A stretch of DNA of 46,891 nucleotides from NCBI GenBank assembly GCA_021107945.1, contig JAIORV010000111.1, forward strand, positions 1-46,891. Reading direction: 5' to 3'. Both the position numbers and the translations under genes were made by a program. The DNA comes from Vulcanimicrobiota bacterium (GTDB lineage Bacteria; Vulcanimicrobiota; JAJTBE01). Of this stretch, positions 1-46,891 are shown one piece after another. The notes below the pieces were generated by a model that saw only the letters and a list, made by a program, of their open reading frames with translations, did no database searches and was not told where the DNA came from. Positions within the stretch are counted from its first letter, which is position 1. Every line of letters begins with the position of its first letter.

Positions 1-60
1 ACCCACCACCCCTACTACTTTAGCCGCTTCAGCGTCTTCCCGGTAAGGAAATGAGGAAAA
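1..60. repeat. Dispersed hairpin repeat, partial copy
   Basis: This stretch is nearly the reverse complement of 23995-24048: both share the string around AGCCGCTTCAGCGTCT, the flanking CCCACCACC block and the TTCCCGGTAAGG block. A shorter relative lies at 28441-28475. It is one member of the mosaic repeat family that fills the intergenic DNA of this window. The first base of the window may truncate it. Confidence 0.7.
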
Positions 61-130
61 TGGAAAATGGTTTATAGAGGACGGATTGAGGAGCCTTTCT
101 CCGTATTCTGTTTTCCGCACTCTGAATTTA

Positions 131-157
131 TTTCTCTGTGTCCTCTGCGGTGAAAAA
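131..157 (+). repeat. CTCTGTGTCCTCTGCGGTGAA-type dispersed motif
   Basis: A core close to CTCTGTGTCCTCTGCGGTGAA recurs with variations near 5641-5660, 16739-16775, 19268-19300, 25184-25205, 27565-27585, 34556-34597 and 39688-39718, mostly in the same orientation. Opposite-orientation relatives lie near 25131-25155 and 29912-29938. Most plus-oriented copies end 8 to 110 bases before the start codon of a plus-strand gene. Here it reads through in frame into the dehydratase gene, which makes an upstream ATG a poor start candidate. No function is known to me. Confidence 0.6.
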
Positions 158-163
158 AACTTT

Positions 164-2062
164 ATGACATTAAAAGAAAAAATATTTTTGATAATAACAG
201 ACATCATCCTGGTGTTCTTTTCTATATTCCTTGCCATTTTGGTCCGGTTTGACGGAGTCCTGGATCCCCGGTTTTTCTATGGTTACGAATGGCTTTTCAT
301 ATTCATCACTATATGTTGCATAGGCTCATATTATGTATTCGGTCTTTATGAAAAACTATGGAGATATGCCGGGATACAGGAGCTTAAAAATATATTTTTC
401 GCCAACCTGGTTGCTTTTGCGCCCGTCGCAGGAGCGGTCATTATAACTAAAGGCGAATATTTTTCCCGTAGTATTGTCGCTATATCCGGGCTTCTCACTT
501 TCTTCTTTACCGGTGGAATTCGCTTCCTGCTGCGAATCGTCCATGAGCGAATGGGACTTCTTGTCGCCGGCAAGAGAGTTATTATTGTGGGCGCTAACGA
601 TGCGGGGGAGTCAATCCTGCGGGAAATGCTTCGCAAGGCCGGGGAGAAGTCAGAGGAGAAAAAAGCAGATTCATCGGACAGTTACTTGCCTGTTGGGTTC
701 ATCGACGAGGATCCTAATAAGAAAAATATCTACATTCACAATGTGCCGGTCCTGGGGACGATTGATGAGCTTAGCGAAATTGCAACTAAAAATGATATCG
801 AAGAGATAATTATCGCCCTGCCGTCACCTTCCCTGATACAAAAAGTTGTACATAAGTGTGAGAGCCTCAAGGTTGAATTCAAGGTCATACCGTCGTTATC
901 CGAGATAATCAGCGGCAGACTCAGCGTGAGTCAGATAAGAAAGGTGAAAATTGAAGACCTGCTTGAAAGAGAAGAAGTCAGCCTCGACTGCCGAATAATG
1001 GATGAATTTATCCGGGGCAAAAGGATACTCGTTACCGGGGCGGGTGGTTCTATAGGATCCGAGCTTTGCAGGCAGGTTCTCAAGTTTAACCCGGAAATGT
1101 TGATCCTCCTGGGGAGAGGCGAGAATTCCATATATGAAATTAACCTTGAGTTGAAGAATATTATCGGATCCAGGGGATTTTCAGACGCTAAAGCAGGTGG
1201 GACGGAAGGCTCAGAAACATCCCCCCAACTCGTAACATTTATAGCGGACATAAGGGACGAAACAAGGATTAGAACACTCCTTCAAAAATATCGACCTCAT
1301 ATCATATTCCATACAGCCGCCCACAAACATGTACCCCTCATGGAGCATAATGTTCCTGAGGCGATAACAAATAATGTATTCGGCACCAGGCAGCTTCTGC
1401 TCCTTCTCGATGAATACGGGGCGGAAAGCTTCATTCTCCTGTCCACTGATAAAGCCGTCAATCCAACAAGCATAATGGGTGCAAGCAAAAGACTCTCGGA
1501 AATGATAATGAAAGCATACTCGAAAAACGCAAAGCAATGCAAATTTTCCGCAGTCAGGTTCGGCAATGTCCTTGATTCCAGAGGCAGTGTCGTCCCCACA
1601 TTCAGAAGACAGATTGCAATGGGCGGACCTGTTACCGTTACAGATGAGAAAATGACACGATATTTCATGACTATCCCGGAAGCAGTCCAGCTTGTGGTTG
1701 AAGCGGGCACAATGGGAGAGGCCGGTGAGATATTTATTCTGGATATGGGAAAGCCGGTCAGGATCCTCGACCTTGCCAAAAACATGATTAGACTTTCCGG
1801 GTTTGAGCCAGGCAAGGATATCCCGGTGGAGATTAAAGGAGTCCGCCCCGGCGAAAAACTCGAAGAGGAGCTTGTAAATACCGGTGAAAAGACCGAAAAA
1901 ACAAAGTTCAGCAAGATCCTGAGAGTTATAACCGATACCATGGAATACTCCGTAATATGTGAGAGATTGGATGAGTTGAAAGAATTGGTAGAAAATGGTG
2001 ATGAGCAAAAGATAAGAGAGAAGTTAAAAGAGATAATCCCAAACTATAATCCGGGCGGGTAG
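164..2062 (+). CDS. Membrane-bound nucleotide-sugar 4,6-dehydratase, CapD/FlaA1/PglF/WbpM family
   Basis: Likely dehydrates a UDP-N-acetyl sugar for surface polysaccharide or glycan synthesis at the inner membrane. Four hydrophobic segments lie at about residues 6-28, 43-63, 78-96 and 104-126, followed by a Rossmann-type CoA-binding-like domain (RVIIVGAND near 138) and the catalytic short-chain dehydrogenase domain (TGAGGSIGSE near 291-300). The active site reads STDKAVNPTSIMGASKR, with Met438 and Lys442: this is the Ser/Thr-Met-Lys arrangement of the large membrane-type enzymes rather than Tyr-Lys. The length of 632 residues is normal. I chose the ATG at 164 because an in-frame ATG at 86 would add 26 residues encoded by an intergenic repeat. 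A low-complexity stretch near 336-356 may be a small insertion. The true product stereochemistry cannot be read from sequence. Confidence 0.93.
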   Translation: MTLKEKIFLIITDIILVFFSIFLAILVRFDGVLDPRFFYGYEWLFIFITICCIGSYYVFGLYEKLWRYAGIQELKNIFFANLVAFAPVAGAVIITKGEYFSRSIVAISGLLTFFFTGGIRFLLRIVHERMGLLVAGKRVIIVGANDAGESILREMLRKAGEKSEEKKADSSDSYLPVGFIDEDPNKKNIYIHNVPVLGTIDELSEIATKNDIEEIIIALPSPSLIQKVVHKCESLKVEFKVIPSLSEIISGRLSVSQIRKVKIEDLLEREEVSLDCRIMDEFIRGKRILVTGAGGSIGSELCRQVLKFNPEMLILLGRGENSIYEINLELKNIIGSRGFSDAKAGGTEGSETSPQLVTFIADIRDETRIRTLLQKYRPHIIFHTAAHKHVPLMEHNVPEAITNNVFGTRQLLLLLDEYGAESFILLSTDKAVNPTSIMGASKRLSEMIMKAYSKNAKQCKFSAVRFGNVLDSRGSVVPTFRRQIAMGGPVTVTDEKMTRYFMTIPEAVQLVVEAGTMGEAGEIFILDMGKPVRILDLAKNMIRLSGFEPGKDIPVEIKGVRPGEKLEEELVNTGEKTEKTKFSKILRVITDTMEYSVICERLDELKELVENGDEQKIREKLKEIIPNYNPGG

Positions 2063-2172
2063 GGGATGGGAGAGGATAGAGAACGGTTTTTTATTCACCA
2101 CGAAGCCACCATGAAATAAATTCAGGGCAGGCTCAGGACACGGAGGACGGATGGCGGGAGTTCCATCTCTGC

Positions 2173-2201
2173 TTGACTCCAACTATAATAATTGATATAA
2201 T
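2173..2201 (+). promoter_or_regulatory. Sigma-70-like promoter of the Phd/PIN operon
   Basis: A -35 box TTGACT (2173-2178) is separated by 17 bases from a perfect -10 box TATAAT (2196-2201). The predicted start of transcription near 2208 leaves a leader of about 28 bases containing AGGAG (2222-2226) before the ATG at 2237. The surrounding DNA is AT-rich and partly palindromic (TATAATAATTGATATAATTA region), a plausible site for antitoxin autorepression. Confidence 0.7.
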
Positions 2202-2236
2202 TATAATAGTAATACTTGTTCAGGAGATGTTTTGAA

Positions 2237-2521
2237 ATGCTGAGGAAAATAAACGCAATGGAAGCCCGCCAGACCCTGGGACAAATAATGAATGCCGTAA
2301 ATCTCAGAAACGATGAATATATAATTGAGAGAAAAGGCAGGCCTATTGCTGCACTAGTTCCGGTGTGGATGGTCTTGAACAAGCGGAAAAGATCAATTGA
2401 ATTCCTGAAGCTATTACAAAAGGGGCGGGAAAATATCGGCGATAGATCCCGGGAAGAAATTCAGGCCGTTATCAATGAAGCTATTGAGGAAACCAGAAAA
2501 CAAAGCGGGCAAACAGAATGA
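2237..2521 (+). CDS. Phd/YefM-family antitoxin
   Basis: A 94-residue protein whose N-terminus (INAMEARQTLGQIMNAV) and following NDEYIIERKGRPIAALVP segment match the Phd/YefM DNA-binding fold, with a charged helical C-terminus that would bind the toxin. The ATG at 2237 is preferred over one at 2216 because AGGAG lies ten bases before it. The stop overlaps the start of the next gene (ATGA), as in translationally coupled toxin-antitoxin operons. It probably represses its own promoter, alone or with the toxin. Confidence 0.88.
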   Translation: MLRKINAMEARQTLGQIMNAVNLRNDEYIIERKGRPIAALVPVWMVLNKRKRSIEFLKLLQKGRENIGDRSREEIQAVINEAIEETRKQSGQTE

Positions 2522-2940
2522 TAAAAATAGTTCTGGATACCAATGTTTTTATAAGCGCCATTATGTCCCCCGATGGAACCTGCGCTGAAATACTGAAGGA
2601 GTGGAGCGCCGGAAGATTTACCCTTCTGGTATCCGGAGCAATCCTGGAGGAGCTAACCAGGGTGATGAAGTACCCCGGGATTGCCAAAATACATAAATAT
2701 AGCAACAAGGAAATCATGGATTTTGTTCAATATATTCAGGATTATTCGAGCATAATGACCGGGGGGATCAAAATAGATGTAGTAAAAGAAGATCCGGCCG
2801 ATAACGCTATCATAGCTTGCGCCGTTGAAGGCAAAGCTGATTATATTATCTCGGGCGATTCGCACCTCCTGAAAATTGGCTCATATCAAAAGATCAGCAT
2901 TGTTTCGCCAGGCGATTTCATGAGGGATTTACAGAAATAG
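2518..2940 (+). CDS. PIN-domain ribonuclease toxin
   Basis: A 140-residue PIN-domain protein of the putative toxin subfamily that pairs with Phd-like antitoxins (VapC-like). The acidic active-site residues are visible: Asp7 in VLDTNVFISA, Glu44 or Glu45 in ILEELTRV, Asp95 in DPADN and Asp114 in ISGDSHLL. Proteins of this type cleave RNA with bound divalent metal; the specific target is unknown. It overlaps the antitoxin gene by four bases, so the two are coexpressed. The pair appears intact and potentially functional. Confidence 0.88.
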   Translation: MIKIVLDTNVFISAIMSPDGTCAEILKEWSAGRFTLLVSGAILEELTRVMKYPGIAKIHKYSNKEIMDFVQYIQDYSSIMTGGIKIDVVKEDPADNAIIACAVEGKADYIISGDSHLLKIGSYQKISIVSPGDFMRDLQK

Positions 2941-2986
2941 CCGGGCAGGAGGGACAATCAAATTTACAAAGGCAGTTCCGGCATTT

Positions 2987-4624
2987 ATGAAGAGACAAAA
3001 ATCATACTGGATCTGGATAATACTAATCCTCTCCCTTATATCCAGGCTTATTGCCCTCGGATGGAAAAGCCTGTATGTGGATGAGGCCGTTACCGTATAT
3101 ATATCACAAAGACCCATATCAACAATCGTGCCGTTGATGATGCAGTTGCACGAGGTTCACCCGCCCCTTTACTTCTGGCTCATCAATATTTGGATTGGTT
3201 TATGGAAATGCCTGGGGTTCCTGAAAATGGATTATCTCTTCTATATTCGCCTGTCCTCGGTGATGTTCGGGACACTCTCGGTCTATTTCACATATCTCCT
3301 GGGAAGGAAGCTCTTCGACACAAGGATTGCCCTTCTTTCATCCTTCTTTCTTGCAATATCATCGTTTCACATATATTTCTCACAGGAATTGCGAATGTAC
3401 CCCCTGATTCTTTTCCTGATGCTGGGATCATTTTATTTCCTTATAAGCTTGATTGAAAAACCGGGGATAAAGCCTGCGCTGGGGTTCGTGCTGACAACGG
3501 GACCGGCGCTTGTAACACATTATTATTCATTTTATATTATTGCAATTGAGATTCTGTTTCTATTATGTCTTGTTATTTTTAGAAAGAGAATTGTTGCAAA
3601 TAACATCCCCCATCGCCCTTCGGAAAAAGATGATGTGGTCAAAGAAGAGAAATGTTTTGATTGTGCTATTGCCGGGATATTGAAAAATTCATCCTTAATA
3701 AAAACCCGCGCTTTCTGGATCCTCGGTTCTTTCATTGCCTCATCTCTTTTCTTCGTGGCGTGGATCCCGATTTTCCTTAAACAAGCTGGGGCGCAGGATT
3801 TCACATTGAGAACAGCCCCCACTTTGCCGCAGTTTTTTGAGATATTCTCCCGTCTTGCGTATGGATTTACTCTTGAGCATTTAAAGCTTGGTAATATTGA
3901 CCTGTTTATATTTGCATCCATTCTTCCTATTGTTTTGATTCTCGCGGCATTGGTTGATATTCTTGGTGTTGGGAGTTCGGCCGGCGAGACGCCACCCCTA
4001 CATACGCCCCCACATACGCCTCCGCACAAAATCGGGCTTTTGTTTATGCTTGTTTACCTGTTGACTCCTCTCGTACTCACATTCCTTGTTACAATCTTCA
4101 CCCGGTTTAATATATTCGAATTCAAATATTTTTACATAATCACTCCTGCATTCTGGATGTTGATATCATATACAATATTAAGAATGAAGTCGAATTGGGT
4201 GAGATACATCGCCATAGCGTTTTTCGTGGTGTTCAACATGTACACATGGTCAAACGCACAGTTCAATTCCTATTATTACCCGCAGGAATGGAAAAAGGCG
4301 GTGTCGGTTGTCAAAAGCTCGGTGAAGTCCGGGGATCTTGTCGCCGTCCATCCGTCTATGATGTCGATACCGTTTCATTTTTATTATGGGAACACGGAAA
4401 ATTTCTTGCCCATGGATTTCCCCGACGATCAGCGAATGAAAAAGCTCTCCGATTACAAAGGACTATGGCTTGTCACTACGCCATACCACCCATTCATGAG
4501 AAAAGCGGGATTGACAAATTACCTGAAGGAAAAATATCCCTGGGAGAGAGTTGATGAAATACAAAATTTCAGGCCGTCGGGTGTGATTAGGGTGGAATAT
4601 TACAGGTTGAGGGATGACGGATAA
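2987..4624 (+). CDS. GT-C fold membrane glycosyltransferase (ArnT/family 39-like)
   Basis: A 545-residue polytopic protein with about ten hydrophobic segments. The first periplasmic loop carries Asp32-Glu33 (YVDEAVT), the acidic pair typical of polyprenyl-phosphate-dependent GT-C enzymes, and HPPLYFW at about 58-64, matching the family 39 (PMT/ArnT) signature. It likely transfers a sugar from a lipid carrier to a lipid, protein or polysaccharide outside the membrane. The acceptor cannot be deduced. A low-complexity HTPPHTPP segment (about 344-351) in a loop comes from short direct DNA repeats. No strong Shine-Dalgarno sequence is seen. It lies near the dehydratase gene but is separated by the toxin-antitoxin pair, so shared function is possible, not shown. 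Confidence 0.82.
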   Translation: MKRQKSYWIWIILILSLISRLIALGWKSLYVDEAVTVYISQRPISTIVPLMMQLHEVHPPLYFWLINIWIGLWKCLGFLKMDYLFYIRLSSVMFGTLSVYFTYLLGRKLFDTRIALLSSFFLAISSFHIYFSQELRMYPLILFLMLGSFYFLISLIEKPGIKPALGFVLTTGPALVTHYYSFYIIAIEILFLLCLVIFRKRIVANNIPHRPSEKDDVVKEEKCFDCAIAGILKNSSLIKTRAFWILGSFIASSLFFVAWIPIFLKQAGAQDFTLRTAPTLPQFFEIFSRLAYGFTLEHLKLGNIDLFIFASILPIVLILAALVDILGVGSSAGETPPLHTPPHTPPHKIGLLFMLVYLLTPLVLTFLVTIFTRFNIFEFKYFYIITPAFWMLISYTILRMKSNWVRYIAIAFFVVFNMYTWSNAQFNSYYYPQEWKKAVSVVKSSVKSGDLVAVHPSMMSIPFHFYYGNTENFLPMDFPDDQRMKKLSDYKGLWLVTTPYHPFMRKAGLTNYLKEKYPWERVDEIQNFRPSGVIRVEYYRLRDDG

Positions 4625-4644
4625 GAGAGGCCGGGTGTGTAGGA

Positions 4645-4660
4645 GGGACGTCCTCGTCCC
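4645..4660. repeat. GGGACG hairpin repeat
   Basis: GGGACGTCCTCGTCCC forms a 6-bp stem (GGGACG/CGTCCC) with loop TCCT. The longer context TAGGAGGGACG...CCCGATAA recurs at 20936-21080 (three tandem copies), and a variant lies at 29868-29886. A truncated trace (CAGGAGGGAC) is at 2945. This is a REP-like extragenic hairpin. Confidence 0.75.
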
Positions 4661-4783
4661 GATAAATGGAGAACAGAGGCCGGGTGCCCGATCTCGTTTC
4701 CCATTTCCCATTTCCCGATTTAGCAGGGGGATTTAATATTTACGGAGAAACAACAAAAAAATTATATATTTGATTTATGAAAA

Positions 4784-4985
4784 CATTAATTAACTCAATA
4801 TGCTAGTTGCTTGGGGAGAAACCTCATTTAAAAAAGTGTTTCCTCCACGCCCCCTGATTGCAAAGCGAGTTTCCTCATTGTTAAGCCGCTGAAGCGGCTT
4901 AGGGGAAGGCATTTTTACAACAAGCCGCTTCAGCGGCTTAAAGCTGAGAGCTTTCTTTCAAGAAGGTTTCCACAAAGAAATATAA
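4784..4985 (+). repeat. 202-bp structured dispersed repeat, copy 1
   Basis: This segment is strongly similar to the reverse complement of 38656-38857, and by my alignment both are 202 bases long. Each copy holds two perfect palindromes, AAGCCGCTGAAGCGGCTT (4883-4900) and AAGCCGCTTCAGCGGCTT (4922-4939), which can also pair with each other, plus an AAGCTGAGAGCTT palindrome and outer partly complementary arms (GGGGAGAAACC... and ...GGTTTCC). The element runs from CATTAATTAACTC to CACAAAGAAATATAA and has no open reading frame. The remainder of the 4625-5033 gap holds the GGGACG hairpin and degenerate mosaic repeat. Confidence 0.85.
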
Positions 4986-5033
4986 CTGGCATTTTAGGTT
5001 AATTAAAATACCGGAAAGTCGGGGTGTCGTGTA

Positions 5034-5585
5034 ATGATATATCCGGCCATTGGAATGGTTGAGTTTTTAAGTGTCGCCAAGGGGATCGAGGCGATGGATG
5101 CAATGATAAAAGTGGCGTCCATAGACGTGATCGAGGCACATCCATGTTGTGCGGGGAAATTCTATGCGGTTGTCACCGGCGATGTTGATGCCGTTAAAAC
5201 ATCAGTAGAAGAGGGACTAAGAATCGGCAAGCATTTCGTCGTTGATTCATTTGTCATCCCCAATGTGCATGAACAGGTATATCCTGCGTTGAAATGCGCT
5301 GTTGATGTGAAAAAATTACAGTCGCTGGGTGTGATAGAGACATTTTCCGCCGCATCCTGTATAAAAGCTGCCGACGCCGCCGCAAAAGCTGCCGACGTAA
5401 CACTCATCGAAATCAGGCTTGCTATGGGACTCGGTGGCAAGGCATACATCACAATGACCGGCGATGTCAGCGCTGTGGAAGCTTCTGTCAGGGCGGGGGT
5501 TGATGAGATAGCCAACGACGGCACATTGGTGACGTCCGTTGTAATCCCGGCTCCTCATCCTGATGTGGACAAACTCATGATATAA
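5034..5585 (+). CDS. Tandem BMC-domain microcompartment shell protein (BMC-T)
   Basis: A 183-residue protein made of two BMC repeats (about 3-90 and 95-180). Both show the family pattern: IGMVEFLSVAKGIEAMDAM then FYAVVTGDVDAVKTSVEEG in the first, and IETFSAASCIKAADAA then AYITMTGDVSAVEASVRAG in the second. BMC-T proteins form trimers with pseudohexagonal outline in the shell of organelles that house metabolic enzymes. A Cys-Cys pair at 38-39 (HPCCAGKF) is notable, as some BMC-T pores bind metal or iron-sulfur clusters, but the PduT-like C-terminal cysteine is absent. No enzyme or other shell gene is nearby, so any partner locus must lie elsewhere. It is flanked upstream by the 202-bp repeat. 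Start chosen to keep the complete first strand. Confidence 0.9.
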   Translation: MIYPAIGMVEFLSVAKGIEAMDAMIKVASIDVIEAHPCCAGKFYAVVTGDVDAVKTSVEEGLRIGKHFVVDSFVIPNVHEQVYPALKCAVDVKKLQSLGVIETFSAASCIKAADAAAKAADVTLIEIRLAMGLGGKAYITMTGDVSAVEASVRAGVDEIANDGTLVTSVVIPAPHPDVDKLMI

Positions 5586-5707
5586 GGCGCAATTACTATC
5601 TTATATAAAGTTCACCTGAGGACACTGGACTTGTTTCAGTGTTCTCTGTGGTAAAAAAACATAATAATGAGGAAAGCGATATTAAATTTTAATATGGAGG
5701 CTCAGGT

Positions 5708-6445
5708 TTGATAGAGATTTACACCGACGGTGCATGCCAGGGGAATCCGGGACCTGGAGGATGGGGCGCGCTTATTATTCGCGACGACAAATACAGGGAA
5801 ATCGGCGGATACAGTGAGAATACCACGAACAATATCATGGAAATGATGGCGGCGATTAATGCCCTTAAATTCACGGAAAAATTCGTCGAGCCTATCACTA
5901 TATATACAGACAGCAAGTACGTGAAAAACGGCATAACAACCTGGATACATAACTGGAAGAGGAAGGGCTGGAGAAGATCGAACGGAGGCGAGGTAAAGAA
6001 TCTGAAGTTATGGAAGGCACTTGATTATTATAACAGCCCCAGGGTTACGTGGAAATGGGTCAAGGGACACTCCGATAACGTTTATAACAACCATGTTGAC
6101 AGGATTGCACGGGCGTTTTCCAGGAGTGAGGAGATAAAACTCGGAAAAGGCAAACTATTGGATTTAAGACAGGAAAAAGATATATATGGGGCGGAGTTTG
6201 AGATTTTCGAGGGAAATGAGTCCGAATCATTCAGGGACATCGATCTTCCATACCCCCGGAAAGTCTATCTCAGCTTGATAAACAAGGACCTTCAAAGACA
6301 TTCTTCCTGGGTGGCATGCAAAGCAAGGGTTTATGGCGTTCCCGGCGCCAGGCACAAATCGTGTAAGAGCTATTCACAGGAGCTTGAAACAATCAGGTCA
6401 TGGGGGCTGCCCGACGAAGTGCTGAAAAAGAGGATCGAGAAATGA
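5708..6445 (+). CDS. rnhA: Ribonuclease HI with C-terminal viroplasmin/hybrid-binding-like domain
   Basis: Degrades RNA in RNA-DNA hybrids. The RNase H fold fills residues 1-140 with the catalytic set Asp7 (YTDGACQGNPGPGG), Glu45 (MEMMAA), Asp68 (YTDSKYV), His121 (KGHSDN) and Asp131. The extra 105 residues end in a segment (about 182-235) containing SSWVACKARVYGVPGARHKS, which fits the viroplasmin/hybrid-binding pattern of a Trp, Cys-Lys, Val-x-Gly-x-Pro-Gly-Ala and Lys-Ser. In most two-domain RNase H1 proteins that domain is N-terminal, so the order here looks reversed. The start is TTG, supported by GGAGG at 5696-5700. The stop overlaps the bshA ATG (ATGA), implying translational coupling. 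Confidence 0.9.
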   Translation: MIEIYTDGACQGNPGPGGWGALIIRDDKYREIGGYSENTTNNIMEMMAAINALKFTEKFVEPITIYTDSKYVKNGITTWIHNWKRKGWRRSNGGEVKNLKLWKALDYYNSPRVTWKWVKGHSDNVYNNHVDRIARAFSRSEEIKLGKGKLLDLRQEKDIYGAEFEIFEGNESESFRDIDLPYPRKVYLSLINKDLQRHSSWVACKARVYGVPGARHKSCKSYSQELETIRSWGLPDEVLKKRIEK

Positions 6446-7581
6446 AAATCGGCATAACTTGTTACCCCGGAGTCGGCGGCAGCGGAATCCTTGCAACGGA
6501 GTTGGGAATTACCCTCGCCGGGAGGGGGCATGAGATACATTTCATAACATCCTCTCCTCCAATCAGGCTTACAATGGATTTTTACGATAACATCTATTTT
6601 CACGAGGCCGAGGTAATCAATTACCCCGTTTTTAAATACCCGCCATATTCTCTCTGCCTTGCGGTAAAAATGGCGGAAGTTGTCGAGAAATTCAAGCTTG
6701 ATATATTGCATGTTCATTATGCTGTGCCTCACGCCGCAAGCGCATATCTGGCGAAGAAAATGTGCAGGAATTGCAACCTGAAAATTGTCACGACGCTTCA
6801 TGGAACCGATGTTACGCTTGTGGGAAGCCAACCGGGATACTTGCCCCTGGCAAGGTTCTCAATAAATGAGAGCGACGGCGTTACGGCGGTATCAAAACAC
6901 CTTGAGGAGGTAACAAGGAGTCTGTTCGGCATTACAAGGGATATCAGGGTAATATATAATTTTGTTGATACGACAAAGTTCAAACCCGGAATTCTTACCG
7001 ACAGGAGGCGCAAGTTCGCCGATGACAATGAAAAAATACTGATACACATGTCAAATTTCCGACCTGTAAAAAAAATCCTGAACACCATAAGAGTATTTGA
7101 GAAGATTCAAAGGGAGATTCCCGCAGTCCTATTGATGGTGGGGGATGGAATACAGAGGTATGAGGCCGGGCAACTTGTCGGGGAGATGAATTTGCAAAAC
7201 AGGGTGAAATTTCTTGGCAAGATCGAGTCCGTGGAGCATATCCTTCCCATAGCTGACCTTTTTATCATAAACTCGGTCAAAGAGAGCTTCGGACTTGCGG
7301 TCCTCGAAGCGGCGGCTTGTGGCGTGCCGGCAGTGGTTACCGATATCGGAGGCTTACCGGAAGTTGTCATTAACGGCGAAACAGGCTTTGTAACCCCGGC
7401 GGAGGATACATCGGCAATGGCAAAGATGGCTGTTGAGATCCTCAAAAACAATGAATTGTATAACAAGATGAAAATAAACGCAAGAAAAAGAGCAGTAGAA
7501 AAATTCGACACAAACCTCATTGTCCCTGAATATGAGAGATATTATGAGAAAGTCAGAATGATGAAAAACAGGGGAATATGA
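6442..7581 (+). CDS. bshA: N-acetyl-alpha-D-glucosaminyl L-malate synthase
   Basis: First enzyme of bacillithiol biosynthesis: a GT4-family glycosyltransferase joining UDP-GlcNAc to L-malate. The N-terminus MKIGITCYPGVGGSGILATE and the segments YFHEAEVINYPVFKYPPY and LHGTDVTLVGS are diagnostic of BshA rather than a generic GT4. The EX7E motif (KESFGLAVLEAA) is near residues 280-290. The length of 379 residues matches the family. The ATG at 6442 overlaps the rnhA stop; an in-frame ATG at 6400 would lie inside rnhA. No bshB or bshC is in the window. Bacillithiol would supply low-molecular-weight thiol redox buffering, consistent with the peroxide-defence genes downstream. Confidence 0.92.
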   Translation: MKIGITCYPGVGGSGILATELGITLAGRGHEIHFITSSPPIRLTMDFYDNIYFHEAEVINYPVFKYPPYSLCLAVKMAEVVEKFKLDILHVHYAVPHAASAYLAKKMCRNCNLKIVTTLHGTDVTLVGSQPGYLPLARFSINESDGVTAVSKHLEEVTRSLFGITRDIRVIYNFVDTTKFKPGILTDRRRKFADDNEKILIHMSNFRPVKKILNTIRVFEKIQREIPAVLLMVGDGIQRYEAGQLVGEMNLQNRVKFLGKIESVEHILPIADLFIINSVKESFGLAVLEAAACGVPAVVTDIGGLPEVVINGETGFVTPAEDTSAMAKMAVEILKNNELYNKMKINARKRAVEKFDTNLIVPEYERYYEKVRMMKNRGI

Positions 7582-7969
7582 TCTTTATCTTTCCTGAATA
7601 GATCCTGGCAAGAACGGATTTTACATTCCTCCGATGTATTACACAGCGAAGGATCTCCTCCCCGGGGTTCTTCTTCAAAATAATCTTCCTTCTGCAAATA
7701 TTCGAACCCCTAAAAGAATAATAAAATCTAGGAAATTCAAATTTATTAACAGGAGTTACGCATTTTTGGGAAGAAATAATTTGGATTAGTCATCATGAAG
7801 TCGTCATCCTGAACTTGTTTCAGGATCTATCAATCAAAGTGCATTGTATTTAGATTCTGAAACAAGTACTGAAACAAGCCTGCCCCGGCGAAGGCCGGGG
7901 TTCAGCACAGGTTTTGGAATGGCTTTTGTATAAATCCTGTCCCCAAAAAAAGAAAGAAGGTAACACCAA
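7582..7969. other. Intergenic region with dispersed repeats
   Basis: No gene is visible. It contains the hairpin ATCCTGAACTTGTTTCAGGAT-type sequence (7806-7826, 8-bp stem, loop CTTGT), a well-known sort of extragenic repeat in bacteria, a related CTGAAACAAG pair near 7857-7882, and a GC-rich hairpin CCCCGGCGAAGGCCGGGG (7882-7899). AAGAAGG at 7954-7960 is the ribosome binding site of the next gene. Confidence 0.6.
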
Positions 7970-9052
7970 ATGAGCAATACTGCCTTCGAGAGAATTATAA
8001 CAATGACAATCACCGGTCCGGCGGCTGAAGGCGGGCATATTCCGCTGTCAATTCTTGGAGAGAAGATAAGTGCCTTGCAGGAATCACTCTACGGTGCCGC
8101 CAACGCCCTGGAAGGAAGTAAGGGATCTCCCGTGGGAAAATGGAACAAGTCGATATTATCTTCTTGCACGCTGACATTGAAAGAGTTTGAAATCGGAAGC
8201 TTGAAGGTAAAATCTGAAATCCCGACGCCACAGCAGATGGATTTATCCCCGGAATTAGATCTGGGACTGCAGGCACTTGATGGATTCAGGCAGGCAAGTA
8301 AAGCGGTGGAAAAAGGAGATGCCTTGGCAATCCAGCAATTAATGCCATATCCGGCGACCCGTGGAAGATTCTTAAAAAAAATTAAAAGCCTTTGCCCTGA
8401 AGAAGGGGAACAATATAATATCGCTCTTGGGAATGGAAAAGGTGAAATGCATTCCATTTTAAAAGTCAGGTCAAGAGAGTTTATAAAAAATTCCGTTTTT
8501 ACTGATTCTCCGGTAAAAACTCCCCGGAAAGTAAAAATCAGAGGGGAACTTATAGAAATAAGGATTAAAGACGAAAGAAGACATATTGCTCTGGAAACTT
8601 CACGGGGGGAAATAGCCTGCAATTATTTACCCGATATGGAAGCATACATATCTTCAATACCGACAGGATCACTTATTGAAGTGGAATGTATGGCGGTAAT
8701 TGATGAGAAAGGCGATGTAAATCGAGCGGAAAATATACTTGATGTTGATATTATAAACATTCCTCCTCTATTTCTAAAGAAATTCGTTTTTGAAAACAAA
8801 CGTTATCTTCTTAAAGAAGAAGTTGTCGGTAGTATCGAAAATGAAAGTGGGTTATGGGTTTATAAAATTCCCCGCTATAACCTGCATTCTTATTCAAGGG
8901 ACAGAAAAGAAGCTTTCTTGCAGCTAAATGAAGAGTTTGCCTTTCAATATGATGATTTGTATAATGAAATCGACGAAAATTTGACATTAGATGCCATTGA
9001 ATTAAGAGAACGTATGAAAAGGGATATAGAAAAAGTCGAGGAGATAAATTGA
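7970..9052 (+). CDS. Uncharacterised 360-residue protein paired with a HicA-like gene
   Basis: I do not recognise a named family. The N-terminal part (about 10-140) starts with TITGPAAEGGHIPLSILGEK; a middle beta-rich part (about 185-265) contains KVKIRGELIEIRIKDERRHI. The C-terminal part (about 276-330) reads KRYLLKEEVVGSIEN, then GLWVYKIPRYNLHSYS, then DRKEAFLQLNEEF, a pattern reminiscent of HicB-type antitoxins (strand, Gly-x-x-Val/Tyr-x-x-Pro, then an Ala-containing helix). There is no signal peptide or membrane segment. AAGAAGG sits nine bases before the ATG. The stop shares a base with the next gene's ATG (TGATG), so the two are coupled. A large antitoxin or target-sensing partner is an inference; the HicB resemblance is weak. 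Confidence 0.7.
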   Translation: MSNTAFERIITMTITGPAAEGGHIPLSILGEKISALQESLYGAANALEGSKGSPVGKWNKSILSSCTLTLKEFEIGSLKVKSEIPTPQQMDLSPELDLGLQALDGFRQASKAVEKGDALAIQQLMPYPATRGRFLKKIKSLCPEEGEQYNIALGNGKGEMHSILKVRSREFIKNSVFTDSPVKTPRKVKIRGELIEIRIKDERRHIALETSRGEIACNYLPDMEAYISSIPTGSLIEVECMAVIDEKGDVNRAENILDVDIINIPPLFLKKFVFENKRYLLKEEVVGSIENESGLWVYKIPRYNLHSYSRDRKEAFLQLNEEFAFQYDDLYNEIDENLTLDAIELRERMKRDIEKVEEIN

Positions 9053-9348
9053 TGGCAACATATAAAACCGTTGACTTCGAAAAAGCTCTGAAAAAGAAAG
9101 GCTTCAAAGAAAACAGAAAAACACGGCATATAAAATTCAGGTTCTATTATAAGGGCAAGAAGACATCAGTAATAACCTGTACAAGTCATGGTGAGAAAGA
9201 ATTTGGAGAGAATATCTTCAAGGAAAGAAGAGAACAAATGAAACTTCAAATAAAGAAACAGCTTATTGATTTTATCAAGTGCAATCTGGAAAAAAGTGAT
9301 TATACCAAAATACTCATAAAGACGGGTGTTATCAAATTAAGAAAATAA
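9052..9348 (+). CDS. HicA-like small basic protein
   Basis: A 98-residue basic protein resembling the HicA mRNA-interferase/dsRBD-like fold: FEKALKKKGFKENRKTRHIKF with His26 at the position of the HicA catalytic histidine, then a basic hairpin YYKGKKTSVITCTSHGEKEFG with the Ser-His-Gly turn typical of relatives. It is longer than classical HicA (about 60-80 residues), with a helical C-terminal extension (about 55-98). ATG at 9052 is preferred over TTG at 9049 because GAGGAG lies eight bases upstream. It is coupled to the larger upstream gene, whose C-terminus looks faintly HicB-like. A toxin role is inference. Confidence 0.72.
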   Translation: MATYKTVDFEKALKKKGFKENRKTRHIKFRFYYKGKKTSVITCTSHGEKEFGENIFKERREQMKLQIKKQLIDFIKCNLEKSDYTKILIKTGVIKLRK

Positions 9349-9466
9349 TGAATCTAATCTCCCGGCCTTCAAAATAATCTATCCAGGGATAATATTCCAT
9401 GTAAAGGGAGATTGTGTCGTAAAGATCAAGGTTATCAGGAGGAAATAAATTTTTTGATAATTCATC

Positions 9467-10210
9467 CTATTCTTCCTCGAGCTCAAATTGGTCTTTTGTC
9501 GCTCCACACACGGGACATACCCAGTCATCAGGAATATCCTCAAACGGCGTTCCCGGTTCAATGCCGCCGTCAGGATCCCCCTTCGCAGGATCATATATAT
9601 AACCGCATACAGAACAAACATATTTTTTCATCTTTCCATAGCCACTTTCTCCGGTTATCTTGCTTTTTTTCTCAATCCTGCCCTTATAGGTTGGCGCAGT
9701 TTTTGGCGACCAGCCTTTCTTGACCCGTTGATAATAAGCGTAGGTCAGGGGCTTGCCTTCCTTCAATATCCTGCTATTGACAATTTCACCGATGAATACG
9801 GTATATTCATCACCCACATCAACCTCATCAATAACTTTGGCTTCCATCACAGATAAGGCATATTCATTAACAACGAGGGGGGAATCAGTTACTCCGTTTT
9901 CATAATGAACATCGGCGAATTTATTTATATCTCTGCCTGATTTGAATCCGAAAAGCTTTATTAAATCCATCGGTGTTTCTTCATCCAGTACCGATACCGA
10001 GAAAACCTTACTTGCAGAAATATACTTGTGAGTAAGGTTTTTCTTGTTAATACTGACAGCAATGGACATGGGGTTCAAAGCAATCTGAAAAACAGTGTTT
10101 GCCATTTGACCGTTTAACTTGTCACCCAGGTGGGAAGCAACCACATAGAGCCCATAACTTATTTTCCAAAGTGCCTTTCTATCGATCCTGGATTCAGGTC
10201 TATCATCCAT
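9467..10210 (-). CDS. hrb: High-molecular-weight rubredoxin: flavin reductase-like domain fused to rubredoxin
   Basis: Residues 1-165 are a flavin reductase-like FMN-binding domain ([16 protein letters not shown] and the [10 protein letters not shown] segment), and the C-terminal 55 residues are a rubredoxin with two CxxC pairs ([11 protein letters not shown] and [14 protein letters not shown]). This matches the NADH-linked high-molecular-weight rubredoxin of anaerobes such as Moorella, which passes electrons to flavodiiron proteins or rubrerythrin to remove oxygen or peroxide. It lies about 100 bases downstream of rubrerythrin on the same strand, its likely electron acceptor. The separate gap suggests either a short polycistron or two units. 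No flavodiiron gene is in the window. Confidence 0.88.
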
Positions 10211-10314
10211 ATTTTTTCCTATTTACATAAAGATAAACTGCCTATTATCATTCATCCTTTTTCAATTTATGTTCAAAAGAGGTTATATGATTCATAATGC
10301 CTTGAAACCTTCAC

Positions 10315-10893
10315 CTACCAGTTCTCTCCAAGAAGTTCAAAGAATGCCTGTGGATGAGCGCATGCAGGACAAACTGTTGTTGGAGCTTCTTCACCCTCGT
10401 GCAGGTATCCGCAGTTGCGGCATCGCCACACAACAGGTTTTTCTCTCTTGAAGACCTTGTCATTATCGACATTGAATTTGAGATCATTATACCTTTTTTC
10501 ATGCTGTCTTTCTGCCACGGAAACTGCTTCAAAGACTTTTGCGATTGCCTCAAATCCTTCTTCCCTTGCAATTCTTGCGAATTCAGGATACATTGTTGTC
10601 CATTCGAAATTTTCTCCAGCGGCAGATGAGGCAAGGTTTTCCGATGTTGTTCCAATTTTCCCCGCAGGAAATGAAGCCTGGATCTCAACTTCGCCTCCCT
10701 CCAGAAATTTGAAGAATCGCTTGGCGTGTTCCTTTTCCTGGTCGGCCGTTTCAATGAAAATGGCAGATATTTGAATAAAACCTTCCTTGCGAGCCTTGCC
10801 GGCAAAATAAGTGTAGCGGTTTCTTGCCTGTGATTCGCCCGCAAAAGCTGTTAATAGATTTTTCTCGGTCATGGTTCCCTTTAATTTCTTCAT
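10315..10893 (-). CDS. rbr: Rubrerythrin
   Basis: Cytoplasmic non-heme diiron peroxidase that reduces hydrogen peroxide. The four-helix domain shows the paired carboxylate ligands (FAGESQARNRY, ETADQEKEHAKRF, EEGFEAIAKVF and VAERQHEKRY), and the C-terminus is a rubredoxin-like domain (WRCRNCGYLHEG and VCPACAHPQAFFE). The 192-residue length is typical. The ATG at 10893 is chosen over one at 10938 because GGGAG sits just upstream of it. Together with the neighbouring Hrb-type protein it forms an anaerobe-style oxidative stress module. Confidence 0.95.
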   Translation of the reverse strand: MKKLKGTMTEKNLLTAFAGESQARNRYTYFAGKARKEGFIQISAIFIETADQEKEHAKRFFKFLEGGEVEIQASFPAGKIGTTSENLASSAAGENFEWTTMYPEFARIAREEGFEAIAKVFEAVSVAERQHEKRYNDLKFNVDNDKVFKREKPVVWRCRNCGYLHEGEEAPTTVCPACAHPQAFFELLGENW

Positions 10894-11025
10894 TATGACA
10901 TCTCCCTTCCAAAACTCTTGCTTCTTTTCCAGACCCATGATTCCTCCGTGAAATTATCACTTGACTGTCTCCCTATCCCGGATTCCTTATGTGAAAAGCG
11001 GGAAACCAATATATTATATTCAACC

Positions 11026-12873
11026 CTAAGCTTCCATATCCTTACTCGCCACACTAACAACCATCGCCACCGCCAGCGCCAGGAAGAATGCCGGGACGAG
11101 TTCATAGAGTTCGATACCTGTCAGACCCGCTAGCCAGGCTTTTAATTTCAGCTTCCATATCAGGGTCATTGCGAAGCCTGTTACCATGCCGGAGAACATT
11201 CCCCATTTGTTGAGTTTATCCCAGAAGACGGACAGAATCAGAACCGGACCGAATGACGCGCCCAATCCCGCCCATGAAAACAGAACGAACCAGAATACTA
11301 TTCTCGTTTCCGTCAATGCAAGGAGAACCGCCAATATCCCCATTATCATGACGGTAATCCTGGAAATCTTCACCATTTTCTCTTCCGGCACTCTTTTTTT
11401 CGAGATGACTTTCTCGTAAATATCCCTTGTTACTGCCGAGGCGGCAACCAGAAGCTGAGAGTCTGCGGTTGACAGTATCGCCGATATAACCGCCGCAAGG
11501 ACAATTCCGGCAAATATGGGGTGAAGGAGGGTTTTTCCGGCAATGAGGATCGAGTATTCGGGGTCGATAATCATGGGCAGAAGCACTCTTGCGGCCATTC
11601 CAAGGAAGATCGCCCCGTACATAGCGAGGACTCCCCAGGTCATGGCGATGAGCCGACCCTGCCGGATCTCTTTTTCACTTTTTGCCGACATATATCTTGT
11701 GATCACATGGGGCGAGCCGGGGTATCCCAGACCTATACCCAGCATACCCAGGACAAATCCCAGCATTCCCAGTCCTGTTCTCCCTCCGAATGCGGACAGG
11801 AGATCCTTCCCACCTTTGAGATCAAAAGTATTTTCGAATGTTATTCCTATATTTTGAGCGGGAAGAATAATTTTGTCTCCCTTTTCTATCAGGTGCGTTC
11901 CCCGGGTTAATTTCTTGCCGTTTAAATATACATTTGTGAAACCCTTGTGAAGCCTGAGGTAGAAGACGCTCTTATCTTTGCCTGCCACATTCTCCCTTGA
12001 TATCTCCGTCAGCCAGTAGCGATCCTCCAGGGTGTTTTGATACCTGAAATTTTCCTCTTCACGGCAAAGATAAACCCTCGCCCATTCCACGCGAAAATCC
12101 CTCTCGGTCTTCCCCTGTATTCTGAAGATCCCGGCCTTTCCGGCAGGAGTTTGCAGGAGCTTATGCATGGTTTTTGCGGGACCGCCAAGGTAGAATATCG
12201 TGATAATGGGCATTGCCACAAGCGCAACAACCATGAGAAGCCCCTGTATGAGATCCGTCCATGTAACCGCCCTATATCCTCCCATCATGGTATATAGGAT
12301 TGTAACAAGCCCGCTTATTATAACGCCCCAGGTGTAATCAAGTCCGAATATGGCGTTCAGGGATTTTCCGGCGGCGGTCATCTGAGCCGCTACATAAGTG
12401 AACATGAGGAGGATAATTATAAGAACCCCGGTTATCCTTATGATGTGCGATTTGTCTTTCACATAATCTTCCAGATAATCAGGGATGGTTATGGAGTCAA
12501 GCCTTTTCGTGCCTTTCCTGAACTTCTCCGCAAACAGGAACCAGTTGAACGCATATCCGCAAAGGCAGCCGACGGCAATCCAGACGGCGGATGCGCCCAT
12601 CATGTAAGCCATCCCCACCGCTCCCAACAGGAGCCATCCCGATTCGGAAGATGCCGTGGAGGAAATGGCGGTAACCCATGCTCCCATCTTCCTGTCACCA
12701 AGGAAAAAACCGGCAGTGGATTTTGCGAATCGCGAGGTATATAGGCCGATTCCAAGGACAAGCAACATCCAGAGCGAGAAGACAATAAGCAGGACTCTCT
12801 CGTCGGCAGTCAGGGATCCCAGGAACCCCTTGCCCGCGGCGGCGATGAAAAAGGATGATTGATAAAGTATCAA
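11026..12873 (-). CDS. Sodium:solute symporter (PutP-like) with an inserted FHA-like domain
   Basis: An SSS-family transporter driving uptake of a small solute (proline, pantothenate or similar; substrate not deducible) with Na+. The N-terminal core (ISSTASSESGWLLLGAVG, DSITIPDYLEDYV) and the segment GIGLGYPGSPHVITRYMSAKS match PutP. At 615 residues it is about 110 longer than usual. The excess is residues about 247-350 (encoded by 11824-12135), between transmembrane helices six and seven. It contains YLRLHKGFTNVYLNGKKL then LIEKGDKIILPAQNIGITFE, the pattern of the C-terminal half of an FHA domain. Start is TTG with AGGAGG about six bases before it, overlapping the stop of the small upstream gene (TTGA), which indicates coupling. 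Confidence 0.88.
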   Translation of the reverse strand: MILYQSSFFIAAAGKGFLGSLTADERVLLIVFSLWMLLVLGIGLYTSRFAKSTAGFFLGDRKMGAWVTAISSTASSESGWLLLGAVGMAYMMGASAVWIAVGCLCGYAFNWFLFAEKFRKGTKRLDSITIPDYLEDYVKDKSHIIRITGVLIIILLMFTYVAAQMTAAGKSLNAIFGLDYTWGVIISGLVTILYTMMGGYRAVTWTDLIQGLLMVVALVAMPIITIFYLGGPAKTMHKLLQTPAGKAGIFRIQGKTERDFRVEWARVYLCREEENFRYQNTLEDRYWLTEISRENVAGKDKSVFYLRLHKGFTNVYLNGKKLTRGTHLIEKGDKIILPAQNIGITFENTFDLKGGKDLLSAFGGRTGLGMLGFVLGMLGIGLGYPGSPHVITRYMSAKSEKEIRQGRLIAMTWGVLAMYGAIFLGMAARVLLPMIIDPEYSILIAGKTLLHPIFAGIVLAAVISAILSTADSQLLVAASAVTRDIYEKVISKKRVPEEKMVKISRITVMIMGILAVLLALTETRIVFWFVLFSWAGLGASFGPVLILSVFWDKLNKWGMFSGMVTGFAMTLIWKLKLKAWLAGLTGIELYELVPAFFLALAVAMVVSVASKDMEA

Positions 12874-13091
12874 CTCTCTCCTCCTTCATCCACTTTCCCG
12901 CTTCCCTCTTCCCTCTTCCTATTTCCTTTTTCCCCTTTCCCTTTTCCCATTTCCAGGTCAGGGAGGAGGTTCAACTCATCGGTGTCTCCGGGTTTGCTGA
13001 TGAAATATTCAATATATGTAAAAGCTAACAGACCAATGGGGAATATCAGGAAGACAAAATACATCCAAAACGAAAATCTGAATCCTTCCAT
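12870..13091 (-). CDS. Small single-pass membrane protein, likely symporter accessory
   Basis: A 73-residue protein with one hydrophobic helix (about 7-30, SFWMYFVFLIFPIGLLAFTYIEYF) and a highly charged Gly/Lys/Glu-rich tail that looks repeat-derived (KGKGEKGNRKREEG; the DNA is a CCCTTTTCCC-like run). It starts one base after the clpB stop and its stop overlaps the symporter TTG. Small membrane proteins encoded directly before SSS symporters are known as accessory subunits, so that role is likely by position. The poor complexity of the C-terminus means only the first 45 residues may matter. Confidence 0.68.
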   Translation of the reverse strand: MEGFRFSFWMYFVFLIFPIGLLAFTYIEYFISKPGDTDELNLLPDLEMGKGKGEKGNRKREEGSGKVDEGGES

Positions 13092-13092
13092 A

Positions 13093-15723
13093 TTATTTCA
13101 TCTCCCCGGACATCACCGCAGGTTTTTTTGACTCTGATAAAACAAGCCCTGATCCGTCCGGTGACCTGTCAACAACAATGGTGTCGTCCTCTTTTACCTC
13201 GCCTGACAAAACTTTCATCGCCAGGGGGTCCTGGACATATTTCTGGATTGCCCGTTTCAGCGGTCTTGCTCCGTAGGTGGGATCGAAGCCTATGTTTGAA
13301 AGCCATTCTCTTGCAGAGTCGGTTATTTCGATCTTCAGCTTCCTCTTCTCGAGTCTCTTTTTCAGATACCCAATCTGGATATCAACAATCAGCTTGATGA
13401 CTTCCTTACTCAGGCTGTTGAAAATTATTATTTCATCAATGCGGTTGAGAAATTCCGGTCTGAATTGCCTCTTCATCGCCTCCATAACACGCCTTCGCAT
13501 TTCCTTGTCATCACTGCCTGCAAGTTCCTGTATCCATTGACTTCCGACATTCGAGGTCATCACAATTATGGTGTTCCTGAAATCCACCACTCTTCCATGT
13601 CCGTCGGTAAGCCTGCCGTCGTCGAGAATCTGGAGAAGGATATTGAATACGTCATTGTGTGCCTTTTCAATCTCGTCGAACAGAATAACGGAATAGGGCC
13701 TTCTCCTGACAGCTTCCGTCAGTTGTCCGCCCTCATCATATCCCACGTATCCCGGCGGCGCTCCGATGAGCCTTGCTACGGAGTGGCGCTCCATGTATTC
13801 GCTCATGTCGATTCTCTTCATCGCCTTCTCGTTGTCGAAGAGGAACTCAGCAAGCGCCCTTGCAAGCTCGGTTTTTCCCACGCCGGTGGGTCCGAGGAAA
13901 ATGAATGATCCAAGGGGGCGGTTGGGGTCGGAAATTCCGGCTCTTGCCCGTCTGACCGCGTTTGCCACGGAGGATATGGCGTGATCCTGTCCCACCACTC
14001 GCAATTTCAATCTTTCTTCCATGTGCATGAGCTTCTGAATTTCGCCTTCCAGCATACGGGACACGGGGATTCCCGTCCAGCTTGAGACGATTTCTGCGAT
14101 ATCTTCCTCTTCCACTTCTTCCTTGAGGAATTTGTGATTTTTCTGGATCTCGGCAAGATGCTTGCTCTCCTCCTGAACCTGTCTCTTTAAGTCCGGTATG
14201 GTTCCATATCTTATCTCGCCTACCTTGTTAAGCTCGCCCACTCTCTCAAGTCTTTCCTCTTCCTGTTTCGCCTGCTCGATTGCCTGGCTAAGCTTGCTTA
14301 TCTTCTCGATGGAATCTTTCTCCAACTGCCATTGTGCCTTCATCTTGTGAATGTTTTCCTTTAAATCGGCAAGCTCCTCGTCGAGTTTTGAGAGCCTTTC
14401 CCTTGAAGCTTTATCCTTTTCTTTTGCCAGCACCTGCCTTTCCACTTCCAACTGCCTGATTCGCCTCTCCACCTCGTCAATCTCCTGTGGCATACTGTCA
14501 ATCTCTATACGAAGTCTGGATGCGGCCTCGTCAATGAGATCAACGGCTTTGTCGGGTAGGAAGCGATCCGTGATATACCTGTCGGAGAGGTATGCGGCGG
14601 CAACCAGAGCGGAGTCAAGAATCTTGACGCCGTGGTGAACTTCGTATCTCTCCTTGAGTCCCCTGAGTATCGCTACGGTTTCTTCCACTGTGGGTTCGCT
14701 GACAAATATAGGCTGGAATCGCCTCTCCAGGGCGGCGTCCTTTTCAATGTGTTTGCGGTATTCGTCGAGTGTTGTTGCGCCCACACAGCGCAATTCTCCC
14801 CTTGCAAGAGCGGGCTTCAGCATGTTTGCGGCATCGACCGCTCCCTGCGCCGCGCCTGCGCCCACGAGGGTATGAAGCTCGTCGATAAAGATTATTATCC
14901 TGCCCTCGGCACTCTCAATTTCCTTGATAACGGCCTTGAGTCTGTCCTCGAACTCGCCTCGAAATTTGGACCCGGCGATGAGCGCGCCCAGGTCAAGGGC
15001 GACTATCCGCTTGTCCTTCAACCTCTCCGGTACATCACCGGCAACGATCCTCCTGGCAAGACCCTCGGCTATCGCAGTTTTGCCGACGCCGGGCTCTCCA
15101 ATGAGGACGGGGTTGTTCTTGGTTCTCCTGGACAGAACCTGTATGACTCTGCGGATCTCGTTGTCCCTGCCGATTACCGGGTCAAGTTTCCCCTTGCGTG
15201 CAAGATCGGTGAGATCTCTTGTATATCGCTTCAACGCCTGGTATTTGTCCTCGGGGTTCTGGTCAACGATTCGCTGGCTTCCTCTGATTTCCGTAAGTAC
15301 TTTCAATATGGCGTCCGTCGTTATGCCGTATCGCTTGAATATGTCATAAGCTGGAGTACCTTTTACCTTCGAGAGGGCAATGAGGATATGCTCCGTGGAA
15401 AGGTACTCGTCCTTCATCCTCTGCGCTTCTTTCCAGGCGGCTTCAAGAACTTCCTTAGTCTTTGGAGAGATATAAACTCCACCTGCGGATTCTCCGCCAT
15501 AGACCTTGCTCTTCTTCTCCAATTCGCCCTTAATCATCGTCTTGATCATATCGGGATTGACACCGATTTTTTGCAGGATAGGGTTGACAATTCCGCCTTC
15601 CTGGTCAAGCAATGCAAGCAGAAGATGCTCAGGTTCCACTTGTTGATGATTATATTGTGATGCAATGTTATTAGCTTCAAAAAGTGCTTCCTGCGCTTTC
15701 GCAGTTAACTTGTCCATTCTCAT
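13093..15723 (-). CDS. clpB: ATP-dependent chaperone ClpB
   Basis: Cytosolic AAA+ disaggregase that, with DnaK, rescues aggregated proteins. Domains in order: paired Clp-N repeats (about 4-150), first AAA+ domain with Walker [10 protein letters not shown] (209-217) and Walker B IIIFIDE ending at Asp281-Glu282, the ClpB-specific coiled-coil middle domain (about 405-530, many Lys/Glu), and second AAA+ domain with GPTGVGKTE (about 610) and [11 protein letters not shown]. The length of 876 residues is that of ClpB and the long middle domain separates it from ClpA/ClpC. AGGAGG lies ten bases before the ATG. It heads a tight minus-strand cluster with a small membrane protein and a symporter, an unusual neighbourhood for clpB. 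Confidence 0.97.
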
Positions 15724-16026
15724 ATTTCCTGATCCTCCTGAATATATTGTAGCTCAAACCCCGCAGCTCAATCCCCGTAGCTCAATCCCCTCAAACCTCG
15801 TAGCTCAAACCTTTAGGTTTGCCGTATTCATGTTTGCCGTATTAATGTTTGCCAATTTATCCCAATTATTAGCGGGTTTAAAAACCCGTGATACGTTTCT
15901 TCTGCGGGTTTAAAAACCCGCGCTACGTTTTTACCCGGATAAAGGAATCTAAAAATGTATTCTTGAAATTATTGTTTATCTTTTTGGAGAAAAATCCTTG
16001 CATGTATAGCTGGAAGAAGATGTAAT
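15724..16026. repeat. Intergenic hairpin and tandem repeats between clpB and ispF
   Basis: The region between divergent clpB and ispF holds three to four repeats of GTAGCTCAA(T/A)CCCC-like sequence (about 15751-15810), three TTTGCCGTATT/TTTGCCAATTT repeats (about 15818-15860), and palindromes CAAACCTTTAGGTTTG (15806-15821), CGGGTTTAAAAACCCG (15873-15888) and GCGGGTTTAAAAACCCGC (15904-15921). All three palindromes share a TTTA/TAAA centre. The clpB ribosome binding site is at 15734-15739. I see no additional gene. Confidence 0.7.
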
Positions 16027-16515
16027 ATGTCCAATGACAAGAGAAGTATTAGAATCGGCCAGGGATATGATGTCCATAAGCTTGTAAAAGGAAGAAAGCT
16101 TATCCTTGGCGGAGTTGAAATTGAATATGAAAAAGGACTGCTGGGACATTCAGACGCCGATGTCCTGGTTCATTCCATTATGGACGCCATCCTCGGGGCG
16201 GCTGCTATGGGCGATATCGGCCGTCATTTCCCCGACACTGACGAGAGATACAGGGGAATATCAAGCATAAAACTGCTTGAAAAAGTCAACAATTTGATTC
16301 TTGAGAAAGGCTTCACCGTTGTAAATCTTGACGCCACCATAATAGCGCAAAAGCCCAAGCTTGCTCCATATATTGATCAGATGAGGGAAAACATCAGAAA
16401 AACTCTATCCATCGACATTGACCGGGTAAGCATAAAAGCGACAACCACGGAAGGACTGGGGTTTACAGGGAGAGGAGAGGGAATCGCGGTTTTATGCGTC
16501 TGTTTGCTGGGATGA
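16027..16515 (+). CDS. ispF: 2-C-methyl-D-erythritol 2,4-cyclodiphosphate synthase
   Basis: Fifth step of the non-mevalonate (MEP) isoprenoid pathway, forming the cyclic diphosphate with release of CMP. The metal ligands Asp15 and His17 (GQGYDVHKL) and His49 ([12 protein letters not shown]) are present, as are [11 protein letters not shown] and the C-terminal [18 protein letters not shown] signature. The length of 162 residues is normal. It stands alone, without ispD. The ribosome binding site is weak (GGAAGAAG). The functional enzyme is a trimer. Confidence 0.96.
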
Positions 16516-16806
16516 TTTTATTATGTCTTTTTCTTCTTTTTGAGTCTATCATTCATTTCATATCCCTCAATTAGCTTTATTCTACCTTTTTTATATATAC
16601 CGGTTTTTTGGGATTCCATTTCCAATTGTAAGTCCTAAAGGAGATTAGGAGAACGGATGCCAGAAGTCTGAAGTGAGTGAGGGTATCGAAAAACCTCAAA
16701 ATTCTGTTTATTGATGGTTGTTATTTTACAACAGATTATCCTCTGCGGACTCCGCGATCTCCGCGTTGAAAAACCCCTTGTCTTTTTCCCCGTCGCACAC
16801 TATAAT
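16516..16806. other. Intergenic region upstream of mtaB
   Basis: No gene is seen. It contains T-rich DNA just after ispF and a member of the CTCTGCGG/CTCCGCG dispersed motif (16739-16775). The motif is partly open in the mtaB frame, so the far-upstream ATG at 16711 is probably not the real start. Confidence 0.5.
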
Positions 16807-18339
16807 ATGAATCTAATGAATATGGAACGAAATAATAAATCTGAATACAGACATTCATCATCTCCCGGTGAAGACGGCAAATCGCGGGGTACGTCAAGCC
16901 CGGGGTCGGACGGGAATCCTTCTTTCCGTATCATTACACTGGGATGTAAGGTCAACCAATACGAAACCGACAGGATCGCCCGTAAGCTTTGTCTGATGGG
17001 ATTTCGCCTTGCAGATGAGGGTGAGTCTGTGGATGTCTGCATCATAAACACTTGCGCAGTAACATCAGAAGCAAGCAGAAAATCGAGACAGGCGATTCGC
17101 AGGTTGAAGAGACAGTCGCCGGATGCTGTGGTGTTTGCCCTGGGGTGCGCCGTGGAAATTAAGGACGGGGAACTTTTTAATTTGCCCGAGGATATCAGGT
17201 ACGTCGGGAATGATGAGAAAGAGAACTTTCCTGAGATGATTGCCGGGATTTTTCATGGATCTCAGGAGACCGTTGAAAAAGTAAATAATAGCATTATCTC
17301 TTTTGGCTCCCCCCTTCATCCCCCCTCAAAGAGGGGGGAAACAACATCGTCGCCTGCAAACAAGGGGGAGTTAGAATTCTCATCCACTCCCGCCACAAAG
17401 CACACAAGGGCGTATATAAAGGTTCAGGACGGGTGTGATTCGTTTTGCTCATATTGCATCATTCCTTACCTTCGAGGCAGGAGCAGATCCCGCCCGCCGG
17501 AAGAAATACTGGAAGAGTTGAAAGAAATCGAAAGTGCCGGGTATAAAGAAATTGTCCTCACGGGGATTCATATGGGCGATTACGGCAAAGGGCTTGACAG
17601 GACTATCGAGCTGGGCGACCTTGTTGATTATCTCGCCATAAACTCGAGCATTCCCAGAATCCGCCTCAGCTCTCTGGAACCCATGGATTTCTCGTTCAAG
17701 CTCCTGGATGTTATGAAGCGGCATTCGCGGATATGTCATCATCTTCATCTTCCATTACAACATACATCCGACAAAATACTAAAACTAATGAACAGGAAGT
17801 ATTCAATTGAGGAATACGACAGGATAATCCAAAGAGCGGTGGAATTTTTTCCGGATATAGCTATAACGACCGATGTAATAATAGGATTTCCCGGTGAGAC
17901 GGACAGGGATTTTAGAATAATGTATGAATATGTCCGGAGTGCTCCTTTTTCCAACCTGCATTGTTTTCCATATTCACCCCGAAAAGGAACGGCAGCTTCG
18001 AAAATGGAAGGAATTATTGCTTCGGATGTAAAAAAAGAACGACTCCGGGAGATTCTTCATCTTGGGAAACAGAAATCTCATAATTTTCTTGATGGATTCA
18101 TCGGAAAAAATTTAAGTGTTCTTGTGGAAAAGCAGGTTAATTCAAAGCAGGATGAAAAGAAGACATCATCGGGAAAACGGGGTAAATTAGAATTATTTCA
18201 GGGTCATACCCCAAATTATATTTCCGTTATGTTTAAATCGCAGGAAAATCTGACAGGAAATATTGTTTGTATAAAGGCTATAGATAGAACAGGAGAAAAG
18301 ATTTATGGAGAAAGAGTTGAGTCTATATGTGACTCATAG
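16807..18339 (+). CDS. mtaB: tRNA t6A37 methylthiotransferase MtaB
   Basis: Radical-SAM enzyme adding a methylthio group to N6-threonylcarbamoyladenosine 37 in tRNA. The N-terminal MTTase domain has its three cysteines in TLGCKVNQYETD, INTCAVTSEA and ALGCAVEI; the radical SAM cluster motif CDSFCSYC is near residues 210-217; a TRAM-like end follows. The GCKVNQYE start distinguishes MtaB from MiaB and RimO. Residues about 165-196 are an in-frame insertion encoded by a CCCCCCTC/GAGGGGGG repeat, and a Ser/Gly-rich stretch near 15-38 and a Lys-rich stretch near 448-462 look similarly added. Start is uncertain (ATG at 16807, 16816 or 16822; none has a clear ribosome site). It overlaps rluD by 35 bases. 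Confidence 0.92.
   Translation: MNLMNMERNNKSEYRHSSSPGEDGKSRGTSSPGSDGNPSFRIITLGCKVNQYETDRIARKLCLMGFRLADEGESVDVCIINTCAVTSEASRKSRQAIRRLKRQSPDAVVFALGCAVEIKDGELFNLPEDIRYVGNDEKENFPEMIAGIFHGSQETVEKVNNSIISFGSPLHPPSKRGETTSSPANKGELEFSSTPATKHTRAYIKVQDGCDSFCSYCIIPYLRGRSRSRPPEEILEELKEIESAGYKEIVLTGIHMGDYGKGLDRTIELGDLVDYLAINSSIPRIRLSSLEPMDFSFKLLDVMKRHSRICHHLHLPLQHTSDKILKLMNRKYSIEEYDRIIQRAVEFFPDIAITTDVIIGFPGETDRDFRIMYEYVRSAPFSNLHCFPYSPRKGTAASKMEGIIASDVKKERLREILHLGKQKSHNFLDGFIGKNLSVLVEKQVNSKQDEKKTSSGKRGKLELFQGHTPNYISVMFKSQENLTGNIVCIKAIDRTGEKIYGERVESICDS
17319..17339 (+). repeat. GC-rich hairpin repeat inside mtaB
   Basis: A nine-base C-rich arm and its perfect complement, separated by AAA, form a strong hairpin within the coding sequence. 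With the flanks (CCCCCCTTCATCC before, AACAAGGGGGAGTTAGAATT after) it looks like the CCCCCT...AGGGGG extragenic repeats of many bacterial genomes, here read in frame as a Pro/Ser/Lys/Gly-rich loop. Confidence 0.7.
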
Positions 18340-19222
18340 TGATAATAAGAGGCGAATAGACATATTTGTCTCCGAGAAAGCAAAAATATCAAGAAATCTC
18401 ACACAGAAGCTAATTGAAGAGGGACTGATAACTCTTAACAAGGAAAGTGCAAAGTATGGTTGCAGGATCAAGGAAGGCGACATTATTCATGTGCGTGTGC
18501 CGCATAAACGCGATGTGGGAATAGAAAAACAGGACATCCCCCTTAATATTGTCTATGAGGACAAAGATATTTTGGTAATAAATAAGCAAAGGGGAATGGT
18601 TGTCCACCCCTCGGCAGGGCATAAGGACGGCACCCTTGTGAACGCTCTTATGTATCAAGTTGATGATCTGTCAGGCATAGGCGGCGAGGACAGACCCGGA
18701 ATCGTTCACAGGCTTGATAAGAACACATCGGGATTATTGATAATTGCAAAAAATGATAATGCTCACCGGAGACTGAGCGATATGTTCAAGACAAAGACGA
18801 TTTCAAAAGAATATATTGCAATTATTCACGGCAAATTACGGGGACGTGAGGGAATTATAAACCTTCCCGTAGGCAGGAATCCGAAAGATCGAAAGCTTAT
18901 GGCGGTTGTTAACGGGGGAAAGAACGCGGTAACAAGATGGAAGGTAAGAAAGGTGTTCGGAGATTACTCCCTGGTGTCGCTATTCCCGGAGACCGGCAGA
19001 ACACACCAGTTAAGGGTTCACCTGAAGCATGTCGGCAATCCGGTTGTAGGAGATCCTGAATATAGTAAGATGGATTCAGACCTTTTCAACATCGAGGGAC
19101 AGGCGCTACATGCCATCAGGATTGCCTTTAATCATCCCTCCACCGGAAAGAAATTGGAATTCGAAGTGCCGATTCCCGATGATATACAGGAGATAATTGA
19201 TAAGCTTGAGAGTATTTTTTAG
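18305..19222 (+). CDS. rluD: Large-subunit rRNA pseudouridine synthase, RluA/RluD family
   Basis: Converts uridines in rRNA to pseudouridine. An S4 RNA-binding domain occupies about 17-65 (RIDIFVSEKAKISRNLTQKLIEEG), and the catalytic domain carries Asp138 in HRLDKNTSGLLIIAKND and the GRTHQLRVHLKHVGNPVVGD signature. The length of 305 residues is typical; S4 plus catalytic core fits RluD best, though RluC-like activity is possible. The start lies inside the end of mtaB but AGGAG nine bases upstream supports it, so the genes are likely cotranscribed RNA-modification functions. Confidence 0.93.
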   Translation: MEKELSLYVTHSDNKRRIDIFVSEKAKISRNLTQKLIEEGLITLNKESAKYGCRIKEGDIIHVRVPHKRDVGIEKQDIPLNIVYEDKDILVINKQRGMVVHPSAGHKDGTLVNALMYQVDDLSGIGGEDRPGIVHRLDKNTSGLLIIAKNDNAHRRLSDMFKTKTISKEYIAIIHGKLRGREGIINLPVGRNPKDRKLMAVVNGGKNAVTRWKVRKVFGDYSLVSLFPETGRTHQLRVHLKHVGNPVVGDPEYSKMDSDLFNIEGQALHAIRIAFNHPSTGKKLEFEVPIPDDIQEIIDKLESIF

Positions 19223-19309
19223 TAGCGCAGTCGCAAAGGACGCTGAGGTTTAATCGTATAATCCATAATCTCTCCGTGCTTTCTGTGTCCTCTGTGGTAA
19301 ATATATCTT

Positions 19310-20188
19310 ATGGATAATGTTTTGATAATTTTGTCATTTTTTTTTCTCATCGGATTTTTGATTTTCGTTATATCGCAATATGTCGGATTTAACTTTATGT
19401 TTTATTACATAATTGCATCCTCTTTATTTTTAATCTCCATAATAATTATTAATATTTTAGCCACATCTTTAAAACCATTATTATTTTCCCGGTATCCTAT
19501 TCCTTTCCTGATTATTTTAATTGTCATTACACTCACATTTGCATATATATATCAGCGAAAGGGAGTCGGAGCAGGGAGAAACATTACAAGAAAACTCCAT
19601 CCCGATGAATCCCGAAAAAAATACCTGCTTACTTTTGATGACGGCCCGTCGATAGAATGGACACCACGGATAATTGAGATTCTTTCTGAAAACAACCTCA
19701 AGGCAATCTTTTTTGTCGTCGGAAAGGAAGCTGAAGAACATCCTGATATCATCAGAAAAATGGATGAAATGGGAATGGAGATAGGCGTCCACTCTTACTC
19801 ACATAAGCCCCTCCCATTTCTTTTCACAGGAGGTATCAGGCAGGAAATCGAGAATACGGCGGATGCGATAAGGGAAATTACAGGTAAGTCTCCCCGTTAT
19901 TTCAGACCTCCCTGGGGTTTGTATAATAAAGAAGTGCTTGATATTGCAGGCGGGAATGGGATGAAAACAATTCTCTGGAGTCGATCTTCTATAGACTGGA
20001 AAGAAAGTGACCCTGGAAAAATCAGAAATAATGTGATAGAAAAAATGTTAGCGGAGGAAATTCTCCTTTTCCATGACGGCTGTAAAAAAGGAGCTTCGAG
20101 GGGACCAACGGTGAAAGCTCTTCCTGTTATCATAGAAGAGTTAGGAGCTTTAGGCTTCTCCCCGGCTGGTCTTGAGTATATTCAATAA
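19310..20188 (+). CDS. Membrane-anchored polysaccharide deacetylase (NodB domain)
   Basis: Three hydrophobic segments (about 4-24, 28-51 and 62-81) anchor a NodB-type carbohydrate esterase domain (about 103-285). Catalytic and metal residues are visible: Asp110-Asp111 (TFDDGPS), His161 and His165 (HSYSHKP), RPPWG near 199-203 and LLFHDG near 252-257. It probably removes N-acetyl groups from peptidoglycan or an exopolysaccharide outside the membrane. A CTCTGTGTCCTCTGTGG repeat abuts the start, and no Shine-Dalgarno is seen. It overlaps or nearly touches the next gene, so they may be cotranscribed. Confidence 0.9.
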   Translation: MDNVLIILSFFFLIGFLIFVISQYVGFNFMFYYIIASSLFLISIIIINILATSLKPLLFSRYPIPFLIILIVITLTFAYIYQRKGVGAGRNITRKLHPDESRKKYLLTFDDGPSIEWTPRIIEILSENNLKAIFFVVGKEAEEHPDIIRKMDEMGMEIGVHSYSHKPLPFLFTGGIRQEIENTADAIREITGKSPRYFRPPWGLYNKEVLDIAGGNGMKTILWSRSSIDWKESDPGKIRNNVIEKMLAEEILLFHDGCKKGASRGPTVKALPVIIEELGALGFSPAGLEYIQ

Positions 20189-20213
20189 TACCGGTAAAAG
20201 GATCTTGCATTGC

Positions 20214-20900
20214 ATGAAAAATAAAACAATAACAAAAGTATTTGTGGTGTTAGTAATATGTATAATCGTGCTTGCCTGGATAATTTACAATGTAAATACA
20301 AATAAATATCACCCCGCCGCTTCCACGGACGGGTTGCCCTCGCCGGACGGAGCTAAAACACAAAGAACTACTATTTCAACAACTCCGGATGTATTACAAC
20401 TCAAAGAATATTACGAAGGTATAAGAATTATCCTGGTAAATAAAATGCTTGCTCAATTAATAGATGAAGCTGAATGCAACTATAATAATAATAAATATTA
20501 TAGTTGCATTAAAATATATAATAAAATAAAAGCAATAGCAGAAGATAATAAAATGGTTGTAAGGTACAGAATTCATACGAGGTTAGGAGCAGCCTATGTG
20601 AATATAGCTGAAAGTAATAATAATATGTTTTACGCAAAAGAGGCAATAAATAATTTCCTTATTGCCATACAAGATGACCCCGATGATACTCTGGCAATAC
20701 TTGATACTGCTCGAGCTCATATTGTAATGGCAAAAAGAACAAAAGACAAAAAGTATTTAAAAATGGCAAAAGAAGAACTTAAAAAAGCTAAAAGTATTTC
20801 CAGAAAGAATGATCCTGATGATAAAAAAAATATAAGGGCGATGGCGAGAGATCTCGAGGAAAGTCATCTAAATATGACTCTCTATATAAAACAGCCTTAA
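20214..20900 (+). CDS. Membrane-anchored TPR-like helical protein, function unknown
   Basis: A 228-residue protein with an N-terminal membrane helix (about 7-27) and an all-helical soluble part containing loose TPR-like units (for example YYSCIKIYNKIKAIAEDNKM, AKEAINNFLIAIQDDPDDTLAIL and YLKMAKEELKKAKSI). It is A-rich, unlike most neighbours. A loop of Pro/Ser residues (about 35-52) is encoded by more GC-rich DNA and may be repeat-derived. ATG at 20214 is chosen over 20172 because AAAAGGA lies upstream and the earlier ATG is inside the deacetylase gene. A scaffold role is plausible only by analogy. Confidence 0.72.
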   Translation: MKNKTITKVFVVLVICIIVLAWIIYNVNTNKYHPAASTDGLPSPDGAKTQRTTISTTPDVLQLKEYYEGIRIILVNKMLAQLIDEAECNYNNNKYYSCIKIYNKIKAIAEDNKMVVRYRIHTRLGAAYVNIAESNNNMFYAKEAINNFLIAIQDDPDDTLAILDTARAHIVMAKRTKDKKYLKMAKEELKKAKSISRKNDPDDKKNIRAMARDLEESHLNMTLYIKQP

Positions 20901-20935
20901 TTAATCCTTTTTTGCAATTATTCAGTCCTATCTTA

Positions 20936-21120
20936 CAGGAGGGACGTCCTCGTCCCGATAACGAATAACCGATAATAGATAACGGATGTCAGATCTGCAG
21001 GAGGGACGTCCTCGTCCCGATAACGAATAGCCGATAATAGATAACGGATGTCAGATCTGTAGGAGGGACGTCCTCGTCCCGATAACGAATAACGAATAAC
21101 GAATAACCGATAACGGAGAA
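20936..21120. repeat. 62-bp tandem repeat, three copies, with GGGACG hairpins
   Basis: Three units begin at 20936, 20998 and 21060, exactly 62 bases apart. Each begins with AGGAGGGACG, contains the GGGACG-TCCT-CGTCCC hairpin (20941-20956, 21003-21018, 21065-21080), then CGATAACGAATA and, in the first two, GATAACGGATGTCAGATCTG. The third unit decays into AACGAAT repeats. Single copies occur near 4641 and 29868. The 20901-21201 gap contains nothing else recognisable. Confidence 0.88.
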
Positions 21121-21201
21121 AAGGGTATCATAAACCTTAAAATCTCCGTTATTTTAGACCGCTATTTTGATAGTCTCAGGAAATGGGTCCAAAATTATAA
21201 T

Positions 21202-22455
21202 ATGATACCTGTTGTATTAAGAGAATTCAAACTGATCCTGGGCAGGAAGAGGAATTGGTTTTTCCTGTTTCTCTTGCCTGTTCTGTTCCTTCTCCTGGTG
21301 GGGCTTGTTCTTGATCTTGGAAGAGAAAAACATGAAAATTTGAGAATACCCGTTGTTGATCTTGATGAGGGTGAAGTTTCCTCTGTAGCTATAAGAATGT
21401 TGAATGGCGTGGAGGGGATTGTTCTCGAGCTTGAAACGGACGATAATAAATCATTCACGAAAGACAGGGCGGAGAACATCATCCGGAAAGGTAACAGGCG
21501 TATAGCGTTGATGTTCCCGAAAGATTTCTCCCGGAGGATAAGGAACAATGAGCCGGTGGAAGTGGTTCTGATTCTGGATCCTTCCCTGGATCCGGTTCTT
21601 ACGGGGTCCATCAAGGGAACTATATCCTCGGTCCTGGACGGCGTCATACGGGATTATACTCGTTGGATGAAGGAGACGACAAAAGATTCAAATAAAGAGA
21701 CGGGAGAAAAAATCGGGGAAGAAAGCCATGTCGGAATAAATACTGAAACCGGGAAAAGTGAAACCGGCGATGAGAAAAACAATGAAAATCCACCGGCATT
21801 GAAACAGGAAAAAGGGCATGTAAATCTCCGCCTCATGGCTCCCGGCAAATCAATGATTTACAAGATACCCACGACAGGACAGCAAACCGTAACCGGAATT
21901 GCGGTGATATGGGCTTTTTTCATCTCTTTTTATATTCTCCAGGTGCCCTTCCGGGAGGAGCAGACAGGCACAATGAACAGGATAAAGCTCTCCCCCCTTG
22001 GAAAGGCATCCTATATAACAGGATTATTCATTCCCTATCTCATAATATGTCTTGTACAGATTGCGTTGATTTTTGTCGTCGGACTGTTTTACATCCAAAT
22101 CGATATCAGATCAATCCCAGCTATTATTATTGTTTCAATATTCCTGTCATCAGTATCCGTGGCCTATGGAATCTATGCCTCGTCCTGGGGTGGAACATTC
22201 CTGAGAAAACTGGGAGGCAACCTGGCATTTATTATCATATCCGCCATTATTGGAGGATGCACCGTTCCCCTTTACAGGATGGGTTATAATTTCCAGGTAG
22301 TCGCCCATATTATTCCGCAGGGATGGGCTATGGAATCCTTTTTATATGGAATTTTAAATCCGGGACATCTATCCGGAATAATAATACCCTGTGCCATTAT
22401 GTTGCTTTATTCGGCAATATTCCTGGGATTGGCATATACCAAATATAAATTATGA
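21202..22455 (+). CDS. ABC-2 type transporter permease
   Basis: Export permease with the ABC2_membrane_3 layout: one N-terminal helix (about 18-38), a long extracytoplasmic domain (about 40-225), then five to six helices. The domain has a low-complexity Lys/Glu/Asn stretch near 155-205. The segment QVPFREEQTGTMNRIKLSPLGKASYITGL is typical of the intracellular loop contacting the ATPase. No ATP-binding subunit is adjacent, so it must partner with one encoded elsewhere, perhaps before the repeats. The stop overlaps the ATG of the next gene (ATGA), so the two are coupled. The substrate is unknown. Confidence 0.85.
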   Translation: MIPVVLREFKLILGRKRNWFFLFLLPVLFLLLVGLVLDLGREKHENLRIPVVDLDEGEVSSVAIRMLNGVEGIVLELETDDNKSFTKDRAENIIRKGNRRIALMFPKDFSRRIRNNEPVEVVLILDPSLDPVLTGSIKGTISSVLDGVIRDYTRWMKETTKDSNKETGEKIGEESHVGINTETGKSETGDEKNNENPPALKQEKGHVNLRLMAPGKSMIYKIPTTGQQTVTGIAVIWAFFISFYILQVPFREEQTGTMNRIKLSPLGKASYITGLFIPYLIICLVQIALIFVVGLFYIQIDIRSIPAIIIVSIFLSSVSVAYGIYASSWGGTFLRKLGGNLAFIIISAIIGGCTVPLYRMGYNFQVVAHIIPQGWAMESFLYGILNPGHLSGIIIPCAIMLLYSAIFLGLAYTKYKL

Positions 22456-23924
22456 ATCGAAAATATTTAAAAGCTTATCTTCCCATATCCGTTTTCGTAA
22501 GCGGAATGGTTATTCTTGTCCTGGAGATTACTGCTTCCAGGCTTGTGGCTCCACATTTCGGAAATTCCATATTTGTATGGGCAAACCTTATCGGGATAAC
22601 ACTTGCTTTTCTCACCGCGGGTTATTATCTCGGCGGGGTTATTGCCGACAGGAAGCCCGACATCAGGATTTATTCCGCAATCTTGCTTGCCGCTTCATTG
22701 TATGTAGTGCCTCTGCCCTTTTACATCAACCCGTTGCAGGATTTCCTTGCCGACAAGCTCAGCTTCATTCCTGCTCTTGTTATTTCAAGTCTGTGTATCC
22801 TTGCGGTGCCGATAACACTCCTCGGATGTATATCGCCCTTTGCTATCCGCCTATATATCAAGAGTGTTGAAAGCTCCGGAAAAAGAACGGGGACTCTCTA
22901 TGCAATATCAACCCTCGGGGGTCTCCTGGGATCGATCTTGCCTGTTATATATTTCATTCCCCGGATCGGGACGCGCTGGACAATTTTAATATTCGACTTT
23001 CTCCTTTTTATTATGGGAGCGATTGGGCTCGGGATAGGATCTCTGTGGGCTGTCCCGGCTGTTGTCGTGTTGCTTTTTCTGGGTATGGGAATCGATAACA
23101 GGTTCAAGAAAACCGATCCCTCGATAATCCTAACCCGGCAGACCCCATACGCCGATTACACCGTACGTGTGAAAGATAACGGCACCAAATACTTGTTGGT
23201 GAATGACCTTCGTTATGCATATTCCATTTATAACCCGAATGGACTCCTGGTGGGAAACACTCTTGATCTATACCTCTTTGCTCCGTTTTTCAAACCCATT
23301 GAAGAAGTCCAAAAAATAGAAGATGTCCTGGTACTCGGGCTTGCTTGTGGAACATCGGTCAGACAGATGAATATGATATTTGATAACCTGAAATTTGACG
23401 GTGTGGAAATAGATCCGGAAATTGTGGAGATTGGCAAAAAGCATTTTGGCATGAAAGCCGACAACCTTGATATCTTTATTATGGATGCCAGGAGATTCAT
23501 AAAACGTACCGATAATAAATATGACCTTATTTTAATGGATCTTTTCCTTGGAGACAGGATTCCGCCTCACCTCATCACCCTGGAATTTTTCAGGGAAGCA
23601 AAGCTGAAATTGAAGCCCGGGGGGATTATTATGGTCAACTTCCCGCCTGAAATGGGAGAATCGGGATCATCAACGCTGGGAGCGGTATTTAATAAAGTTT
23701 ATAACATCGAGAATCTTGTCGTGGCATCCGATGCCGGGAATTTCTCCGACACGCAATTTCGTGAAAATATTCCCCTTATCAAACCGGAGAAATTGAAGAT
23801 TCTTGCCCGGAAACTTGCAGGGAAAGGCAACGTTTCGATCCATCCGGCCAGGAAGACAGGAGCGCCCATAACAGACGACAGGGCTCCGATTACATGGGAT
23901 GTGAAAGTGGGAAATGGGAAATGA
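22452..23924 (+). CDS. Membrane-fused spermidine-synthase-like protein
   Basis: The N-terminal 215 residues hold about seven transmembrane helices (GMVILVLEITASRLVAPHFGNS is the usual opening of this family), followed by a spermidine-synthase-like methyltransferase fold: VLVLGLACGTSVRQ, VEIDPEIVEIGKKHFG, MDARRFIK and YDLILMDLFLGDRIPPHL. Fused MFS-like/SpeE-like proteins are widespread, but their substrate is generally unproven. The usual catalytic Asp region is retained as Asp in LMDLF, yet polyamine activity is not assured. The last residues (VGNGK) come from a GGGAAATGGGAAATGA repeat. It is translationally coupled to the ABC-2 permease. Confidence 0.86.
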   Translation: MNRKYLKAYLPISVFVSGMVILVLEITASRLVAPHFGNSIFVWANLIGITLAFLTAGYYLGGVIADRKPDIRIYSAILLAASLYVVPLPFYINPLQDFLADKLSFIPALVISSLCILAVPITLLGCISPFAIRLYIKSVESSGKRTGTLYAISTLGGLLGSILPVIYFIPRIGTRWTILIFDFLLFIMGAIGLGIGSLWAVPAVVVLLFLGMGIDNRFKKTDPSIILTRQTPYADYTVRVKDNGTKYLLVNDLRYAYSIYNPNGLLVGNTLDLYLFAPFFKPIEEVQKIEDVLVLGLACGTSVRQMNMIFDNLKFDGVEIDPEIVEIGKKHFGMKADNLDIFIMDARRFIKRTDNKYDLILMDLFLGDRIPPHLITLEFFREAKLKLKPGGIIMVNFPPEMGESGSSTLGAVFNKVYNIENLVVASDAGNFSDTQFRENIPLIKPEKLKILARKLAGKGNVSIHPARKTGAPITDDRAPITWDVKVGNGK

Positions 23925-24205
23925 GAGGTGGGAAACGGGAAACGGCCTCTGCTCTCTGTTCTCCGCAATCCGTTATCCGGCCTCCGTACCCCTTTTCCTT
24001 ATCGGGAAGACGCTGAAGCGGCTAAAGTAGTGAGGGTGGTGGGTTCCTTTTGTTCCCCCGGATAAATCCGGGGGTTAATCTCATGAAGTAATTTCCTGTC
24101 TTCTTTATAACTACTTTCGCTGTCAATTTTTATATTCCTGGATTTCCGACATCCGTCCTCCATCCTCCATCTTCCGGCCTCCGTACCCAGTTATCCTGAT
24201 TTCCT
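23925..24205. repeat. Mosaic intergenic repeats with hairpins
   Basis: It contains CTCTCTGTTCTCCGCAATCCGTTATCCGGCC-type mosaic sequence also seen near 4660-4735 and 29800-29895. The block 23995-24048 repeats the window start in inverse orientation (palindrome-like AGACGCTGAAGCGGCT at 24008-24023). CCCCCGGATAAATCCGGGGG (24055-24074) is a perfect hairpin. No coding sequence is seen. Confidence 0.7.
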
Positions 24206-24263
24206 AATTTCCTAAGAGGTAATCCCCTCAATTTCCTAAGAGGTAATCTCCCTAATTTCCTCG
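24206..24263. repeat. 24-bp tandem repeat next to a stop codon
   Basis: AATTTCCTAAGAGGTAAT units begin at 24206 and 24230, with a third partial at 24254, spaced 24 bases. The related, inverted sequence ATTACCTCTAAGGAAATGAG lies inside the 3' end of the propeller lipoprotein gene (about 29745-29764). The array ends exactly where the minus-strand PH-like gene terminates. Confidence 0.75.
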
Positions 24264-25016
24264 TTAAAAGACTTCCTCATCGGGAATTTTATCATCATCA
24301 TGATAAAGTATCTCATTATCGGCATATTTCTTTGTCTGTTTTGGCGGGGGAGGTGGAGGTGGCATCACATCATCGTCCCATTCAATTTTGTCATCAAATT
24401 CAGCCTGCCCGGATATGGATGAGAGGGTTTCATTAGATACCGGTTCCGTTGCAGGCGGCTCTAAAGCGCCCAGCATCTCGGGGGGGGCGTCTTCTTCTTC
24501 ATCCTGCGAAATATCCTGTAATCGTGGTTGAAACAGGGGCTTTTGCAATATTTCAGCCTCTTCCTCTCGCACGCCTCCCATGCTCTCGGGCCTATCGAGC
24601 TTGGGCAGGTTGGATCCCCTCTGCTCTATCGTCATGGTTAATTGATCGACCATCAGGTTTTCAAACTCCTCAAAATCCTCAAGTTCGCGGCTAATGTAGA
24701 AGAATTTTCTGCCCACCCTGAGAATGCAGCGACTCCCGGTAAACGAAAAATCATCAACAGACTCCCAGGGTAAAATCGTGGTTTTCCTTCGTCCCCTGAA
24801 AAAATGGATTCCGTCACGCTCAATAAGAATAGTTATATTGAAAATCTCGTATGTTTTTTTAAATGCGCCTATGGCAAGTAGAATGGCAAGTAAATCAAAC
24901 ACAATGACGAACTGGAAAACAACAACAAATGGAATCGAGAAGAGCACGATTGCGATTAAAAAAGCTCCAAATCCCATATATGCCAGGATGAGTGATTTTT
25001 TGTACTTGAATTCCAT
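24264..25016 (-). CDS. Two-helix membrane protein with PH-like domain and acidic, proline-rich tail
   Basis: Residues about 8-52 form two close hydrophobic helices. They are followed by a beta-rich segment (about 58-130; ITILIERDGIHFFRGRRKTTILPWESVDDFSF and RCILRVGRKFFYISREL), which resembles the bacterial PH-like (YcxB/bPH) domains. The last 110 residues are acidic, disordered and contain seven consecutive prolines (DDVMPPPPPPPKQ). I do not recognise a specific family. It is divergent from priA, with opposite-oriented CTCTG-type repeats between them. Probably a signalling or assembly membrane protein; function is unknown. Confidence 0.72.
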   Translation of the reverse strand: MEFKYKKSLILAYMGFGAFLIAIVLFSIPFVVVFQFVIVFDLLAILLAIGAFKKTYEIFNITILIERDGIHFFRGRRKTTILPWESVDDFSFTGSRCILRVGRKFFYISRELEDFEEFENLMVDQLTMTIEQRGSNLPKLDRPESMGGVREEEAEILQKPLFQPRLQDISQDEEEDAPPEMLGALEPPATEPVSNETLSSISGQAEFDDKIEWDDDVMPPPPPPPKQTKKYADNEILYHDDDKIPDEEVF

Positions 25017-25253
25017 AAAGGGTTACCTGCCAAATTAAATCTACAGTAAAGTAAGTTTTTTAATTCTTCCCAGGATAATTTTTCCCTTCCCTATATTCAT
25101 CATAACTATTAAACGTCTTTGTTTTTCATCACAAAGTATACGGAGTTCGCAGAGAATTTTTTTTTAAAAATATTTGCGCTCTCTGCGTCCTCTACGGTGA
25201 ATATTAACCATTCATCAAAGGAGATTGGTTCAAAGAGAAAAATACCTTTCAGG

Positions 25254-27524
25254 ATGAGTAATATAAAACCTGAAAAAGAATTTGGACTTTATGCGCAGGT
25301 TCTTGTTGATGTACATTCGAGGAAGCTTGACAAGCCATTCACTTATGGCCTGGATGAGAATCAAGCTCATAAAATATATGTGGGCGCAGTTGTCACGGTT
25401 CCATTGAAAAAGCGAAGTGTAAGGGGTTACGTTGTCGATCTTAACGAATTCCCGCCTCCTTTGCCGAAGGGTGTCGTAATAAAACCGGTGGAAAGTGTGG
25501 CGGAGGCCGATTCGTTATGGGACAGGGAGATGATTGATCTTGCCCGCTGGATGGAGCATTATTACGGGTGCACATTCCTGGATGCCCTCAAAGTGATGAT
25601 CCCGGCTCCCGTTCGCGCCAAAAAGGGCGGGGGTATTCCCCCGGAGCCCCGTGTGAAGATGGTCGTGTTCAAAAACGCTCCCGATGAATGGGAGAAATTC
25701 GAGAGACGTGCGCCGGGTCAGACAATCGCATTAAAGTATCTGATGGAAAGAGAAAAACCTGTTAAACTTTCATCTGCGGTAAAAGAGTCCGAAATATCTC
25801 ATTCAGTATTTCGCGCTCTTGAGAAAAAGGGACTTGTGGAAATTTTCGAGGGTTCCCCGTCCTTCCGATACTTTCATGAATTTCCTGCGGGGACAATGGG
25901 AGCTTTCAAACTAAGCGAGGATCAGAAGAAAGTATATGACATCCTGATTGAAAAATATAAGTCTCCCGATGTGGAGGTCGTCCTTCTTCATGGAATAACG
26001 GGAAGCGGCAAGACTGAGGTTTATCTTCATTTAATCCAAAAAGCCCTTGAGGATGGAAAAGAGGCGCTTGTGCTCGTTCCGGAAATTTCCCTTACGCCAC
26101 AGGCAATAGAGAGATTTTGCGGCAGATTTGGTGAAGAAATCGCCATTCTCCACTCCAGACTTACCGGTGTCCAGAGGAGGCAGATGTGGTGGAAGATAAG
26201 GCATAAAGAGGTTCGGGTTGTCCTGGGGGCGAGGTCGGCGGTATTCGCTCCCCTGGAAAATATAGGAATCATAGTTGTCGATGAAGAGCATGACAGCAGT
26301 TACAAGCAGGAGCGGGAGCCGAGATATAATGCAAGGCAGGTGGCGATAAAACGAGCGATGCATCATAAAGCCCTGGTCATACTGGGAAGTGCCACTCCCT
26401 CAATGGAATCGTATTATTTTGCAATGGAAAATAAATATACATTTCTGGATTTACCCCGGAGAATCGGCGGGAGTGTTCTGCCGGAAATTGAGACTGTGAA
26501 CCTGAAAAATGATTTCAAGGAAAAAAGGGGGAGAATAATCGGTGATACGCTGATGGGGGAGATGCTCGAAGTTCTCTCCAGGGGAGAGCAGTTGATGCTT
26601 TTTATAAACCGACGGGGATTCTCGGCGTTTCTCCTATGTCACGAATGTGGAAATGTCGTCCGTTGTCCATACTGTGATATATCTCTGACATATCATAAGG
26701 ATGGACATACTATGAAATGCCATTATTGTGATTATCACAGACCCGCCCCGTCGATATGTCCTTTCTGCAGAGGACACATGCTCTCCACTCCGGCGCCGGG
26801 AATACAGAAAGTGGAGGAGGAGTTGAGGGAATATTTTCCGGGAATATCATATATCCGCATGGACAGGGACACAACAAAGGGGAAGGACTCACATCATCAG
26901 ATCCTGAGCAGTTTTGCAGGAAGAAAGGCGCAGATCCTCATAGGAACACAGATGATTGCCAAGGGGCATGATTTCCCCGGCGTTACGCTTGTGGGGGTTG
27001 TCCTTGCCGATGTGTCCCTCTATCTCCCAGATTTCAGATCCCTTGAGAGAACATATCAGGTTCTCACGCAGGTTGCAGGAAGAGCGGGAAGAAGGGAAGC
27101 GAAAGGAAAGGTTATAATTCAGACATACAATCCTGAAACACCCGTCATCCTGGCTGTCGCAAGGCAGGATTACAAAGAATTTTATGATTGGGAGTCCGCA
27201 AATCGCTGTGCTCTGAATTACCCCCCGTTTTCACATATTATCAATCTTCTTTTTACCGGGAAAAATGAATCGAAACTAAGGGAATATGCCATAATATTTT
27301 CCGACCTGTTACGCAATAAGAAATTTAAAGACCTGTTCATAGCTGTCCTGGGACCCGCGCCCTGTCCCCTCTCAAGGATTAAGTCAAAATACAGGTGGCA
27401 TGTTACCCTGAAAGGTAAAAGAGTTGTGAAAATGGTAGCGGTTATCAAGGCAATTATCGCTAAATTTCCAATTCCCCCGGATATGAGCTTTTCTGTGGAT
27501 GTGGATCCGACAAGCTTGATGTGA
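25254..27524 (+). CDS. priA: Primosomal replication restart helicase PriA
   Basis: 3'-to-5' superfamily 2 helicase that reloads the replisome at stalled forks. Visible features: 3'BD near the N-terminus (DVHSRKLDKPFTYGLDE), Walker A GITGSGKTEVY, VVDEEHDSSYKQE, GSATPSMES, the zinc-binding region with four CxxC pairs (CHECGNVVRCPYC and CHYCDYHRPAPSICPFC), and the late motifs GTQMIAKGHDFPGVTLVG and QVAGRAGRR. The length from ATG at 25254 is 756 residues, near normal. Starting at the upstream ATG at 25119 would add 45 residues encoded mostly by dispersed repeats, so it is rejected. The chosen start has no strong ribosome site. Confidence 0.95.
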   Translation: MSNIKPEKEFGLYAQVLVDVHSRKLDKPFTYGLDENQAHKIYVGAVVTVPLKKRSVRGYVVDLNEFPPPLPKGVVIKPVESVAEADSLWDREMIDLARWMEHYYGCTFLDALKVMIPAPVRAKKGGGIPPEPRVKMVVFKNAPDEWEKFERRAPGQTIALKYLMEREKPVKLSSAVKESEISHSVFRALEKKGLVEIFEGSPSFRYFHEFPAGTMGAFKLSEDQKKVYDILIEKYKSPDVEVVLLHGITGSGKTEVYLHLIQKALEDGKEALVLVPEISLTPQAIERFCGRFGEEIAILHSRLTGVQRRQMWWKIRHKEVRVVLGARSAVFAPLENIGIIVVDEEHDSSYKQEREPRYNARQVAIKRAMHHKALVILGSATPSMESYYFAMENKYTFLDLPRRIGGSVLPEIETVNLKNDFKEKRGRIIGDTLMGEMLEVLSRGEQLMLFINRRGFSAFLLCHECGNVVRCPYCDISLTYHKDGHTMKCHYCDYHRPAPSICPFCRGHMLSTPAPGIQKVEEELREYFPGISYIRMDRDTTKGKDSHHQILSSFAGRKAQILIGTQMIAKGHDFPGVTLVGVVLADVSLYLPDFRSLERTYQVLTQVAGRAGRREAKGKVIIQTYNPETPVILAVARQDYKEFYDWESANRCALNYPPFSHIINLLFTGKNESKLREYAIIFSDLLRNKKFKDLFIAVLGPAPCPLSRIKSKYRWHVTLKGKRVVKMVAVIKAIIAKFPIPPDMSFSVDVDPTSLM

Positions 27525-27683
27525 GGTTACTATTCAGACCACTTCTGAACTGAACTTGTTTCAATGTTCTTGGCGGTGAATAGTAAATCTATTTTACATT
27601 CCGGCGACACCCCTTGAATCGGAGGAAAATTGATGTCATAGTTTAATTGGTTAATGTCTTAACAATTTTTTAATCGGATAATC

Positions 27684-28256
27684 ATGCCGTCAACAATAAC
27701 AAAAAACAACGAGGACACGCATAAGCTCTATTCCCATACCCTTTTCTTTGTCGAAATGGGGATGGCGCTTGCTATTTCGGGAATGTTTATTCTCCTCCTG
27801 GGCGCGCTCAGGCTGCCTGCATCCATCCCCATATTTTACCTCTCATACAAGAGGAATCCCCGGGTGGCAATGTTTACGGGTATTATCCTCGGGCTAATCA
27901 TCCTGATTGTAAAGCCCATAATTCACCCGGTAAATATAATCGAAAGTCCGTTGGAGTATTTTTGTATTGCCCTGGCTGGATTTTTTCCAATGGGAGTAAA
28001 AAAATTCTCAAACAAGTTTTGCCAGTGGATTTACAGTTGCAGGGGCATTATTATTGTGGCCACATTGAGGTTCATTGTCACATTTACAGGTTCATTCATT
28101 ATATATTCAACGTATTTGCCCAATAACAGCGTCACATTCAGATTGGTAATCGCATTCCTGGATGAGGGACCCATATTTATCCCATACCTGATTTTCTCGA
28201 TGGTTCTGATTCCGTTTCTCGTGAGATATAAGTTTGATGTGAAGGAGTTGAAGTGA
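27684..28256 (+). CDS. ThiT-like ECF transporter substrate-binding (S) component
   Basis: A 190-residue membrane protein with about five or six helices. The sequence GMALAISGMFILLLGALRLPAS and especially KPIIHPVNIIESPLEYFCIALAG parallel the family of thiamine-binding S components, in which a HPVQ-like motif and the following aromatic line the ligand site. S components need an energizing module (T and A subunits), none of which is in the window. The upstream region shows no recognisable TPP riboswitch. The family assignment is from pattern memory only; another vitamin-specific S component is possible. Confidence 0.6.
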   Translation: MPSTITKNNEDTHKLYSHTLFFVEMGMALAISGMFILLLGALRLPASIPIFYLSYKRNPRVAMFTGIILGLIILIVKPIIHPVNIIESPLEYFCIALAGFFPMGVKKFSNKFCQWIYSCRGIIIVATLRFIVTFTGSFIIYSTYLPNNSVTFRLVIAFLDEGPIFIPYLIFSMVLIPFLVRYKFDVKELK

Positions 28257-28561
28257 TTGTGTAATGGAAACCTGAAGGTTTCCACTACCGATGATATGGT
28301 AGCGGAGATTATCCGCTTTGACCGGTAGCGGAGGTTTTCAAACCTCCATAAGAATAACCCCGGTTTCAACCGGTAGCGGAGGTTTTCAAACCTCCATAAG
28401 AATAACCCCCGGTTTTAACCGGGGGAACGAAAGGAACGCCCCCCTTTACCCCTAGCCGCTTCAGCGGCTTCCCGATAAAAATATGAATAATATCGCCTGC
28501 AAAATTATGAATCATCAAATCAAACCCAACAACAGGCGATTCAGGTAAAAGCAACAAGACA
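28257..28561. repeat. Cluster of hairpins including a 48-bp tandem repeat
   Basis: Hairpins in order: GGAAACCTGAAGGTTTCC (28266-28283), GGAGGTTTTCAAACCTCC (28330-28347 and again 28378-28395), CCGGTTTCAACCGG (28360-28373), CCCCCGGTTTTAACCGGGGG (28406-28425) and AGCCGCTTCAGCGGCT (28454-28469). The unit from CCGGTAGCGG to the next CCGGTAGCGG repeats once with a period of 48 bases (28322 and 28370). Nearly all hairpins share TGAA/TTCA or TTTA at the centre. No gene is seen. Confidence 0.85.
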
Positions 28562-29770
28562 ATGCATAAATTTATCAAATACAACAAAAAAAATAGCACA
28601 TACCTTCCATTAGTACTTCTACTTCTGTTTATTCTTTTAATTTGCGGATGTGATGGGAAAAGGAATGTCCATTCCCCAAAAATAGACTCTCCCTGGGCGC
28701 GCTTCAGGAAGAACGAGAGGAACGCAGGACTTACATCCTATAATATCCCGGAAAACGGGAAGGTTGCATGGAAATTCAGGACATATCACAATGTTCAATC
28801 CTCACCGGCAATCGGTAAGGACGGTGTCATATACGTGGGATCCGGGGATAATCGGTTTTACGCGATTAATCCCGACGGTACGCTGAAATGGAAATTCAGG
28901 GCGGATGCAAGGATCATGTCATCCCCGGCGATATCAGCCGACGGCGCTATATATGTGGGAGGAGACGACGGATATATATATGCTCTTGGAACCGACGGAG
29001 TGTTGAAGTGGAAAAAGAAATTCGGGATTGAGATATATTCGTCACCCAATATCGGTAAAGATGGAACCGTATATTTTGCAACCATCGACGGGATTCTGTG
29101 GGCAGTGGATAAACAGGGAAAGGAAAAATGGAAATTCAAAACAGGCAATGCCATATACTCCTCTCCCGCTATAGACGAAAAAAGAAAGACCGTCTATATA
29201 GCATCAAAAGATAAGCATATATATGCCCTGAATCAGTATGGGAAATTAAAATGGAAATTTAAAACCGGCAACGAGATATTCTCATCAGTCACAATTGATG
29301 AAACCGGGAACATTTATTCAGGCTCCGACGACAAACATCTCTATTGCCTCGACGGCGACGGAAACCTGAAATGGAAGTTCAAAACAGGCGGACTTATAGG
29401 CAGCTCCCCGGCAATCGGAAAAGACGGGACAGTCTGTTTTGGATCTGATGACACATATGTCTATGCGCTCTCTCCTGCCGGGAAATTGAAATGGAAATTC
29501 AAAACCGGCGATGAGATATACTCATCCCCGGTGATCGACTTATCGGAAAAAGTTGTAATCGGCGGTCAGGACGGCTTTATATATTGCCTCAAAAAAGGCA
29601 GGCTGATATGGAAAATAAAGACCGGGGACAAAATTTTCTCCTCCCCGGCGGTAGGACCCGACGGAACCGTATATATAGGATCGGAGGATTATTACATATA
29701 CGCGATAAGGGAGGCCGGAGGCCGGGATAAGGGAAACAGGAAGATTACCTCTAAGGAAATGAGGAAATAA
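28562..29770 (+). CDS. Eight-repeat PQQ-like beta-propeller lipoprotein
   Basis: The signal peptide ends in a lipobox (LLICGC, Cys30), so the protein is probably a lipoprotein. The rest consists of eight repeats of about 40 residues, each close to LKWKFKTG-x-x-I-SSPAI-x-KDG-x-YIGS-D-x-x-YAL-x-x-DG. This is the PQQ-like/pyrrolo-quinoline beta-propeller fold (one blade per repeat gives eight blades); the repeats are very uniform, suggesting recent duplication or strong selection. Similar proteins bind partners rather than PQQ. The C-terminus (about 389-402) comes from a dispersed repeat that supplies the stop codon. Confidence 0.86.
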   Translation: MHKFIKYNKKNSTYLPLVLLLLFILLICGCDGKRNVHSPKIDSPWARFRKNERNAGLTSYNIPENGKVAWKFRTYHNVQSSPAIGKDGVIYVGSGDNRFYAINPDGTLKWKFRADARIMSSPAISADGAIYVGGDDGYIYALGTDGVLKWKKKFGIEIYSSPNIGKDGTVYFATIDGILWAVDKQGKEKWKFKTGNAIYSSPAIDEKRKTVYIASKDKHIYALNQYGKLKWKFKTGNEIFSSVTIDETGNIYSGSDDKHLYCLDGDGNLKWKFKTGGLIGSSPAIGKDGTVCFGSDDTYVYALSPAGKLKWKFKTGDEIYSSPVIDLSEKVVIGGQDGFIYCLKKGRLIWKIKTGDKIFSSPAVGPDGTVYIGSEDYYIYAIREAGGRDKGNRKITSKEMRK

Positions 29771-29972
29771 GGAAAAGGGATTATTGAGAATGGAGAATAA
29801 AGATCGGATGACAGACAACGGATAACGGAGCTCGGATCTCGTTTCCCGCTTCTCACTTCCAGTATGAGGGACGTCCCAGTCCCGATAAACAGATGGCGGA
29901 TGGGATTTTTCGCCACAAAGACACGGAGGGCACGGAGTTTTAAATGAATTGATTTTTTGAGATCCCGGCGAA
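29771..29972. repeat. Repeat-rich gap between convergent genes
   Basis: It contains GATAACGGA-type mosaic sequence, a variant of the GGGACG repeat (29868-29886, GGGACGTCCCAGTCCCGAT), and an opposite-orientation CACAAAGACACGGAGG motif (29915-29938). No gene or clear terminator is seen. Confidence 0.6.
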
Positions 29973-31202
29973 TCAGGGCTTGTTTAGAATTTCCACAGAT
30001 CCAAAATTGGAATCAAGGCATATGTTTTTAAAACTGCTGGTTGTGTTTATAAATTTCATGAAAGATTCGGCGGTTTTCAGCGCAGATTCAAATATTTCGG
30101 GATCAATATCCACGTTATCTTCCACATAGCGGACAAAGAGATCCAGGTATTCATCGGAATCGCGATCGGTCTTTGCTCTAATGATCGAATACATCTCCTT
30201 GATCACCTTTTCATTTCCCTCATACACAATTATGGAGATTACATCCTTCTTGTTATCTTTCCTTCCCTCACATTGGAGCAGGGCGCTGGTGGGCTTGTTC
30301 TCACCGGAATATAGCAGGTGCAAAACATTGTTGTAAAGCTCCTCGAAATGTCCAAGCAATTGATTCAGGGGCTCTTCTATTATCAGGACCCGAAATTTCA
30401 CGGATAGCCTTAACTTTTCCACATCAATCCCCAGTTTGACTTTCCAGTCTTCCAAATCAAAATTTATGTCGGGTTTTTGTTCGAGTTGGGGGGGTATGGC
30501 GTTCGATTTTCTGGCGCTCTTTGTGAATGTTGCAGACAGATCTTTCCCTTCAACCAGAATATTTATCTGGCCACCGGGCAAATTGTTGTTTGGTGAATTT
30601 TTGGGTGTATAGACCTTAGGCTTGTGGAAACCAAGGTCTTCTATGGGGAAGATCTTGTCTATAAATGGATTGTTTCTTGCTTCCCTTACTTTCGACTGGG
30701 TCCAATCTTTTACGCCCCCCCAATTTCTTTTCGCCCGGGGAACGACCAGACCCGTAAGCCCGTTCCAGGCGCCCACGATCAAATCCATTGCCTGGTGTAC
30801 TGGCATCGTTGCAACTGAATAGATCTCTACGAGGGTCCTCTCGCCCATAGCCGTATATTTTTTCAATTGCTCCTGGCAATCTTTTAAATAATCCCGAACA
30901 CTCTTTTCTTCCTTGTGGGCATGCAAGGTAACGATACCGCAGTTGTCACACATTACCTTCGGAAGTTTGGCGTGTATGAAGGTGGGGTGTTCAAACATGT
31001 CCAGGTGACGCCAGTCCTCATTTTCGTCGGTGTTATAGGCTTTACAGTTTTCAAGGCCGCAAGTCGGGCAGGAGATCATTCCTCCCAAGTGATATTGAAG
31101 AAAAACATCCAGCCTTCTCTCTTTTTCGTTAAATACAAAACTTTGTATTTCCCAGGGTTTTTTTATGCCCAATGCTGATGTTAAGAATTTCTTGTTCTTC
31201 AT
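29973..31202 (-). CDS. ISL3-type zinc-finger protein lacking a recognisable transposase core
   Basis: The N-terminal 100 residues look like the zinc-finger region of ISL3-family transposases: Cys45-x-x-Cys48 (ISCPTCGLENCK), WRHLDMF, then Cys85-x-x-Cys88 (VMCDNCGIV). The remaining 300 residues do not show the DDE catalytic domain of ISL3; instead they have a helical stretch, a linker rich in Pro/Asn (about 190-215), beta-rich parts, and helical acidic repeats (YLDLFVRYVEDNVDIDPEIFESALKTAE). No flanking inverted repeats or target duplication is evident. Start is ATG at 31202 or GTG at 31211, neither with a good ribosome site. It follows two genes of the hydrolase cluster on the same strand. A domesticated DNA-binding domain is inference. 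Confidence 0.7.
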   Translation of the reverse strand: MKNKKFLTSALGIKKPWEIQSFVFNEKERRLDVFLQYHLGGMISCPTCGLENCKAYNTDENEDWRHLDMFEHPTFIHAKLPKVMCDNCGIVTLHAHKEEKSVRDYLKDCQEQLKKYTAMGERTLVEIYSVATMPVHQAMDLIVGAWNGLTGLVVPRAKRNWGGVKDWTQSKVREARNNPFIDKIFPIEDLGFHKPKVYTPKNSPNNNLPGGQINILVEGKDLSATFTKSARKSNAIPPQLEQKPDINFDLEDWKVKLGIDVEKLRLSVKFRVLIIEEPLNQLLGHFEELYNNVLHLLYSGENKPTSALLQCEGRKDNKKDVISIIVYEGNEKVIKEMYSIIRAKTDRDSDEYLDLFVRYVEDNVDIDPEIFESALKTAESFMKFINTTSSFKNICLDSNFGSVEILNKP

Positions 31203-31300
31203 CACGATCACAATATTGGCTACTTATTAATAAACCCCTGTAACGCTCCCAAAAACCAGCGGTGGATCGAACCTTTTTGGGACGCCCCCCATGTATGAGG

Positions 31301-31735
31301 CTACTCCTTCAGTCCCGCAGCCTGGATGTTTTCGTCAAGTAAATTGCGTACATATTCGGTGATGCTAATGGAAGTTAGCAGAGAGTCCACGCAGTCCGCC
31401 ATCTTCTCATCCGTGGGATCCTCAATATAATCACCAATAAGACCCATTGTAACCCGGACAATATCCAGGGATCCTATACTCAAATCCTTTACCTCTCCTG
31501 CTTCGTCGGCGACCTTCATACTTTCCAGGTCTTTTCTGGATTCTTCAAGCTGTTTTGAAAGCTCCCTGTGATATTTGACCAGAACCTCCATTTCCATCTC
31601 ACCGGTATGTACCGCTTTTAAAGCTCCCAAGAGGGAATCGAAAGCAGGGTTGTCAGGATCCACCGGCGCGCTGACCAATGGCGTATCGCCATATCTTTCC
31701 TTGAGTTTTTCTTCTATTGTCATTTCTTCTGGCAT
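31301..31735 (-). CDS. Small helical cytoplasmic protein, unknown
   Basis: A 144-residue, acidic, mostly helical protein without signal peptide or cysteine motifs. A central helix (about 47-77, HTGEMEMEVLVKYHRELSKQ onwards) could form a coiled coil. GGGGAG lies before the ATG. It is between the hydrolase-like gene upstream and the zinc-finger gene downstream on the same strand, 152 and 98 bases away respectively. An adaptor, chaperone or immunity role for the adjacent hydrolase is possible by position only; no family recognised. Confidence 0.68.
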   Translation of the reverse strand: MPEEMTIEEKLKERYGDTPLVSAPVDPDNPAFDSLLGALKAVHTGEMEMEVLVKYHRELSKQLEESRKDLESMKVADEAGEVKDLSIGSLDIVRVTMGLIGDYIEDPTDEKMADCVDSLLTSISITEYVRNLLDENIQAAGLKE

Positions 31736-31887
31736 GAAAACTCCCCTTTTATGAAAAAATTAAGAGAAAGGAAAATGTAAAAATCATAATCCTTCTGATA
31801 CATTCAATTATATTCAATCCAACCAATCCCGGAGGTCAGGTTGGCGAAGGTTTTGATCTTGCAAAATTGAAGAACCAAAATTCTTCG

Positions 31888-32907
31888 CTACTTCTTTTCC
31901 TGGAGTTGGTAAACGACTCCCCCGGATTTGCCTCGCTCGGATATAACCTGGTTTGTTGCCCCTCCATTGGATCCGATAGTTTTCATTCCCCCGGGTCCGT
32001 TTTCCGACACCAGTTCCGTATGCCCCCTGCTGCCGCTCATCCAGACATCTCCGGGCCTGGCCTGGTTTGCCGGAACCAGAACATATCCCTGGCTTTTCAA
32101 CTGGCCTTCGAGAATTTTGACACTTGCGGAATGTGTACCTTTGAATCTCCCCGTGGCTTCAAGGCAGGCTCCCACAAAATCAGCGCAGTTATTGCCTGTG
32201 CCGCCCGCGGCTTTGAAAGTGGGCAGTTTTCCCTTGCAGGCGATGGATGCCTGTCCCCGGTATTTTCTGGCAAGGTCTACGGCATCTTGACCGGAGCCAT
32301 CGGGTTTAATAGTGCTTACCGGTGCGTTGCCTGCTGCGGCCGGTGCTGTCGAAGCCGGGGCCGCCGCGCCGCCACCGGGAGCCGCTCCACCTCCACCGCC
32401 ATAAGCGGGAGCCGCGCCACCTCCGCCACCGGCAGGAGCCACTCCTCCACCGCCGCCAGCGGGAACAGGTCCGGGCGCAGGGGTGGAAGGTGCGGCGGGA
32501 GTCTGCATAATATTGTTTCTCTCGGCGCTCAGATCCTGTAAATCCTTCATGCTTTCCTTCGCCGTTTCGTAATCTCCGCTCTTGATGGCATCTTTCAACT
32601 TCTCCCTGACTTCATCAATTTTTTTCTCGATTTCCTTGAGCTTTTCCTGCTTTTCCTTTTCTTCGGGAGTTTTGGGTTCCTTTGTTTCTTCAGACTTCTT
32701 TTCTTCTTCAAGTTCCTTTAGCCTGTCCTTTATCTCCTCCTTCGTCTCTTGTGAGAAGGCCGTGAGATCCTTGGCTTTCTTGTCCCTGGCTTTTGTATCC
32801 TTAACTTTCTTCCCTTTTCTGCCCAGGAAGCCGGGTTTGGAAGGTTTCAGACCCCCGGAAGGAGCGGTTCGCCTTAAGGAGGATCCTCTGCTTTTTCGTA
32901 TTTTCAT
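31888..32907 (-). CDS. Coiled-coil/Gly-Ala-Pro linker protein with NlpC/P60- or CHAP-like C-terminal domain
   Basis: 339 residues in four parts: a very basic N-terminus (1-45), a Lys/Glu-rich coiled coil (about 46-135) with the motif LKDAIKSGDYETAKESMKDL, a Pro/Ala/Gly linker (about 136-195), and a C-terminal domain (about 205-339). In that domain Cys241 (NNCADFVGACLE) and His296 (RPGDVWMS then RGHTELV) fit the Cys-His catalytic pattern of amidase/endopeptidase folds such as NlpC/P60 or CHAP, which cut peptidoglycan peptides. No signal peptide. The ATG at 32907, with GGGAG eight bases before it, is preferred over TTG at 32922. It shares coiled-coil motif and linker with the divergent gene starting at 33266, so the two are related modular proteins. 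A peptidoglycan target is inferred. Confidence 0.8.
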   Translation of the reverse strand: MKIRKSRGSSLRRTAPSGGLKPSKPGFLGRKGKKVKDTKARDKKAKDLTAFSQETKEEIKDRLKELEEEKKSEETKEPKTPEEKEKQEKLKEIEKKIDEVREKLKDAIKSGDYETAKESMKDLQDLSAERNNIMQTPAAPSTPAPGPVPAGGGGGVAPAGGGGGAAPAYGGGGGAAPGGGAAAPASTAPAAAGNAPVSTIKPDGSGQDAVDLARKYRGQASIACKGKLPTFKAAGGTGNNCADFVGACLEATGRFKGTHSASVKILEGQLKSQGYVLVPANQARPGDVWMSGSRGHTELVSENGPGGMKTIGSNGGATNQVISERGKSGGVVYQLQEKK

Positions 32908-32980
32908 TTTATCAACTCCCAAAATTATATTTGCTTACAAGATGTAAATTCATGGAGACACAAAAACCCCACCACCTTAT

Positions 32981-33009
32981 ATTATGAAGATTATGCGAGG
33001 TCAAGTCAA
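32981..33009 (-). promoter_or_regulatory. Sigma-70-like promoter for the minus-strand hydrolase gene
   Basis: On the minus strand a -35 box TTGACT (complement of 33004-33009) is followed after 17 bases by a -10 box CATAAT (complement of 32981-32986). Transcription would begin near 32974 and leave a leader of about 65 bases before the ATG at 32907. The -35 end is nine bases from the first TGTTAAC box. Confidence 0.6.
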
Positions 33010-33017
33010 TTTCTACA

Positions 33018-33096
33018 TGTTAACTTTTGGTAAAAAATGTTAACATTTTATTAAAGTTGTTAACATCTTTGCGTCTCTTGTTAACAAAATATTAAC
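33018..33096. promoter_or_regulatory. Phased array of TGTTAAC(A) boxes between divergent promoters
   Basis: TGTTAAC occurs at 33018-33024, 33038-33044, 33058-33064 and 33079-33085, spaced 20, 20 and 21 bases, so all four lie on the same face of the helix, two turns apart. The last three extend to the perfect palindrome TGTTAACA. A near match ATTAAC follows at 33091-33096. The array sits between the two divergent -35 boxes. It is probably a cooperative binding site for a transcription factor. The rest of the 32908-33265 gap is leader sequence and the two promoters. Confidence 0.7.
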
Positions 33097-33106
33097 AAAA
33101 ATCTAT

Positions 33107-33136
33107 TTGATAACAGACAAATGCTGGTGGTATAAT
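33107..33136 (+). promoter_or_regulatory. Sigma-70-like promoter for the plus-strand hydrolase gene
   Basis: A -35 box TTGATA (33107-33112) is separated by 18 bases from a perfect -10 box TATAAT (33131-33136). Transcription would begin near 33143, leaving a leader of about 120 bases with AAAGGAG at 33248-33254 before the ATG at 33266. The array of TGTTAAC boxes lies immediately upstream of the -35. Confidence 0.68.
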
Positions 33137-33265
33137 ATATCTTGCGGGGATCAGGCAAAAAAACTTACGCTACAATAATGTTTAAAAACCAGGGGGTTGT
33201 GAGTATATTTTTTCTATACCCCATAATTCTATCTTCGGAAAAACTTCAAAGGAGTAGGTGTTATT

Positions 33266-34435
33266 ATGAGTGGTAATATCAAGAAAATCGGCGATAAGGG
33301 GAAGAATAAAGGGTCCGCCTGGCTGAAGGCGGCAGGGGCCGGAGCGGGCAGGACATCTTTTGCGGCCAAGTCCAAAAATTCAGCGAAAACCAAAGCCCCG
33401 AAGAAAGGTGATAAATTTACCACCACCAAGGAACTAATGGAAGAATTTGCAGAAGAAAGGGCCAAGAAGGAAGAGAAGAAAAAGGAAAAGGAAGAGGCCA
33501 AGAAGGCCGAGGAAGACAAGGAAACCAGGGAAGAAAAGGAAGAGAAGCTGAAGGAAAAAGAGAAAGAACTCGAAGAAGCCAAGAAAAAGATGGAAGCGAC
33601 CCAGGACAAAATCAAGGAAGCCATGAAGAAGGGCGACTACAAGGGAGCCACACAGCTCATGAAAGAACTGGCGGGACTGAAGAATCAGGCCAAGGGACTT
33701 TCAGATGATATTGTGGAATTGAGACAGGATATGCCAGCACCAGCACCAGCGCCAGCGCCAGCGCCAGCACCAGCACCAGCACCAGCACCAGCACCAGCAC
33801 CAGCACCAGCACCAGGAGGAGAAGCGGCTCCCGGCGGTGGAGGAGTAGCCCCCACCGGCGGAGGAGGAGGAGCGGCTCCCGCTTATGGCGGTGGAGCGCC
33901 AGCGGCAGCAGCCCTGGGTGGAGCGCCTGCAGCACAGCCGGGCGCAAAACCGGCGGAAGCGACTGGTACTACAACACCCCCTGCAAACCTGAAGGGCGAT
34001 GACAAGAAAACGGCGGATTTCATCGAAAAATACCTTGCAAAGAGGGGTTCCCCCGCTGTGGGCAAGGGGGCCGGAGCGATGATGGTTCAGTCCGGGAAGA
34101 AGTATAATGTCGATCCCCTTCTCCTGCTGACAATTGCGGGCCATGAGACCCAATTCGGAAAAGCTGGAGTCGGTATGAGGAAAATGCTGGGAGTGGGCGC
34201 TTACGACAGCAATCCCAGCGGCAAGACTAAATTTGACGGACTATCAGCCCAGATCGAGGGGGGAGCCAGGACTTTCGACAATCTGAGGAAAAAAGGCGGC
34301 TCATCGGCAAGCGAAAGCCTTGACAAACAGATCCGCGCGGCGCATAAGGCCGAATGGGCCACAGGCGCCGGTTGGTCCGACGGTGTCATCAAGCTGTACC
34401 AGGAGATTTCCAGGGAAGCGAGCGCAATTGGCTAA
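33266..34435 (+). CDS. Coiled-coil/Pro-Ala linker protein with lysozyme/glucosaminidase-like C-terminal domain
   Basis: 389 residues with the plan of the divergent gene: basic N-terminus (1-50), Lys/Glu coiled coil (about 55-150) containing the matching motif IKEAMKKGDYKGATQLMKEL, a (Pro-Ala)n run then Gly/Ala linker (about 156-240), and a C-terminal domain (about 245-389). The last carries KKYNVDPLLLLTIAGHETQFGK with a likely catalytic Glu (about 295), then GVGAYDSNP and FDGLSAQIEGGARTFDN, a pattern of SLT/lysozyme-like or glucosaminidase-type peptidoglycan glycosidases. No signal peptide or membrane segment. The linker segment GGGGGAAPAYGGG is identical to that of the neighbour. A rho-independent terminator follows. 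It probably cuts glycan strands, inferred from fold pattern. Confidence 0.82.
   Translation: MSGNIKKIGDKGKNKGSAWLKAAGAGAGRTSFAAKSKNSAKTKAPKKGDKFTTTKELMEEFAEERAKKEEKKKEKEEAKKAEEDKETREEKEEKLKEKEKELEEAKKKMEATQDKIKEAMKKGDYKGATQLMKELAGLKNQAKGLSDDIVELRQDMPAPAPAPAPAPAPAPAPAPAPAPAPAPGGEAAPGGGGVAPTGGGGGAAPAYGGGAPAAAALGGAPAAQPGAKPAEATGTTTPPANLKGDDKKTADFIEKYLAKRGSPAVGKGAGAMMVQSGKKYNVDPLLLLTIAGHETQFGKAGVGMRKMLGVGAYDSNPSGKTKFDGLSAQIEGGARTFDNLRKKGGSSASESLDKQIRAAHKAEWATGAGWSDGVIKLYQEISREASAIG
33733..33815 (+). repeat. CCAGCA/CCAGCG hexanucleotide repeat inside the linker
   Basis: About fourteen tandem hexamers, mostly CCAGCA with a block of CCAGCG, encode alternating Pro-Ala residues. Such arrays expand or contract by slippage, and because the unit is six bases, length changes keep the reading frame. 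Confidence 0.85.
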
Positions 34436-34484
34436 TATGACAATGGCAGGTTTCAGTTTATAAAAATAACCACCGGTTTTTTAA

Positions 34485-34528
34485 GAGGCGGGAATGTTTC
34501 ACATTTCCCGCCTCTCGTCTTTATTTTG
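34485..34528 (+). terminator. Rho-independent terminator after the glycosidase-like gene
   Basis: GAGGCGGGAATGT and ACATTTCCCGCCTC form a long GC-rich stem with a single bulged T and loop TTC, followed by the T-rich tract TCGTCTTTATTTT. It lies about 50 bases after the stop codon and insulates the convergent glycosidase-like lipoprotein gene. Confidence 0.85.
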
Positions 34529-34631
34529 GAGATATCAATGTTTTTTCTCCGGTTATCCTCTGCGCCTCTGCGATTTCTGCCGTGAAAAACCTCTTTTTCA
34601 ACAGTATCATTTCCCGACTCCCGCTTCTCAA

Positions 34632-36587
34632 TCAGGGTGCAACCGGGAATCCGATTGCCGCTGTCGCCGCTCCTCCGTTACCGTCGCGGATAATTACTCT
34701 TAACTGGTAATTGTTGCTTTGGCTGGTGGAGGAATCAAGCGTGAATGTAATTGTATTTTTATGCTTTCCTCCATTCAGATCAGTTGTATCGCCGTTGCCT
34801 ATCAGGCTGCTTGTTATAACGGCATTGGGAGGCTCGCTGACTCCCCAGGCTTTGTATGTATTTATGCTGGGACCCTGTGTTATACCTCCCCCGGTGGGGG
34901 TTTGAATGACTCCTCCCATAAGAAACCAATCAAATGTCAGGTTGTCACTATCCGGATCGCTTGCAGTAATTGACGCTGTGAGCTGGTCTCCGGGATTGAC
35001 AACCTTGCCTGCGGATGAGAGTGTTACTTTGAAATCACAATCAATTCCCTGGGGATCGCTGTCGGAAGGTGTTTCAATTTGCGGGCAACTGTTTGAAGGT
35101 GTGGTTCCGCCATAATTCTCCGTCACCGCATCAACGCATTCCAGTCTGTCAACTCCATATTTCTGATACCAGTTCACATACATCTCGAATTTTCCGCGAT
35201 ATACAAACATATCTTTCCAGAATCCCGGGACCTGGCTGTTATGAGGAGGCATCCAGTTTAACGCCATTCCTCCAACACAGTCATATTGTGAATATGGAAC
35301 GATATAGTTATTCCAGCAATCTTTATAGTTTTGAGCGTTTGCTGTCGAGTTTAGCTCGAGGAAATATTCATATCCGTTAATTGTCTGACTGGGCATTGAA
35401 CCCGGGGAGGGGAGATCATAAGAATAATACTCTGAGACAATCCAGGGCTTGCCCCATTTTGCCATTGTCGGTCCCAGGGTGTTGAGGAATCCTCCGCCCT
35501 GGTGGGTGTTGTCAAATTTCCCATAGAATGAATTGACTCCAATCCAATCAAGATCCGGCATGCTCTGTTTATAAACATCCAATGCATGAGGGGTGGGATT
35601 CACAATAGCCGTCATTACGGGGAGACTGCTCTTTCCCTTGATATATACAGCAAATTCGTTGATTTTCTTGTTCATGTCTGCGTCGGGGTTGCCGGCGTCA
35701 ACGGCCTCATTGCCGGCACAGAATCCCAGGATATGATCGGCATTACTGTCCGCTATAATCTGGTCAAAAGCCTGCTTGCCGTCGCCAACAGGGTCTGCGA
35801 GTCCCTGGAATTTGAAGCCTACAAGAACCATAATTTTATTGCTGTCGGTAGAATGCGCACTTGCCAGAGATAGGGCGGCTTTCACATCCCTGACCTGCTC
35901 CGAAACACTTGCCCCGCCGTAAAGCCTTATTGCGTTTGCGCCGCTTGCCGGGAGATTATCCGTCAGGTATGAATAGGTAAATTCGTCCGGGTCGGAACCG
36001 CCGTAATCACCGGTAATTCCCTTCACTGTTGTGTTTGTGCCGTCCACCATGAGAAGCCACTGACTTCCGCTTTGGGCGAAATGAACGGGTCCGGTGGGAT
36101 CGCCGTCAACCTGGACGTTGGTGTCATCACCATCTGATACGGAAACGGGAATTGTGGTGCTGCCCTGTTGCGTGTTGCTTCTGGCCCCTGCACCTGTGGC
36201 GCCGGAGCTGGTATAATAATCGATAATCATGAACTTCGCATCAATCGGCACATTCTCAAGAACATGCGAATTGCTTCTTGTGAAAACATATGGTCCGAAT
36301 ATTAAGATGTTATTCTTGTCTGAAAACGAATAGTGAATGGAATCAATGTTTTGAGGTAGATCATTTTCGACATCATGAGAAACTATGACAATGCCTGTAG
36401 AGGATGTGGGAGTCTGAGTCGGTGTGGGTGATATGACACTATCGGTTGAGTTTTTGCTGCTTGTGCACCCGGGGATAATAAATGCAAGAGAGATAATGAG
36501 GATAGAAACCGCGATTAAAACTCTTGAAATTCTCCCGGAAGTTATACTTTCCTTTTGAGTTTTTAGAACCATAGAACTTCGCTTCAT
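34632..36587 (-). CDS. Secreted lipoprotein with glycosidase-like TIM-barrel and Ig-like C-terminus
   Basis: The N-terminal signal ends in a lipobox (FIIPGC, Cys41), then a Thr/Pro/Ser-rich linker (VISPTPTQTPTSS), a beta-rich domain (about 65-190), and a barrel-like domain (about 195-500). GFCAGNEAVDAG (Asn-Glu, acid/base position) and WIVSEYYSYD (Glu, nucleophile position) match clan GH-A glycosidases; the overall picture is close to GH5/GH17-like enzymes, but family is not resolved. The final 110 residues resemble a PKD/Ig-like fold. Start chosen at ATG 36587 with GAGG upstream. Likely acts on extracellular or cell-surface polysaccharide. Confidence 0.75.
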   Translation of the reverse strand: MKRSSMVLKTQKESITSGRISRVLIAVSILIISLAFIIPGCTSSKNSTDSVISPTPTQTPTSSTGIVIVSHDVENDLPQNIDSIHYSFSDKNNILIFGPYVFTRSNSHVLENVPIDAKFMIIDYYTSSGATGAGARSNTQQGSTTIPVSVSDGDDTNVQVDGDPTGPVHFAQSGSQWLLMVDGTNTTVKGITGDYGGSDPDEFTYSYLTDNLPASGANAIRLYGGASVSEQVRDVKAALSLASAHSTDSNKIMVLVGFKFQGLADPVGDGKQAFDQIIADSNADHILGFCAGNEAVDAGNPDADMNKKINEFAVYIKGKSSLPVMTAIVNPTPHALDVYKQSMPDLDWIGVNSFYGKFDNTHQGGGFLNTLGPTMAKWGKPWIVSEYYSYDLPSPGSMPSQTINGYEYFLELNSTANAQNYKDCWNNYIVPYSQYDCVGGMALNWMPPHNSQVPGFWKDMFVYRGKFEMYVNWYQKYGVDRLECVDAVTENYGGTTPSNSCPQIETPSDSDPQGIDCDFKVTLSSAGKVVNPGDQLTASITASDPDSDNLTFDWFLMGGVIQTPTGGGITQGPSINTYKAWGVSEPPNAVITSSLIGNGDTTDLNGGKHKNTITFTLDSSTSQSNNYQLRVIIRDGNGGAATAAIGFPVAP

Positions 36588-36965
36588 AAGCCTTCACCTC
36601 TGTAACAAATTTTTAACCGAATGGAATTCCGTTTGTTTTCAATTTATGCCGGAGAAATAATTATAACATATTTTTTGTATTTATTAAGACCCCTTACGGT
36701 AGGTGAAAGTCGGTGGTTCAGTTATCCTCGCCGGAGGAAAGGTGAAAGAAGGTAAACCCTTCATCCTTTTTAATATTATCTTGAGTAGAATACGATCACT
36801 TTGCACGGTATATGTTTGGGGAGCTTTTTAGTCAGCCCGCATAAGCAGGAGGGTGGGAAATTATTCAAATGAAGGTTGATCCCGTCTTTCCCTGGAATAA
36901 TATCACATGCCGCCGGGCTCTATCCCCGCTATGCCTGAAATCGCCTGAATCTCAAGGAGGATGCC
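36588..36965. other. Divergent intergenic region with possible minus-strand promoter
   Basis: A perfect -10 hexamer TATAAT on the minus strand (complement of 36660-36665) has a weak -35 TTAATA sixteen bases upstream (complement of 36682-36687), pointing toward the lipoprotein gene. On the plus side, AAGGAGG (36955-36961) serves the thioredoxin reductase fusion. No RNA gene or known riboswitch was recognised, though a small GAAGG/CCTTC hairpin followed by T residues near 36750-36775 could be a weak terminator. Confidence 0.4.
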
Positions 36966-38639
36966 ATGTCAAAAATTATCGATAAAAAAACTGTGAAAGA
37001 ATTAAAGGAGATATTCGATCCGTTACCCCATTCGGTGGACATTGTTTTTTTTACACAGGAGCCTGAATGTCCCATGTGTTTGCAACAACATCAGGTGCTG
37101 GATGAGATTGCAGAAATATCAAAAAATGTGAATCTGAAAGTATATAATTTTGTAAAAGATCATAAAAAAGCCCAGGAATACAGGATCGATAAGATCCCGG
37201 CAACCGCTATTATTGCCGGGAAGGATCATGGAATCAGGTTCTATGGCATAACCGCCGGGTATGAGTTCACAACACTGGTAGAGACAATAATGATGGTGTC
37301 CGTGGGCAAATCCGGTCTTCACCCCGATCTTATAAAACTTATTCGGAGCATCAGGGATCCTGTCCATTTGCAGGTTCTCGTCACGCTCACATGTCCTTAT
37401 TGTCCGAAGGCTGTTCATACGGCGCACCGGTTCGCACTTGAGAATGAGAATATCAGGGCGGATATGGTCGAGGTATCGGGATTTCCTACTGTGGCGCAGA
37501 AATATGATGTTCAGGGCGTGCCACGGATTGTCATAAACGAAACCTCTTTCATCGAGGGAGCGGTTCCCGCAGAGATGATGTCCGTTGAAATTTTGAAAGC
37601 GGTCAACCCCGATGAATTCTCCAGTCTCCGGGAGTCAATCCGGGAGGAGGAACCCGGCAGAAAAGTGAGAAAGGCGGATCCGGGACATACATACGAAACG
37701 ATAATCGTCGGAGGAGGCCCCGCCGCTCTGTGCGCCGCCGTCTATGCCGCAAGGAAAGCGCTGGATGTTTTACTTGTATCCAAAATGATCGGCGGGCAGA
37801 TATATTACACCGCAAGCGTAGAGAACTACCTGGGATTTCCCGGAATTGACGGCAGAGAGATGATAGAGAGGTTCAAAAAGCATGCCGAGGAGTATCCCAT
37901 TGCGATGTACCTGGGCGAATTTGTAGAGAGAATCCGGAAGGACGGCAAAAACTTCCTTGTTAACATGGAAAAGGGCAAGACATTCCGGGGGAAATCGATC
38001 ATATATTGCGCAGGCAAGGAATACAAGAGGTTGGGCGTACCCGGAGAAGATCAGTTTATCGGCAGGGGGATAGCCTTTTGCGCCACATGTGATGCCCCGC
38101 TTTTCAAGGATAAGACAGTAGCGGTTGTGGGCGGTGGAAATTCCGCCCTCACGGCGGCAAGGGATCTCATGCCATATGCAAACAAAGTCTATATAATCCA
38201 CCGCAGGGATGAGCTTACAGGAGACCCGACACTTTTCAAGCAGTTGAAGATGATTGACAAGGTGAAGGTTTATACTCCCTGGAATATTGTCAGCTTCACC
38301 GGGACGGATCGCCTGAGAGGACTCAGAATGGTCAAATCCGATTTTTCCGATATGATGGACATTATGGTTGACGGCGTTTTCCTTGAGATTGGACTGACCC
38401 CGAACACAAAACCGGTAAAAGAGTTAATCGACCTCAATCAACAAGGCGAGATCCCCGTGGGCAGAGACAACGCCGCATCTTTAAAAGGATTCTTCGCCGC
38501 CGGAGATGTGACAGATATTCCCGAGAAGCAGATATGTGTAGCTACAGGCGAAGGCGGAAAAGCGGCAATAGCGGTGAACCGTTATCTTCGCGGGATGGAT
38601 TCGGCCGGTAATGAATTGGAGATCAGGGATAGCTGGTAA
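36966..38639 (+). CDS. Thioredoxin reductase with two N-terminal thioredoxin-fold domains
   Basis: Residues 1-225 hold two thioredoxin-like folds: the first with Cys35-Pro-Met-Cys38, the second with Cys143-Pro-Tyr-Cys146 (TCPYCPKAV). The remainder is thioredoxin-reductase-like, with FAD motif GGGPAALCAAVYAA near 245, redox pair CATC (AFCATCDAPLF) near 374-377, NAD(P)-binding VVGGGNSALTAA, and the C-terminal FAD motif FFAAGDVTD. AhpF has the same basic plan, and archaeal/bacterial protein-disulfide oxidoreductases also have tandem folds, so it may reduce a peroxiredoxin or other disulfide partner. AAGGAGG precedes the start. No ahpC is in the window. Confidence 0.92.
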   Translation: MSKIIDKKTVKELKEIFDPLPHSVDIVFFTQEPECPMCLQQHQVLDEIAEISKNVNLKVYNFVKDHKKAQEYRIDKIPATAIIAGKDHGIRFYGITAGYEFTTLVETIMMVSVGKSGLHPDLIKLIRSIRDPVHLQVLVTLTCPYCPKAVHTAHRFALENENIRADMVEVSGFPTVAQKYDVQGVPRIVINETSFIEGAVPAEMMSVEILKAVNPDEFSSLRESIREEEPGRKVRKADPGHTYETIIVGGGPAALCAAVYAARKALDVLLVSKMIGGQIYYTASVENYLGFPGIDGREMIERFKKHAEEYPIAMYLGEFVERIRKDGKNFLVNMEKGKTFRGKSIIYCAGKEYKRLGVPGEDQFIGRGIAFCATCDAPLFKDKTVAVVGGGNSALTAARDLMPYANKVYIIHRRDELTGDPTLFKQLKMIDKVKVYTPWNIVSFTGTDRLRGLRMVKSDFSDMMDIMVDGVFLEIGLTPNTKPVKELIDLNQQGEIPVGRDNAASLKGFFAAGDVTDIPEKQICVATGEGGKAAIAVNRYLRGMDSAGNELEIRDSW

Positions 38640-38655
38640 TTTAAGCTATTTCTAT

Positions 38656-38857
38656 TTATATTTCTTTGTGGGAACCTTATTTAAGGAAAGCTCTCAGCTT
38701 TAAGCCGCTGAAGCGGCTTGTGGTAAAGCTATCTCCCCTTAAGCCGCTTCAGCGGCTTAACAAGAAGGAAACTCGCTTCGCAATCAGGGGACGTGGATGA
38801 AACACTTTTTCAAATAAGGTTTCTCCCCAGGTAGCTATCATATTGAGTTAATTAATG
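38656..38857 (-). repeat. 202-bp structured dispersed repeat, copy 2
   Basis: Reverse-complement relative of 4784-4985 and equally long. It contains AAGCCGCTGAAGCGGCTT (38702-38719) and AAGCCGCTTCAGCGGCTT (38741-38758), and outer arms AACCTTATTT (about 38684) and AAATAAGGTT (about 38812) that could pair across the element. The remaining part of the 38640-38990 gap (a CGGCAAGACGCCGC hairpin-like stretch near 38875-38888) shows no gene. Confidence 0.85.
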
Positions 38858-38990
38858 AAGTCCGTTTTTTCTGCGGCAAGACGCCGCAGCCACCCACATT
38901 GTCAAAATGATGGGGGTGGCGTCCCACCGCCCAAATAACAAGAAATTATTTTGTAAAAATAGCTCAAATAATGTGAAAGTGCATAATAAA

Positions 38991-39641
38991 ATGACATATG
39001 GACAAGAGCCGGAAACGGGTTGTCAGAAGAAAGAAAAAAAAAGATTAAAGAAGGCAATAATCCTTGTTGTGACTTGCGTTGCTTTGCCTGTTTTTGGAGT
39101 CTTGCTGGGGCTATTCATGATACTGTTTCTTCTGATTGCATACAATCCGATGGGACTGGCATTCAAAGCCAGTTTTAATATTGTCAATAAGAGCGGCGAG
39201 GATATGAGAATTACGCCGATTGGAATGTGGGAGGGTAAGGAGGGTTATTACGGACCTCTTCCAAGATTTTACGATAAATATCCGCCGATGATTCCCAATT
39301 TAAGGAATCACTCGATTAAATTGAAAGCGAACCAAAAACTGAAATATACATATGACTGGGATGATATCAACTTCAGGCACATATTGATCGAAAGAAAAAA
39401 CCGGGAAATCTATATTCTGGATACTGATAAAATGGGAACAAGCGGAGCATGTATCGGTCCGCAAAAGAAAAGCTATGAAATTCCACATCCAATAATGCTC
39501 GAAACAGCTCCGCCGGAGCTTATACCCTGCACAAAGGGCAAGGAGATCAAGTATTCAGGAGCGGTTCAATACAGGCCTAGATTATTTGAGGATTATAATT
39601 GCAATTATCCCAGGCCGGCAGGAGAAAAGGATGAAAAATGA
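38991..39641 (+). CDS. Single-pass membrane protein, unknown
   Basis: 216 residues: a short Lys-rich cytoplasmic N-terminus (about 12-21), one or two close hydrophobic segments (about 22-55), then an extracytoplasmic domain with FNIVNKSGEDMRITPIGMWEG, a beta-type segment that resembles small domains with hydroxyl-rich loops, but no family is identified. The domain has two cysteines (about 161 and 180). The ATG at 38991 is chosen over one at 38907 because the intervening codons run through the repeat-rich gap, although no convincing ribosome site is present at either. Confidence 0.65.
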   Translation: MTYGQEPETGCQKKEKKRLKKAIILVVTCVALPVFGVLLGLFMILFLLIAYNPMGLAFKASFNIVNKSGEDMRITPIGMWEGKEGYYGPLPRFYDKYPPMIPNLRNHSIKLKANQKLKYTYDWDDINFRHILIERKNREIYILDTDKMGTSGACIGPQKKSYEIPHPIMLETAPPELIPCTKGKEIKYSGAVQYRPRLFEDYNCNYPRPAGEKDEK

Positions 39642-39754
39642 GAATTTCTGTATCAATAAATGTTAAAAGCATTAAATTCACTTAAAACTCTGCGCACTCC
39701 GCGTACTCTGCGGTGAATGGTTACATGTAATAACTGAAAGGCAATGTTTGTAAA

Positions 39755-40798
39755 ATGAAATGTATAAAATGGAAGGGTAATCACATTGAGATAATTGATC
39801 AGACTAAACTACCCGGACTTCTTGAATGGATTGAATGTAACGATGTCAAAACACTGGGCGAGGCCATAAAAAGACTTTCCGTCAGAGGCGCACCGGCTCT
39901 GGGAATTGCCGCCGGGATGGGAATGGCGCTGGCCTCAATTCTGTCGGAAGCCAAATGTCTGGATGATCTTAAAAAAGAGCTCTCAAGCGTGAGGGATTAC
40001 ATCGCCGGTACACGACCCACTGCCGTTAACCTTTTCTGGGCGCTTGATAGAATGATGGAAATCGTTAACGAACACGAGGGCGATATAGAAAGCTTGAGAA
40101 ATAAGCTTGAGGCCGAAGCTCTGAAAATTGACCGGGAAAACAAGGAAATGTGTATGTCCGTCGGCGACCACGGAGCGGAGCTTGTGAAAGAGGGATGGAA
40201 CATCCTCACCCATTGCAACGCAGGATTCCTTGCCACGGGCGATTACGGAACCGCCATCGGTGTCATCCGATCCGCCCACAAACAGAAGAAAAATATACAT
40301 GTATATGTCGATGAAACAAGACCGCTTCTCCAGGGATCAAGGCTTACCGCCTGGGAGTTGAAGCAAGACAAAATACCCTACACGCTCATAGCTGACAATA
40401 TGGCAGGGTACCTGATGAAACAGGGCAAAATTGATATGGTTGTCGTTGGGGCTGATCGGATAACGGCAGAGGGTGATGTTGCAAACAAAATCGGCACATA
40501 TTCCCTCGCAGTACTGGCAAATTACCATGGAATACCATTTTACCCCGCCGCGCCGTTCTCCACAATCGATATGTCAATAAAATCAGGCAACGATATTGTC
40601 ATAGAGGAAAGGAATCACAAGGAGCTTGTATATTTCCAGGGCATTCAGTCAGCGCCGCTGGATTCCGATGTATATAACCCCGCATTCGATGTAACCCCCC
40701 ATAACCTTGTAACGGCGATAATTACAGAAAAAGGAGTGCTATACCCGCCGTTTGACAAGGCGTTGGAAGAGATGATGGGAGAAAATCAGGGCTTGTAG
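39755..40798 (+). CDS. mtnA: S-methyl-5-thioribose-1-phosphate isomerase
   Basis: Methionine-salvage enzyme that isomerises methylthioribose-1-phosphate to methylthioribulose-1-phosphate. Active-site residues Cys154 (LTHCNAGFLAT) and Asp234 (VVGADRITAEGD) match the family, as do RGAPALGIAAG near 44 and GTRPTAVNL near 85. The length of 347 residues is typical. No other salvage genes lie nearby. The C-terminal MGENQGL may be repeat-extended. A CTCTGCGG motif ends about 36 bases before the start. It distinguishes from eIF2B-like proteins by these two catalytic residues. Confidence 0.94.
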   Translation: MKCIKWKGNHIEIIDQTKLPGLLEWIECNDVKTLGEAIKRLSVRGAPALGIAAGMGMALASILSEAKCLDDLKKELSSVRDYIAGTRPTAVNLFWALDRMMEIVNEHEGDIESLRNKLEAEALKIDRENKEMCMSVGDHGAELVKEGWNILTHCNAGFLATGDYGTAIGVIRSAHKQKKNIHVYVDETRPLLQGSRLTAWELKQDKIPYTLIADNMAGYLMKQGKIDMVVVGADRITAEGDVANKIGTYSLAVLANYHGIPFYPAAPFSTIDMSIKSGNDIVIEERNHKELVYFQGIQSAPLDSDVYNPAFDVTPHNLVTAIITEKGVLYPPFDKALEEMMGENQGL

Positions 40799-40847
40799 AA
40801 GCTCGCTCCTTCCAAATTATCTATGAATATTCGAGGACTCTTCCACC

Positions 40848-41000
40848 TTAGCTGTTTGAAGCCTGTTTAAAATCAAGTATCATCCGTAACCCAAATACTT
40901 CCGCCAGCCGTTCAAGAGTTTTAAGAGTGGGATTCTTGAAAGGTATCGAATTACCCGCCATTATCCAGGATAATTCTTTTCTCACCACATCGGGGAAAGA
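40848..41000 (-). pseudogene. Remnant of an XRE-type HTH protein, probably an antitoxin
   Basis: On the minus strand, translation of one frame gives RKELSWIMAGNSIPFKNPTLKTLERLAEVFGLRMILDFK before the stop; NPTLKTLERLAEVFGL is the hallmark of the last helices of XRE-family regulators. The start and the first helices are absent: upstream in this frame is DNA that belongs to the next gene in another frame. The remnant ends with TAA/TGA-like stop region near 40848-40850. It is read as the decayed 3' end of an antitoxin or regulator gene. Confidence 0.6.
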
Positions 41001-42492
41001 CCACAGGGGGGCTGTTTTTCTTAATAAAATTTGCATGCCTGTTTTTGCAAAACATTGTGTATCTGTCGGGCTTCTCGTTCTGAAAATATGCGCCTGAATA
41101 ACTGTCATCTCCGGAATATGGGCATGTGGGAATTGTGAGTAGGTACATGGGGGTAACTTTTTTCAATGATGTGGGGTAATGTCCTGAATTATCTGTGGCG
41201 TACATTTCTAAAGCTGTGCCAATATTCCTAAAATTATTCTGGCATTGTTCAAATTGTTTCTGCCCGATATGTTTTGACAGGATAGGGGAAAAAACAAGAA
41301 AGATAATAAAGAGTATGCCCGCCATCACGCTGACCGCAATTATAAAGGTAAGGTTGATTCGTTTTTTTTGAATTATCCATGTATGCGCAAGGATAAGTGT
41401 AAGGATAACCCAAGATCCTGCAAAACCAAGAATAACTCTCTCATATCGAATAATTGGGATAACCGGGATAATAAAAGCTCCTGAGGATGTATTTCTCAGA
41501 ATTATATCATCCTCAATTTTATCATTGGAAATTCGAAGAGTAAGCACTGTAAGCTTTTCCGGAACATCAGGAGTCACCCTTATAGCTTCCTTACCCTTAC
41601 CCTTCTTCTTATCTGTCAGGCTCGAAGAGTCTCCATGCCATATCCTGTATAATCCCTCGGCTCCTTTCTCGCCGTCGGAAAAAACATAGAGATTAAGGTG
41701 AGTAGTCCCTTCTTCGATGGATGTCATCTTCATCGGATATATCGGGACATTCGACTTGAAAGAAAATTTAATCGGATGAAGAGAATCTGCCCCTTCAGAA
41801 TTATTAACTTTCATAGCGACAAAAAACCACTTCTTTTTGATGTAGAAATTAACAACATCCTTTCCTTTTTCCGGAAAGAAGAACCGGTTGTCTTTAAGCC
41901 ATTTCAAGAGAGAAGCCGGGTCGTCGGCGGACAGGATTGCAATATCGAAAGCTCCTACAACTTTTCTCTCATACACAATGACAGGATGTGCTCCCCCAAC
42001 TTCTCTTTGTGCATTATCTTCCCCACGGGCCAATAATCCAGAATAGGTATCATAGAAGATTAGTGCGAAGTGGGAGAATAATTTATTGAATGCCCTGTTC
42101 GATATTTCCGGGAAAAGCTTCTCATCCTCCTTTTCCACCTTTGGATATGCCGGCATGGGCACAATCCAGGCAAATTCCTTATCCATCAACGGAGGAACTT
42201 CGATGATGAGTGTTTCCTCGCCATTCTTATGAGAAATAATCGCTTGTTGGGTCGGTGAGGTATATGTGTATAAAGCCTGCCATGATTCGCTGTCAATACA
42301 TCTTTCATAAACCCTCATCATTTCTGTAGGATACTTGATTGAGGAGGAGGCGGGTATTACTCTTTCTCTCCCGTGAAAAGTACTGCCAGACATTGATTTT
42401 ACTCTGCATCCGTCAGCAAATACCGGATTTCCTGACAGGATTACAAGGATTATAAGAATAAATGGGATTGCAATTTTATTTATCTTCATCAT
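40951..42492 (-). CDS. DUF2330-like secreted/membrane protein with pseudopilin-like C-terminal segment
   Basis: A signal peptide (about 1-27, ending VFAD) precedes a large extracytoplasmic domain typical of DUF2330 proteins (ESWQALYTYTSPTQQAIISHKNGEETLIIEVP, FAWIVPMPAYPKVE, FYIKKKWFFVAMKV). Two helices follow (about 356-376 and 386-408). The remaining 100 residues read FEQCQNNFRNIGTALEMYATDNSGHYP then YLLTIPTCPYSG, the pattern of type II secretion/pilin pseudopilin C-terminal domains, where the Asn-Ile/Leu-Tyr pattern and Cys/Pro turn recur. The last 18 codons run into the decayed XRE sequence in another frame, so the authentic C-terminus may have been shorter. Function unknown; the gene is 69 bases downstream of the PP2C gene. 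Confidence 0.75.
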   Translation of the reverse strand: MMKINKIAIPFILIILVILSGNPVFADGCRVKSMSGSTFHGRERVIPASSSIKYPTEMMRVYERCIDSESWQALYTYTSPTQQAIISHKNGEETLIIEVPPLMDKEFAWIVPMPAYPKVEKEDEKLFPEISNRAFNKLFSHFALIFYDTYSGLLARGEDNAQREVGGAHPVIVYERKVVGAFDIAILSADDPASLLKWLKDNRFFFPEKGKDVVNFYIKKKWFFVAMKVNNSEGADSLHPIKFSFKSNVPIYPMKMTSIEEGTTHLNLYVFSDGEKGAEGLYRIWHGDSSSLTDKKKGKGKEAIRVTPDVPEKLTVLTLRISNDKIEDDIILRNTSSGAFIIPVIPIIRYERVILGFAGSWVILTLILAHTWIIQKKRINLTFIIAVSVMAGILFIIFLVFSPILSKHIGQKQFEQCQNNFRNIGTALEMYATDNSGHYPTSLKKVTPMYLLTIPTCPYSGDDSYSGAYFQNEKPDRYTMFCKNRHANFIKKNSPPVVFPRCGEKRIILDNGG

Positions 42493-42561
42493 TGAATATG
42501 CCTCTTCTTGATATTATCCAAAAGAATTTATGTTTTCATGGAAATAAAATGAGTGAAATTA

Positions 42562-45500
42562 TCAAACCCTCACAACCAACAGCGAGAAATCGTCCGTTAT
42601 TTTTCTTCTTGTGAATTTCTGGACGTTTGTGTGGATTTTGTTCGCCAGAGCCTGGGCGTTCAGGTGGAAGTTGTTGCTGACGAGCTCGACAAGCCTGTCT
42701 GTCCCGAAGAATTCGCCCGATCTTGCTCTTGCCTCGGTAATGCCGTCTGTATATAGAAGAAGGATATCCCCCCTGTGAATTTTATATAGTTTTTCTTTGT
42801 AAGTGGTATCTGGAAAAATGCCTATTGGAATATTGCTTTGATCGTTGAGGACCAATGCTTCTTTCTCGTGATTATCCCAGATGATAAGCGGCTCATGGCC
42901 TGCGGAGGCGCATATCATTTCATCTGCCTCCATATCGAGATCCATATATAAAATGCTGATGAATTTATCTTCGCTGGTTTCCTCTTCCATCATCTGGTTG
43001 AGCAGGGTGAGTATTTCCGAGGGTGAATAATCGGCCTTTGCATATGAGCGCAGTATATATTTCGCTCTTGCATTGTATATCGCCGCCCCTGTCCCCTTGC
43101 CCGACACGTCGGAGATAACAAGACCGTACCTTTTTTCTGATACGGGAATTACCTCAAAATAGTCGCCGGAGAGGATTTCCGAGGGGATGTAAATACTCCC
43201 TACATCAATGTCATCATACGACATCTCTTTCTGTGGCATAAGGTTTTGCCGGATAATCTGGGCGATGTTATATTGCTCGTTGTAGAGTCTGGCGTTTTCA
43301 ATCGCCACCGCCGCCTGGTTAGCAAGAGTTGAAAGAAGGTTAATCTCGTTGTTTGAGAAATGAAATATCGGTTTCTTGTATATGTTAAGAAGCCCGAGAA
43401 CTCTTCCCCTGGACTTTAACGGCACAGAAAGGATCGTTTTCAGTCCGTCTCTCTTAACTCTGCTCGGAAACTTGTAAGGTGAATCTGTATCTTCCTCATT
43501 GTGAAGTATCATGGGTCTTCCTGTTTTTGCGGCAATCCCGGCAATCCCGGCTCCCACCTTGATTGTCTCTCCCCGGTGATATTTGCCCAGTCCGTTGGTT
43601 TTTATTATTTCCAGCACCTGGTTTTGCTCATCCAGGTTCATAATGGAAACCGCATCGGCATTCATAACTTTCTTTACAGAGGAGCATACACCGTCAAGCA
43701 CTTTGTCCAGGTTGAGAGTTGAAGTGATTGACTTGCCCACCTCAAACACTGTCGCCAATTCTCTTACCTTGTTCTTGATAATAAGGTGAAGTCTGGCGTT
43801 TTCAACGGCGATAGCCGACTGATTAGCAAAACTCCTCAGAAGCCTGATCTCCTGTCCGTCAAACCTGTCATTCTCAATACAGAAGCAGTTAAGAACTCCC
43901 ACCACCCTTTTTCTTGCAATAAGTGGAACGGATATATATCCGCCCTTGGAAGCATGTGAGAGAGTTTCATATATAAGGGGATCCTCTCCCTCCACTTTTG
44001 AGGACACGTAATATGTGAGAGACCTTTTCCTTTTTGCCGTTTTTGTTGAAATGAGCTTCTGAAACTCCGGGTCTGCAAGCTCCCCCACAAGTCCCCTTGA
44101 AGCCCTGAGAACATATTCTTTCCTGCCCTCGTCAAGAGTGAGAATTGAAGCGGCAGGCACATCGATAAGATGAGAGACCTTATCCACCACGAGTTCAAAA
44201 ACCTTCGGGAGGCTTAATGTACCGGTAACCGCGGTGGATACCTGATGAAGTGCTTTTAATTGATCAAGGTTCATCTCGAGTTGCTCCACCAGTTTGGCTC
44301 TTTGAGCCGCCGATGCAATCTGGATGGAAAGTGTCATTACGAGTCTTATCTGTGATTCGGTAAACGAGTGGGATATTCTGGAATCATCGAGGTATATAAG
44401 CCCGGTAAGCTGCTCTTTTGTGAAAAGAGGCACCATAATGCATGAGCTTGTGGGGAAAACCATGAAAAACGGCTCCAGCGCGGGGCAGTTGTCCGGTGCG
44501 CCGGAGAGTAACAATGGCTTGCCCTGGATCAATTCTCCCCAGAGATGATCGGCGATCTCATCAATAGGGATCTTGTAATAAGAAAACAGGTCTCTTTGAT
44601 CTTCCGAGAGTCCTTTCTCGGCGGCAACTTGCAGCTCGAGTTTTTTAAAATCCAACAGCATGATCAGGCATCGGTCAACACCTGCCACACGTGTAAGCTG
44701 CTCCGTGCTTTGTCGCAGGACTTCGTCAAGGTTGACACTTTCCCTTATGGATTTTGCCGCCTGGTAAAGCGCCATAGCTTCACGCGCTTTTTTCTGCTCA
44801 TGCTCGAATAGTCTTGCATTATCAATGGCAAGAGCGGCGTGTTCGGCAAAGATTGTGAGCATCTCCACCTCTTCGGGGGTGAATTCCCTCTCCCGGCTGT
44901 CCAGGATATTGAGCATTCCCTTGACCTCACCTTTTCTTTCCATAGGGATGCCCAGGTACGAGTTGATCTCACCGGCCGCCAATTTTTTTCGTAAATATTC
45001 TTCCGATGTATATGCAGTCAAGCTTCTATCGAGAGTTCCCCTTTTAAACTCGGCGTCGTCGTCCCTCTCATCTTTTTCCCTGTCTTCATATCCCATTGCA
45101 ATGTACCGGGTCAATTTCTTATTCTCAATCAGGTATATGCTCCCGGCGTCGGAATGTGTCAGGTGAATGGAAAGCTCCACGATGATTTTTAGAAGTTGTT
45201 TTAAGTTGAACCCGGTTGAAAGCGCCGTCCCCAGGCGGATAAAATAAGATTTCATCTCTTCCCTGGATCGTTCAAGGGTATGGGCTTTTTTCTGACTGAT
45301 ATTATAAAGTCTCGCAATTTCAACTAATAGTGATATTTCTGATGCCAGAGCTTCTGCGAATTCAACTTCCTTTTTTCTGAAAATCCTTCTCTCTTTTTTT
45401 ACCATCAAATGCATACAACCTATTATCCTGTCCCCGACTTTGAGAGGAACCGACAACAGCGACTTAATATCCAGGTCATTAATTTGTACCTGATACAATC

Positions 45501-46359
45501 TTTTATCATTCTTTGCGTCATAGGAAAAAAAAGTTTTCCCCGTATGCGCCACAATACCCGTCGATCCCTTGTCGGGGATAATCTCACCGGAGAAGATCCG
45601 GTCATCATATTCACTGTTCGTGGCAAATGTCTTTATAAATTGCCTTCTGTCATCCCAAAGGGCAATGGCGCATCTCTCAACGTCGAAGGCCGCCGAAACC
45701 CTGTCAACTATATTGAGAAGCAATTCTTTCAAGCTTATTTTATCAGAAACATGCCGGGCAAGATCCGATACAAAGTTTACCACCCGGGAAAACTTAAGAT
45801 CCTGCTCTTCCCTGAGCATTTCTTCATTATATATATCAGAGAGAACGGATAATTTTTCAATAGCGCGTTCGAATGTGAGATCATCCAGGATAGACGTCTT
45901 TTTATATGTTTCATTTATCTCATCATATGGAATATCAAAGTCTTTGGTTAATTCGCGGGGTAGTTCCTTGCCATTCCCGGAGAAGGAATGCCCTCCTATC
46001 ACATACACAAGAGTGTCATTCTGCTTTGACTTGAGAGGAAGTACAAACGCTTTCAACTTGAACGGGCATTCTTCAACCTGTTTCTCATGCGTGGTAACGG
46101 CCTTTTCGAACAATTTGTTGTGAAAATCGAAGCACATTCGAATAATGGAGTCCGGTGCATTCCCGGAACAAATACTGTAACAGAACTCATTTAAATTAAA
46201 AGGTGGGGAAACCTGCTCTTTTTCTGATGAAAAAAGAGCAAGAGAGAGACCTGTGAGATCCGCTACCGTTTCCATCAGTGAAAGACATCCCTGCTGACAG
46301 AAAATCTGATAGTCGGGATCACTTCTATGGCTTATTTCCTGTGGGAAAAGGTATGCCAT
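42562..46359 (-). CDS. PocR-GAF(5)-PP2C sensor phosphatase
   Basis: Large cytoplasmic signalling protein (1265 residues). An N-terminal PocR-like ligand domain (about 10-135; HRSDPDYQIFCQQGCL, then IRMCFDFHNKLFEKAV and VYVIGGHSFSG) is followed by five GAF domains (about 195-355, 370-520, 530-695, 700-870 and 880-1035), each ending near an ALAIDNARL-like helix. The C-terminal SpoIIE/RsbU-type PP2C domain (about 1040-1265) has SGDYFE, VISDVSGKGTGAA, SAGHEPLI, YTDGITEAR and ITDDFSLLVV, all metal-binding and catalytic motifs retained. Proteins of this type dephosphorylate anti-sigma-factor antagonists. No partner STAS or switch kinase is in the window. AGAGGT precedes the ATG. Confidence 0.9.
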   Translation of the reverse strand: MAYLFPQEISHRSDPDYQIFCQQGCLSLMETVADLTGLSLALFSSEKEQVSPPFNLNEFCYSICSGNAPDSIIRMCFDFHNKLFEKAVTTHEKQVEECPFKLKAFVLPLKSKQNDTLVYVIGGHSFSGNGKELPRELTKDFDIPYDEINETYKKTSILDDLTFERAIEKLSVLSDIYNEEMLREEQDLKFSRVVNFVSDLARHVSDKISLKELLLNIVDRVSAAFDVERCAIALWDDRRQFIKTFATNSEYDDRIFSGEIIPDKGSTGIVAHTGKTFFSYDAKNDKRLYQVQINDLDIKSLLSVPLKVGDRIIGCMHLMVKKERRIFRKKEVEFAEALASEISLLVEIARLYNISQKKAHTLERSREEMKSYFIRLGTALSTGFNLKQLLKIIVELSIHLTHSDAGSIYLIENKKLTRYIAMGYEDREKDERDDDAEFKRGTLDRSLTAYTSEEYLRKKLAAGEINSYLGIPMERKGEVKGMLNILDSREREFTPEEVEMLTIFAEHAALAIDNARLFEHEQKKAREAMALYQAAKSIRESVNLDEVLRQSTEQLTRVAGVDRCLIMLLDFKKLELQVAAEKGLSEDQRDLFSYYKIPIDEIADHLWGELIQGKPLLLSGAPDNCPALEPFFMVFPTSSCIMVPLFTKEQLTGLIYLDDSRISHSFTESQIRLVMTLSIQIASAAQRAKLVEQLEMNLDQLKALHQVSTAVTGTLSLPKVFELVVDKVSHLIDVPAASILTLDEGRKEYVLRASRGLVGELADPEFQKLISTKTAKRKRSLTYYVSSKVEGEDPLIYETLSHASKGGYISVPLIARKRVVGVLNCFCIENDRFDGQEIRLLRSFANQSAIAVENARLHLIIKNKVRELATVFEVGKSITSTLNLDKVLDGVCSSVKKVMNADAVSIMNLDEQNQVLEIIKTNGLGKYHRGETIKVGAGIAGIAAKTGRPMILHNEEDTDSPYKFPSRVKRDGLKTILSVPLKSRGRVLGLLNIYKKPIFHFSNNEINLLSTLANQAAVAIENARLYNEQYNIAQIIRQNLMPQKEMSYDDIDVGSIYIPSEILSGDYFEVIPVSEKRYGLVISDVSGKGTGAAIYNARAKYILRSYAKADYSPSEILTLLNQMMEEETSEDKFISILYMDLDMEADEMICASAGHEPLIIWDNHEKEALVLNDQSNIPIGIFPDTTYKEKLYKIHRGDILLLYTDGITEARARSGEFFGTDRLVELVSNNFHLNAQALANKIHTNVQKFTRRKITDDFSLLVVRV

Positions 46360-46385
46360 TAAGTAAACCTCTGGAATATTTTTTT

Positions 46386-46417
46386 AAAACAAAAAGGGTT
46401 CTCAATAATGGAACCCC
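46386..46417 (-). terminator. Terminator-like hairpin in the PP2C gene leader
   Basis: On the minus strand GGGTTC and GAACCC (complement of 46411-46416 and 46396-46401) form a 6-bp stem with a 9-base loop, followed by TTTTT then GTTTT. It lies about 32 bases before the start of the PP2C gene, leaving no room for a promoter downstream, so it could be an attenuator or the terminator of a gene beyond the window. Confidence 0.5.
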
Positions 46418-46718
46418 AAGTATAAGGCTGATCTTGGACACAAAAACCTTTTTAAATAATAACCCCTCAATACCCGATAAATCCTTCCAAAATATATAAT
46501 TATAACTGCCAATAATGTTGTTGTTATTGGACTTTTGCAGAATAATTCGATAAAATTATACTCCATCCAATTTGATTTGTCAAATGGGATAAATACAAAA
46601 ACCCCGGATAAGCCAAATTAAATACTCACATTTCGCACATGTGAATTTGTTAAGAAGTAATAGAATTTATTTCAAGTGCCTTAAGGTGATAACAGGCGTT
46701 ATAAGGGGTTTAAGACAA

Positions 46719-46873
46719 CACCACAATTTATTGTGGTGAATTGAGCGTAAACCCCACCACTACAGCGTCCCAACCACTTCAGTGGTTTATATCATCAAAA
46801 AACCGTTGAAACGGTTAAATTGAGGTGGGAGGTAGATTTTATAGGCTTCTAACCACCCGATTAAAATCGGGTG
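46719..46873. repeat. Cluster of four palindromic hairpins at the window edge
   Basis: CACCACAATTTATTGTGGTG (46719-46738), AACCACTTCAGTGGTT (46772-46787), AACCGTTGAAACGGTT (46801-46816) and CACCCGATTAAAATCGGGTG (46854-46873) are perfect palindromes. Their centres are TTTA, TTCA, TGAA and TAAA. The gap 46418-46718 is AT-rich and contains a CCAATAA/TTATTGG stem near 46510-46533. No gene is visible in the 46360-46891 gap. Confidence 0.85.
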
Positions 46874-46891
46874 TTGTCTGTTCGCCCGGCA

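Follow-up and report, generated by a model that had tools for sequence, protein, structure and literature searches.

The intergenic stretch at positions 32908-33265 of the window (the whole 46,891-nucleotide stretch of DNA that was analysed) separates two divergent genes and probably contains a divergent promoter with a shared TTAACA array, where tandem dimers of a WalR/VicR-like regulator of the OmpR family would bind and most likely activate both genes. According to this model, the response regulator would bind TTAACA half-sites in helical register, would sit immediately upstream of each -35 element and, by activating both genes, would lead to the production of two complementary peptidoglycan hydrolases. 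For an uncultured bacterial class, this predicts a genome-wide regulon that follows a simple sequence rule, namely TTAACA-N5-TTAACA placed 48-50 bp ahead of the -10 element, or one helical turn closer.

Box array and divergent promoters

The array of TTAACA-type half-sites spans positions 33018-33097, with a phase of ~10-11 bp. Its strong cores are TGTTAAC at 33018, 33038, 33058 and 33079, with the spacing of 20, 20 and 21 bp given in the original prediction, and TTAACA at 33092. The last three TGTTAAC boxes are those extended to TGTTAACA, and the first one reads TGTTAACT; what had been described as a fifth half-match is the perfect TTAACA at 33092, 11 bp beyond the TTAACA at 33081. As weaker half-sites occur between the strong boxes, the underlying period is ~10-11 bp and the 20-21 bp spacing corresponds to two turns. 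The earlier suspicion that such phasing is not due to chance was verified on the 343-bp stretch 32923-33265 by shuffling with dinucleotides kept (n = 5000): shuffled stretches contained at most two TGTTAAC and no phased step (0/5000 with at least three TGTTAAC), whereas the observed stretch contains four boxes and three phased steps. Among 51 stretches compared, the window array was the second-largest box cluster. No Rfam match to a structured RNA was found in the window.

Two sigma-70 promoters are predicted beside the array, and they were the best two in a promoter scan of the region 31700-34700. On the plus strand, TTGATA-18-TATAAT (33107-33136; 11/12 matches, with a TG before the -10) would serve the plus-strand gene; on the minus strand, TTGACT-17-CATAAT (32981-33009; 10/12 matches) would serve the minus-strand gene. 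Both had been proposed at the outset, but as facing each other; because transcription from the two diverges, they are back to back. The clear bases between the outer box and the -35 number 8 on the minus side and 9 on the plus side (with the 33092 box counted), instead of the nine and about eleven first given.

The half-sites form tandem pairs facing the promoters. A perfect pair, TTAACA-AAATA-TTAACA (33081-33097, plus strand), faces the plus promoter, with 50 bp from the pair start (33081) to the start of TATAAT (33131). On the minus strand, the pair TTTACC-AAAAG-TTAACA (33018-33034), with TTAACA at 33023 and an overlapping TTACCA at 33033, faces the minus promoter, with 48 bp from the pair start (33034) to the start of CATAAT (32986). 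Two more minus-strand pairs, both TTAATA-N5-TTAACA, lie at 33038-33054 (half-sites at 33054 and 33043) and 33079-33095 (33095 and 33084). TGTTAACA reads identically on either strand, so that a single array provides direct repeats correctly oriented for both promoters. The earlier proposal is well supported as far as a regulator-binding array for both hydrolase promoters is concerned, since these offsets are strongly preferred across the genome; as to the binder, we infer a single one.

Flanking genes

The minus-strand gene (31888-32907) starts at ATG 32907, preceded by GGGAG, which was preferred here to the TTG at 32922 given by the ORF tool. It encodes a leaderless protein (no signal peptide) with a basic N-terminus, a coiled coil, a Gly/Ala/Pro linker and a C-terminal NlpC/P60/CHAP-like amidase domain. 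Pfam returned Amidase_5 slightly short of the cut-off (E = 6e-4), and the top Foldseek matches of a moderate model were the NlpC/P60 domains of MAP1204 (3i86), RipB and RipA (E = 0.007-0.012). The product of the plus-strand gene (33266-34435), also leaderless, has the same layout: a coiled coil, a Pro-Ala linker and a C-terminal domain that is glucosaminidase-lysozyme-like by fold. No Pfam match was found for this C-terminal domain, but its AlphaFold model is good (pLDDT 82), and its best Foldseek matches were two peptidoglycan hydrolases, LytB and autolysin E (E = 0.007-0.02 at probability 1.00). The initial label of two hydrolases is reasonable, by fold only, and the two proteins would complement each other as a glycan-strand cutter and a peptide/amidase cutter of peptidoglycan.

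Genome-wide distribution of the tandem repeat

The 5.56 Mb genome was examined by pattern searches, with the reversed pattern as control, and on fetched stretches, with genes called as crude longest ORFs. The genome-wide count of TGTTAACA, put forward earlier as a check, gave a mixed outcome: the direct repeat was found at promoters, and the single word was common (168 vs 121 reversed), a 1.4-fold ratio such that the palindromic word by itself tells little. TTAACA-N4-6-TTAACA occurred 71 times vs 10 for the reversed control, almost always with N5, and exact TTAACA-N5-TTAACA 65 times vs 5 (13-fold). On these counts, the functional unit is the direct repeat TTAACA-N5-TTAACA and not the palindrome. 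In the fetched loci, TTAACA-TTAACA distances peaked at 11, 20-22, 30-33 and 40-42 bp, the 11-bp peak being imposed by the choice of loci and the later peaks not directly so. Taken from stretches other than the fetched pair loci and free of exact tandem pairs, an 800 kb sample serves as background for lone boxes only, not as an unbiased genome sample. An identical TGTTAACA-N13-TGTTAACA pair was observed in opposite orientation at L002:1501-1529 and G000:C100:11293-11321, and is apparently part of a dispersed repeat rather than a promoter.

Tandem pairs were intergenic in 67 of 71 cases, vs 137 of 493 for lone TTAACA, and in 59 of 71 cases, vs 135 of 493, a gene start was no more than 250 bp away. 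In one-sided cases, 32/44 pairs were oriented toward the gene (p = 0.002). With the pair's first base as origin, 22 hexamers resembling a -10 were found on the same strand at 48-50 bp, vs 2.1 in shuffles; as the window offsets fall within this preferred range, both window promoters obey the genome-wide rule. One turn closer, exact TATAAT was found at 37-38 bp from the pair start (n = 4), with near-matches to the -10 at 36-38 bp showing no clear excess (5, vs 2.2 in shuffles). Once near neighbours were merged, tandem pairs occupied ~57 separate places. The array is not private to this gene pair and would represent one switch of a large regulon.

Predicted targets

Based on sequence or fold only, the peptidoglycan hydrolases among the predicted direct targets were the window pair, an SLT + Amidase_5 fusion that joins a lytic transglycosylase to the amidase, is a paralogue of the window amidase and stands behind the same boxes (L088), and NlpC/P60 proteins (L125, L095). 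Other genes behind pairs encoded two clostripain-type peptidases, an M14 carboxypeptidase, a subtilase, two 5'-nucleotidases, a PLD protein, a GH130 protein, an MGH1-like glycosidase, a tyrosine phosphatase, an adenosine deaminase, and two flagellar-like proteins (one FlgE/F/G-like, one weakly FliK-like). Boxes in G017, a genome of another family, preceded genes of the same kinds (clostripain, 5'-nucleotidases, PLD). A hydrophobic N-terminus was present in 7/59 targets vs 89/299 neighbours. The regulon is likely of the WalR type, with an extension to a large number of leaderless hydrolases, and the target list would unite otherwise scattered hypothetical proteins as one coherent group of such hydrolases, as yet unstudied. 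No description of such a WalR-type direct-repeat regulon for the phylum Eremiobacterota was found in the literature searched, which lay mostly outside subscription journals.

Annexins are unusual in bacteria; an annexin gene was observed in G017 (L184:3545-5350; four matched stretches, E = 7e-102), with a box array 127 bp ahead. An array also precedes a Met/Gly-rich protein (L105:2705-4006) with a weak, sub-threshold DUF1521 match (E = 2e-4). Two proteins of 313 aa (L084:4412-5353 and L116:4091-5032) are nearly identical, lack a Pfam match and begin with an N-terminus like a signal peptide; each has TTAACA-N5-TTAACA closely followed by TATAAT.

The N-terminal motif D-x-V-x-[ILV]-[SG] was moderately enriched, in 8/59 targets vs 13/299 controls (p = 0.012), several of these controls adjoining targets, apparently in the same operons. 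As the enrichment is only moderate, the case for the regulon does not rest on this motif, and the two window proteins have no clear copy of it. Similar motifs following a polar N-terminus were noticed in L099, L120, L126, L096, L112, L174, L036, L047 and others, the carriers being leaderless proteins that are array-preceded or homologous to such proteins; we take this arrangement to be reminiscent of FlgM. Frames corresponding to the C-terminal half of FlhA only were also observed (G000:C24:19918-20958, C165:828-1829, C44:34987-35565 and C76:21998-23014), and full-length genes for FlhA, the flagellar/type III export gate, were found at C107 and C83. A flagellar/type III-like system might export the leaderless targets, but this is no more than a lead. 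More broadly, a WalR/MtrA-like two-component system might be a UBP9/Xenobia-wide master switch of many leaderless hydrolases with polar N-termini and, in some, the D-x-V-x-[ILV]-[SG] motif (wall hydrolases, clostripain, subtilase, zinc carboxypeptidase, nucleotidases, phospholipase D and tyrosine phosphatase, with annexin in a relative), exported by such an apparatus and acting on other cells, a tentative and rather unlikely extension.

Distribution in related genomes

Judging by named relatives of the glucosaminidase domain, the genome belongs to Candidatus Eremiobacterota and probably to the class UBP9/Xenobia. In relatives, all belonging to families other than that of the window genome, TTAACA-N5-TTAACA exceeded its control in many families (61 vs 3, 38 vs 2, 26 vs 1, 26 vs 2 and 31 vs 3), and the looser KTWACA-N5-KTWACA added G026 (110 vs 8), G016, G028 and G012. 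In families f9, f14 and f16, pattern counts against the control showed the tandem repeat to be essentially absent. For glucosaminidase homologues of other families, 19 upstream regions together scored 187 for the tandem repeat, vs 162.7 in shuffles (sd = 2.7), some of them carrying GTAACA half-site variants. Several of these 19 regions individually had no tandem repeat, and the one from G017 had no convincing pair.

Candidate regulator and alternative readings of the array

Repeats of this kind are bound by OmpR-family proteins, and seven Trans_reg_C matches were found in the genome. The best candidate appears to be the WalR-like response regulator C89 (G000:C89:5367-6059), together with its adjoining PAS kinase (L134:1890-3065; PAS, HisKA, HATPase_c). 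The DNA-binding domain of C89 was closest to those of WalR/VicR, RegX3, MtrA and YycF, and the full-length protein to MtrA among full-length PDB chains. Almost all genomes of the group that carries the boxes contained an ortholog with 68-85% identity, vs at most 56% in f9, f14 and f16, and the recognition-helix stretch was almost invariant among the orthologs matched. No clear array was found in the promoter of the C89 gene itself, which is thus left without an autoregulatory link, and this is a tension for the assignment. Another tension is family f13, where the regulator is retained and its recognition-helix stretch is identical, yet there is little or no box enrichment.

As the genome contains seven such domains and related regulators share box types, another OmpR-family regulator (e.g. 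C33, C63 or C94), or several of them, could bind the array instead of C89, although this is unlikely. Class-wide ortholog profiling, which covered C89 and C33, gave close matches to C33 only in G012 and G017 (64-67%); elsewhere in box-rich genomes its best match was the C89 ortholog, and C33 was rejected.

The boxes might also belong to a phosphate-starvation regulon of the Bacillus PhoP or PhoB type, since Bacillus PhoP boxes are TTAACA-like 11-bp direct repeats, almost identical to those of WalR in sequence and spacing, and since the leaderless 5'-nucleotidases and PLD-type phospholipases among the targets could scavenge phosphate. This is quite improbable, as peptidases, wall hydrolases, glycosidases and adenosine deaminase, whose genes are not phosphate genes, make up most of the targets, no phosphate transporter occurred among the targets examined, and the only PhoU-domain genes (C7:38-40 kb) are on a contig without tandem pairs. 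Moreover, the DNA-binding domain of C89 scored 90-93 bits with WalR/VicR vs 63-64 bits with PhoB, the comparison with Bacillus PhoP being incomplete because no DNA-binding-domain structure of that protein was among those compared.

Perfect 8-bp palindromes make up three of the four boxes and were the unit chosen in the original prediction; an unrelated regulator that recognises palindromes could bind each of them singly, the spacing being incidental. The genome-wide ratios of the lone word and the direct repeat given above make this very improbable, as do the many pairs elsewhere that are TTAACA-N5-TTAACA without palindromy and oriented toward the gene. In the 800 kb sample, which lacks exact tandem pairs, inverted arrangements peaked at no particular spacing, and palindrome or inverted-repeat binding was rejected on this basis. 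The regular ~20 bp repeats and the TGTTAACA pair (L002, C100) within a sequence present twice could suggest replication iterons or a dispersed repeat, but this is hardly credible, as the 6-8 bp cores alone recur, with differing spacers and flanks, and the arrays precede unrelated genes in register with -10 elements.

Comparison with known systems

The boxes of Bacillus PhoP and enterobacterial PhoB are 11-bp direct repeats bound by tandem dimers beside the promoter. The array described here shares with them the 11-bp direct repeats near a promoter, but differs in that no phosphate genes occurred among the targets examined and in that TGTCAT repeats showed no 11-bp peak in the 800 kb sample, which is free of tandem pairs.

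MtrAB of Actinomycetota offers a second parallel, as MtrA governs cell division and wall genes and the MtrA boxes of Corynebacterium glutamicum are n-A/G-T-a-A-C-a repeats (PMC6265350). Control of cell-wall genes would be common to both systems, and MtrA boxes resemble the GTAACA variants of some relatives, whereas the core in the window's genome is TTAACA and the target set differs.

The WalR/VicR consensus is TGTWAH-N5-TGTWAH (PMC4168254), which reads DTWACA-N5-DTWACA when reverse-complemented and covers TTAACA-N5-TTAACA, so that the pair at 33081-33097 conforms to it; a predicted YycF site on record is TTAACACTACCTTAACA (PMC5405149). Cell-wall hydrolases are under WalR control (PMC7299342), and in Staphylococcus aureus WalR sites upstream of the -35 accompany activation (PMC10746227). 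As the window boxes lie upstream of both -35 elements, like these activation sites, activation would be expected here rather than repression. If the regulator assignment is true, WalR/MtrA control of wall hydrolases would reach past the Gram-positive phyla. The system resembles WalRK/VicRK/YycFG of Bacillota in box sequence, 11-bp direct-repeat geometry, the OmpR-family DNA-binding domain, the adjacent PAS histidine kinase and the presence of peptidoglycan hydrolases among the (here predicted) targets. It differs in occurring in another phylum, in the multi-box array at the window and in its targets, which are mostly leaderless multi-domain proteins, whereas those of WalRK/VicRK/YycFG are secreted autolysins.
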